From the NCBI RefSeq assembly GCF_032854445.1, contig NC_088305.1:26064628-26128627 (forward strand): a DNA stretch of 64,000 nt, written 5' to 3'. Under the pieces are notes generated by a model that saw only the letters and a list, made by a program, of their open reading frames with translations, was not told the origin of the DNA and ran no database searches. Below are positions 1 to 64,000 of this stretch, one piece after another. The first letter of the stretch is position 1; every line of letters starts with the position of its first letter. Source of the DNA: Liolophura sinensis. Its lineage: Eukaryota; Mollusca; Polyplacophora; Chitonida; Chitonidae. The position numbers and the translations under genes were made by a program.

Positions 1-90
1 CCACGTATGGCCGGAAAGGAGGCCAGCAAGAGCTGGACTTGAACTCACATCGACCACATTGGGGAGAGGCTCCTGGGTCATTGCGCCACG
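1..90 (-). repeat. tRNA-derived SINE (family A), head end
   Basis: This is the tRNA-like end of a family A SINE on the minus strand. The antisense B box GGACTTGAACTC is visible at about 38-50, and the rest of the copy lies left of the window. A second, separate piece of the same family follows at 145-240 in the opposite orientation. Confidence 0.75.
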
Positions 91-144
91 TTGGGATTAT
101 AACGAATGTACCCACATGCAGTTTTCTACACATTGGCCCACTCT

Positions 145-240
145 GCTCGTTTTGCCTCCCACTATTATGCTGGTCGCCGTCGTATAAGTGACATGTTCTT
201 GAGTACGGCGTAAAACAGCCATAAAATCAATAAACATATG
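145..240 (+). repeat. SINE family A, tail end
   Basis: This is the 3' part of a family A SINE on the plus strand. It contains TTGAGTACGGCGTAAAAC followed by an A-rich AATCAATAAA-type tail. It ends about 100 bases before the acceptor of the first visible SLC23 exon. Confidence 0.75.
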
Positions 241-341
241 AGTCCACAAAACCGACATAAATTTATTTTTATTAACCAACATATTCAGTTTCATTATTTA
301 CCGGTTAAGCATTATCGCATGATATGGTGCTCTCTTTCCAG

Positions 342-3300
342 CAATACCTGACAGCGTTTGGTGCCATTTTAACGGTACCTCTGGTTCTGGCACCATTTTT
401 CTGTATGGACAAAGATGATGTTGGAATCAGCAATGTCATCAGCACCATCTTCTTCGTCTCTGGACTGTGTACATTACTGCAGACGACCATTGGCTGTAGG
501 TGAGTGACGAACGTAAGGGCCTTTACATCCACAGGATTACAAGCCACTGCAGGTGAAACCTGCAAGCAGTGACTTGTACATCCAAACACTCTGCACTGAT
601 GTAATATTCTGACAGGCCTAGAGTATTTTAATACAAGTTTCCACTTAATGGAAACGTAAAGCATTCTTTTGTCCGAAATACCGTTGGCCAAAATCAGTTG
701 AGATTTTGGAGGAACTGCATGAGTCCGGTTAGTTAAAAGTGCATTTTAAAAATATCTACTTAAAATGTTCCGTTCCTCAACACCCACATATCATGCCGTA
801 ATGTTACCCACACTTTGTGTTCTGTTTTTCATGCGCATTTATCATGCCATACTGCTCTCCTTACGTAATACACTGCTCTTTCACAAACATATATTGTTAA
901 TTATATGGAGATTTGCGTGAGCATGCAGCCTCATATTCGACTGAGAGCAACGACATTTTCAGAGGACCGAAGCCAAATACCGAAAGACGAATTTATCATC
1001 ATAAAGAACATTTTCCAGACGTCAAACTGAGAAAAACTGGGAATGGCCCAAAAACAAATGCCTTCGAGAGTTGTCTCCCTTGTTACTCTGCCCTGTGTCC
1101 AGTTCAACATATGTGCGCAAGGGTAATTGTCATGGTAACACGTGCTATTAAAACTGATAAGTTTCCATGACAGTTGCACATGTCACATTGTTAAGGACGT
1201 TTTGTACACCGGACCCTTCCTATAATGTTAAGGCCCAGTAGGTTTTCAGTAAAATTTTGGTGTTAGCCTGATTCTTTCCGACAATGAGCGGAGGTTGTGA
1301 GTGATCTCCCTTTGTATGGGCTGTTCACGGGCATTAAACGTCGGTGTTGTCATGGGGCTGTAGTGCTGTTGTTAGCTACGTTGCCATACGAGAAGCTACC
1401 GTATCAAATTCAAGTCACAAACAGCTGATTTAGATCAAGGTCAAGTACAGTGTTGTTCAAATAAAAGGCGCGAAGAAGACGAGGCGATGACCTACAGTGG
1501 TGGATCTAATTCTGGGGATTTCCTTTTCGGAGGAAAAGTTTTCGATTTGGATGATGATGTGAGTGATAGAATAAGAGAAATCTCGACACTCTTCACTCAT
1601 TCTCTGCCCGATCAACGGTTCTCATGCACAACAACTGTGAGAAATGTATGCAGTGGCCCATCTTTTTTCTGGCCATAAACCAAGTTAAAATTGACTTCAC
1701 ATGAATATATCTCCCCCTTATGTCCATGCATCATACTCTACTGTTATCCACAAACAATGTTCAGTTCCCTTAAGTGCATATATCACACTATAGTGTGATC
1801 CACACACAATGCTCTGTTCCCTAATGTCCATATATCCTACTATATTGTCATCCATAAACAATGCTCTATTCCCTTATGTCAATATATCATACTATATTGT
1901 TATCCACACACAATCGTCTATTTCCTGATATCCATATATCATACCAGAGTGTTGTCCACAAACAATGCTCTGTTCCCTTATGTCCATATATCATACTACA
2001 TTGTTATCCACACACAATCGTCTGTTTCCTGATATCCATATATCATACTATACTGTTATCCACAAACGATGCTCTGTTCTCTTATGTCCATATCTCATGC
2101 CATATTGTTATCCGTACACGATATTCTGTTCCTTACGACTTTATTCAACTTTGTCCGCTCAGGTTGCCTATTGTCCAGGGAGCGACGTTTACTTTCCTGA
2201 CGCCAACGATCGCCATTATGTCACTACCAGAATGGTGCTGTCCGTTCACGGATAAGAGTAAGTTTACATCACATTTGAAACGTTTGAAGAAAAACACACG
2301 TGTCTCAGAGAAAACTTCGAAAACGAAAGTTATATTTCAAAATGACAAGTGATACATTCTAGAATTAAACCACAATCTGTGTCTTATGTGGACCCATAAT
2401 GTCCTGGTGTTTGTGATGTGAAGTACATACGTTGTTTTGTCAATGCCGGAAGAGCCCTTTTATGTGATAGACGTTGTGAATCATCTGATAACGACCGGAG
2501 AATGTATTTTACGAAACCACCTACATACAAGTAAGCATGCTGCACAAAATGTGTGATCAATAACAATTCTTCAACATAAAATAAATGATCACATGCAACT
2601 ATTAAAGAATTCACTTATGTTTATTTATTCTGATAAGATTCTTTCAAGCGCAAAAGATTTGCAGTAAGTCAACACCTCGAGATCTCTTGGGTGTCGTGCG
2701 CACGAGATGTTTTTCTTCTATGTCGTGGTTACCTGATCTCCAATTATAGTCTACCGGCCCGGATAGCACAGTTGGTAGAGCGTCCGCTCCGGGACCGGTA
2801 GATCCAGGATCAATCCTTGGTCGAGTCACACCTAAGACTTTAAAAGAGGAAGTTGTAACTTCCTCGCTTGGCGTTCAGCATGAAGGGGATAGTGCAACGA
2901 CTGGTTGACCCGTATCAGTATAATGGCTCGGGCGGGACGGCTTACTTGCCTTCGGTAAGTCGTCTCAGTGATGCAGCACTAAATAAAAGAGCGGTGGAAA
3001 TCCGTCCTGCAACAAGGAGGCACATTACACGTGCATGCACCCTAATGATTCCTTCGTCGTCATATGACTGAAAAATTGTTGAGTACGACGTTAAACCCCA
3101 AGCACTCACTCACTCACTCCAATTATAGTCATGATCTTGGTATTTTTGCAAAGTCGTGCGTGCCGCATAATTCTGTATTCGTATATCGATTAATTATCTC
3201 GCTTTCTTCTGCTCCGGATGTCAGTGTCATTTGTGTGATACCTTACCAACAATATGACTTCTCGACAATATTAATTGCCACTGTGGTCCAAGATTGCTTG

Positions 3301-6300
3301 ATTCATGAAGTTTTGCTGAAACAGAGAAACAGTATACTGGAATTACATAGGGCCCATGCAGCCAAAGTAGAAATGTGGTTGTGCTTTTGTTTGATTCAAT
3401 AATCTAAAAATTTCCCGATCTTTTTAGCTATTACATCTTATATTCAACACTCTTTTCTATATGAAAGACAATTGCAGCTTATCCGAAGCAGAGATACCGA
3501 CAGTGGGAAGCGATGAGCATCGTGCAATGTGGCAGGAAAGGATTGCAGAGGTTAGCATTTTCACATGTTTACTTTGACAAGTATGAAAAATTGTTCGCTG
3601 GCTTATTTTGATATTTTTAAAGACTGTCATTATATTAATTTCTATACATTTAGAGAACATAAAAAGCGTGCAGATTAAATGTCTTTCATTTTTGTTTATG
3701 TTTGTCAGAGCAAAGAAAAACGTGCAAAATTTACACATGGTATAGTAACAGCCAAGCCCTGTGTTTAGTTGTAAATTGTTTCTAGAATCAAAACTAAAGC
3801 ATTGATTATTTTCCGTATGTTGCATTTGCCTTACTCTCTATTTAACACTGGACATTCGACTCCTGAATTTGCTGGGTCATTTATCCAGAGGACAATGCTA
3901 ATGAAATAGTGTGTTTTTCTTTTAACAGATCCAGGGAGCCATTCTGGTGTCAGCGTTGTTCCAAGTAGTCATCGGCTTCAGCGGTCTCATGGGATTTATT
4001 CTGCGGTTCATCGGACCTCTCGCCATAGTTCCAACGATCACTCTGATTGGTCTATCATTGTTCGGAGCTGCAGCCGCTCAGGCGGCAAACATGTGGTGGA
4101 TAGCCGTCTTGTAAGTTGTTAGGAGAGCAGATCACATAAGCCAATTTTCAAACAATTAGCCATGTTTAGCCACCAAAAGAAAAAAAAGAACAAGACAAGA
4201 ATTAACGAAATTTATTGAGTGGGAGGTGCTGTTTATCTTGGTGCATGTTCTAATTCACTATGCAGAGAAATTTGCTTTGGGTCAGTTACCACGATGTTCG
4301 ATTGGTATTTTATTTATTTAACAGTAGATGAGTTCCATGCAGGAATTGGATTGCCTCCCCTGTATATGGATTTAGTATCTGTGTAAATATCAGCAGCAAT
4401 GATATACTGGTTACACCGGTGGTAAATCACTGTGATGATGTGACGCTGACAGCCATGTTTTACCATCATGGCTCCCCACAAAAGATGACACTTAATGCAT
4501 GGCTTGCCTTAAAGTCATTAATGTTTTTTCACTGAAAAAAAAACGACGAATGGAACGCTAAGTGCACACATGCCCCCTTCACTGTATCGATATCATTCTA
4601 ATGCATTGTAACATGGATACAAGTCACGGACTGGTATTACGGAAAGGTCAGCTTTTCGGGCCCTACATACAGGGTTATTGCCAGTGACCAATTTTTAATA
4701 GTAGTAACCAACTGATATTGTCATTGAGCCACTGCTATTGCCAGTTATCAGCCTACACCTTTGTGGATAGGTTGGCTTCCTCAGTCATTTACTGTGTATT
4801 TTCTGCAATAGGTTTATATAGGCAGAAATACTTGTAGACAGAAACAGAACAAAATATATGTTTGGGCTGGTCGATGTTTCCTAGTGATACGTTTTATTGT
4901 CTACTAGTATGTATATAGTACCTGGTGTGGGTTTCGTTTCAGGACAATGTTTCTAATTGCGCTGTTTTCACAGTACCTTCGGGACGTCTCGATCCCTTTT
5001 CCTGTCTACAGAAGGGGCTCAGGCTGCGGTGTATACTTTGTGCCTATCTTCCGGTTATTTCCTGTAAGTACACTTTACACGTTTAACCTCAGACGTGGCA
5101 CAGGTATTTTGGTTTTCAGCATTTTCAACAATATTTAGATAATTTTATAATGACATCCGGTCAGTTTCAATGTCGATGTATTTATATTGCTACTACACTA
5201 TATTTTGTGTTGGTGTTTTACACCATACTCAAGACTATTTCACTTATACGTCGGCGGCCAGCATTATAACAGGAGGAAAGTGGGCAAAGCCCTGGGGAAA
5301 ATCCACGACGATCCGCAGGTTGCTGCAAGACTTACGGAGAAAAAGTTAGCATGGGCTGGACTTGAAGTCACAGCGACCGCATTGGTGAGAGGCTCCTTAC
5401 TTCACTATAGAACACCATGCCAAAGACACCAGACATGCCGAATCGCTGGTCAGCGTTATTGGCTCCAAACGGACAGGTATTTCCCCCATCTTTCAACCTG
5501 ACAGGATGTCGTCTTTGTCGTGCTACTAATATGGCATATAGCTGAAAGTCATTTCATTAACGGAAACTGCTAAAATGTCAAGAGTACAACAACGTACACA
5601 TTTGAATTTGTACACAATTCTCATTGGACTTACTCCATATCTATGCCTCGAAACAGACATGCGTATACCTTCTGTCAACCAAGATTGACGTTCCGGGTCA
5701 ATAGTCGCAAGGTCAATTCCCAAAACGACGTTTAACACAAACTACCGAAGATAAAATGATGTTGGAAGGACGCAAGGTGTGGTCAAGGCGCCTGAGTGAA
5801 ATCTGTATTCAAACCGTGTACCATGTTAGAATATGAGTTGTCGTTGATAAAATATGTATCTCAGTTCGCTCAGATACCGTGCCCAAAACTATTCCTCTGC
5901 CGCCACAGTTGTCTCCACTTGCATGTGTAACAAGAGGTACACGATCCGGTGCAAGTCATGTGGTGGAGAGTCGATAAACTTTGAGAGTAGTAATATGTGT
6001 GTTGTTGTTGTATCCTGTTCTCTTTTGTCTATTTAACTACAGGACCCTCATCCACTAGAAGCCAAGTAACACGAGATAATGGGGGATTTTTTGTGGCTAC
6101 TCATCACCTTAAACTTAAGCAAAAAGAGTCGTTTTTTCTGGCGTTCCGCTGATAAGGTGGGCGCCCTAACACCTTGATAATTACAGTAACTTCAGGTTAA
6201 ACGTGAAAATACCACCTCCTACATATTTTCTCTCAGAATTTCTCTTGGACCCTCTTCCAATTTTCCGTAATATTTCGACGATTTGCATTAAAATATAAAC

Positions 6301-9300
6301 GACAACGTCACTGAGAGTGAGAAGAGATTCAGCGATGGAAGTAAGATAGTTAGCAAATAGTCACACTTAACGAGTGTTTTCCGGTCTCTCGCTAGGCTCA
6401 ATGCCGTGTATTCATCCAGTAGAATTGGACCGCTGCCTTGGACACACGAACAGTTGCTATCAAAGTTAGATATTTTATCATCGACAACTTATATTGTAGC
6501 ATGGTAAACAATTTGAATGCTAATTTTACTCATTCTCCTAGAACAATACCTTTACAACATCATCGGAAAAGTGATGACTGTTTCTCTTTGCCTGATTTCG
6601 TCTTGATTCCGTACCTATATTTTCCTAGTTCTTTAGTGGTTTGTGTTACACGTCGTTTTGAGAATTGGAGAGAAATGAGAGTCCGGATACCGAAGTAGGC
6701 CTGGGCGCCATCTGTGTAGGTTACGTGTAGCTCATCGCAGTGACTGTATTCTAGGTAGCATAATTTAGAATAACAAGACATCAGGTCATTCTGAGTTGCA
6801 AAAATATCGAGGGGTCTGACATGAAATCGATGTTCTTAATCTTACGTAAAATATGGAATATCACCGAATGTGTCTGCTGTACATATGCTTGTATTTCATT
6901 AGGAGATAGTCATATTTTCCCGATTGGTTTCACAAATTTTTAACGCTTATCCTGGGCTTTCCAGATGAGTTTACAAAATTAAATTCTGTCTTTAAGGCAA
7001 GTCTTCAACTAGCTTGTGCCGCTTTAACTTTAATTAGCCATTTTTAGAGGTTCCACCTAATCACAGTTTACTCCAAAAACGGAAACTAAATGGAAACGTT
7101 ACCTCAAGGGAGATAACTGGGTGGGACCCTGTTTAGACAGAAAACCGGTAAAACAATATCTGAAGTTAAAATTCCCAAACGTTTTGTGAATAAAACTAGC
7201 ACCACTGTCTACATATAATTAATTTTAATAAGGCAATTTCCGATGATGTCGGGAAGACATAGATGCCTATTATCAGATGCACAAAATCCAGTACGTGCAC
7301 CACAACACTTTAAGTTTAAACGTTGAAAGGTTCCTATTTGTATTAAACCCCTTATCCGACTATAAAACAAGAAAAAGTATAGAAGTATTGTCAGTTATGC
7401 ACTTATTGCAAACCCATCATGTTAATATAGTTGCAATCCTCATTGCAAACCTATCATCTTTATATACTCGCTATCCTCATTGCAACCCATCGTGTTTATA
7501 TAGTCGCTATCCTCATTGCAAACTTATCATGTTCATATAGTCGCCATCCTCATTGCAAACCCATCATGTTCATTATGTCGCCATCCTCATTGCAACCCAT
7601 CATGTTTATATAGTCGCTATACTCATTGCAAACCAATCATGTGTTTGATGGGTTTTGTCTCTGAACAGCAGCAACAACAATTAAATAAATCGATTAGTAC
7701 GTTAATTGTAGGCTTTTCCTGTCTTTCTTCATCAGGTGCTGCTGGGCATGTGCTTAGCTTGGCTGATCTGTTACATCCTGACCGTGTCAGGAGCCTTGAC
7801 CTCTGACCCTGAAGGCTGGGGGTACCAAGCCAGGACCGACTCGCGGATTGCCGTACTTAACAGCGCCCCCTGGTTCCGATTCCCATATCCAGGTATGAAC
7901 GTCTAGTTTGAGATGCCACTTTGAAGCCAAGTGCATGTATAATCCGTTTCATTTGTACAGTGAACCAAACATAAAATAGAATTAATATATTTATAGGAAA
8001 CGATAAGCAGTCTTATTTTATCAATTCACTTTGAAGCCAAGTGCATATATAATCCGTTTCATTTGTGCAGTGAACCAAACATAAAATAGAATTAATGTAT
8101 TTATAGAAAACGATAAACAGTCTTATTTTATCAATTGGCTGTGGGATTTCATGTCTTTATTTTTAGATTTGCACTGGGCATTCAGAATTTGTTTCATACT
8201 AATTGAGAACAATACAATTATTGATGGGGTATCTAGATTTAAATACTCAACAGAACACTTCACATGGGCAAAAGGGGTGGGGAAAAATTGCATAAACTCA
8301 TTGATCAACAATATGGAGGATGAACTGACTGACTCACGGTCAATTCATCTTTTTTTTTTCAGTTTTTATTCATTGATGATTTATGCCGTTCTCAAGAATA
8401 TCTCGTCTAGTATTATGGTGCGGGGAAACCGGGTGGGGCCAGGGGTTAACTCGCGACCATCGCCAGGTGTACTAATGACTACCGAATATACCACCCTAGA
8501 TAAAGCACATAGGCTAAGTAAGTGCCATATATCTACATGCATAATATTGCCGATAGGGCGTTAAGCCCAAATCATTCATTTATCTTTTTAGGACAATGGG
8601 GCACCCCTACTGTAAGCGTAGCCGGTGTGTTCGGTATGTTGGCTGGAGTCTTGGCCTCCATGGTAGAGTCAGTTGGAGATTACTACGCCTGCGCCAGGTT
8701 AAGCGGAGCTCCTCCGCCCCCTGATCACGCAGTGAACAGAGGTAAGTAATGAACGGTGCTTTCCTTGGAAATTTCGTTTGACAAAAAGTATCTTGAGTAA
8801 TTCTAAACTGTGGCAATGAATTACAAGTAACACAGCTGAATTTTTTTTACTCAATTCTGCTTAAGTTGCTGGTATTATGTCGCAGTTTGCTACCATTCAA
8901 GACTCTCATACATGAACAGTTAAAACAAAAATGACGAACAGTGGCAAACTGACAAGAATACTGGATTTCACTTGGAGGGAGTCTCTCACACTGTCGTTCC
9001 TGCTCTGGTTTTTACTCTTTACACACTATACAGTTTAATATACAAATATGTTGCTTAGTACTTATTTGCTTTATCTTTGCTCTGTCAGGTATAGGTATGG
9101 AGGGTATAGGGTGCATCTTGGCCGGTGCTTGGGGCTCCGGAAACGGGACTACTTCTTACAGCGAGAATATAGGAGCAATCGGGATTACAAAGGTAACGGT
9201 ATTGCACATTGTAATGAACTTTACTGAGTATTCCAGAGCTCTCCAAGGACGGTCCCACTTCCATGGCAGTCTCTTTTTCCTATGAAAAAAAAATGAAACA

Positions 9301-12300
9301 GAAAGAATATGAAGTATCCCATTGTATATACAATGAGTTCATTTTCACATTGTAATGGATTCCGCGTCACCAACCCGTTTGGCTCTCTTTCATGTGCCTA
9401 CACCGTAAAATAAGTGTTTCGTTTATAAACAGATTTTCCTTACACTTAAATACTAAACCTGTCCTGTTGATTATTCCTAAGGACAGTGTCGTAATTAAAG
9501 AGATGTGTTTATTAAATCAATCATGTGAAATAGTGATGTAGTGGATATTTTCAAGAAGCAAGAATAGTCCAGTTAACATGGCTTCAAGTGGTCCACTTTA
9601 TAAACTTTATACTGTTTATCGTAAAAACCGATGCACATGTGAAAGTGTTTACTATAGTAAACATGTGACATATTTACCGGTGACATTTACTATGAATAAA
9701 GTCAGGTTTACTGGACTATTTTGTGTATTGAAATAACTCTCTTTAATAACTGAAGATAGACTTTATGAATAAACACCACGATGTGTAACAGAAATGTGTT
9801 TATAAGTAAAACACTGATATTTAGTGTGTATAATTGAAATATGTCGTGAAATAACAATCAAGTAAATACTAAATAAATAGGCCCTGAATAAATGTTTTGG
9901 AGAAAGTGACAATATTGAGAGAAGGCCCATTGCTCTAAAATTCCACCTTTGGAATTTCCTTCTAGATTCTATCTAGCAAACTCCCTCTGGTTCACCTTCG
10001 ACTTTTGATTAGAAAGTTTACGAGGTCTTTTATACAATGAAATTGGATGTTCGGTCTACCTTTACGTACAGGTGAAAGTTGCATAGTTTACGCGCATGCG
10101 CAACCATTGGTGACTTGGTTACTCGAAGTTTTTCACAATAAATCTTTTCGACAAAGCAATAAACTGTAAGGGATTTTCACTGTTTAATTTTTTTACTCGA
10201 TCATGTCATTTCTATAGAATTTTCTTCACTTTTTCTCAGCTTATTTATTGGTGTTTTACGCCGTACTCAAGAATGATTCATTTATACGACGACGGCCACC
10301 ATTATTTTGGGAAGAAACCCACAGAATCTGGAGAAAACCCACGATAATTCTCTTCATATGGAAGGATATAGAAAGTGATATTCCATACGATGTCCATCCT
10401 TTACGATAAGAGGGCTATGTTCATTTCCCAAAGGTTGGAAGTCGTCGCGTAGTGCAGGTGGGAGGGCTCATCATGATCATTCTCGGGTGTTTGGGGAAGT
10501 TTGGAGCTCTGTTTGTCACGATTCCTAGTCCGGTCATTGGAGGCATGTTTATGGTCACATTTGGTAAGTGCCATCGGGACATTTGTTCCTCGCCATCGGG
10601 ATATTTGCTCCTCACCGTCGGGACATTTGTTCCTCGCCATCGGGACATTTGTTCCTGGCCATCCGGACAACAACTATGAAACATGTAATGCGACCAATCT
10701 TTATTTTTATTTTGTCTAAATGCTTCTGATATCTTTGTCAGAAAAGATAACATCAGCTCCTTTGCTAAATCGACAGTATTTCTACGTTTCGCTGTTAGAA
10801 TAGGAATTGTGGCAGCTGTGGAATGCTCCCGTCAAAATGCTCACTGTCGTATTGAACTAAACCTGTTATTTTCATCACACGTTTGGTAGTAACTGTGAGA
10901 TAGTCATGTCATAAATTTGACAAATGTCTGTCGTATTTGATTTGAAATTTGTGGCATCAAGAGGATGGTAGGGCCAATAAATTGAGTATCCATTTTCGTA
11001 TTGAACTAAAACTGTTATTATCTTGACAGGCATGGTGGCAGCCGTGGGATTATCAACGCTTCAGTTCGTAGATTTGAACTCGTCACGAAATCTTTTTATT
11101 CTTGGATTTTCAATATTTTTTGGTTTAAGTTTACCAAATTGGATGGGGAACAATCCGGGAGCTATTAAAACTGGTAAGAACGTATTATCCAGGGAATTTA
11201 TAAAATTATTTGAGCAGATGTAGGTTGGAGAAACACCAATCACGTTGATGTATATTCGATCGCCAAAGTTATCTTACTTAAGCTAACAATTAAATAAGGC
11301 ACCTAAAACGATACTCATCTGAGACGCTATTTGAGGAATTCTACATATGAAAAAAATTTGGTTAGGGAAGCAAGCCTTTCCGTGTTCAACATATGTTTTG
11401 CTCATTCAATTCGTTTTACCGGAGTAAGTTTTACTGTTCTAATAGATTAAAAAATCACTGCTGCTGCTCGAAGCAGAACTTTTCGAGGCATTTGACATGC
11501 CAACAAAAAAGAAGTCTCCCATGGTTGGCTTTCTTTATTCCGCTTGGGATTAATTGTTGTTCTTTTTTTATAAGGTAATGGTATAGGGATTCAAACGCTA
11601 CAGTAAAATCAGTATAGTGAAAGGTTTCAGTGGGAATCCCAGCTGACTTCAATGAGTGCCGAAATTTTGACTATCTAAAATAAGTCAATAATTGAAACAT
11701 TGATGTAAAAAAAGGAATCTAAAAGTACGTATTTAAGGTTTCCTGTGGTGTCGGTTCTCGACATTTCAGACTCAAGGAACGTGTTTGTTCTGAATGCTGT
11801 TAATGATACTTAGGCATCTTTAAGACATACCCTCGCGGGGATTGAGACAGACAGTATCTATACTTTAACATTCAAAAAGGCTGCGTTATGCAAAGCTCCA
11901 AAAGCATGTCAATTTTAGAGTTTAGAGCCCATATGTTGAAGTGACGTACCTATTGTGAAACGTAGGTAGAAAAGATCTTTTTCACCCATGTTTTTTAAAA
12001 AATAAACCGAGAAGGCCAAGACACACAGACCTGCTGTTGTCTTGTAGCATTTAAGCTAAAGATAAAAAGTATAGTCAGCTGCTGTCAAAATGGAAATGTC
12101 ATTTTTTTCTATTCTTATAACTTTTTACGTTCGGTTGCAAATCTTGTTCCAGGAAGCATCATTGCGGATCAGATCCTGACTGTGTTGTGTAGTACCAGCA
12201 TGTTCGTGGGCGGCTTTTTCGGCTTTCTACTGGACAACACTGTACCTGGTACTGTCTCCTTTAGTATTTCACCATAATGCAGCTCTTATTATTTCAAATG

Positions 12301-13031
12301 TCAACCCCCAACTAACAAAACTTTTCGGCTAAAATCGTTTGGGGTCTGTCTGCACATTAAAATGTACTTCGTCTATAAACACTTTTAAAATACCTAACAG
12401 ATACATTTACAAACACTGTGTTATTAATTAAAAGGATATCCTTTTATAGTACACACTTAATCCGTTTACATAGTAATGTAATAGATGTCTTAATACACAC
12501 AACTAGTCTAGTAAGAACGACTTGATATTATTAAGTGTAAAAATCCGACAAATATGATATTACATTTTTTCGGCTTTTTACATTTTATAACACAAAGTTT
12601 TATTTACTGGACTATTTCTGAAAATATCGACATTAGTGTGTAAACGTTTCATATTTATATAACAGAAATGTGCTAATAAATGAAACACTTATTCTTGGTG
12701 TGTAGTTAATTAACCCATGCTTCGTGTTTCAGGCACAGCCGAAGAACGAGGAATCTTACGATGGCGCAAATTGTTAATTACCACACATGCGGCCTCTCAT
12801 GCCACATTCGCGGAAGACACGACATATGATCTCCCCTTAGTGCAAAGATTTCTCAACAGGTGGAGCTGGCCAACTTACCTTCCGTTCTGCCCCAGTTTTA
12901 AAGGATTTGCCGAATGTTGCGGATGTGGAAATAAGCTGACTCCTCCTGAACACGTGCAGTCCCGAGAAAACGTTGGATATGTGAAAGATGCTGAGGAGAG
13001 TAGCAATTACGTCATTACGACGTCTTTGTAA
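342..13031 (+). CDS. SLC23 family nucleobase/ascorbate transporter (5' partial)
   Basis: This encodes a polytopic membrane symporter of the NAT/SLC23 family (UraA fold), which imports ascorbate or nucleobases, usually with sodium in animals. Twelve exons join in frame: 342-499, 2163-2257, 3489-3550, 3929-4110, 4943-5063, 7736-7892, 8592-8741, 9089-9192, 10434-10563, 11030-11173, 12153-12248 and 12733-13031 (stop TAA). They give about 565 residues; the first exons and start codon lie left of the window. Family-typical segments are [49 protein letters not shown], the signature [10 protein letters not shown] followed by [25 protein letters not shown] and LDNTVPG. The signature begins with Glu, whereas vertebrate ascorbate carriers have Pro there, so a nucleobase substrate is possible. 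The 3489 acceptor is weak, but it is the only one that keeps the reading frame. The intron stretch 500-1689 shows nothing recognisable. The 3' UTR has an ATTAAA at 13348-13353. Confidence 0.95.
1690..2145. repeat. Minisatellite, about 52-bp unit, next to a 3' splice site
   Basis: About eight diverged copies of a unit containing TTATGTCCATATATCATAC, TGTTATCCACAAACAATG and CTGTTCCCT. The last copy runs into the polypyrimidine tract before the SLC23 acceptor at 2162. The open frames here are by-products of the repeat. Confidence 0.85.
2751..3117 (+). mobile_element. tRNA-derived SINE (family B) with 12-bp target duplication
   Basis: A full-length SINE of about 367 bp. The tRNA-like head has an A box TAGCACAGTTGGTAGAGCG and a B-box-like GGTCGAGTCAC. 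The body contains GTTGAGTACGACGTTAAAC, and the tail is a CACTCACTCACT run. The direct repeat TCCAATTATAGT flanks it at 2739-2750 and 3118-3129. A nearly identical inverted copy lies at 22286-22632. The element sits in an SLC23 intron. Confidence 0.92.
5205..5402 (-). mobile_element. SINE family A copy
   Basis: A nearly complete copy on the minus strand in an SLC23 intron. It shows the antisense tail motif GGTGTTTTACACCATACTC, the body CAGGAGGAAAGTGGGC and the antisense B box GGACTTGAAGTCAC. Confidence 0.85.
5403..7394. other. SLC23 intron, no recognisable feature
   Basis: This is intronic DNA between exons 4943-5063 and 7736-7892. I see no exon-like segment, RNA gene or clear repeat on either strand; its short open frames have no family features. 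Confidence 0.6.
7395..7650. repeat. Minisatellite, about 44-46-bp unit
   Basis: Five to six imperfect copies built around CTCATTGCAAACCCATCATG, TTTATATAGTCGC and ATCCTCATTGC. The array ends about 85 bases before the acceptor of the exon at 7736. The overlapping open frames are products of the repeat. Confidence 0.85.
7915..8136. repeat. Tandem duplication, 111-bp period
   Basis: Two nearly identical copies of a segment starting CACTTTGAAGCCAAGTGCAT and ending TCTTATTTTATCAATT. They start about 23 bases after the 5' splice site at 7892/7893. Confidence 0.88.
8378..8590 (-). repeat. Degenerate SINE family A fragment
   Basis: The antisense SINE body is recognisable: GCCGTTCTCAAGAATATCTC, then TATTATGGTGCGGGGAAACC and CGCGACCATCGCCAGG. 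It is followed by a second SINE-like tail, GGGCGTTAAGCCCAAATCAT. The right end provides the pyrimidine tract before the exon at 8592. Confidence 0.55.
9399..9840. mobile_element. MITE-like element with imperfect inverted ends
   Basis: The left end CTACACCGTAAAATAAGTGT and the reverse complement of the right end (TACACACTAAATATCAGTGT) form an imperfect terminal inverted repeat of about 35 bp. There is no coding capacity. A related copy lies at 12350-12705. It is a non-autonomous DNA transposon by inference. Confidence 0.45.
10235..10350 (-). repeat. SINE family A fragment
   Basis: The antisense tail and first half of the body are visible (TTTATTGGTGTTTTACGCCG, then GAAAACCCACGA). The tRNA-like head is missing. 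It ends about 85 bases before the SLC23 exon at 10434. Confidence 0.75.
10568..10672. repeat. Short minisatellite starting at a 5' splice site
   Basis: Five copies of a 21-22-bp unit, CATCGGGACATTTGTTCCTC. The array begins within a few bases of the 5' splice site GTAAGTGCCATCGGG of the SLC23 exon ending at 10563. Confidence 0.85.
12350..12705. mobile_element. Second copy of the MITE-like element
   Basis: The right end ACACTTATTCTTGGTGTGTA and the internal TTACTGGACTATTT and TAACAGAAATGTG match the element at 9399-9840. The left end (TGCACATTAAAATGTAC) is more diverged. It fills most of the SLC23 intron before the last exon. Confidence 0.4.
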
Positions 13032-14115
13032 CACCTGTGTACACTCACAGCTGTTATAAGCGTAAATTACAGACTAATTAACGATGTATTCGCGTTTGTT
13101 TGTGATTCAAGACACAATGTACTTTCTACGCATATGTATGTTTAGGTTCTCTAAAGAAAAACACCCTGTAGTGTTGCGCAAAGAACAGTCCATGTGGCAG
13201 ACACAGGGATTTGTGATCTGAATGTGGTGCGTTTTGGTAATAAGGGGATTTTCATAAAGGGGAGTTTGTGTTGAAGTCTACAAGCGTTCATGCATAGCTC
13301 AAGAGGCTACTAAAACAGATTGTACTTGATGGTGAACGACTTTCACTATTAAATACAGTCGGTTTTCTGGGCGCAGTCAACGACGTCACATTGCCTCAAC
13401 TTCCTTGTTTAGGTTGGCCAAGTCCATAAAAACAATTGCCTCTATCAAGGCCATTTTATCAAGTCTCCTTTTTATACCATACACTTGTGACATTCGAAGA
13501 AAACGCTGCCGTGTTTGTGGTAGATGTAAGGGGAGACAATTGAAATGAGACACAAGGACGGTTGTACGGTAACGACTTCTTAACGATTGTTTGGTGGCGG
13601 CACGCTGACGAACATCCTGCAATTACGTAACCATAGTAACACAGGTGGTTCTGACACAAATATCAAATCACAGATTACACACTTCTATACCTGGATTTCC
13701 TTTGGTTCATACATTTCGTTTGTTTGTTTACTGTAAATTACAAACCACTGCAACTTTCCAATACATTATAGGTACTAAGCAATTACAAACAGAAATAACA
13801 AAGTAATTTCTTGTGAGAAAACTCACAGACATCATATTTATGCTACCATTGACACACACTAACAAATCAAAATTACTAGTATCACAATAGGCATAACTAA
13901 ACTATGTACTCAGAGATCATAGTTATGTTAAGATTGATCCCGCGATAACAAAGCAGAATTACTGAACATCATTCGGCCGAATTGAACACTGAGCTATATA
14001 TACATTACAGTTTTTGTCTGCTATCCGGTTAATGCAAAGTACATTGTTTCGGAAAAGATCGGCGTTACTTACGCAAGCTATCAACATTACTGAACTATTC
14101 AGTCCAAAATGAGGT
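13032..14115. other. SLC23 3' UTR and intergenic DNA
   Basis: This holds the SLC23 3' end (ATTAAA at 13348-13353) and AT-rich sequence. The segment 13545-13625 resembles 16425-16505 in direct orientation. I see no coding exon. Confidence 0.5.
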
Positions 14116-14432
14116 TGTGATCAATACAGTCCACTGTACTCTGTATACCTAAATTGGACCGTTACCTTACACTGACTTTGTGATCAGTACAGTCCACTGT
14201 ACTCTGTATACCTAAATCGGGTTGTTACCTTACATTGACTTTGTGATCAATACAGTCCACTGTACTCTGTATACCTAAATTGGACCGTTACCTTACACTG
14301 ACTTTGTGATCAATACAGTCCATTGTACTCTGTATACCTAAATTGGACCGTTACCTTACACTGACTTTGTGATCAACACAGTCCACTGTACTCTGTATAC
14401 CTAAATCGGGCTGTTACCTTACACTGACTTTA
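14116..14432. repeat. Satellite array, 63-bp unit, five copies
   Basis: Five regularly spaced copies begin near 14118, 14181, 14244, 14307 and 14370. Each contains TGATCAATACAGTCCACTGT, ACTCTGTATACCTAAAT and CGTTACCTTACACTGACTTT. Divergence is only a few bases per copy, so the array is young. Confidence 0.95.
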
Positions 14433-14550
14433 AATACTGGTTGTCTCTTCAAACTAAACAGGTTGGTTTTTTGTCAGCTCTACTATACATAAACCTGGAT
14501 GTGCTCAATCACTGACATCGCTAGATAAAACATTCATTACCGCTACGATT

Positions 14551-14700
14551 TATTTATTTATTTAATTGATGTTTTACGCCGTACTCAAGAATATTTCACT
14601 TATTAGGCGGCAGTTAGCACTATGATGGAAGGGAACCGGGCAGATCCTGAAGGAAACCCATGACCACCCGCAGGTTGCTGGAAGACCTTCCCACGTCCTA
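14551..14700 (-). repeat. SINE family A fragment truncated by a Penelope-like element
   Basis: The antisense tail (TTTATTTATTTAATTGATG, TTTACGCCGTACTCAAG) and body run up to CTTCCCACGTCCTACC. The sequence then switches to Penelope-like coding sequence, so the tRNA-like head is missing. Confidence 0.8.
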
Positions 14701-16345
14701 CCCACTACGAATGATCAGACCATACACGGCCTCGATTCCGAGAGAAAATACTAATTATAACTCTACCCTATGGCAGGTCAATGTAACATTGAATGGGCTT
14801 GGAGGATTCTTCAATACGAAAATATTTAGACATTCACATACATTGTCTTACATCATTTGGTGTACGACAGATTCGACATCACGTTTTAAAAGAACCATTA
14901 TTGAAAAACTGAATGAGTTATTCAAATCTGATTGTATTGACGTTAAGTTAAAACAAAGGTTATATCCATTTTCTGAGAATCCTCCATCCATCTATGGTCT
15001 TCCAAAAATTTGAATAGTTGAATATACCTGTTAGACCCATTGTGTCATCTATAGGATCGGTTACCTATCAGCTTGCTAAACATCTTGCTTGTGTAATCCA
15101 ACCGCTGGTCGGAAATATTCAACATCATGTCAAAAGCTCTCAAGATTTTTTTCTGAGATACATAATGTCAAATTAGATGAAGGTGACACATTAGTATCAT
15201 TTGATGTTGTTAAACTCTTTTCTAGTATTCCTGTTGCTAATGCCATAATGCTGTTTCTAATGCACTGCATAATGTCACTTTGCACGCACTAAACTCTCAC
15301 CTTCACAAATCTGTCAATTGCTTGAATAATGTTTAAACATGAATTATTTCTCCTACAATTGTAAACCATACAGGTAAACTCATGGGTGTGCCATGGGATC
15401 ACCTGTATCGCAAATTGTAGCCAACGTATTTATGGAATATTTTGAGCAAAAAGCGATATGTACATTCACTGGAACATCACCTTCACATTGGTTCCGATAC
15501 GTCGATGACACTTGGGTTAAGATCAAAACTAAAGCTTTGACAGTTTTTTTCACTCATTTAAACAACATCGATAGTAATATACTGTTTACTATGGAGATAA
15601 TGACAAAGGTTTATCGGAAAAGATCAGAAGAACTTTCGCGAACATTCCATAAAACAGCTTTAAACCCATATCAGAAACTGAGAACATCTCTTGTGGGACT
15701 TATGGACAAGCCCAGCAAAGACAAGGCAAGTGGGGTGGTGTATAAAATAAAATGTGGTGAAAACACGTGCAGGGATTCATATATTAACGGAACACAGCAG
15801 CCACTAAATACCCGTGTTAAACAACATCAAAAACCGGCATCCAGTAGCTATGATTCTGCTGTATTCCAACATATATGTAATTCAGGTCACAGTTTTAATG
15901 GGGATAACGTAAATATTTTATCCAAGGAGCCCCATTGGTTTGAGAGAGGGGTTAAGGAAGCCATTTTCCTAAAGGTTAAAAATACCACTCTCAACCGCAA
16001 TGGAGGACTCAGATTTAATCTATCATACATCTGGGACAGGGTGTTGGAGAAATGTTAATTAGATTGCGCAAATGTACCTCAACATGGAAAAATCTGTTCA
16101 CTCATGTTAAACTGTATCATGTTTAAATTCGGTCACTATATGTTGCTCCTGTTGTCTCCTTGTTTTAAATTGTATAGGCCCATTGTATACTTCAACCATG
16201 AACGTGAACTGTTTTCACCACGAAACTTGTACATACTGGTTTGTTTTTGTATGTAACTTCAATATAAACAGGAATTCCTTTTGTTTAACACCTTACCCTG
16301 TTGAAGGCGATAGGTTGTCTCCACAACGTCAGTAAATAATATACA
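14700..16345 (+). mobile_element. Decayed Penelope-like retroelement (RT + GIY-YIG)
   Basis: The remnant is read in several frames. Reverse-transcriptase pieces include PPSIYGLPKI, RPIVSSIGSVTYQLAKHLA, TLVSFDVVKLFSSIPV, MGSPVSQIVANVFMEYFE and the catalytic FRYVDDTW (YVDD codons 15498-15509). About 70 codons downstream comes a GIY-YIG-type endonuclease region: GVVYKIKC, SYINGT (the usual YIG is altered), TRVKQHQK and HWFERGVKEAIFLK. It ends at a stop at 16056-16058, with an element-like tail CTGTTGAAGGCGATAGGTTG near 16300. RT plus C-terminal GIY-YIG is diagnostic of Penelope-like elements. Stops and frame changes between 15014 and 15393 show it is dead. Confidence 0.88.
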
Positions 16346-17789
16346 TTGTCAAGTAGAACAGATCTGACGTGTTACCTTTTATAGTACACTATCATGCTTG
16401 TCTGAAAATCTACATTCTCATATGGAATGAGACACAAGAACGGTTGTATAGTAACGACTCTTTACTACTGCTTAATAGCCGCAGACTGACGAACACCATG
16501 CACAAAGTTTCCTCACTTGAATGTGGGAGCTATTCCCCTTTAACGACACCACCGCCGTATTGCAACACAGACCTTCCTTCACGCCTTTCTGCATACATGT
16601 AGGCAAATTTATCCGTCTGTTTTCTTATCCTTAAGTATCGAAGAACCGTTCGACCACTGTCATGCTGTCATTTTACATGTAATTAGGTGGCCAAATTCGT
16701 ACGAACCCTGTTTCACAGAAAAGAAATTGAATTTGTCAGCTCAAACTGGAATGTGATGCTGGGGGAGTTCAAGTTGGTCAGCAGGACAGTATGATTGAAA
16801 TACTTATACTGTGTCGTTAAACCGCTACCATTCATTTATTTTTTTTACATCATTCTTTCATCCATTCATGTTCGTTATTTCATTTCTCCGTGCAAAACGT
16901 TATAACTCATTATTGCAACCAATCATCGTTTCCACTGGACGCTGGGAAATATTGTGAGAAACAACACTTGACAAGGTGTAACTAACGTCTTTGGCATGCT
17001 GCTCAATTTAGGAGGATACCATGGTGCGTGGGTAGCCTAAAACCGACGCCAATCAAACATGTTGTCTAAATCAGCCATCTGCATCGACTTAGTTAGCTAT
17101 ATATCAGAAATCCAAACACACAAGAAAAGCACGATTTCACCCTTCTCTCAATTATAACAGTATATTTTGTTGGCAATCTAGCAAAACGGCAAATAAATTA
17201 CAGGAGCATGTACTTATGACATTTGATCTTACACTTCTTTACTGTTTTTTTTTTAAACTCAACCCCATGTCCAGATACTTTATGATATATCCTAAAGATA
17301 AGTATATAATATACAAATAACAAAATAGAAACAAATACATTAGTATTTCCGGAGCTAACTACACCTCTTACCTGATGAGGCAAAGTGGCCAATTTATCTA
17401 TGACCGTCATTAATCATTTTGTGATGGTATTTGCATACTTTCAGCATGAATGAATCTTCTAACGAATATAAAAGAAATGGCACCAAAATACGATACTAAA
17501 AGGCAAATATAAAATAAGACCAAAATATCAAACATAAATGTCTGAAAGAAACACATTCGAATGTTAAATGACAAGCGTAAGCGACAAAGTGTTATGGTGA
17601 CAAGACTATACGTATGGATGGCAATTATTTGCAAGTACCCCTATTCAGTAGAGGCAACCTATATAATAATAATTTTAATATGACACAATCTAGCACACGA
17701 TATAATAATAATAACATAACAAAATCTAGCACCCGATCTAACAATAATAATATGTCAAAATCTAGCAAATTAACTCTGCCCGACATCCT
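16346..17789. other. Intergenic DNA, AT-rich
   Basis: A 75-bp segment at 16425-16505 resembles 13545-13625. Near 17650-17770 there are about three short copies of a TAATAATAATAA...AATCTAGCA unit. No gene is supported on either strand. Confidence 0.5.
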
Positions 17790-17866
17790 CCTGCCATATT
17801 GATCTCCTTCGTCGTATAAGTGAAATAGTCTTGAGTACGGCATAAAACACCAATCAAATAAAAAAA
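17790..17866 (+). repeat. SINE family A tail fragment
   Basis: Only the 3' end survives: CGTCGTATAAGTGAAATAG, then TTGAGTACGGCATAAAACAC and an A-rich end. Confidence 0.75.
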
Positions 17867-18575
17867 TCTTACAAACCTACAGAATAGATCATTTGGTTCA
17901 AACTTATACAATGCTTGACTCGTATGCTAAACAATATGTATGCCAATTTTTGTATAAAACATCGCGCATTTGATTAGGAAGGGATAGATACGACCTTCAT
18001 AAAAGCCTTCAAGTTTCGAAAACTACTTTGTCCTGGCCCTTAAAACTCGCATTGAGCATAGGATATAATGATATTTTGTTCTAGTCAAAAAAGTTTTTGA
18101 AACATCATGAATATTTCAATACAACTACTTTGGTTCAATATTATTGTCAGGCAAATGTATCCCTCCTTACACAAGAGAGTAGCACGCCTGTGGACGAATG
18201 GGTGATCCAGTCAGTCACTAACTCTTTATGGTGTATGTGGGTCTACACTCCTTTTTAATATTTATTGCTTTTTTCAAGCTGCTGTACTTTCAATATCTTG
18301 CATGTGTATGTTGTGTTTACTTAAAGAATATGTGTGTGCAGTTTATTAGATTTTATCTTCATTTCTGTTGTGTAGTTCCGATGGATAACATGACAAAAAC
18401 TTACCCTCAAGTATTAAAACTTTGTTCAAAATTGTTTCTACTATTCAGAAAGCTCCTGCATGGCCATACGATTATTTCTGGCTTTCTCCTAAAATCCTGT
18501 TCATGAAATGACTATCACGAAAACACGAAGTGGAAGGAGCTTTACGCAAGACTTGACGTTTTCTTGGCTACATTT

Positions 18576-21500
18576 TCACTCAATTTTCTTCAACGCTGTC
18601 TCGTCAGATGTTACATTAGAACAGCTGTCACCTTTGACCTTCCAGCTACGAAACATCCATTTCTCCAATTCTTCACTAAGTGTACAAACACCTTGTTTTA
18701 TTTCTGCACATGCCCGTATGAGTACTGCCAGTTGTTCTGCGAGCTCTCCATCATCATTTTTCTTGGCTTCCGGGTGTTTCATAAGAACATCTTGAGTTAG
18801 ATCCCTCACAGCGTTTGTTGCAGAACTGGAACCTGGAAAAAGTACAAATGTTAAAATATTAAACTCCAGTCGTGTGAAACACAATAGTTCCTATAAAACA
18901 GTAATATCGCACCGTTTATCTTGCGTGTTAAATATAATTTAGAATTCCACGTACAATAACGCCAGCAAGTTATTAACACAGCAACTGTGACCGTCATATA
19001 CAGGCGATACCGTTACATATACATTCCTGTGAAGTGTTTTGAATATTTGGAACTTTGTTACAGTATTGAAAACAGCAACAGAAAACAGACTCAGTGACTC
19101 AATATTACAATGTAAACAATGCTTTATATATAAAATGAGACGTACAGTTTTACAGACAGTTCAACAACAACAACATAAAAAAACATACACATCAGTATTA
19201 CCAGTCTTTAAAAGTTTCCAGTTCACCTTTGCATCCCAAGGAACGTATTCCAGGAGATCCAACGTAAAGATTATGGGATAAACACACAATTCACACAAGT
19301 CACAAATTGTCCCAGTCAGGTACTTCGCTAGGTTAGCGAACACGAACACAGTACACAGGTTACACAGAACTGGATCAGTCAAGCCTTTGAATGACGTCAC
19401 ACCCGCAGAGCACAACACAGGGTAAATACAGGCATGGAGGTATAATCCACTTTAGAACAGTCACAGCTCCCGCAGAAACTCACAAACGAGCCGTTCAGAG
19501 ACGTAGAGTAATGTCACCTTGTGGCAGAACGAACGTCCTTTGCGGTCAGCGTGTTAAACAAATTACACAGTCAACACTGTATAATCATAATAAAGATCCG
19601 AACACCAATTAACGTGACTTCCGCAGAAAGTCACTTAAACCAGACATCAGTACAACTGTGGTACACAAACGGTGCCGGCATAGAAATCTGTCCTCCCAAA
19701 CGAAACTGGCATCACCAGCTCATATCAATATAATGGACTCGATACGAGAGCGTCGCACACTCTCCTGGCTCCCAGTGGATGCAGCAAAAATACCGCCACT
19801 CTGCACAGAAAACACGGCTTATATACGTTCCAGGTGGATTCAACTATTTTTAAACACAGAATTAACAGCCAATGAAATAAACGAAGCATTGAACAAGGTG
19901 CTTTCCATCCGGTCCGCGCTGTACATATATAACAGGGCCTGTTATGCTTAACACAAAGGTCCGCAGACTAACAGTACATGAAAACGTTAAATAGTCATAC
20001 ATAACAACTTTCATTATCTAAAAGTTCGCTCGCATCGATTCAACCCGAACAAAATAATATTTACGTGTTAACAAGGAAGTAAAGAGCAAAGTCATCCAGT
20101 TTCGTTATATTATCTTCTTAGTAACAGGGAAGCTCATTCTGTCTGATTTTATCGAAAGAATTTCATTCAAACCTTTCATTAGTACATTTTTCAAGCATTG
20201 TATTAAAGTATCCATAAATGTGTTTACCATCCTAAGCATCCTCAGGCGGGCAGTTTAAATCAGCATTAAACTTCGATCAATACAAATGTATTATGACCAG
20301 CTTATTTACCCGCGAGTGCCAAGGCCAGATGGGTCTGATCAGACTCCATCAGCGCGTTTCGGAATTCAGACAGAGCTCTGCTTCCAGTGAGAGGTAACAC
20401 CTTCAGCAGTCTCTGGATTCGGCTGTGCCTTGTACGGGGATAAAGGACATAGTCGACAGCTGTGGATGACAGGATGTTAGCTTGACGAAGGTAACCCTCG
20501 ATGTGAGGAACGTCCATCATATCATCAACCAAAAGCTGGTAGTTCTCCGTCAACATCTTCTTGTCGTCTTCACTCATCGGGTCAACTGCACGAACATACA
20601 ACAACGGCAAAGATGTGTTGAGCTCCGTCTCCGCTGATCGAGACTCGGCATTTAGACTCACCTTAATAATCTGCCTTGTTAAACCAGTGCAGATTTTGGA
20701 CGCTAATATATGTAATTTTGTCTTTAATTGTTACATTCATGTGATGATTGTTACAGCATCACGATGAGCACTGAAACACCATGCAAGACTACACAAATTT
20801 TGTGCTGAATAGGACATACGTGCACTATGGATACAATATACATATAGTGTGCGTTAAACCACAAGCATTCATTCATTCATTCCCATGGCACACTTCACAT
20901 TTAACTGTGTTTAGCTTACCCGCCGATGTTACAGAGAAAACCAGATGAATCACCAGTCATTCCAAATATTGAGTAACCATCACATTTACTCTTCAAACGA
21001 ACAAAAAATAATAAATGCGCAAGAAAAAAACCATTTACGCGCAGCCTAGACCATGGCAGCTAATAGCGGTCATGTGGACTTTCCCTTTTTCTACTGATTA
21101 TTTAGACCGGAAATTAATACGAACGTCCGAAACGACGAAAGGACGAAAGAACTGAACAGAAGTACAGGGCAAAATAACAGGGTTTTGCCACTTTGTACTT
21201 CCGTCTCTCCCTTTCGTGCTTTTCTTTCGTCCAACAAAATACATGACGAGATTTCACCAAACCTCGCACTTTCGTACTTTTGTCTTCTTGATCTAAATCG
21301 CTGTGCGCATCGTCATTTCGTACGTTTGTAGTTTTGCTTTCGTTGTTTCGTCCTTCCGCATTTACTGTCTGAACTATATAATTAGTAGAACAGGCGAAAA
21401 CACGTATGGCCGCTACAGGTTTCCATAACTTACCCATCATCGGGTTTATCTCAAGTCGTCTCATAGCAATCTTAAATTCATCCAAGCTGCCTGAGTCTGG

Positions 21501-24500
21501 AGAGTTGCTACACCAGCGTCCAATCACTCGGAAAGTCAATTCCCGCATTCCATATTGTTCCCAGTCGACCTGTATTCTCCGCAGCTGGTCTCCGTCCAGA
21601 CCAAGAGCACGGCCCATATCCAACCAGTTTGGACCTGAAAACACATTCATGTAACAACGTCATAATGAGACATTGGGGACACCGTTGTTACATTTCAAGC
21701 AAATGTACTCTACATAATTTATTACATGAATTGCCACAAATACACATGTATATAAGCCATAGACATGTAACATCATATAAGTCAAGACATATACATACAT
21801 AAATACATACATCACATACAAACCCCTGACATAGGACTGAGCAATGTGATTTGCTGCAAGGAATCGTCTCCATAATGATCTAGCTAATTGGATAAATTGT
21901 CTTCTAATGGCTGCCAGTTTGACCCAAATATGCTAACACAGTCGTTCATAGTTCCTGACGTTTTTTTTTTCTTCCGTAATATACAGATATTCCAGTAACT
22001 CGAGGAAATTATTTCTCTTTCATATAGTATTTTCAAATTTATTATTATAATCACATTTTTTGCAAACAAGTATAATAAAGTTTATTAAATATTCATGTCG
22101 GATCCATCCTATTATTTTTGAATTCGTTAATTTTTAGATGATCCTGCCGTATTGTCCAAAGAAAAGTCCAGTACTTAGTAAATGCTGTGAAGTGGAAGCG
22201 CTCAGAAAACACACCGAAGAAAACATGTTTACCGTTGTATAAACCCAATTTAAGTATATGTAGACGATATTGGCTGATAAGACGAGTGAGTGCTTGGGGT
22301 TTAACGTCGTACTCAACAATTTTTCAGTCATATGACGACGAAGGAATCATTAGGGTGCATGTACGTGTAATGTCGCAGGACGGATTTCCACCGCTCTTTT
22401 ATTTAGTGCTGCATCACTGAGACGACTTACCGAAGGCAAGTAAGCCGCCCCGCCCGAGCCATTATACTGATACGGGTCAACCAGTCGTTGCACTATCCCC
22501 TTCATGCTGAACGCCAAGCGAGGAAGTTACAACTTCCTCTTTTAAAGTCTTAGGTGTGACTCGACCAAGTATTGATCCTGGATCTACCGGTCCCGAAGCG
22601 GACGCTCTACCAACTGTGCTATCCGGGCCGGTCTGATAAGACGAAATAGTAAGACAAATTTAATTTTTTTATATTAGACATATAGTAAGTGTCTGCTAAA
22701 TTGTTCACTTCAGTTTTTATTAAAATGAATGGCAGCCACAAGGTTTGCATTCGTAAGATGTAATAGCCCGAATATTTGAGTGAACAATAGCTGATAACTC
22801 AATGTCAGTAAATATAGCCACGTTAAAAAATAAAGGAGAGAAAGACTAAATGGCACTGAACGCTTCATCATTTCTGCTGTGTGTTTGTTTGTCTAACCTC
22901 TTTAAATGCAATAACTTACCCACTGTACAACTCAGCAGCTCGGCATGACTCTTCAGCCATGAAGGAATATTCCTCTGCCCAGGGCTGTCCGTGCTGGCGG
23001 CTATGTCATCGGAAGTGTCCTGTTTTCGAAAACTAACCCAGGCATTCCACAAGGCGACATCCTTAGCCATAATTTGTGAGCTAGCATTGTTCACACTGTC
23101 GTGTAGTTTATCTGCTGTTTCCGTGATGTGACTATGTATGGCCTGGTTCTGGTCCGTGATGTGACCGTGTATGGCATGACTCTGGTCCGTGATGTGATTG
23201 TGTATGGCTTGTGTCTGGCCCGTGATGTGACTGTGTAAGGCTTGGCTCTGGTCCGTGATGTGACTGTGTATGGCCTGTGTCTGGCCCGTGATGTGATTGT
23301 GCATGGCTTGTCCCTGTGACAAAATCATCTCAGGAATGGCAAGCAGTGGTTCCAGACGTGCCCCGAACTCTTGAGATTGCTGCAGAGCAAATCAATAATT
23401 TGGTTGAATTTGGATTGTACGGACGAATTCCACAAACCCATTAGGTCAAAGTTTAAAACTTGATTATATTTTGGTACTAGAGGTTGGTTTTTTAAGTTTG
23501 CCTTAAGATAGCATTCATGAGATGGTCAAATCAAAATTTATAGGCCCTATAAATAAGTTTTGAAATGTTTTTTCTTCAAACTTAAGAAATGAATTAATCT
23601 CTATCTCCCTTCTCATGTGATTTACTTTTTCGCATACTTTTTTCACAAAGAATCTTTCTTCCACATACCTATTTAGTGATGAACCCTTGCTGCCTCTAAT
23701 GAAGAGTTGATAATTGACTTTATGCATGTTTGAACATATGAATAGTACACTCAAAAAATTAATCTGTTAATTGTCCGTTGTCTGAGTGATGCTAGAATGT
23801 ATTCTGTTTTTGCAGCAGATTGCTCTTCTTACATATAACACACACACTCTATTAATCTATAAAGATTCTATAAGACTAACAGGATGTTATGTTGAATATG
23901 ACAGAATATTATGTTAGGATAAGAGAATACATTCTGGCATCTTGCATACAACAGAATAATTTTTTGAGTGTAAACATGTATGAACAAACTGATCTCTTTT
24001 TCAAAGAACATTAAATATAACAGATATCACTGTGATATTGATTTGATTACAGACAAAATAATGGTGGTAAACTTTCCACAAGTTTAAGTCTTTGTTGTAT
24101 TTCAGTGAGTGGACTATCTCTGTCACGCCAGTCAAATGGCCAGAAGCTTGTAAAAGGGTATTCAACGACCACGTACAGAAAACAGAATAGGTGACATACT
24201 CAAAGCGTTTATGTTTTTCTGGCACATTCCGATGTGTAACGGAAATAACCGTTATTGTGTCGTGAGGGTTATCTCACTTTCTCAAGGGCAAAGTGCGCTT
24301 AAAGACTTCCGCCCACTGATCGACAGCATGCGACGCGTGTAGGCTCAACACATTATTTCGCCGATTAAGGTAAATTTTTCTTTATAAGTATTGATATATT
24401 GGCGTGAACATGACTGATAACATGTTCTGTAACTTTAAGATATACCTGTAATAGGTTGTTATGAAGCGTATTGAAAGAACAGGCAGATATTTTCTTCGGA

Positions 24501-27500
24501 CAGTGTTGTCTGTGTGAGCCATGCGACTTTGTACAGTGAAGTCCATGTTTGCAGTTTTATCGCTTTTCGTTGTGAATTAACAAATACACTAGTCTTTAAC
24601 TAATACGCTCGCATGGTCAAGTACATATAACTGTGACGCGCTTTAATTTGTATCTCTGCGAGGGAAGTTTGTCAAGGTTTTAAGTAGGGAATTTCAACAA
24701 CAATTACATGAGCGGTTTGTGATTACTCTATGTGTAGTTACTTTCACATGTAGACGATGAGCTGGTTAATTCGATCGCCAGTTTTACTAATTTTAACTGA
24801 TTTTTCACTTCGTCCGAGTGACACCTGTGTACTAATAGTAGTTTTATAAATGCATATCGTTATAAGCAATGGACTGTACGGTATTTGCCTTACCGTAGGA
24901 TTTATAATATTTTACTGGTGGTCATTCTATTCATGAGGAAGCTCTAGCAACAGATCGTCGTTCCCGTCATACTTGTGTGTGACTTCACATGAGTGCGTGT
25001 ACATGGAATATGTCACAAATACGTAGTTATGTACACTGTACGTAATACCACGTATCTTTGATACAGTAGTATTTACCATCGTACGGTCATTGTCCTAGTA
25101 TATATAACCTTGTATTTCTGTAACTAAATACTGGATGTGTCCCTTTCCGATTTACACCTGTTTAGTCAGTTTGGCATTTGGCATTACAGTTTTCTATTTT
25201 ATTTTATTACTCAAGTAAATTGTTGTAATACAGAAACTGTGCCAGATTGTAAGAGCCAGAGCCGATTGCAATACATTAACAGGTATTATGTTAAAATGTT
25301 GTGTTCAGGGAAATAAGCCATCACTGCAAGGTTTTTTTGCAGACTGCAGGACCTTCCCACGTACGGCCGGAGAGGAAGCCAGCATAAGCTGGTCTTGCAC
25401 TGCAAGGTTAACTACACTGATAATGTAGTTATCTCCCTAGACTGCTGACTACATGTACCTTTGTACTTAGTAATGGACCAAAGCTTAAATTCTTTCCGTT
25501 TGTCTCCCTTGAATGCTGTATACATGTACAGTTGACTTGAATCATGCAATCCTGTTTTCAAGGGGAAGTAACCCTTTTTTCTTTTTGTCACGGTCTGCTG
25601 CATTTTTTTTGTTGGTACTGCAAACTTTTATATCTGGCAGCATATTACTGCCAACCCTAAATGATAAACTGTGGTAGACATGAAAACTGGTGTCGGCCAG
25701 ATTTTATCGTTTTCAAATGGATACCAATACATTCTTAGCTTAGTCATATTTAAAGTAGACATTGTCATATGACGTGTGCTTATCTGGTATAAAAGTTAGA
25801 GAGTATATAGCCTGACGATATCACAGTGATCTGTGGGTCAGTATAACTGCCGATATAACATAGTACCAGCATTAATTTCCATGTCACTATGATGAAGGAA
25901 GAAAAACAGCCACAGGGACCCTCTGAAACATCGAAAGCTGCACTTGACCATCACAGTCACAGGGGCACCCTATATCATCGAACGATGCACTTGACCATCG
26001 CAGCTACAGGGACCGTCCAAATCTTTGAAAGTTGCACTTGATCTTCACACCCAGAAGGATCCTCTAAAGCATCAAAAGCTGCACTTGACCTTCACACCTA
26101 GACGGATCCTCTAAAACATCGAAAGCTTCACATGACCTTTACAGCCACAGGGATCCCTCTAAAGCATCAATAGCTGCACTTGACTTTCACGGCCACAGGG
26201 ACGCTTTAAAACATCGAAAGCTGCACTTGATCTTCACAGGCAGAAAGATCCTCTAAAACATCGAAAGCTGCATTTGACCTTCACAGCCAGAGGGTAAAGG
26301 ATAAAGCATCAAAAGCTGCACTTGATCTTTACAGCCACAGTGACGCTTTAAAACATTGAAAGCTACACTTGGCTTTCACAGGCAGAAAGATCCTCTACAG
26401 CATCGAAGCTGCACTTGACCTTCACAGCCACACGGACGTTTTAAAGCATCGAATGTTGCACTTGACTTTCACAGTCAGAGGAAGCCTCTAAAGCATCGAA
26501 AGCTGCACTTGACCTTTACAGCCCACAGGCACCCTCTAAAGCATCGAAAGCTGCACTTGGCCTTTACAGCCACAGGGACCCTCTGAAACATTCAAAAGGT
26601 GCACTTGAACAGCCAGAGGGAGCCTCTAAAGCATAAAAACTGCACCTGACTTTTTACAGGCACCACAGGCACCCTCGAAAGCATCGAAAGCTGCACATGA
26701 TCTTCACAGCCACAGGCACCCTCAAAAGCATCGAAAACTGCACCTGACTTTCACAGCCACAGGCACTCTCTAAAGCATCGAAGCTGCACTTGGCCATCAC
26801 AGCCACAGGCACCCTGTAAAGCATCGAAAACTGCACTTGACTGTTACAGCCCCCAGGCACCCTCTACAACATCGAAAGCTGCACTTGACCTTCACAGCCA
26901 CAGGGACGCTTTAAAGCATCGAAAGCTGCACTTGACCTTCACAGCCACAGGAAGCCTCTAAAGCATCAAAAGCTGCACTTGATCTTCACAGCCACAGGCA
27001 CCCTCTAAAGCATCGAAAGCTGCATTTGGCCTTTACAGCCACAGAGTCCCTCTAAAACATCGAACGCTTGCACTTGACCATCACAGCCAGAGGGAGCCTC
27101 TAAAGCATCGAAAACTGCACCTGACTTTTACAGCCACAGGCACCCTCTAAAGCATCGAAAGCTGCACATGATCTTCACAGCCACAGGCACCCTCTAAAGC
27201 ATCGACAGCTGCACTTGACCATCACAGCCACAGACACCCTCTACAACATTGAAAGCTGCACTTGACTTTTACAGCCACAGGGACCCGCTAAAACATCGAA
27301 AACTGCACTTGACCATCACAGCCACATGCACCCTATAAAACATCAAAAGCTGCACTTGACCTTCACAGCCACAGGGACCCTCTAAAGCATCGAAAGCTGT
27401 GCTTAACTTTTACAGCCACAGGAGCCCTCTAAAGCATCGAAAGCTGCGCTTGACCTTCACAGCCACAGGAACCTTCTAAAGCATCAAAAGTTGCATTTGA

Positions 27501-28284
27501 CCATCACAGCCATAGGGACCCTCTAAAGCATCGAAAGCTACACATGACTTTCACAGCCACAGGGACTCTCTAAAACTTCAAAAGCTGCACTTGACTTTTA
27601 CAGCCACAGGGACCATCTAAAGCATCAAAAGCTGCACTTGACTATCACAGCCACAGGGACCCTCAAAAGCATCGAAAGCTGCACATGACCTTTACAGCCA
27701 GAGGGATGCTTTATAGCATCAAAAGCTGCATTTAACCTTCACAGCCACAGGAACCCTCAAAAGCATCGAAAGCTTGTCTTGATACGTGGAGTTACATTTG
27801 GCGGGATAAACCTGCTTGAGTATAAAAATTTAGCCTTCGATTTTGCTACCAAACTGAACAGAAACTCCCTTTGTCATCGTTGTATTAAGTACTCTACCCT
27901 GTTATAGTTGTTGGATTTCGATGACAGCTATTAAAAAGTGTGAACATTCTGAAAATTGTTTTTATTTACTGTCTTAAAAAGTTTCTCAGACAATTATTTC
28001 ACTCACAGCTATTAAGGATGCCTCCAGCTTTAGGATGCGCTGTGTTCTATCCACTAGATGGCACTCCTGAGACCTAATCTTCTTCCTCAGAGCGCTGTCT
28101 TGACTTCCTGTTGACAAGCTCCTACCATTTGCTCACAACGCGTTTTCTGTCTAATCAGTTCATCATTGGTTTCTCTCAGAGTCGCATGTTTTATCTGCAG
28201 GTTTCTCTCTTGTTCTGTCAGCTGCTTCAACTGATGTTCTAGTCTGTCTCTATGGGCTTCGTATTGGTTTTGTAGCTCGTCATA
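18576..28284 (-). CDS. Death domain plus CARD adaptor-like protein with hendecad repeats
   Basis: This is probably an adaptor of apoptosis or innate signalling. Exons in coding order are 28284-28007, 23379-22920, 21634-21434, 20585-20310 and 18832-18576 (stop TGA). The last four join in phase. The first encodes a charged coiled coil (YDELQNQYEAHRDRLEHQL, later LRKKIRSQECHLVDRTQRIL), but the frame shifts by one base near 28095. Next come six 11-residue repeats of the type AIHSHITDQSQ, which suit a hendecad coiled coil. A death domain of about 66 residues follows (NWLDMGRALGLDGDQLRRI, FRVIGRWCSNSPDSGSLDEF), then a CARD of about 90 residues (SEDDKKMLTENYQLLVDDM, GSRALSEFRNALMESDQTHL). An 84-residue charged tail contains LAEQLAVLIRACAEIKQG. 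Domain order is the reverse of CRADD. The start codon was not found. A likely AATAAA on the minus strand is at 18347-18342. Confidence 0.82.
19390..19955 (-). other. Possible solo LTR or promoter-like segment in an intron
   Basis: On the minus strand this block has TGTTAAGCATAACAGG at its upstream edge and, about 105 bases on, a TATA-like GTATATAAGC. A compact G/C-richer stretch follows, unlike the surrounding AT-rich intron. This is compatible with a solo LTR, but I could not define a target duplication or the other end. Confidence 0.25.
20846..20882 (+). repeat. SINE family B tail remnant
   Basis: The segment GCGTTAAACCACAAGCATTC with ATTCATTCATTC repeats matches the 3' tail of the family B SINE. 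The rest of the element is not recognisable. Confidence 0.6.
22286..22632 (-). mobile_element. SINE family B, inverted copy with target duplication
   Basis: This is the reverse complement of the element at 2751-3117, with only scattered differences. The 12-bp direct repeat CTGATAAGACGA flanks it at 22274-22285 and 22633-22644. It sits in an intron of the death domain/CARD gene. Confidence 0.92.
23748..23970. mobile_element. Tc1/mariner-type MITE
   Basis: A 223-bp element with perfect 14-bp terminal inverted repeats, CACTCAAAAAATTA and TAATTTTTTGAGTG, extended to about 21 bp with one mismatch. It is flanked by the dinucleotide TA on both sides (23746-23747 and 23971-23972). There is no coding capacity. 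A degenerate relative is at about 54285-54450. Confidence 0.85.
23973..25342. other. Intron of the death domain/CARD gene, no feature seen
   Basis: AT-rich intronic DNA between exons 23379-22920 and 28284-28007. I found no exon-like segment, RNA gene or recognisable repeat on either strand. Confidence 0.5.
25343..25402 (-). repeat. SINE family A fragment
   Basis: A short internal piece containing CCTTCCCACGTACGGCCGGA and GGAAGCCAGCATAAGCTGG, matching the antisense head-proximal part of the SINE. Confidence 0.7.
25890..27785. repeat. Long minisatellite, 47-bp unit, about 40 copies
   Basis: The unit contains GCATCGAAAGCTGCACTTGA, CCTTCACAGCCACAGGGA and CCCTCTAAA. Copies differ by several substitutions and small indels. 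The array ends about 220 bases from the coiled-coil exon (28007). The open frames inside it are artefacts of the unit. Confidence 0.95.
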
Positions 28285-29214
28285 CTAAGTATTGTGAGGA
28301 CAAAGAAAGCATATTTTTATACGCTTCAAGCGTGTAGCAAAAGAACAACCTTTGCATGATTTTATGTGTTTTGCAAAATGTTAAGAGGTAGAACATCAAA
28401 AGTAGAAGCAAAACTAAACTATTCTCCCCACACAGAGACATGCAGCCCTCCGTCTGTTACCTCTGCTAAAAGAACTTACCAATCTGATACATTTGGTTAA
28501 TTAACATAATCCAGAGTGACCATGGGAAGCAACCGTAGCATCGCTACTGTGACTAAACAAATGTGAAAGTAATCACTGGCCATATTGTGCGAGGATTGAG
28601 ATTATGGTTTATTTGTGGAAGACCACATACGCCAGGTGTTGCTGAAGTAGTTTTTGTTTCGTTGGAAACCCTGTCTCTATGTAAGTTATGTGAATATCAA
28701 TGAAGACTCCCTTCTACGACCAATGAAAAGTTCTCCTCATTTGCCAAGATATTTTGCTGGTACCCAACGATTTCTGGCCAACACAGATTACGTCAATTTT
28801 TTACGAGATGTCTTTCGACAAAGTATAGGTTCGATAGATTCGAATGGTCTGTCCTTGACAGGGCAGTATACTTCCTACAGATGTCGTACCTTGCAGCTGA
28901 TTTCCGCATTCGTAGAAGACAGTGCGCTGATTTTGCCCTTTAAAGTTTCTATTTTTTCATCACACCCTTTTTTTCTCACGCTTTGGTTCCTTGTGGGTTT
29001 TTGTTAGTTTTGGATAAGCTGCGAACAGCTCTCTCTGGGCAGAATAATGAAAAATAATTATAGAGAAACACGTTTAAATATATGAGTGGCCTTTAATATG
29101 CGCTTCGTTTTATTTACCATACACATGCGCACTGAAGTTCCTCGGAAAACGAGGCTTAGATAATGGCTTCAATGTGGAAAGGACAATACGCTAAATTTAT
29201 CAGCACACACAAGC

Positions 29215-29525
29215 TGAGACGATATTCGCAAAAAGCTGATACCCTAATGACAACTTCAATAAAGATGACAAAAAGTTGACACGACAGAAAGACGACAAAC
29301 AGCTGATACTATGGTAACAAACAGCTGATACTATGATGAGAATTCAGTTTTCACGAGGATGACAAATAGCTTTCACGAAGATAACAAACAGCTGACAGGA
29401 CGCTAACAAACACCTAACACGATGATGAGGAACAACTGACATCATCATGACAAAGAGCTGACACCATGCTCACAAACAGCTGACACGATGACGACAAACA
29501 GATGGCAAACATGTGACACAATGGC
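29215..29525. repeat. Degenerate short tandem repeats (ACAAACAGCTGACAC type)
   Basis: Irregular units of roughly 20-25 bp share ACAAACAGCTGA, with ATGATGA or ATGACGA spacers. Each contains a CAGCTG palindrome. Order is poor, so this is an old array. Confidence 0.6.
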
Positions 29526-30959
29526 AGCCAACAACCTGTGGATCTTCATTTTGGGCAAGATCATGCCACTGGAATGGGTGGGAAATAAGTCATCCAATCA
29601 GAGCGAGGCACATGAAAGTTATTGACCAATGAATGTACATTTCCCGCCAAGATCTCACTATGTCAGTTCGAGACCTAAATTTGAAGATAACAGTTTTTCG
29701 ACGACAGAAGAATGATGATTTTATGTCAAACTAAAAAAAAATGTCAGAAGGGAACGATTAATTTAGTGGAGAAACTTATAGATTCAGTTGAAGCTCAAAT
29801 GGAAGTTGCTTCCTGAGATGGTAGCGTTGCTGAGAATTTGATGACCATGTGGAGCCGATTTCGGCAGAGTCGAGCTTACAACGTTTTCAACTCGGCTCAC
29901 ACTTCGTGTCCGGGTGACGGTAGGTATGGAGCCAGGCGCGGTGACAAGTCACAGGCATTCAACAAGTATGACGAAGATGGCAACTGTGTATACAGATTGT
30001 CATTTTGAGCACACATCGCTCACCATTGCTTTTAGTGTTAAAGTTTTTCGAGATATGCTAGAACACGGCGTAATACACCAATAAAAGGGATAAATAAATT
30101 TAAACTCGCCTTTTTCAAGGTGTGCAGCCTGGGTGCTGAAAGTCAATTTATGAAACTAAAAGATGATATCTCAGTCTTATTAAAGTGTATTTTCAAATCA
30201 CTTCTTCCGCACATTCTGACATACCTTACACGTATCAGCAGTTATGTGTTCATAATTTATTCCATTCACGGTAAAAATGTTTTCTTTGACAAAAAAACTT
30301 CAGACAAAAAAAAAATTTCACAAAATACACTGATCAGAGAGAGATAAATTAGTCGGCCTATAAAGAGTAAAAAGGCGAAAATTTGGCTTTGGCATTTTAT
30401 TGAAACTTAACGTCAAAGTTGGAGAAATATTTGTGTATTACAAAAAAAAAAAGAAGACTTGTTGAACAAATGGTAGATCGAGGCGAAGCATCACAGCATC
30501 ATTTACGTTGTCAAACCCCCCATGTAACTACCTTCGCTTTGTCTTTGTCTACCTTCCCGCGTTTGCTTTCTTTTTAAATTACGTGAGCATTTTACGTCCT
30601 CAGGAGCATGTTTAAATCATTTGCACACAACATATTTTGCTCGTTTTAAATCGACAGTGTGCAATCAAAATTTATTTTAGAATTATGCCGGCATGCCCTA
30701 ACAGCCTATTGCTCTTTTCGGCATCAGTATGATCTCGCTTTTTTTTTCTATGCTGTCAAAATGACTATGGTAATTCTTGTCATCATTGTTTTGGTGAATA
30801 CCAACAGGTATGACATTTCACATATCAGACTCCCGTAAAGCTTAATTAGGAGGTATCAGCTCATTTTTTCCGATCAGTTCTCACGTACTTGTAACTATGC
30901 ATAGTAACACAACAGATGTGACGATATAATCTTTGTGGAAAATCAGTTATTCAGTTCGA

Positions 30960-31345
30960 ATGACCGTCAATCGATCTGAGGAGGCCACTCCATCTGTAAA
31001 GGCCCGTCCATCAGTAAAATGCCATTCCATCAGACGGTTACTCGATTAGTGAAGGCCACTCCGTTTAATGACGGCCATTCGCTCAGTGAAGGTCACTTTG
31101 TCAGTGACCGTCACTCAATCAGTAACAGTCACTCCATCGGTGAAGGTCACTCTGTCAGCGACGATCAATTGATCAGTGAAGGCCACTCCGTTTAATGACG
31201 GCCATTCTCTCAGTGAAGGTCACTTTGTCAGTGACCGTCACTCAATCAGTAACAGTCACTCTATCGGTGACGGTCACTCTGTCAGCGACGATCAATTAAT
31301 CAGTGAAGGTCACTTCATCAGTGAAGGTCATTCGAACTGCGTGAT
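30960..31345. repeat. Nested tandem repeat, 15-bp base unit
   Basis: The base unit is about 15 bp (GTCACTCNNTCAGTGAAG type) and is arranged in a higher-order repeat of 127 bp. CACTCCGTTTAATGACGGCC recurs near 31059 and 31186. In one frame it reads as five-residue GHSVS/GHSIG repeats, but there is no sign of a gene. Confidence 0.85.
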
Positions 31346-31424
31346 ATATAAAGCTATTTCAACAGCCAGTGAACGAACATATTCCTAAACACGTTTCACT
31401 CTTTAAAGACTAAACTGGTAAATT

Positions 31425-31500
31425 ATTTTTATTTATTTATTTGACAGATGTTGTACGCCGTACTGAAAATTGACAAATTATGGTGAAACGGATTTTGTAG
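31425..31500 (-). repeat. SINE family A tail fragment
   Basis: TTTATTTATTTATTTGACAG followed by TTGTACGCCGTACTGAAAAT is the antisense SINE tail. It lies just 3' of the aldo-keto reductase, near its poly(A) signals on the minus strand. Confidence 0.6.
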
Positions 31501-31785
31501 GCAGAGAAATGATACCCTTTTTCATTTTATTGTATTTATTTTGTAAAATGGTGAGCTATCTAAGCACATCCGGTCAAAATGAGTTCCGGTCAGGCGGAAG
31601 GAAAGCTCATGGAGTGCTCATATCAATCATACGAGTATATATATTCTTACATTGTTTGGGTTTGCTACACATTGGCAATAGTTTTAACATTACTAGAGAA
31701 CATGACCAGTGGAACAAAGGTGCATTGTATCTCAGTGTTACACTGTCGGATATAGTGTCTTTTCCAGGGACTCTTCTTGTTGATG

Positions 31786-34700
31786 TTAATACGCCACGGT
31801 AAATGGGTAATCCGGATGACCCTCCGCCCTGCAAAGTAAACACATCAGAGAGAAATGGTACATTATTTCTAATCAACACTATACCATGTGTGCTCGTTAC
31901 GACTGATACTAGTACATAATATCATTGTAAATCGTTCAGTGGATGTCTGCTGTCGAGGTCACGGAGATTAGAATGATTCAATACTAAATAAAAGTGAAAC
32001 AAGAGCAACATTTTTGATACCCGTTAAATGTTTCATAACACTGCCGTAATTATTCTTTTGTTTAGTTTTTGATTGGTGTTTTACGTCGTATTCAAGAATG
32101 TTCTTCTACGACGCCGACTAGCATTATGGTGGGAGGAAACCGGGCAGAGCCCGGGGAAAACCCACTGCGATTCGCAGGCTGCTGCAGACCTTTCTACGTA
32201 CGGCCGGACAGGAAGCCAGAATGAGATGGCGTAATCATTTATGAAAGCGCGTTTTAAGACATATCTAGGCATGTCTTGGACTTACCTAGGCATGCTCTAT
32301 ACCTGAATGGACCGTTAATAAAATATCAATTATGATTTACGCAAAAAACAGAAAACAATAACTTCCTAAATCAGTAGAAACGTTAAAAAAAATTACGGGA
32401 AAATCCCACGTTCGAATTCAGTCAGGTCAAAATGTCTATAAAAAATAGACTATCTATTGTCCACAAGTTCACAACTTTGTCAGGTTTCGTCCACAAAAAC
32501 GGAGAATGTGTATATCAAATTGGGACGTCGTACTTAGAATAGCTTTTGAGAAATCGCGTGTCGACAAGTCGCACGCAAACACGCACAACCACTCACAGAC
32601 AGGTGCAAAACAAGATATAAAATCATGTAGCCTCTGACCAATCGGTTTAGATCTGCTTTCATGTATTTCTGACCACTTGTCGAATCCACCATACGCAATC
32701 TGAGAGGAGTCTTAAACTAACAGGTTCTCAAGTACCTGCATGAATAGATACGTAGTTTTCTCAAGACTGTTATCTGCCTTTGACTAAACACATGATCACC
32801 CTCATATGTTTATTTGTTTATTTATTTGATTGGTGTATAGGCCGTGCTCAAGAATATTTCACATATATGACGACGGTCATCGTTATGATGGGAGGAAACC
32901 GGGCAGAACGTGGACGAAACCCACGGTCATCAGCAGTTGCTGGCAGACCTTCTCACGTACGGAAGGGGAGGTAGACAGCATGAGCTGGACTTGAGTCAAC
33001 CCAATCGTCAACGGAGGCCCCTCGCCCTCAAATAAATGCATCATTTTGATTACATACTTGAAAAGCAAAAACATATGCTTACTTTAGCTACTTTAGTGTT
33101 AAGACAAGTAGGCGTTAAAGGCAAGCTTAAAGAGGAGGATCGAAATAGTCGGAAATACTTTTTTTTTAATTGTAGAAAAAAACGCATTGTGTTAAAGCCG
33201 ATGGTAGCTCGAGAGGATAATACGGAAATAAAAATTTTCTGCCGTTTCCAATTTTACATGCAAGAACACTTGATGTCACTCCATCACTAACTTATAGCAA
33301 CAAATGACGTCGTACTTTCAAACGCGCATGACGTCATTCCAGCGTAACTGCCATGTCATGTCGCAACGTCATGTCAGCCCCGATTCATCGTCACAGAAGG
33401 AACATTACTACGTCACATCAACAAAATTTCACGGAAACTGGCGAGGACTTTGTATTTTTTAGGACTTTTCACTTTAATAGGGGATAAATATCTTTATTCA
33501 GCGTAAATTTTTTTGAACCGTGGCTAACTATATTTCATAGGGTATCCATCATATCAGTCTAATATCTTAACCTGGCATTTCTTAGGACTAAAGGAGCAAT
33601 GAATGCCAACCTGCGGATGGTCGTGGGTTTACCCCGGTTTCCGCTCACCATAATTGCTGGCCGCCGTCGTATAAGTGAAATATTCTTGAGTACGGCGTAA
33701 AACACCAAACAAACAAACAAATAAATAAATAAATAAATAAATGCCTGTGGTAAGCAAGAATAAAAGTTCGGTATAAAGAGACATCGCTAATAACATCTTA
33801 CTCACATCCAAAGCATGTCGTAAAACCGTCGCTTTCTTTTGTTGAGTTCAGCTAAGGCGACAACATCTTCCTGCGCGAGTTCAAAATCAAAAATCTGAAA
33901 ATCGATTTTATCGCAGTGGTGAATTTTCGTTATGCAAACAGAGATGATGTTCTGATATCATCATTAGCGTACTAACAGAAGAAGAAAACATGAAAATGAT
34001 GCAAATATCAAATGAAAGAACGTGAAAAGTTATTTGTAAATACATTATTTTATACTTTTTTCTCGATTTTTTTTTCAGGAGAAGTGGTATTGGAACATGG
34101 TTGTTGGTGGGTATTTATGAGTACTTCTTGGCATGCATACTGTTTTCAACATAATGTTCTAAAATAAGGATGTGATGCAGGTCTAATAAATTTACTTAAA
34201 TATAAATTCTTTGTTAATATAAAAGAGATGCATTTAATTTGAATTTTGATAATATTTATGAATATAAAAAAATACAAATGTGATTAAAATGTAGGTAGAC
34301 ACATTTGTTTTAAAAAAACTAAAATCTAGGATGAATATATTTATTAAACATGTGCCATATCATGTTTAACATCATTATGAAAAACAATGCATAACGAGAT
34401 GTGGTCCCAAAACCCACCCTTCAAAAACTGTTTTCAAATGTCGGTCTCTCTTAAAGAAAAATTGAAAACAAAAATGTGAAAACAAAATATTTACAATTAA
34501 TTTTTCACACTTTTCACACTGTTCCAACTAAACTGAATGCAATTTTTATGTTTTCTCAACCTTTTTTTAATTCACAACGTCCGTCTCTGAGAAGCTGACA
34601 TGATTCATTTACATGTTGTACAATATATGATGCCTTCGATCGTGAAACAGCTTAAAAACGTGCGGGAGAACAGGTTATGTACAGTTTGTTTCATGGACAT

Positions 34701-37700
34701 TCTACCTCGACGGTTGAAAATAATTTGCTAACATGTTCCCGTGGAATCCATGTAATGTGACATCCCGCTACGTCAGAAAATTTTGTTGTTGTCAGATAAA
34801 CTCATGTCCACGTGTACAGCTCAAAGACAAATATTACTCCCTGATCTTGTAGACTCTGGAATCCCATCCCTAACAACTTTGTTCGCTGAAGAATACAAGT
34901 TAGGTTTTGAAACTGTGGGGAATTGTCAGTCAAACCTGATGTTGTACGAATTGGCCTCTGTACGCTAATGTTACCATACCTCGATGTTTTCCTTTATCCT
35001 AGACGGTGTTGAACTCTTCGGTAGAACTGCAATTCCCCGCTGGACGATGTCCCTCAGTAAAATCTGTGAATAAAGATCAACACTTTTTTGGTTAATCAAA
35101 TAACTGATTGATCGACTGATATAATTAATAAATTATTTGGTAGCTAAATGTTTTCTTTTTAAGGTTTATTTATTTGATTGGTGTTTTACGCCGTATTCAA
35201 GAATATTTCATTTATAACCTGCAGCACTATGGTGGGAGGAAACCAGGCAAGCCGCTAGCAGACCTACCCACGTACGACCCGCGTGGACTTGAACTCACAG
35301 CGTCTGCATTGGGGAGAGACTCCTGGATCATTGCGTCTCGGCCACATAGGTCCCTCTTTGTTCTTTCAGGTCAAGGCGTACGCTGTTCTTGTACGATGGC
35401 AATCAGTTTTATGGGTTGAAGAAACCGGAGTTCTCTGAGTAAACCAACAAACAATTGTCAATTTCCTGTCTGACACCACATTGGTGAAAGACAAGTGAAA
35501 GTTAGACTGTGAAAACCACAACAGGAGCATCCACGATCGCTTATTGTGACTAACGTCTCCCGAACAATGAAAGAATGGGAATCCAGAGATCCACCGCCTA
35601 AGGTCGGGATTGAACCCGAACCAGTCGTGTTCTACTAATAGCCGTACCAAAGAATATTTCACTTCTAATACGACACTGTGAATTTCGCCAGATACCTCCC
35701 AAAAATCCTGACATAAAGCCGCTGCCGAACGAGCCGAAACTGGATTGGAAGCTGTGATTTTCCGTGTTCAAGTGTACCTCAGGTAAAAAAAAAAACCCAT
35801 TAAACCTCTTGGCCAGCGAGAGTACATTCGAGATTTGTTATCGGTGCATCGCTAATGGAGGTCGAGTCAGGCCCAATCCAAAATTTCCTGACATCTGGGA
35901 ATTTCTTCAAAGAATTTTATTTCTTTGTCTCTGTTCATGTACTTTGTAAATAAAAGCAGCAGGTGAGGCTCTTAATTAATGAACTAGATTCGTGTAAAAA
36001 AGTACAGACTATAAAATAAAGAGTAAAACCAGAACAGTGAGGACAGTGTAGTAGTTGGACAACGGTCACATGCACGTAACCGGTGAAATCCAGCCTCATG
36101 TCCATTCACCTATCAGGGTTTTCATTTTCCCTTTAAGTACAGTTAGTTCTGGTCAATATTGTACCTGAAAGAATTGTTATTATGTCTAACCTGGGCGGGT
36201 GTTTTCCCATATTTCTTTGCAATCTTCAGGACAATCTCTTCTTCTAAAAGCACTGGGTCGTTTTCCCGCTGGCTGCGACAAGGAAAACAATCAAGCAATG
36301 CAAATATATTTCAACTAGGTACATCTAAATACAAACATGCGCGAAAATTGAGAGAAACTGTATACGGCATTACAGATTAGTAGTTAAATATTTCATTCAA
36401 TTGTTAAAAATTATATTAAAAGACTAAGATGAGACATTTGTTGTAAACAACGGTAACTAAGACTAATCTCCTTATTAGATAATGTAATATTGTTACAGAT
36501 TGAAAAATTGTGTCCGACCAATTGAAAGTATATACCGGTTTTATGCGATCTCCTAAAGTGGCTAAGCAATCATATGAAGGACGTCTTGTCGCTGTTCCTA
36601 ACTCGAACTGATTTTCACTAGTATTTACCTGGTAATATGACGATGCACAGATATGTAGGCTACCTGTAACCCACTGTTGTGATACATGTACATCCACTAT
36701 GACAAGTGATATTTTGTCTCTCACGCCTAGGATTCTGTAGGTGAATGTTGTGATATTTGCCTAATAAAGACAATGACGTTACACCCTACCAGCCCAGGAT
36801 TCTGTAACCCACTGCTGTGATATATGCCTGATGATGACAATGATGTTACACCCTACCAGCCCAGGATTGTGTAACGCACTGCTGTGATATATGCCTGATC
36901 ATGACATTGGTGTTAAACTCTACCAGCCCAGGATTGTGTAACCCACTGTTGTGATATATGCCTGATGATGACATTGGTGTTATACTCTACTAGCGCAGGA
37001 TTGTGTAACCCACTGCTGTGATATATGCCTGATGATGACATTGGTGTTAAATTCTACCAGCCCAGGATTCTGTAACCCAATGCTGTGATATATGCCTGAT
37101 GATGACATTGGTGTTATACTCTACTAGCGCAGGATTGTGTAACCCACTGCTGTGATATATGCCTCATAATGACAATGGTGTTACATCCCACCACTCCAGG
37201 ATTCTGTAACCCACTGCTGTGATATATGTCTGATGAAGACAATGATGTTACACACTACCAGCCCAGGATTGTGTAACCCACTGTTGTGATATATGCCTAA
37301 TAATGACGATGGTGTTACACCCTACCAGCCCAGGATTGTGTAACCCACTGCTGTGATATATGCCTGATGATGACAAGGATGTTACATCCTACCACTCCAG
37401 GATTCTGTAACCCACTGTTGTTATATCCCCTTGGTGACCAAAATGGTGTTAAACTCTACCACTCGAGGATTCTGTAACCCACTGTTGTGATATCTGCCTG
37501 ATGATGACAATGATGTTACATCCTACCACTCCAGGATTCTGTAACCCACTGTTGTTATATCCCCTTGGTGATCAAAATGGTGTTAAACTCTACCACTGCA
37601 GGATTGTGTAACCCACTGCTGTGATATCTGCCTGATGATGACAATGATGTTACATCCTACCACTCCAGGATTCTGTAACCCACTGTTGTGATATCCCCCT

Positions 37701-40700
37701 TGTGATGACAATGATCTTACACTCTACCACTCCAAAATTCTGTAACCCACTGTTGTGCTATCCCCATGGTGATCAAAATGATGTTACACTCTACCACTCC
37801 AGGATTCTGTAACCCACTGTTGTGATATCCCCCTGGTGATCAAAGTGATGTAACACTCTACCGCTGCAGGATTCTGTAACCCACTGTTGTGATATCCCCC
37901 TGGTGATCAAAGTGATGTTACACTCTACAACTCTAGGATTCTGTAACCCACTGTTGTGATATCCCCCTTGTGATCAAAATGATGTTACACTCTACCACTC
38001 CAGGATTCTGTGGCCCACTGTTGTGATATCCCCCTTGTGATCAAAATGATGTTACACTCTACCACTCCAGGAATCTGTAACCCACTGTTGTGATATATGC
38101 CTGATGATGGCAATGATATTACACTCTGTCACTCCAGGATTCTGTAACCCACTGTCGTGATATCCCCCTGATGATACCAGTGGTGTTACATTTTACCACT
38201 CCAGGATTCTGTGGCCCACTGTGGTAATATCTGCCTGATGATGACGATGATGTTACACTGTACCAGTCCCGGATTGTGTGGCCCACTGTGGTAATATCTG
38301 CCTGATGATGACAATGATGTTACACTGTACCAGTCCCGGATTCTGTGGCCCACTGTGGTAATATCTGCCTGATGATGACAGTGATATTACACTGTACCAG
38401 TCCCGGATTCTGTAATCCATTGCTGTGATATGTGCCCAATGATGACAATGACGCTGCACTTGACAAGCTTAGGATTCTGTAAATTCTTGCATTTATTACA
38501 TATGATTTTATGATTTTAAATTTTTCAGTGATTATCTAGTTAATGAGGATAAGTGTAGATTCTTTTGTTTCAGCGCCGAGTTTTGTATCCTGGGTGTTGT
38601 TTTATATGTATTGTCTCTATTGGATGTCATTATGTAAGAAAAGCCAGGTGAGTTTTGTACCCTGGGTGTTTTTTATATGTATTGTCTCTATTGGATGTCA
38701 TTATGTAAGACAAACCAGGTGAGTTTTGTACCCTGGGTGTTTTTTATATGAATGGTCTCTATTAGATGTCATTCTGTAAGACATGCCAAGTGAGTTTTGC
38801 AACCTGGATGTTTTTTTATACGAATGGTCTCTATTGGATGTCATTCTGTAAGACATGTCAAGTGAGTTTTGTACCCTGGGTGTTTTTTATATGAATGGTC
38901 TCTATTGGATGTCATTCTGTACGACATGCCAAGTGAGTTTTGTACCCTGGGTGTTTTTATATGAATGGTCTCTATTGGATGTCATTCTGTAAGACATGCC
39001 AAGTGAGTTTTGTACCCTAGGTGTTTTTTATATGAATGGTCTCTATTGGATGTCATTCTGTAAGACAAGCCAGGTGAGTTTTGTACCCTGGGTGTTTTTT
39101 ATATGAATGGTCTCTATTGGATGTCATTCTGTAAGACATGCCAAGTGAGTTTTGTACCCTGGGTGTTTTTTATATGAATTGTCTCTATTGGATGTCATTC
39201 TGTAAGACATGCCAAGTGAGTTTTGTACCCTAGGTGTTTTTTATATGAATGGTCTCTATTACATGTCATTCTGTAAGACAAGCCAGGTGAGTTTTGTACC
39301 CTGGGTGTTTTTTTATACGAATGGTCTCTATTGGATGTCATTCTGTAAGACATGCCAAGTGAGTTTTGTACCCTGGGTGTTTTTTATATGAATGGTCTCT
39401 ATTGGATGTCATTCTGTAAGACAAGCCAGGTGAGTTTTGTACCCTGGGTGTTTTTTATATGAATGGTCTCTATTGGATGTCATTCTGTAAGACATGCGAA
39501 GTGAGTTTTGTACCCTGGGTGTTTTTTATATGAATTGTCTCTATTGGATGTCATTCTGTAAGACATGCCAAGTGAGTTTTGTACCCTGGGTGTTTTTTAT
39601 ATGAATGGTCTCTATTACATGTCATTCTGTAAGACAAGCCAGGTGAGTTTTGTACCCTGGGTGTTTTTTATACGAATGGTCTCTATTGGATGTCATTCTG
39701 TAAGACATGCCAAGTGAGTTTTGTACCCTGGGTGTTTTTTATATGAATGGTCTCTATTGGATGTCATTCTGTAAGACATGCCAAGTGAGTTTTGTACCCT
39801 AGGTGTTTTTTATATGAATGGTCTCTATTGGATGTCATTATGTAAGACAAGACAGGTGAGTTTTGTACCCTGGGTGTTTTTTATATGAATGGTCTCTATT
39901 ACATGTCATTCTGTAAGACAAGCCAGGTGAGTTTTGTACCCTGGGTGTTTTTTTATATGAATGGTCTCTATTGGATGTCATTCTGTAAGACATGCGAAGT
40001 GAGTTTTGTACCCTGGGTGTTTTTTATATGAATGGTCTCTATTGGATGTCATTATGTAAGACATGCCAGGTGAGTTTTGTATTTCTGGACTGCTCATCTG
40101 CACAGAACGTTAATATGTAAGTAATATAGGTATTTTATTTCAGTCTGGTTCGGACTTACTACACATCAGCCCGGCGTGGTGCGCCTAAGGGGGCATAGGC
40201 TGTAAGAGTTATTCCCCTTGACCTGCAGAACTCGTTTAAAGCGTACTGGGGTAAGTAGGCATGAACTTCAACCTGCAAGATAAAAATAACAAGATCAACA
40301 ATCCCCTTCACCCCACGAGATAATTACGGTGTGATTCCAGCAACATTTTGTAATATATTAAAAGTAAGTTTTCGTTTATGGTATTACATTTCTGACTTTG
40401 TCAGGAACGATTCTTCATGCTAGCTTGCTCTCATATCGTACAACGTGCGAATCTTCGTGGATTTCCCCCGGGTTCTGTCCGGTTTCCTTGCACCATAATG
40501 CCGGCCGCTATCTTCTGAGTGATACATAATTGAGTCCGGCGTAAAATACCAATCAAAGAAACATGTGAAGAATTGTGCATTACTTCCATCGTCACAACCA
40601 GCTTTCTAAGAAATCTAATTACACAATACGTGTACATTTGCCTATATACTGTAGCAGCCTTTATACATAACTAGTTTCTGAAATTATCATGCATTTGAAA

Positions 40701-43700
40701 CGTATTCTCGGGCCCTTGTAAATATGTTTGATTTAAATTATATATATATATATATATGCTACATTTTTCATTTTGAATTTTAGTTACCGTAGGGTCTTAT
40801 ATCTACCTGGTTCGTCACTGGGATTATCCGGGCATTCCTGCACACATAGTCTAATTGTACGGAGTTAAAATTGGACACACCGATGGACTTTACTTTCCCA
40901 GCATCCACTAGTTTCTCCATTTCCTGTTCCGGTAGATATGTAAATATCACCACATTGCATTAAAATGCTGAGATCAGATGTCAATTGACATAGGTAGATT
41001 TTCCGATTGTTAGATACATGTAAGGGTTTCTTAACATCAGGACACTGATAGACTACTTGGGAAATAGAACAGCGTCCCCTCAAAAGAATATCACAATATA
41101 TTAACTCATTGTCTGTACCGTATTGTACTTATGTAATAAATGGCAGCATATGATTCATGTTACATCTATCCTCGTCCTAATATCCCGAATATTCTGACTA
41201 TTCTTAACGCGTGATTTTGCGTCACTCATAGCCAAATAGTGTTCCAGTGGATCAACTTATGCACAAACTGTCGGACAATCCAATATATGGTCAACCTGAA
41301 GAAGGCAGGAAGGTGCGTCCGCCCGGGACACAAGGGCACGGACAGGAGCGGCATACTCTAGAAACTTGCAGTGGTAGCGTACAATCAGCACACATACAGG
41401 CGACCAAACGTGATCGTATATAACTGTTCTGAGATTTCCCAAAATAAACCGATTATGGCCCATTCATCATTTTACGCGACATAGTCTCGTGGTGTTCTAG
41501 CCACTAAGCTCTGTTTGTTTGAGAGTTTAACGTTGCTTTCAAAATTATCCCGGTCTGTTCACGACAGTGTCTTTTTGAGGCACTCTGGCCCGAACGCCGA
41601 GATAGTTTGAGTGCTTTCTCCGTGAACACTCATAATGACACGAAACCAAGTATTAGCATACTGACACGAGAACAACCAGAGTACACCGGCCGTGTCAAAA
41701 CAAGCCCTTCGTCGTAAGTCGCATCTGTTACTTGTTTATAGTTCTTAGTGACACAGCGTCGACCAGAGCTTTACTATTCGTTTCAAAATGAAGCAATATG
41801 ACCCCCAAGGATGTTTGATTTACCCAGTGTGGGACTGAAGCTACAGTTCCTGTTTAAAATTTATTTATTTATTTATTTATTTTATTGCAACTTAGCGCCA
41901 TCCTCAATTATGCGCTTACACCGTGGGGAGAGTTTTTTGTGTGGAGGAAACCACGGGACCTCGTGCAAACCAAATTACCGACGCTTCAAATTACCGACGC
42001 TTCCCACATGTGACGTACAGATATGTACACCGTATTGGTGGAAGATAAGTGTTCTTCAACGACTGTTAGATTGCTCAAACGACCACATGAACGTCGTCGA
42101 TCGCTTATTGTTACAAAAACCCCACAAGATGTGAGAGCGATGGAATTTGCAAATAAACACTGGGTCCCCGATGTGTGCGCTTTTTTGCTGGTCTTTTTGC
42201 CTACACTCACCCGCCAGGTTTTCACAGCATCATAGTGTTCATACTCCAGTCTACCTGTCTGGTCTCTGGGCAGTAAGCTTCCATTTCCTCGATTCTGCAA
42301 AATTAAACCACGTACATGCGTGTTATAAGCCGCGCTAAGCAGGTCATGCTTTTGTCGGGCCTTAATTTCCAGTCTGCCAGTTAACAGTTTTACCCTAAAA
42401 ATTATTTACGGATTTAAATGAAATTTGATCACAACTTCGCCCGTCCATTATTGGCGGTGAATCTGAATAGGGAACCATGAGGAGTATCAAGCGTTTGAGT
42501 GGTTTGGTGCGCAGGCAGCAATGACAACTGCCTACTTGGTCGCTGGATTTTCGTTGCCCATTTGTAATGTTTATGAAAAGATCTCACGCCAGAGTTGTGT
42601 GTATATGATGGAAACGTATATACTAGTCCTCGCACGCAAATATGGCTAACTCTTCGCTTCCGGTATATTACCCATAATGCCTCTAAGGGAACGGCTATTA
42701 TTTACCATAGACACTATATCTCTTTCAAAAGAACATTCATATGCTGGGAATCAGAACGGCAAAAAGTATTTGAAATAAAAACAGTATGTTATAACGTCAT
42801 TAAAAAGATCAGATTTCATTTTTTGGGAAACGTTGATATATCAATTACGTTTGAAAGTCCTTCACTTCATTCACGGTTCATGAACTGGAACAATTAGCAA
42901 ATAAAATGTCAAATAAAATCTCTCAGATAGTTCACTCTTGACGAACTGAAACAATTAGCAAAAAAAAAAGCCCAATCACAATAACCAAAGCAGGCGTCGA
43001 ATGGTTAGACTTGTGAAATGTTCATTGTTAGGAAGAGTCACATTCATTTTAAAGATCAGCTAGTCTACACATAGTCCTGGAGGCAAATCGGTCTCCTTCT
43101 GACTCTGGCTGGGTACGTCCTCAATGTCTGGTTTCCACAGTTGATTAGCGTTGGGTTGATTGGAATGTCACTGACGTCATCGATATCGCCCGAGGTTAAT
43201 ACCGGATACTGGGTTTCGAGGGGAACACGTTTAAGCTGGGAACTGTTTCTTGCCAACCATTCACCATTTGTGCCCATAAGATCCATCACAGACCCTGTGA
43301 CAATCTTGACAGCGTATGGCTTTAGACTTTATTTCATTGTCAGTTTGTTTCGTCTTTGTTGTTTTACTAGTACTCAATCACCTTGTTGGTAGACAGGAAT
43401 TTTGCCTGATCGGAATACACCTTCATTCTTGTCTTCTCTGTTTGATCTCCAGATCGTGCACTGCTTTAGAACTCAGGAGAGTTGATGGAGCACACATGTT
43501 TGAGGAGTTTTTGTTTTGGTTGATCAACTGAACAGTACAGTAGCTCGGGCAGCTCTTGTAGTAGACTGAGCTGTGGCTCTGTAATTTAAGAGGACACTAT
43601 TTAGATCTCGCTTGCATTCCTTTTCTTGAGAAAACGAAATTCGAACAGCTTTCTCTATTGTCCAGATAAACCGTTCGGCCTCGCCATTTGCTTTAGGCCA

Positions 43701-46700
43701 ATAAGGTGTGATCTTGCTGTGCTTGAATCCTGTTACTTCAGCAAAGTGGGCAAAATCACGTTCATTTTCTGATTTAATTACATCCACTGTTCCATGTGTT
43801 GCAAAAATTGTGTCCAGTTTGGGAATAAGGTGATTATCTGATGTACATTTCACTACTTCTACTATGGGGTATCAGGAGTAATTATCAATGGGAACAAACA
43901 AATAATCTCTGGAAGAATTGGTTTACAGTAGTCAATACTTACACAGATCTGTGGTTTTGTAGGCATGTCTGCCATTTCAAGGGGCTCTGGTTTCTGTGAG
44001 GGGCCATTAGTTTGGCACTGTAGACATCTGTTCACATGGTTTTCCACACCCTAATCAATCTTGGGATACAAGAACTTTTTGTGCAAAAGTCTCTTTGTCT
44101 TGACTATTCCTTCATGACCTCCATGGGCTAATTGAAGCACTTGTTTCCTAAGAGATGGGGGTGCAATGAGCCTTGTTCCACGTAATGTCGTGTCTGAAGG
44201 GCTAAGTGTTTCAGTTTGTAGTATCTCTAGAGATGAGAGTCAATCTTATTCCATCAACCTGATTGAATGTCTTTCGGCAGTTTTGTCATTTTTGAATCCG
44301 TGTTGTATGAGCTCTAGATAATCTGCAGCAAAAGTGATGTTGGAATGGTATATTAAGCTATGTATGTTCAGCTATGAAGTTCACATCTCGGTCAGCACTG
44401 TCTGTGATGGTTTCGACTGTTGAGGGTGTCTTGAGAGAAAATCGGCCGGATTACCTTCTCCCTGCTAGTACAAAACTGAGAATTCATAGGGTTGTAATAG
44501 TAGTTGCCATCTGACTATGCGTGCTGGAGGTTGAGACTATGGTTTGTTGAACATTGGATCAAATGGTTTGTGGTCTGTTACAAATGTAAACAGATTACCA
44601 AAGATAGAGATGTGAAACTGCAAGGGCCTCTCGCTCAGTTTGGGAGTATCGCTGTTCAGTGTCTGATAAAGTTCTGCTGGAATATGACACGTTGTGTTGT
44701 ATCTCACATGTGTTTGTTTGAGTAAAAATGTCAGCAAGTCCAACAAGGCTTGCGTCTACGTAGATAGATGTTTCCAGCATGACACAACAGGATTAGACGA
44801 TAATACGTCCTTAAGTTGCCGGAAGGCTGTTTGTTGTCGATCTGACCTTAACCATGTTGTGTTCTGTCGGGCCAGATCCACCAGTGTTGCATAGTTTGGA
44901 AAAAACCGTGATACGTCAAGCTGAGAAAACTCTTGATAGAGGCTGGGGTCCCGGATACTAGGATGTTATGGATGTCATGAACTTTCTTTTGCGTCTGGAG
45001 AATTTCCATATTTTGGAGAATGTGAATCCGAAGAATGAAATTGAACATTTTTTGAATTCATGCTTGTGCAAGTTTAGGGTAAGGTTCCACTCTCTTAGAC
45101 GTTGTAGAGCCTTGCGTAGAGATGCATCATGGTCATGATCGTTCTTACCTAACACTAGAACATGACCGGATAGGTTCATAACGCCGGGAATATCAGCCAG
45201 AAACCAGCTGGAGGACCTGTAGAAATATTTCGGATACAGAGGATAGTCCAAACGGAAAGGGTTTGTATCTGTGAATATCTTTGTGAGTTGCAAGTGTAGT
45301 TCAGTGACGTGAGTCTGGATGTGATTCAGTTGATGATATCCTTGTTTAAGATCCAGTTTTGAGAAGACCGTACCACCGTTAAGATGATGTGTCATTTCAT
45401 CAGTTGTGTCCATGGAATGTCGTTCACGTTTTACAGCTGTATTGGGCATACGCATGTCGACTCACGGTGGCACAGTGTTGTCTTTTTGGGGATACAACAA
45501 CGATAGATGAAACCCAGGGAGTACAACCTTCTACTGTTCAGTAATGTCTGCATTTTGAAGAGACTTTAGTTCTGGTACTACCTGTTTCCTTAAATGAAGA
45601 AGAAAGCCACGAGCAGATTGAGCCACTTGTTGAACGGATGGGTCAGGGTGAATTTTGAATTCAGATTCATTCAACAAGCCAACACCTTGGAATCTGTCAG
45701 CAAATTCATGAACAACTTCTTTGACATCTGATGTTGTCAGGTTCTTGTGAAAGTCTGGTTTAGGTATGGCATTCACTGAGCTGTCTGGAATGTGTATATA
45801 TATCCCAAGTCCGTTGCTGTGTCAAACCCAACAAGCGATATGCACGGTTTGTCAGTGAGGTAAAATTCAGGACGTCACAAAAATATGATCTTAAGTTTAG
45901 GAAGACTAGACGAATTAGTGAACAGTGGTTTGCAAAGTTCGGATGCTGTCCGAGTGACTGCATCGGTTACAGTTGTGTTACTTGAGGCGTTTAGGTATTT
46001 ATTATTGAATATTATTGCACAAGGGGGTGATATATGAATTAAAAATGACTTCAATATAAAGGTAAATCTGTTTTCATTGCGTACAGCTTTAAGAGTTCCA
46101 GGTTAATGAATGTACATGTGACGATACAGAGCGGTTAAGGAGAAAACCACGCAGAGAATAAACAGATCTCAGCCCTACTCTCATTTATGCGTTTAGCTAC
46201 AATATGCAATCAAAATCATTTATTTTTGATTTATTAAAGCGTTGCTCGAGAATATTCCTCTCAAAAAAAAAATATGCAAAACGGTCAGAATTCTGAGATG
46301 ACGAAATCCTACGAAAAAAAATCAACCAAGATGAGAACGCAATGGAAATTTAGAAATGAATGTTGAAGTACCTTATATCCAAAAGGTGAGTGCACTAAGT
46401 ACAAGTCGACGTAATCCATTTGAAGTCTGTCCAGACTTTGCTGCAGACTGGGTGCCACACTGTCCCCACCCATCCTGGCCCTGGCCAACTGAGTACGCAC
46501 AAGACGAGAAACTAGCTCATGAAAGAGTAAAACAGCTTTTTCTTAAAATTAACTCCTAATTTAGCAAATGGCATTACAGCGGTTATTTGGATAAATTTAA
46601 ACCTCTTTTTCTGACCAGTTTTTTACGGAGGACTTTCCATGGACCATAGCTAACCTGTATATCTACCACAAAGATATATCTAAATGTTTACCAGAATTGA

Positions 46701-49700
46701 ACACAGTGGCGTTTTGCTCTCTCTACGTCACAACAAAGGTAAATTTATCTGAACTGATCGAAGGGCTAAAATTTTAACGGAAAACTAGCGGTAATAAGAA
46801 ATACAAAAGCTTGTATCTCTCGACCTAGATAGCGAAGAATCTGAATATAAACAAAACATGCCACGCACGCACACTCAACCCTAAACCCATGTTAAGCTTC
46901 ACAGGAAACAAACTGATTACCACCCATCCTACATTCCTTATTTCACCTCACACCCGTCACCATAATCTTCCACACGCTGTACTTCGGTGGTAATGAGCAT
47001 CTGCTCGCTGTTAGCCTCTCCGTAACGTATTATCCCCCCTCCCCTACTCTCTCTCACGCTCTGCCTTGGTGGTAATGAACATGTCCTCCCTGATAGCCTC
47101 TCCGCCCCGTATTATCCTTCCCATACGCACCCCTCGCGCTCTACCAAGGTGGCAGTGAACATCTCCTCCCTAGTAACCACTCCGTCACATATTATCCTCC
47201 TTCCCCTACTCTCTCTCACGCTCTACCTTGGTAGCGTCTCCGTCACGTATTATGCCCCCTCCCCTATTCTCTCTCACCCTCTACCTTGGTGGTAATGAAC
47301 ATCCCCTCTTTGGTAGCGTCTCCGTCACGTATTATGCCCCCTCCCCTACTCTACCTTACGCTATACCTTGGTGACAATGAACATCTCTCTGATAACCGTT
47401 CCGTCACGTATTATCCTCCTTCCTCTATTCTCCCTCACGCTCTACCTTGGTGGTAATGAACATCTCCTCTCTGGTAGCGACTCCGTCACGTATTATGCCC
47501 CCTCCCCTATTCTCTCTCACCCTCTACCTTGGTGGTAATGAACATCCCCTCTTTGGTAGCGTCTCCGTCACGTATTATGCCCCCTCCCCTACTCTACCTT
47601 ACGCTATACCTTGGTGACAATGAACATCTCTCTGATAACCGTTCCGTCACGTATTATCCTCCTTCCTCTATTCTCCCTCACGCTCTACCTTGGTGGTAAT
47701 GAACATCCCCTCTTTGGTAGCGTCTCCGTCACGTATTATGCCCCCTCCCCTGCTCTACCTCACGCTATACCTTGGTGACAATGAACGTCTCTCTGATAAC
47801 CGTTCCGTCACGTATTATCCTCCTTCCCCTATTCTTCCTCACGGTCTACCTTGGTGGTAATGAACATCTCCTCTCTGGTAGCGTCTCCGTCACGTGTTAT
47901 GCCCCCTCCCCTACTCTACCTTACGCTATACCTTGGTGACAATGAACATCTCTCTGATAACCGTTCCGTCACGTATTACCCCCTCCCCTATTCTCCCTCA
48001 CACTATACCTTGGTGACAATGAACATCTCTCTGATAACCGTTCCGTCACGTATTATCCCCCTCCCCTATTCTTCCTCACGGTCTACCTTGGTGGTAATGA
48101 ACATCTCCTCTCTGGTAGCGTCTCCGTCACGTATTATGCCCCCTCCCCTACTCTACCTCACGCTATACCTTGGTGACAATGAACATCTCTCTGATAACCG
48201 TTCCGTCACGTATTATCCTCCTTCCCCTATTCTTCCTCACGGTCTACCTTGGTGGTAATGAACATCTCCTCTCTGGTAGCGTCTCCGTCACATAATATGC
48301 CCCCTCCCTTTTTCTCTCTCGTGCTCTACCTTGGTGGTAATGAACATTCCCTCTCTGGTAGCGTCTCCGTCACGTGTTATGCCCCCTCCCCTACTCTACC
48401 TCACGTTATACCTTGGTGACAATGAACATCTCTCTGATAACCGTTCCGTCACGTATTATCTCCCTGCCCTATACTCCCTCACGCTATATCTTGGTGGTAA
48501 TGAACATCTCCTCTCTGGTAGCGACTCCGTCACGTATTATGCCCCCTCCCCTACTCTACCACACGTTATACCTTGTTGACAATGAACATCTCTCTGATAA
48601 CCGTTCCGTCACGTATTATCCCCCTCCCCTATTCTCCCTCACACTATACCTTGGTGACAATGAACATCTCCGCCCTGATAACCGTTCCGTCACGTATTAT
48701 CCCCCCTCACATACTCTCCCTCATGCTCTACCTTGGTGGTAATGAACATCTCCTCCCTAGTAACCACTCCGTCTAATATTGCCTGGCGCACTGCCTCGCC
48801 CACCACCTCCTCGTTCCCATATTTATGGGCGGTGTCGATATGTCGGTAACCACACTCAATAGCACATCTCACCGCTTTTCTCAACTCTTCATTGTTGCTC
48901 TTCCAAAATCAAAAAAGATGAAAATCGTTTAAATAATCGATATTTACTTTTAGACATAATTGCTCAATCCTGTCGTGTTCAATATTGCTCCACCATACAA
49001 TGGCGGTTGGAATCAGGAGTGAAGAGAAGCAATACTGGTTCAACACATTCAAGATTAAAAGAATATAGTCTTTTTCTGAACTCTTTTTCTCTTGAGCAAT
49101 AAATAAACAGAATAATAGCTGATTGCCATAGCTTGGACAACAACAAGGTCACTTTTGAAAAATAAATGAGTATATAAACCAATCAGATAAATCAATGCAC
49201 AGCACTTAATATTCTGGGCCACGCTTTAATGGTTCTACAATAGCTATGAATATAAATGAATAAAACAGAAACGATCAAAGCGAATAACACTGTATTCATG
49301 TATAAGTAATCATGTATCACATGTGAAGGCAGTGATCAAGAAGATTGTTACACCGTCATGCATACAGAGCCTTACCAAGAATTAAGCAGAGCCCTCAAAT
49401 TATCTCTCTGTAAATCTCTACGGAAGTGATCATTTATAGGCGCAGTGATCAAGAAGTGAGCTACACCGTGATCCATATATAACCGCTTACCAAGGATGAC
49501 AGTGAGCGCTCAAATTATCTCTCTGATAAACGCAACATATATAAGTGTGATCATTTATAAGCGCAGTGATCAACAGGAGAGCAACACCGTGATTCATGAT
49601 ACATAACCACTTACCAAGCTAGATCCGCTCAAATTATCGCTCTGTAAAACGCAACATACCTTTAAAGTCCCAAGGCCAACGAACGGAAGCTGCTGATTGT

Positions 49701-49737
49701 TGTTTAGTGTTACAGTTGGTATAACTGTCTTCGCCAT
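31786..49737 (-). CDS. Aldo-keto reductase, complete, 10 exons
   Basis: This is a cytosolic NADPH-dependent carbonyl reductase of the AKR superfamily; the substrate cannot be told from sequence. Exons in coding order are 49737-49660 (ATG), 48899-48732, 46488-46372, 42294-42211, 40923-40807, 40272-40160, 36272-36191, 35063-34980, 33894-33806 and 31828-31786 (stop TAA). All phases agree, giving about 324 residues, the family's usual length. The tetrad is Asp48 and Tyr53 ([14 protein letters not shown]), Lys82 (EEMFITTK) and His115 ([11 protein letters not shown]). Further landmarks are [46 protein letters not shown] and [18 protein letters not shown]. The C-terminus is [11 protein letters not shown]. 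An acceptor 27 bases upstream of 46488 would also keep frame, but gives a Lys-His spacing nine residues too long. AATAAA on the minus strand is at 31540-31535. Its introns are heavily loaded with repeats. Confidence 0.96.
32068..32235 (-). mobile_element. SINE family A copy
   Basis: Antisense tail (GATTGGTGTTTTACGTCG), body (GGTGGGAGGAAACCGGGCAG) and ACGTACGGCCGGACAGGAAG are all visible. It ends before the B box. It lies in the last intron of the aldo-keto reductase. Confidence 0.85.
32808..33030 (-). mobile_element. SINE family A copy, nearly complete
   Basis: From the antisense tail TTTATTTATTTGATTGGTG to the antisense head with GAGCTGGACTTGAGTC and GTCAACGGAGGCCCCTCG. The copy is about 220 bp and lies in the last aldo-keto reductase intron. 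Confidence 0.85.
33608..33742 (+). mobile_element. SINE family A, 5'-truncated
   Basis: The 3' half, ending in TTGAGTACGGCGTAAAAC and an AAACAAACAAATAAATAAAT tail. It lies about 65 bases downstream, in gene sense, of the exon that ends at 33806. Confidence 0.85.
33895..34979. other. Aldo-keto reductase intron, no feature seen
   Basis: AT-rich intronic DNA between exons 33894-33806 and 35063-34980. No repeat family or coding segment is recognisable. Confidence 0.55.
35163..35350 (-). mobile_element. SINE family A copy with internal deletion
   Basis: The antisense tail TTTATTTGATTGGTGTTTTA, body GGTGGGAGGAAACCAGGCA and head GTGGACTTGAACTCACAGCG are present. The middle is shortened relative to other copies. 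It lies in an aldo-keto reductase intron. Confidence 0.85.
36727..38475. repeat. Minisatellite, 67-bp unit, about 26 copies
   Basis: The unit contains AGGATTCTGTAACCCACTGT, TGTGATATCCCCCTGGTGAT and TGTTACACTCTACCACTCC. Sub-families differ in the centre (CCCCTTGGTGATCAAAATGG against GCCTGATGATGACAATGATG). In gene sense each unit has the acceptor-like TTACAG/AATC. It lies in the aldo-keto reductase intron between 36272 and 40160. Confidence 0.95.
38575..40085. repeat. Minisatellite, 71-bp unit, about 21 copies
   Basis: The unit is GTGAGTTTTGTACCCTGGGT, then GTTTTTTATATGAATGGTCT and CTATTGGATGTCATTCTGTA with AGACATGCCAA. Copies are highly similar, so the array is young. On the plus strand each unit boundary reads CCAG/GTGAGT, a 5' splice site consensus. 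It ends 75 bases before the aldo-keto reductase exon 40272-40160. Confidence 0.95.
40440..40560 (+). repeat. SINE family A, 5'-truncated
   Basis: The body (GGTTTCCTTGCACCATAATG) and tail (TTGAGTCCGGCGTAAAATAC) are visible on the plus strand. The tRNA-like head is missing. Confidence 0.8.
40739..40757. repeat. (TA)n microsatellite
   Basis: A pure run of about nine TA dinucleotides, 50 bases downstream, in gene sense, of the aldo-keto reductase exon 40923-40807. Confidence 0.9.
41855..42000 (-). repeat. SINE-like element of another subfamily
   Basis: TTTATTTATTTATTTATTTT, then CAACTTAGCGCCATCCTCAA and GTGTGGAGGAAACCACGGGA. The overall plan resembles the antisense family A SINE, but the sequence is clearly different. 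Confidence 0.45.
43065..45963 (-). mobile_element. Dead Ty3/Gypsy LTR retrotransposon, pol region
   Basis: Pol domains follow in order on the minus strand, in broken frames. A spacer with [10 protein letters not shown] lies near 45700-45540. The reverse transcriptase contains [13 protein letters not shown] and [13 protein letters not shown]. The RNase H contains [20 protein letters not shown] and [11 protein letters not shown]. The integrase has a zinc-binding part ([13 protein letters not shown]), then [15 protein letters not shown] and a C-terminal [11 protein letters not shown]. The catalytic YxDD position near 45160 reads NLSGHVLV, so both Asp are lost. Frame breaks near 45050 and 44600 and in-frame stops confirm decay. 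No LTRs were recognised. It lies in the aldo-keto reductase intron between 42294 and 46372. Confidence 0.92.
46975..48728. repeat. Minisatellite made of copies of aldo-keto reductase exon 2 end plus its 5' splice site
   Basis: About 22 units of roughly 79-81 bp in the intron directly downstream, in gene sense, of exon 48899-48732. Two types alternate: CTACCTTGGTGGTAATGAAC with ATCTCCTCTCTGGTAGCG, and CTATACCTTGGTGACAATGA with TCTCTGATAACCGTTCC. On the minus strand each unit contains a copy of the exon 2 end, coding for [14 protein letters not shown] or [13 protein letters not shown]. It is followed by a 5' splice site GTAGAG or GTATAG, then a purine-rich spacer. The array joins the true exon without a gap. 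Long Pro/Ser/Leu-rich open frames on the plus strand are artefacts of the repeat. Confidence 0.93.
49311..49659. repeat. Three-copy tandem repeat at the first 5' splice site of the aldo-keto reductase
   Basis: Three units of about 117-121 bp share CAGTGATCAAGAAG, ACACCGTGATCCAT, CGCTTACCAAG and CTCAAATTATCTCTCTG. The last copy ends at the 5' splice site of exon 1 (AAACGCAACATACC), so the duplicated unit starts with intron bases +1 onward. Each copy contains a donor-like TTGGTAAG on the minus strand. Confidence 0.85.
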
Positions 49738-50211
49738 AACCCGTATATAACAATGTCACTGTAGTCTTTATTCACAAGCTGGTCCACATGTAGCGTATTC
49801 AAACTGGGACACGTTTACATATCAGATATAGCCTACAGGCTTCCAAAACTGGGCCACAGTCATTCGTATACACCTTGCCGACATGTCAAGAGTTATCTCG
49901 TATAACGATATGACTGTATCATATTTTGATTGGGTGTTACTCCATTGCATCTTTCTTTACTTACTTTCTTTTTACATCTTTACTCAGTTTTGTATATAGG
50001 ATTTTAAACCGTCTGGAGTATAGTCTTTGAAAGGGATCGTAGGAAACCATTTTCCATAAATTTTACAAAGTATAAATTGGCTAGTTACTGACGAATTTTC
50101 CTACGTGTGACTTACATATATGCACAAGTAGTTAGGAATGTGACTTACGTTCGGTATTGGGGAGGCAGTTTTTGTGGTTTGGGGAGTTGTTTTTTTGTGG
50201 TGATGTGGTGG
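49738..50211. other. Intergenic, head-to-head space between aldo-keto reductase and zinc-finger gene
   Basis: This stretch upstream of the aldo-keto reductase start codon (minus strand) leads into the zinc-finger gene promoter (plus strand). It includes a T/G-rich block at 50165-50210. No TATA box at a convincing distance was found for the aldo-keto reductase. Confidence 0.5.
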
Positions 50212-50256
50212 TGACGTCACACCTGCCAGCCCGAAGGGCTGGTAGGTGTGACGTCA
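50212..50256. promoter_or_regulatory. 21-bp near-perfect hairpin with two CRE (TGACGTCA) ends
   Basis: The arms 50212-50232 and 50236-50256 (start TGACGTCACACCTGCC) are inverted repeats with one mismatch and a GAA loop. Each arm carries a full cAMP-response palindrome TGACGTCA. It lies about 170 bases before the first CCAAT box of the zinc-finger gene. It could be an enhancer, a cruciform or a relic transposon end. Confidence 0.7.
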
Positions 50257-50424
50257 TCCCCCAGTTGTGGGTTTTTCCCCACACCGCGGGACATATGTGT
50301 ATAGACGAGTGTGATATAGTGTATAGTATAACAGTATAGGGAAAAAAGAGAGAAAAAAAAGAGGCAAAACGTCGGCTTGTAAAGTCGAGTGGGACAGCTC
50401 GAAAAGAGCTCCCGGGCGCCAAAA

Positions 50425-50600
50425 CGAACCAATGGGTGAGCCGGATTTGCCCCCAAACGGCCCAATGGGGGACCCGCAAAACGAACCAATCAGCGTGCGA
50501 GAAGAGGTTACGTAAGAAAAAAACGAACCAATCAGCGCGTGGTGAATTTCCGCGTGGATAGGATAAAAGACAGGTGCAGCAGTAGCAGATCACTTCACCT
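50425..50600 (+). promoter_or_regulatory. Four CCAAT boxes plus TATA-like box of the zinc-finger gene
   Basis: CCAAT motifs lie at 50429-50433, 50462-50466, 50486-50490 and 50528-50532. Three sit in an ACGAACCAAT context and two of those continue as CCAATCAGCG. A TATA-like GATAAAAG follows at 50562-50569, placing a start near 50595. The short leader contains a GAGC repeat and reaches the ATG at 50650. The layout resembles replication-dependent histone promoters. Confidence 0.75.
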
Positions 50601-50649
50601 GAAGACACCGACCGAGCGAGCGAGCGAGCGACCGAGTAAACAAGCAACG

Positions 50650-53000
50650 ATGGATCAAGAGGATTTCGAGGTTAATATGGAGAAGAAGACGTTGGAGGAG
50701 AAGAAGACGGAGAAGCTATTTACCTGCGAGGTGTGCGATCGAGGATTCACCCGACGCGATAACTGGCGACGACATGCTAAAACACAGCACGGCGATAAGG
50801 AAAAGAAGACGACGGAGAAGTATTTTTGCCGGGTGTGTGCCCAGCATTTTACCCGGCGGAATAACTGGCTCCGGCACCAGCGGACGCAGCATCAGCCCCA
50901 GACAAACAAAAGATTCACCTGTCCGACCTGTGACCGGACGTTTTTTCGCCGAGAACATTTGATCCGCCATCAACAGCGCCATGGCAACAAACGAGAACGT
51001 GTGTGGCATTGCGAAGACTGCGGTGAGTCTTTCTACCGGTTGTGGGATTGGCGGACCCATCAACGTGGGAAACACGACTCGGTAAGTTCTTTTTTTTTTT
51101 ATTATTTTATTTTATTTTTCTCCACCCCAAACAGCAGGTTGAGTGACCTACTAACCCACGAAGACGCCGCTTGATTATGGAGGTTGAAAAGCCACCGTAT
51201 TCCATGAATGGTTGGTTAGCTCAGCCGGCAGAGCGTTGGGCTAATAACGCGAATGTCACGGGTTCGAGCCTCATATCAGCCAGTCGACATTTTTTCATTT
51301 TTGTTGGTGGGCATTGATTTTTTTTTCATTTTCGTTTCTTTGCATACTATTTCGTTTTAAATAACGACGAGTATGTTGAATTTGGGGATAGTCTTTGAAG
51401 TCCAAATGTTGAATCATGTGCATGTATGAGTAGTTGCTTTCCGCGTTCAGCGTTGGTCATCTCAGACTTGGTGATAAAAAGGGTCCGTTTCCAAAAAAAT
51501 CATGCGCACAATAAATGTACATGATTTGTTTGTTTCAGGCTGGGGATGAATTAGGGGGAGTAATTTGCTTCTTGAAAGTTAATTTAAGACAGTAAGAGCT
51601 ATCTCATGTTACATGTTTGTAACAGTATATGAAAAAAAAGTATAAAAAAAAAACTTCTTTACTGGATCGTATACAATAAGACATGCTGCATTTCATTGCT
51701 GAAAATTACTATGCAGCCGATAAAAACAAAAAATAGGCTTAGATGTCTTCTTTCTTTCCTGAACCCGCTTTGCTTCTTGAAAGTTAATTGAAGACAGTAA
51801 GAGCTATCGCATGTTACATGTTTGTAACAGTATATGAAAAGTATAAAAAAAAGGGGCAGGGGCGACTACTTTTGTTGGAATAATGGAAATAAGGGGCGTA
51901 ACTCTAAATGTCAAACGACAATACGTGTCTGGAAATCTGGAAAGAGTAATATATAGTAATTTTCTTTATTTTTGTTCCAAAACTGTATAGGGGTCTTGCA
52001 GAGTTAACAATTGTATCAGTATATATATATAGATTTATTTCATTTAGTTCATATTTGTGTAAAGCAAACTCATGTCACAATTCATTTAAACACATTGTAT
52101 GACTTTATTTCACTTAATTTACAATATCTCATGAAAATTAATTATGATTTGTTGTTATTTAAATCGGGCACTCATTTACCATCCTTGAGACGACCGCCAA
52201 ATAGTATGGGAGAGTGTGTCAGTGTGTCATGCCAGGGTTGATATCTATCGGAATGGCTCCTATGTATTATATGTATTCTAAAATTTTTTAGCGGAACATA
52301 TGTACATATGTACAATAGTATGTATATAGAGTATGTCTAGGGTTTACCTAGGTTATAACGTCTACACCCTTCTATGTTACAGAGACCTGTTTCATCTACC
52401 ACCACCACCACCACCACCGACGACAACAAACCCAGCACGAGTCAAGCTCAAGTGAGTTTAGCGGGGGATGCCTCGCTGAAAGAAGAAGAAGAAAAGAAAA
52501 TCTCTCACCTGAAAGGAAACAAGGGGTTATACACGTTGGTGGGTGGAAATAACGGTCCTTACAGGGACTATTTGTGTTTGTTTCGGTGTCTAGCCATCCA
52601 TCTAGACCAGGCCAACCCCCAAAACTGCGAACGCCAGGCTGGGGTGTATTACCGCAGGTATCTGGAGGAAATGGAGATGGAGCCGAGGTATTTCCGCGGG
52701 GTACCGCTCAGTGCGCTGGACACGGTGGAAAGCCTGTTTCAAGTGAACATTCAAGTCTACCAGCTCATCCCCATGGACAGGTCGTACTCAGCACAACTCA
52801 TTCACCGCAGTGCCGAGCGCTATTCTCCCCCTACCCTGCGGTTAAACCTGTACCAGCGGCATTTCAGCTATATCAAAGACATGGGGTGTTATGCTCGATC
52901 TTTCACCTGCCAGGTGTGCCAGAAGAGTTTTCGGACACTGTGGGAGTTACGACGGCACGGTCAAACGTGCACCGACGCCATTCGACGACCACCTATTTAG
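50650..53000 (+). CDS. C2H2 zinc-finger protein with an OTU-like cysteine/histidine domain, two exons
   Basis: Exon 1 (50650-51081) and exon 2 (52383-53000, stop TAG) join in phase 0 to give about 349 residues. I chose the ATG at 50650 because it follows the promoter at leader distance. Exon 1 encodes an acidic start and four C2H2 fingers (FTCEVCDRGF, YFCRVCAQHF, FTCPTCDRTF, WHCEDCGESF). Exon 2 opens with a Thr-rich linker, then a domain with LCLFRCLAIHL and, about 90 residues later, LNLYQRHFSYIKDM. It ends in another finger-like FTCQVCQKSF with a C-terminal His/Cys. The Cys and His blocks resemble an OTU-type protease core. From memory, similar modules precede protein-primed DNA polymerases in Polinton or adintovirus-like elements, but no polymerase follows here. 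Promoter, splice phase and 3' signal are intact, so a live, possibly domesticated gene is likely. Its function is unknown. Confidence 0.85.
51210..51282 (+). tRNA. tRNA-Ile (AAU)-like gene inside the zinc-finger gene intron
   Basis: A 73-nt cloverleaf can be drawn. The acceptor arms GGTTGGT/ATCAGCC pair along all seven positions, the D stem is GCTC/GAGC, and the anticodon loop is CTAATAA (anticodon AAU). There is a five-base variable loop and a T loop TTCGAGC. Box B reads GGTTCGAGCC. A run of six T at 51290-51295 can end pol III transcription. There is one mismatch in the anticodon stem (G-G) and one in the T stem (C-A), so it may be a weak gene or a recent pseudogene. Confidence 0.72.
51566..51860. 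repeat. Two direct copies of a dispersed repeat
   Basis: TTGCTTCTTGAAAGTTAATT, AGACAGTAAGAGCTAT and CATGTTACATGTTTGTAACA occur at 51566-51655 and 51771-51860. An inverted third copy lies at 55003-55135. The copies lie in the zinc-finger gene intron. Confidence 0.85.
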
Positions 53001-53073
53001 ATCTGTAGAACGGTGCTATGGATACTCTACACACCCTGCTCCTGTGCTCCTGTGCTCTTGTGACACTTCCGAC

Positions 53074-53110
53074 GGCCCTTTTCAGGGCCAACCAACTCCT
53101 CCCGAAAGAG
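53074..53110 (+). terminator. Histone-type 3' stem-loop plus purine-rich downstream element
   Basis: GGCCCTTTTCAGGGCC at 53074-53089 is a six-base-pair stem with a four-base TTTC loop. It matches the replication-dependent histone consensus GGYYYU-UHUH-ARRRCC at every position. It is followed by ACCA and, 15 bases on, GAAAGAG (53104-53110), the position of the U7 snRNA-binding histone downstream element. It starts 73 bases after the zinc-finger gene stop codon, on the same strand. No AATAAA is seen nearby. Confidence 0.9.
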
Positions 53111-54671
53111 TAATTTCTAAATCTAAGCACTAAAAAAAAAGTGGATGTGTTTTTTCTACTTCATGTAGATAAGCGTGTGAGAACGAGTTATGTAAGGAGG
53201 ACTATTTAGCGTGGGCGGATGGTGATGGGGGTGGTTAGGTCACGGGTGATATCACGGGCTGGTATCTATCCCGATAGCTCCTATGTATTATGTATGGACG
53301 CACCAGCTGGCTGGCTGGCTGGCAACAATGTATACAATGTATACAAGGCGCAGCCGAGCAAAACCAAAAACCACGTGTCCAAACAAAAACCACGTGTCAA
53401 AACAAAGCACAGCTGACAACATTGTTGGCCTGACTGTAGGTCGGCTGGTGGGTAGGATCGTTCAGCGTGTCTTTGCAACACTGTTCGCCCAGGAAGGCTC
53501 ACTGCTGCAGGTAGGGGGGTCGGTGTTATGAACCGTAGACCCTGTCGGTGGGATTTTTTTTGGGTGATCTGCCTGTCTGTCTACCTGCTGGTTGTGGTAG
53601 GGATGGATGGATCGACACCACACCCAAACATACATGCACACTGGAGACTCTACTATACTATACTATACTCTACTCTACTCTATACTATATATAGGCGATG
53701 TAGTGGAATAGAGCACAGTAGAGTATAGGGGAAAAAAAAAAGAGAAAAAACTTGGATCAGAAAATCTCGAAGCTTATAAGAAACTTGGAGGAGATCAATG
53801 TGATGGTATTTCACACATATTTTCAGCATCTATATTTTCACCAACATCCACATATTTAAGCAAGATATGTAACAGCCATTTCTTAAACGGTTAAATTCAA
53901 TTATTCTTTATCCACTAATCTTAACACACATATACACAAGACAACCAAATGACCATGAAGGAGAAAACAACTACCAGGTTATATTAAAAAAATTCTTTTT
54001 TTCAATGTTTTATTCTTTTCTATCAAAAATCTGAAATACAAAAGGATATACCGAAACATAAACTTGCAGTACTTGCTATGGGGAACCTAACAAAGCCCAT
54101 ACGTGTAAATGATAAAAATGATATTGAAAATAAATGATAAATGGGTGTGCTGAACAGCTAATTTGACTTTGAAAAGACCGGTCAAAGCAGGTGTCAAAAT
54201 GTCTGGCTCTATTAGTAGAGATTGCCAAATGACCATCGAAGAGACCTAGCCTCTGTATAAAGTTAAGTTCCTACAATAGCAGAAGGTATACATTCGAAAA
54301 ATTAATCTGTTATTTTTAACAGAAAATCTGTGATCTGAATGATGCTGGAATGTATTGTGTTATTACAATATAATATTCTGCCATATTCAACATAATATAC
54401 TGTTAGTCTAATGCTAATTTTATGTGGGATTAATAGAATACGTGTTTTATATTCATCTGATATTCATCAGTTTTCATCTGATATTTTACATCACATGTGA
54501 CCCGTTACAACTCCGGGAACAAGAAGATTCGAAGAAGGAAGAAGTCATTTAACAAGTCCACTCTGATACGGGCATCTCGTCCAAGGTCACGCCCCTTTCT
54601 AGCCCAGGGTCATATTGGTTATCAGAAATGAGAGAAAAAAAACAGAAAAAAACCAGGTCATCCATGGCTTT
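53111..54671. other. Intergenic region between zinc-finger and RNA-binding genes
   Basis: Contents: a segment near 53262 (GTATCTATCCCGATAGCTCC) repeating one near 52239; a pair of CCACGTGTC motifs near 53371-53398; a CTATA-rich microsatellite at 53640-53695; and a purine block at 53717-53745 resembling 50331-50365. There is also a degenerate MITE relative at 54285-54450. The 3' UTR of the minus-strand RNA-binding gene also lies here, with AATAAA at 54013-54008. Confidence 0.55.
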
Positions 54672-57600
54672 TCACAGGATCTGTTGGAAGCGTTCCACAG
54701 GTGGGTCGGGGTGGTTGGCATAGCTCGGCTGGGTGTAAGGACATGGTGGGCTAATGAACTCTAGGGCTGCAGCACAAAACAATAAACTCTGACAATTCTA
54801 GTTATGCAAATAGTTACTTTCCTGGCTAATATTCATTCAAAATATACTTGGGTAACCGCATGCGTGTATGTATGTGAGTATTTAACCATTCATTCTTCAA
54901 ACGAGTTGCTAACACACACAATACCTGATGCATGTCACAAGTGCTTACATAACGGCAAACAGCTCAGCTATGAATAGTAATTTCCAGCAATTAAGTTTTT
55001 TGCAGCATGTCTTATTACATATGATCCAGTAAAGAAGTTTTTTTATACTTTTCATATACTGTTACAAACATGTAACATGAGATAGCTCTTACTTTCTTAA
55101 ATCAAGAAGCAAAGCTGGTTCAGGAAAGAAACAAGACATCAAAGCATACAATGGCCACTTATTCAATGAGGTATCATAAGTGAAAAAGGGTAGAGCTTGG
55201 GCGGTGAAGCATTTGTTTGTCTTTCCTTTTTTATCTGGACACTAACTTTACCTTCAAGAGGCACACCTAACTGCATCAAAGTGTACTCTGCTGCAAAAAC
55301 CTTTGCCCCCTCAACAGTAGGACACAGTTTATTTGGGGTAAATGGATTACGATTTGGAAACTGAGTACCGAGAGCTGGTATGGTGATCTGAAAGACAAAT
55401 GTACTTTACCATAGATTAACAATGTAAATGCCTAACATCAACTTCTACATATACTTATACATGTATAAACCCCAACCACGACATTCTTTTTTCGATTTAC
55501 TTCAGATCAATTATTTTTATAAGATAATTTACTTCTTATTCTTTCTGGTACACATGGACATGATTAATTGTATAAATAAATAATAAAAAAAGTTACATTC
55601 CAGCAAAAAGAACTTGATTCTTATCTCTTCAAACAAGTTTCTTATCAACATTTTGTTGAAACCTATGGTAGTACCTTGTACAAAAAGAGCTCTAAGAGCT
55701 GTTGGGCACCACTTCCACCCCTTCCCATGAGAGAATGAAGCTGGTATACAGGACTTCCCCATCCATTCTTCTGACAAAGGTCATCGAGCACCTATAGTGA
55801 ACATCGTTACATGCATGACATTCTTGATTTACTGAAGCCTCACTAGGGCAATCGGGCTATAAATTAAAGGTAATTAGTAAAACAAAAAATTCTTCCACAA
55901 AACAAAATCATGGTCAAAGGTTCAACACAGAGCCTTGCATTATGACAACTTTCAATGATAACAAAACAGCCAATTTTTTAGCTATTAACACACCTGATTA
56001 ACGAAATTTAATTCAAAACTCATTACATGTATAGGAAATATTAGATAAGAATTAGTTTCTAAGTATGTTCCCTGTTACTTCAAAGTTTAAACAAACACCC
56101 ATCTTCAACGAAACTGAACTAACTCACCTTCTGGTTAATTGCACAATCGGTTCATGTCTTTTAGTACGGCGTAGGCAGATTATAGATTTTAAGACTGCGT
56201 AATCCTTTAAGCATGCTTCAGAATAAGTTGCAATGCGCAACTTTTTAATGGGATATGGGACCGGAAACCTTCTGCATTGACAACGATACACACCTCCGCT
56301 GGATGTTTCCTAAAGCCACACCCCCTCAGCATCATCCCCCGGCCTCGCACAGGGCTTCTGATGCCCATGGGACCTCGCCCTGCCAACGCCCTGCTAACAG
56401 TACAAAAAAGCACAAATATTCCAGCTATTTCATGGTAAAAATTATGTGACTGAGCCTTCTTAAAGTTTCTTCTTCCTGCTTTTCCTCCTGAGATGTTCAC
56501 ATAAAATCAAATATATTGAGCTATTCAGGTTTGGTTGATGAAACTTAATGCTTCTTTGTATACTTACATGTAAGAAGCTCATAAAACGTTTTTTTGAGGA
56601 CATTGCATGGATAACACATAAATGCAACTTCTTTCACGTCAAATGACTCTATCAACCACAATGGTAAAACCACTAAATATGGTAGTGTACCTTTCCTACA
56701 TGTATGCTGTTGAATGGAAAGCTACAGAGTGACAATTAAAGAATATAGGTCACAGGTGGTACGAAGTTCACATTAATTCTTGGCAAAAAGCAAGCCCCTA
56801 CCATTCAATAAAATCGCCTGTTTTCAATAAAGCTATGCCTTGCACAGTCTTGCAAATATTTCTGCTCCGTGTGAAGCACCTTCCAACTGAAATCCGTCAT
56901 TACCTCATTTTGGATTTCAGTTGCCAAAGTAGACTTACCCATGTCATTTTTCTAGTTCTCACTCTGTACTCTGTATCCATTAGCATATCAGCAGGAGAGC
57001 TACAATACTGTACTTTGTAAAAACCACTTGCATATGCTTATTTACAGTTACAGTTATTACAGACAAATCATAAGGTAAAATTTAATCTTAGGTTATCTAA
57101 GATTTCATCATAGATGATCACAACTGAAATGATTTAAAACCAAAGACAAATATCCTGTTCCTGGTCTGAAGCACACAAATGACAGAGCATCTGACACTTC
57201 TGAGAACCCTGATATTAAACAGACAAACTGGACACACACGGTGGAATATGACAACCTATGCTCTTAATTCCGCAAATATTGTTCTAAGCTAACTGATTTT
57301 TATAAAAATTCCAAGAATACAACTCTATTCTGACTGCCAGATCATCTGCTGTGCTGGATTCTCATCTGTATTCTTATATCAGGTGAACAGAGTTGTGGAT
57401 TTCAGGCCAAAATAGTTCTTACCTTGCGGGTGGTGGAGACATCGGGTTGTAATACAATGGAGGCGAGTAACTAGGATCATAGCCATAGCCCTGAAAAATT
57501 TGTCACAGTATCAAGTACACTTGTCATACAACCAAAGCATGCATAACCCCCTACCTTAACATACGAGGAACTCTTACCCTAACATAACAGAGCCCATGAC

Positions 57601-60600
57601 CTATAAATTCATGTACAAATCCAGGTCTTACTCCAATTTCCTCCATCCATAAACCTGATCGTGGTGGAATAATGTGACAATTCTTGAATATAGTATTATA
57701 CACTGATTAAAAAAAAGTTATTATTAAAGATTTTTAGCATGTAGTTCTAATCATTTTTTAATCAACGGCCTGAAAGGCTAAGGCATTATACTACACATAT
57801 GAGGCCTTCAATATTTCTACACACTGGAAAATTTCAACATCATAAGCCATCAGTGGCATTCCCTACCCTTGCATACCGGATCTGAAACCCCTATGCTTAC
57901 ATACCAGAAACTCTTATGCTGACATATGAGAACCCCTTACCCTTCCACTCGTGGCCCAGGTGAGTATAATTACTTGTGTAGTTCTGAGTGGATTGTCTCC
58001 CTAATAGTTAGTTTCTCTTCATTGTGAAGGGGAATATACCTTCAATGGTTGACACAACAAATAATGTTATCCTACCACATGAGGAACTCTTACCCTGACA
58101 TATGATACTTCTTTCTGCTTCCAAGATTCCAACGCTTCCGGGCCTCTGTTGTATGCTCTATCAACCTCACCCAAGTGGCAGTCCTGATTAGCCTGCCATA
58201 AAGAATTTTCATCAGTAGTAAAATTCAATTATTTACCTGATATAAATATATATAAATAATTTGGTTTTTATATGCAAAGCTTACTTCACACCTATCCTAC
58301 CACATGAGGAACTCTTACCCTGACATATGATACTTCTTTCTGCTTCCAAGATTCCAACGCTTCCGGGCCTCTGTTGTATGCTCTATCAACCTCACCCAAG
58401 TGGCAGTCCTGATTAGCCTGCAATAAAGAATTTTCATCAGTAGTAAAATTCAATTATTTACCTGATATAAATATATATAAATAATTTGGTTTTTATATGC
58501 AAAGCTTACTTCACACCTATCCTACCACATGAGGAACTCTTACCTTGACACATGATACTTCTTTCTGCTTCCAAGATTCCAACGCTTCCTGACCTCTGTT
58601 GTATGCTCTATCAACCTCACCCAAGTGGCAGTCCTGATTAGCCTGCAATAAAGAATTTTCATCAGTAGTAAAATTCAATTATTTACCTGACATAAATATA
58701 TATAAATAATTTGGTTTTTATATGCAAAGCTTACTTCACACACACCTGACATATGAGAACCTCCTACCCAGATATATGAGAACCCCCTACCTTAACATAT
58801 GAGGAACTCTTACCCTGACGTAACAGAGCCCACTACCCTAACATGCGAGGAACTCTTACCCTGACATAACAGAGCCCACTACCCCGACATATGAGGAACT
58901 CTTACCCTGACATATGAGAACCTCCTACCCAGATATATGAGAACCCCCTACAGATATATGAGAACAACCTACCTTAACATACGAGGAACTCTTACCCTGA
59001 CATAACAGAACCCCCTAGCCTACCACATGAGGAACTCTTACCCTGACAGATGATACTTCTTTCTGCTTCCAAGATTCCAACGCTTCCTGGCCTCTGTTGT
59101 ATGCTCTATCAACCTCACCCAAGTGGCAGTCCAAGGCCTTCAATATTTCTACACACTGGAAAATTTCAACATCATAAGCCATCAGTGGCATTCCCTACCC
59201 TTGCATACCGGATCTGAAACCCGTATGCTTACATACCAGAAACTCTTATGCTGACATATGAGAACCCCTTACCCTTCCACTCGTGGCCCAGGTGAGTATA
59301 ATTACATGTGTAGTTCTGAGTGGATTGTCTCCCTAATAGTTAGTTTCTCTTCATTGTGAAGGGGAATATACCTTCAATGGTTGACACAACAAATAATGTT
59401 ATCCTACCACATGAGGAACTCTTACCCTGACAGGTGATACTTCTTTCTGCTTCCAAGATTTCAACGCTTCCGAGCCTCTGTTGTATGCTCTATCAACCTC
59501 ACCCAAGTGTCGGTCCTGATTAACCCGCAATAAAGAATTTTCATCAGTAGTAAAATTCAATTATTTACCTGATATAAATATATATAAATAATTTGGTTTT
59601 TATATGCAAAGCTTACTTCACACATACACGACAGATGAGTTTACAATGGTGAAAGAAAGCTGATGGGGGAAAAATGTGGACAGGTCCCGGTTTCCGACCA
59701 AATACCTTCCACAAACTCTCAATTTGAAAACATTTGAACTCTTCCAACTTAACACAGTTCACTCCACATACTATGTTGCAAACAAACTTAACCTATGGAA
59801 GAGGATGATCGCTGGGCTGTCCTGAATTACACATTTGAGACGATTTTCACGATGTGGCAGCAACATTGACCAAATGATTTCTTACCCGCTCTCTTCCTTT
59901 TGCCCATGCAACCTCAATGTAAGCACCTTCAACATTCATTCCTAGAGAGAAATATACATGACTTATTATATAACGCCTTCTCACCTTGATCTTCCTTTAA
60001 TTTTATTTCTTGAAAGAATGAGGACGTAGTACAAATGCTACACATCAGTTAAAAAAGTGTTCCAGATACAGTCTACCTAGAGTTTCTCCCAAAGAAAACT
60101 TCTTATTTTCTCAAAAAATTCCCGGCAAAATGGTCCCGGGATCTTGGGTTCAATATTCAGCCTATTACATGTAACTGTTGAAACAACTTCCCTCTTTTAA
60201 ACATTTGATCATTTAATGTTCAACAGCTTCTTTTCATGCTGAATGATTTATTGATTGGCCCGTTTTTACGCTGTACTCAAGAATATTTCACTTATACGAC
60301 GGTGATCAGCATTATAGCATGAGGAAACCAGGCAGAGCCTGGTGGAAACCCACAACCATTCACAGGTTGCTGGCAGACCTTCCCATCCATGTTGAATGAG
60401 GGGTGATATTAAGTTAATAATAAGCTACCATAAAAGCCAATTTATACAGAAATTTATCCAAACAAATATTCTAGAGAATGCCCACACCTTATGTTTTGAA
60501 GTGTGAATTTATACTGTATGTGCTCTTCTGTAAATATATGTAAGTCTGTCCCATAAATGTGAGCCATTTCCTGTACGTAGTTGGAGTATCAAACATCCTA

Positions 60601-62075
60601 TAGGCAAGCGATGCGTCAGTTATTCACTGTTTCATCTTAATTACTTGAGTTAGCATGTTTTCCCAATATTCTCCCTTAGATGTTGGTGGATATTCTATCA
60701 TGTAATTTTCTGTAAACATCAATCAAGTGGAAAAACTAGTTAAAACATACTAATGTGCCACACGCGACTGACAAACGAAAATGAACTTTTACTTATCAGA
60801 AACAGAACTATCCGAATGGAAATATATCACACTCTATAAATGCACACAAAAACTACATTCGCCTACCGATAGAAAAAATATACTTCCGTTAATGCATTTG
60901 TATTTATCCAAAACCAATCAACACAACTCCAAAATAAATAATTTTTCTCACCATTAAGTTTAGCCATGGCCTTGATAGCAGCATCTTTGTCGCTAAAACG
61001 AATGAATGCATAATCTCTTATCTTCTTTACTCTTCCCACAGCGTTGTCTCTTCCCACAACTTGACTGCACAGCTTTCTAATTTTGTCTTCTGTAGTTGTC
61101 GACATAAGGTTCCCCACGTGCAAAACCACCTTCTGTAATACAAATATGCACAACATAAATATTATTCCAGTCATACAAATATGCACAATATTAATGTAAA
61201 AGATGACGACGCATCAGTGCTTTTCAGCCATAAGTGACTATATTAATTATCACCACAGCCTCCCATACAAAAGAAATCACTTGTTGCAAGAAATGTTGCG
61301 CGCGCGCGCGCACACCACCCTCTCATGACAGAAAATGCAACAAATGCTGCACGCGCGCACACCACCTTCTAGTGACGGAAAATGAAAGAGCAGACGATAA
61401 GAAATTGCAAGAAGTTACGAGACATTTTACACATATCCACCCACACAAAATACCCCTCTGATACAAAAAATTTTAGTTCAATTATAACTTTTCAAATAAC
61501 GGCTTACATAAAGGTCAAATCTGTTTGGACTGTGGTACCTACTCGTGAATTTTACAACTAACCAACCGATATTTCCGACGTCTGGTGCCGTCTACATTGG
61601 CAATTAAATGTGTTTTAATTTGCAACGAAGAGACAACCAAAAAAGTTTCTATAGTGGAAATTACATGACTTACAGAAGAGTTGCGAACACACAAGAGCTG
61701 GCCTTTATGAATTTCGTAGTTGTGAAGCTCCTTTACCGCTTGATTCGCGTGTTCTTTGTTAGTGTATGTAACGAATCCATATCCTCTATGGGGTCCAAAG
61801 CGGCGGTTCGTTACGAGTTTCAGTTCGTAAATCTTTCCTATCTTCTCAAATACTGGAACGAGCTCGTCTTCGTAACAGTCTTTTGGAATACCTCCGACGA
61901 AAATTCCACAATCCTTTAAAGGAGCCCGGCTTTCCCAGTCGGGAGGTGGACCGCCGTACTTTCTTTCCCATTTTTCTCGCCGTATGGTGTATCCTGTTCT
62001 CGCCGTAAGGTTCAGCAAGGCTTCGTTTGGCTCCCGGGTCACACGATGTGGCAAAGCCTCCTCCGCGGACGCCAT
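54672..62075 (-). CDS. A1CF/RBM46/RBM47-like RNA-binding protein lacking RRM2
   Basis: This is an RNA-binding protein of the A1CF/RBM46/RBM47/hnRNP Q group. Exons in coding order are 62075-61674 (ATG), 61132-60952, 59941-59886, one or more of the duplicated 99-nt exons 58642-58544, 58417-58319 and 58192-58094, then 57490-57423, 56390-56294, 55791-55675, 55387-55252 and 54766-54672 (stop TGA). All phases agree; one linker exon gives about 416 residues. Exon 1 carries the family lead RTGYTIRREKWERKYGGPPP and RRM1 (IFVGGIPKDCYEDELVPVFE, GYGFVTYT). Exon 2 is RRM3 (VLHVGNLMSTTTEDKIRKL, VKKIRDYAFIRF). An RG-rich exon (GRGPMGIRSPVRGRGMMLRG) follows the linker. The dsRBD-like C-terminus contains VLDDLCQKNGWGSPVYQLH and FTPNKLCPTVEGAKVFAAEY. 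RRM2 is not found in the 541-base intron between RRM1 and RRM3. Confidence 0.93.
55003..55135. repeat. Inverted copy of the dispersed repeat at 51566-51860
   Basis: The reverse complement of this segment matches 51566-51700, including TAAGAGCTATCTCATGTTAC and CTTCTTTACTGGATC. It lies in the last intron of the RNA-binding gene. Confidence 0.85.
57797..58290. repeat. Duplicated intron-exon block, copy 1
   Basis: This block is nearly identical to 59134-59630 in direct orientation (GGCCTTCAATATTTCTACAC, CATCAGTGGCATTCCCTACC, GTGGCCCAGGTGAGTATAAT). It includes linker exon copy 58192-58094. Confidence 0.9.
58094..58642 (-). other. Three intact tandem copies of a 99-nt linker exon
   Basis: Exon copies 58192-58094, 58417-58319 and 58642-58544 are spaced exactly 225 bases apart. 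Each has an acceptor (GGCAG or TGCAG) and a donor GTAAGAG or GTAAGAGTT. All are 33 codons, phase 0 on both sides, so any number or choice stays in frame. They code for ANQDCHLGEVDRAYNRG then PEALESWKQKEVSYVR. The 58642-58544 copy instead has Gln for Pro and ends SCVK. They lie between the exons encoding RRM3 and the RG-rich linker. Confidence 0.93.
58741..59035. repeat. Short repeats carrying copies of the linker exon 5' splice site
   Basis: Imperfect units of about 40-50 bp contain ATGAGGAACTCTTACCCTGA followed by CATAACAGAGCCCACTACC or similar. On the minus strand each includes TCAGG/GTAAGAGTTCCTC, the end of the linker exon with its 5' splice site. Similar units occur at 57545-57600. Confidence 0.82.
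59042..59132 (-). pseudogene. Truncated copy of the linker exon
   Basis: The donor end is intact, but the first eight or so bases and the acceptor are missing. The copy stops at 59132, where a duplicated intron block begins (GGCCTTCAATATTTCTACAC). It cannot be spliced as an exon. Confidence 0.85.
59134..59630. repeat. Duplicated intron-exon block, copy 2
   Basis: Matches 57797-58290 with few differences. Its left edge cuts through a linker exon copy, so the breakpoint is visible at about 59133. Confidence 0.9.
59426..59524 (-). pseudogene. Linker exon copy with destroyed acceptor
   Basis: All 33 codons remain open, but the acceptor TGCAG reads TGCGG, removing the invariant AG. The sequence also has several changes (Cys to Arg, Pro to Ser, Glu to Lys, Tyr to Pro). 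It is probably not used as an exon. Confidence 0.8.
60248..60395 (-). mobile_element. SINE family A copy, head missing
   Basis: Antisense tail TACGCTGTACTCAAGAATAT, then ATGAGGAAACCAGGCAGAGC and GGTTGCTGGCAGACCTTCCC. It lies in the intron after the RRM3 exon. Confidence 0.85.
61285..61385. repeat. Duplicated CG-rich microsatellite segment
   Basis: Two copies of an AAATGTTGC...ACACCACC segment, each with a CG dinucleotide run (the first GCGCGCGCGCGCGC). They sit in the short intron between RRM1 and RRM3, where RRM2 would be expected. Confidence 0.8.
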
Positions 62076-62162
62076 ACCTACACCCTACTAAACCCTGCTT
62101 GTCCCACTGCTGACGAACTAGAAGTAGGCAAACTGGACTTTGCCACGCACGTGCGTGGACTT

Positions 62163-62645
62163 AGAAGAGCCCTACAGCGCCATCTATGATGTCCAATAAT
62201 TATTGTTTTATTCAAATTTACATAGAAAAGGCATCAAATCCAGAGAATATGACCGCAGAAACGTGTAAGGCAACATATAGGTAAAAAAATAAGCTGATAA
62301 CTTGGAGGGGCACGGTTATGTAGCACTCGCTGTGCCACTGCGAAAGCAGTTCACCCGTGAGTCTCAAGTATCGAAAATTGAACCGTTCATAGTACGAAAT
62401 GTGAGAAGAACCCTACAGCGCCATCTATGATGTCCAACAATTATTGTTTTATTCCAATGTACATAGAAAAGACACCAAATCCAAAGAATATGATCACAGA
62501 AACGTGTAAGGCAACATATAGGTGAAAAAATAAGCTGATAACTTGGAGGCATACGGTTATGTAGTACTCGCTGTGCCACTGCGAAAAGCAGTTCACCCGC
62601 GAGTCTCAAGTATCGAAAATTGAACCATTCATAGTACGAAATATG
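62163..62645. repeat. Tandem duplication, 241-bp period
   Basis: Two copies share CCTACAGCGCCATCTATGAT, AAGCTGATAACTTGGAGG and TCTCAAGTATCGAAAATTGA. They lie 90 bases upstream of the RNA-binding gene start codon, so they may overlap its promoter. Confidence 0.92.
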
Positions 62646-62889
62646 GCATGTGTTTATACTTCAGTGAGTGTTCGGCTATACCAACTATCTGGGTGATTGA
62701 AAATGACCCGAATCCAATCTACTATCGCTGACATCGATTTGACAACAGGCATTGTCCTGTGTAATATTCAAAAATAAAAAAACCAAATTTTGTTTTCGCG
62801 TGGTTCTAGCTTCTGCATTGTCTTCTAGAACAGCTTATCATGTTCCAGGCAAACTTTTGCACTGCGACGTCCAAGACAGACCAATGAGC

Positions 62890-63030
62890 GCGACAAGGAG
62901 CAAAACGTCGGCTTCTAAAGTCGAGTGGAGCAGCTCCAACAGCTCCATGCTATGCCAGCTATGCCAACCACCCCGACCCACCTGTGGAACGCTTCCAACA
63001 GATCATGTGATCAGCCATGGATGACCTACG
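62890..63030 (+). pseudogene. Chimeric fragment: zinc-finger promoter piece joined to the RNA-binding gene's last exon
   Basis: The left part (GCAAAACGTCGGCTTCTAAA, GTCGAGTGGAGCAGCTC) matches 50374-50410 upstream of the zinc-finger gene. The right part matches the reverse complement of 54650-54730, the end of the RNA-binding protein (reads YANHPDPPVERFQQI then a stop) and the bases after it. The coding frame is kept, but no acceptor or upstream exon is evident. Confidence 0.85.
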
Positions 63031-63327
63031 GTACATGTATATTGATCCGGCATTTCAATCTTTCAGACATGGATATACACGTATAACTTAGATTAGGGCC
63101 TGGAAACTAAACACCTGCCTAAACATGGCTCGCATGAGAAAGGTTTGTATTATAATGTGTTATAATAAAGACCGTATATTTTGACAAATAGAGTTAATTT
63201 TTTTTCTTTTTTCATTTTGAAATTTCAGTTTAATTTTCTATCATCTGTATCGATCAATTATACTGCTGGTTTAATATACAGAACCTGTTAAGTATACATG
63301 ACACGTCTGAGTAAAAGTCAGACTTAC

Positions 63328-63382
63328 CTGGTGACCACACCCGCCTTGATTACTATAGGCTTGATTCTGGGATCGACCATGG
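63328..63382 (-). other. Candidate 55-nt exon
   Basis: On the minus strand CTTACAG/CC and CACCAG/GTAAGTC form a good acceptor and donor. One open frame reads HGRSQNQAYSNQGGCGHQ. It could be an upstream exon of the RNA-binding gene or belong to another gene; no partner exon was found. Confidence 0.3.
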
Positions 63383-63924
63383 CTGTAAGGAATCAGTGAC
63401 AAATCCGAACGCTATCTGAAGACGCAGCGTTTGGGCTTACTCTTCAGGAGGTGCACTTACAATTTCTGCTTTTCTGACTGCTGTTTGTTGTAGCGATGAA
63501 AGCGGCTTCTGCAAGATGGCAACAGTACCGAACAGCAGACGTTCATGATAAGACCGGAAGTACATCAACAACAGACGGAGCAGTTACCTCCCGTATTCCA
63601 TATTATACTGATAGAGTAAAGCGTCCGCAGAGGCCCACTGCATCCACACGTGAACAAATACATATACATGGGAAATGAAAACCATTACTGAAAACAGAGC
63701 TAAAGAAATACTGATTTCTGATAACGTTTGTTTCACCCATAGAGTACATATAAAAGTGTACTTGTTTGGGTGTTTATTAAGTCTCGGATTAAGGCAGTCT
63801 ATCTTAATCCCAGATTGAACTCACTTGAACTCTTTGATAATTCCTGGTACAAATTATCCAGTTTCTGAGTTAAGAAAACAAGTTTTTAGAACTATAATCT
63901 ATATGTTAATCTACTACATGTATA
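63383..63924. other. Intergenic, no feature seen
   Basis: No gene, RNA or repeat could be supported. A short open frame at 63496-63678 has no recognisable features. Confidence 0.5.
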
Positions 63925-64000
63925 TGACATGTGACCCAGGAACCTCTCCACACTGGGGTCGCTGTGAGTCCAGTTCATGCTGGCTTCCTTTCGTGCCGTA
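63925..64000 (+). repeat. SINE family A head, running off the window
   Basis: The tRNA-like head on the plus strand: GTGACCCAGGAACCTCTCC, then the B box GAGTCCAGTTCATGCTGGCT. It is cut by the end of the window. Confidence 0.75.

Follow-up and report, generated by a model that had tools for sequence, protein, structure and literature searches.

The window gene and its 3′ end

The window, by which we mean the whole 64-kb stretch of DNA analysed (C11:26064628-26128627 in the 609-Mb assembly), contains a predicted two-exon gene on the forward strand that leads from a histone-like promoter to a histone-type stem-loop. The features of this gene, several of which were defined by alignment to related copies elsewhere in the genome (designated by L numbers), are as follows.

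50427-50569, + strand: histone-like promoter, with CCAAT at 50429, 50462, 50486 and 50528 and a TATA-like GGATAAAAG at 50561
50650-51081, + strand: predicted first exon, which holds the start codon and encodes four C2H2 zinc fingers (Pfam PF00096; over the whole protein, E 8.8e-23)
51082-52382, + strand: predicted phase-0 intron, GTAAGT...TTACAG (donor retained in L032, acceptor in four of five copies examined)
52383-53000, + strand: predicted second exon in its deleted form, with OTU-like core, C2HC finger and then a frame-shifted stop
52500-52502, no strand: junction at which 0.2-0.6 kb (mostly ~0.5 kb) is gone; the segment is present in 28 of 30 fetched copies (BLAST, exon 2)
52988-52989, no strand: junction left by the 2.8-kb internal deletion, which took out the polymerase region, and continued by the PolB 3′ end; homology to full-length copies ends at 52988 and resumes 2.8 kb on
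53006-53008, + strand: ancestral PolB stop (..VSTTYLDL-stop), which ends PolB in full-length copies and lies 65 nt ahead of the hairpin
53074-53089, + strand: histone-type stem-loop, GGCCCTTTTCAGGGCC
53090-53094, + strand: AACCA, presumed cleavage site, which the H2A, H2B and H3 genes read from the host share
53104-53110, + strand: GAAAGAG, 14 nt beyond the stem, the putative histone downstream element to which U7 would bind
53111-53130, + strand: remainder of the common 3′ cassette (..ATCTAAGCAC), also in the L032 RING gene; its last ten bases recur in host H3, and nine of the ten in H1

Structurally, the hairpin agrees at every position with the metazoan histone consensus, a six-pair stem (GGYYYU/ARRRCC) and a four-base UHUH loop, as also represented by the RF00032 model, and AACCAAC lies directly 3′ of the stem; the sequence-only reading, which had described a perfect histone hairpin with ACCA and GAAAGAG at this place, is confirmed on that point. 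A search of both strands of the 64 kb for strict matches (six pairs, UHUH loop) returned this hairpin alone, with 0.0076 expected under a first-order Markov model of the window. RF00032 scored it at 26.3 bits with all 46 positions covered (E 0.0036 for the whole window and 4,227 families, E 2.3e-5 when 401 bases were searched), which does not reach the Rfam gathering score of 34 bits; because one host H1 gene (L035) has a hairpin that likewise falls under that score, at 32.7 bits, the gathering score fails to separate true from false here. Judged by folding energy alone, the hairpin does not stand out (z −1.61), since 17 of 200 shuffles did as well. Across the 609-Mb assembly, the exact 16-mer occurs 146 times (77 + 69), versus 0 for a letter-reversed control.

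At the other end of the gene, the four promoter CCAAT boxes lie on one strand, 122-221 bp ahead of the ATG, and all four are retained in L032, whose exon 1 shares 88% amino-acid identity with that of the window. They fall within 99 bp from first to fourth, the tightest same-strand run of four in the window, the next tightest extending over 201 bp (− strand) and 688 bp (+ strand). Just upstream of the promoter is an inverted repeat (50207-50261) with 26-nt arms that are 88% complementary, a 3-nt loop and TGACGTCA in each arm.

What is left in the window copy is the promoter, four zinc fingers, the OTU-like domain, a fifth finger and the 3′ end, with ~2.8 kb of polymerase gone. The OTU-like region gave no OTU match in Pfam; its core residues are D206, C209 and H304, numbered on the 349-aa frame. 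Since the 3′ part sits 2.8 kb further on in full-length copies, the window copy derives from such a copy by internal deletion, and the stop at 52998-53000 is frame-shifted. The 73-nt distance from stop to hairpin given by the sequence-only reading is correct as measured from the TAG at 52998-53000, a codon that is nonetheless out of frame, the ancestral stop being at 53006-53008. Among the 30 fetched copies, direct continuation from 52988 into the 3′ part was found only in the window (L038), L039 and L045, and the segment missing at 52500-52502 is absent from two, the window and L039. The window gene encodes no histone, and no histone genes were found inside the window with human core histones as queries (H1 not among them).

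Other features of the window include a tRNA-Ile(AAT) gene on the sense strand within the predicted PolB intron (51209-51283), an intron repeat (51564-51852) with inverted copies at 54971-55148, and a 43-bp stretch at 62900-62942, beside a CCAAT box, that is 88% identical to the element promoter at 50364-50406 and is perhaps a relic of another copy. Pfam also recognised, all on the − strand, a reverse transcriptase fragment (44958-45461), a CARD domain (20302-20730) and an RRM protein (61539-62084).

A PolB family and its recurring 3′ cassette

The OTU core has at least 152 matches in the 609-Mb genome (150 of 270 candidates scored); among those listed, at least 30, the window included, are ≥90% identical to it over ≥120 residues, and nine sit within open frames of 1,120-1,378 aa. 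The PolB frame of L075 matches PF03175 (E 1.2e-10, 41.4 bits against a cut-off of 25.8) and is assigned to the type B DNA polymerases of the organellar and viral kind. The reading frame from core to PolB stop is open in just three of 16 copies (L071, L072 and L075). Beyond PolB, L075 carries ORFs of 218 and 454 aa on the opposite strand, the first of which resembles the solved cysteine protease S273R (6lj9; E 5.1e-7) and is classed with the virion maturation proteases of the adenain kind. A Pfam scan gave no match for the 218-aa ORF. In the search for a double jelly-roll capsid protein, the 454-aa frame of L075 gave nothing above the Pfam cut-off, and a 436-aa ORF had no PDB sequence match and no relative in viral_contigs. 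Protein searches of IMG/VR returned no relatives, two motif-search matches there were judged to be due to chance, and hairpin scans matched 18 and 11 stretches.

With Polinton/adintovirus elements, currently named Eupolintoviridae (Alphadintovirus, Betadintovirus), this family shares a PF03175-type PolB, an adjoining ORF for a viral-type cysteine protease, many integrated copies and, putatively, an OTU-like domain ahead of PolB. It is unlike those described in having a histone-type 3′ end on its PolB and RING genes, and the passages searched in PMC11071296 and PMC11071308 contain no description of such ends on elements of this kind. The OTU-like domain has been proposed to cut terminal protein from polymerase (PMC11071308), a proposal that stands apart from the present claim.

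Sixteen copies were read for 6 kb beyond the core, and in 13 of these the hairpin recurs at the PolB 3′ end, perfect in 12 and with a single broken pair in one (L077); L069, L079 and L082 have none. In the three copies with an open frame it starts ~65 nt past the PolB stop, and ACCA and GAAAGAG follow as in the window. When 40 of 135 candidates were scored, the whole 153-nt 3′ end was found at no fewer than 30 genomic places including the window, its first 108 nt alone at one or more, and the hairpin part (the cassette) alone at nine or more. Sorting by location covered 100 of the 146 exact 16-mer places, set against 60 of the 152 OTU cores: 13 are on the same strand as a core and within 3.7 kb downstream of it, 11 are on the opposite strand 3-6 kb beyond the other side of a core, 4 are near a core in other positions, 24, 20 and 6 form clusters on C1, C7 and C4, and 22 are elsewhere. 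At two of these dispersed 22 (C4:3641284 and C3:12494449) the hairpin belongs to a match of the PolB 3′ end.

The opposite-strand hairpins point to a second gene. The PolB intron of L032 contains, on its opposite strand, an open frame of 347 aa that encodes a RING finger (PF13920, E 2.8e-11). A hairpin stands 176 nt past the stop of this frame, and over the 88 nt around it, A-rich tail included, the sequence matches the L071 PolB cassette at 94% identity. Four of the nine cassette-only places coincide with opposite-strand hairpins near cores. From position we infer that these hairpins follow RING genes, the gene itself having been read in L025/L032. Elsewhere, L034 carries GGCCCTTTTCAGGGCC at 4955 (− strand) with a histone-like flank and no recognised gene ahead.

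Polyadenylation signals are arranged differently on the two sides of the element. Past the stop of the first opposite-strand ORF beyond PolB there are two AATAAA-type signals at ~100 nt in all six copies that allowed this stop to be placed, out of seven examined, and the opposite strand of the 16 pieces holds no strict hairpin, − strand matches being the palindrome itself only. On the PolB strand, the first AATAAA-type signal comes ~480 nt past the stop and ~400 nt past the hairpin in all seven copies examined, so that polyadenylated forms of PolB mRNA are possible.

Evolutionarily, the 13 PolB 3′ ends vary at 1 of 16 sites in the hairpin and 0 of 7 in GAAAGAG, compared with 7 of 65 in the 3′ UTR before them, 3 of 14 in the spacer and 5 of 29 in the stretch behind; GAAAGAG carries a one-base insertion in L070, and no copy has a substitution at its seven sites. 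This pattern leans towards constraint on the hairpin and GAAAGAG, though as a test it is not strong, flanking rates predicting about two to three variable hairpin sites against the one seen in copies that are themselves related. The hairpin also stands ~60 nt past the last aligned residue of a diverged PolB, L033 (51% identity over 162 aa, 45% over 118 and 60% over the last 30). This suggests that use of the hairpin is older than the young copies. Another candidate for a diverged PolB with hairpin, C2:12769382 (59% identity), was rejected, its 3′ end being that of the common lineage (97.6%).

Older copies look otherwise. Eight pieces read 2.1-3.7 kb past old cores (54-74% identity, with stops in all) contained no hairpin, even when a match at 14 of 16 positions was allowed to count. 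Four of the eight have correctly oriented homology to the PolB tail, and a fifth, L089, a short and reversed one; in two of the four, L084 and L091, this homology extends as far as the C terminus of PolB and no hairpin follows. Because these older copies, together with L069, L079 and L082, are without it, the signal may be young or may have been lost in decay, L033 being the sole sign of greater age; in the old-copy lineages either it was lost or it had never been there.

Host histone genes and a second hairpin-bearing array

The cassette resembles the 3′ ends of host histone genes. The hairpin at 12 of the 16 PolB downstream pieces is identical to that of one host H2A, one H2B and one H3 gene, and the L071 PolB cassette, compared with one host gene each, is 95% identical to H2A over 42 nt, 92% to H2B over 52 nt (these two comparisons stopping where the pieces end), 85% to H3 over 65 nt and 79% to H1 over 63 nt. 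The H3 and H1 genes read from the host have GAAAGAG at the matching place, and in both the shared part extends beyond it to TCTAAGCAC. The host H3 gene (L035) also has four sense CCAAT boxes at ~113-192 bp, whereas the neighbouring H1 has only one (H3 and H1 being the promoters read); CCAAT and TATA elements are present in human core histones (PMC1794435). Histone clusters were seen on C1 (H1, H3), C7 (H2A) and C4 (H2B), with one piece read per cluster and 100 of the 146 hairpins listed, a listing that covered no place on C11, where the window lies. A search for the host U7 snRNA gave no match, and its control also matched nowhere.

Like the replication-dependent histone genes read from the host, the element has this hairpin, ACCA and a presumed downstream element, along with a short 3′ UTR and, as in the H3 gene, four CCAAT boxes. 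It differs from them in encoding a polymerase or RING protein, in its predicted intron and in its dispersed, mobile copies.

A further set of hairpins lies in a tandem array of ~1.4-kb units at G000:C10:21126691-21289604 (L024, L028-L031, L036 and L037), which accounts for 71 of 75 hairpins that were scored. The units read (L024, L028 and L037) encode a 107-aa non-histone protein, without a Pfam match above the cut-off, followed by the hairpin GGCTCTTTTCAGAGCC, 36 nt past the stop in L028. By its sequence, this array is a candidate second non-histone user of the hairpin signal, laid out like a histone cluster.

Interpretation and alternatives

The window gene is an internally deleted PolB copy from a multicopy Polinton/adintovirus-like element, and we posit that the hairpin is probably the 3′-end signal of the PolB gene of that endogenous element, with the polymerase and RING genes using host histone-type, S-phase-linked processing. 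Mechanistically, a histone gene of the host would have been the source of the cassette, or selection would have matched the cassette to one; host SLBP and U7 snRNP would then cleave polymerase and RING transcripts after ACCA, and the resulting mRNAs would be without poly(A), made and stable in S phase only. The cassette and the four-CCAAT, H3-like promoter would together make the replication genes of the element active when the host replicates its DNA, and ordinary polyadenylation would serve the virion-side genes on the opposite strand. The predicted intron of the PolB gene is unusual for histone-type genes and counts against this reading. The broader claim of the sequence-only reading, that a non-histone gene of mobile-element origin carries a histone-type 3′ signal plausibly tied to DNA replication, is supported.

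It is unlikely that the cassette is instead a captured fragment of a host histone gene, inert at the RNA level and spread by amplification of the element. Such a fragment would fit the likeness to host histones reaching beyond the hairpin, and also the distribution by age, hairpin-bearing copies being mostly recent relatives and none standing behind the older decayed cores read, two of which have a visible PolB C terminus. An inert passenger does not readily account for a cassette placed on the sense strand so close behind the PolB stop, with no AATAAA-type signal for ~480 nt, nor for its recurrence at a second gene (L032) and at a diverged PolB (L033), nor for hairpin and GAAAGAG being the parts that vary least.

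Dual use, with transcripts ending at the hairpin in S phase and at polyadenylation sites otherwise, seems to us quite improbable, although dual processing of H2A.X has been reported (PMC7807067) and all seven copies examined have AATAAA-type signals ~400 nt past the hairpin. H2A.X and intron-bearing hairpin histone genes show that two exons or a second, polyadenylated end are possible with this signal, Hydractinia H2A.X.1 being a hairpin gene with two exons (PMC5011920), yet these are still histones.

The rival that stems from the sequence-only reading is an independent zinc-finger gene of the host, possibly domesticated, with a histone 3′ end suited to S-phase action. The 349-aa frame is open, its fingers and OTU-like core are intact and the splice sites are good; moreover, L039 (97% identical) and L045 have the same deletion junction as the window, so at least three copies of the short form exist. 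Counting against this rival, relatives 90-94% identical lie within open frames of 1,120-1,378 aa, the window C terminus is the product of a frame-shifted deletion junction and the hairpin is a feature of PolB 3′ ends across the family, so that we give up this view of the gene and regard a host gene of that kind as very unlikely. A chance palindrome, although a first-order model yields a strict match ~119 times per Gb, is rejected, being refuted by the recurrence of the exact 16-mer, in many cases behind a PolB, RING or histone gene and between flanks that resemble one another, and by its absence in reversed form.

Returning to the PolB signal, we judge it moderately likely, from sequence features, that an integrating lineage of animal DNA viruses took over the host histone programme at both ends of its genes, with an H3-like CCAAT promoter at one and the hairpin, ACCA and U7 site at the other, such that the replication-side polymerase and RING mRNAs would be non-polyadenylated, SLBP-dependent and confined to S phase, and the virion genes polyadenylated. 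In 2018, core histone mRNA was called the only metazoan case known (PMC6303110), and a literature search of partial coverage, by title and start of abstract, yielded no report of non-histone use of the hairpin. If our reading is true, no protein-coding genes outside the histones were known before these to depend on histone 3′ processing, and they would offer a natural portable cassette for studies of SLBP and U7 specificity. The replication timing of integrated Polinton-like elements would become testable, and a virus-like polymerase with a histone signal would break the histone-only rule and suggest a route by which such elements reach synchrony with the host S phase.
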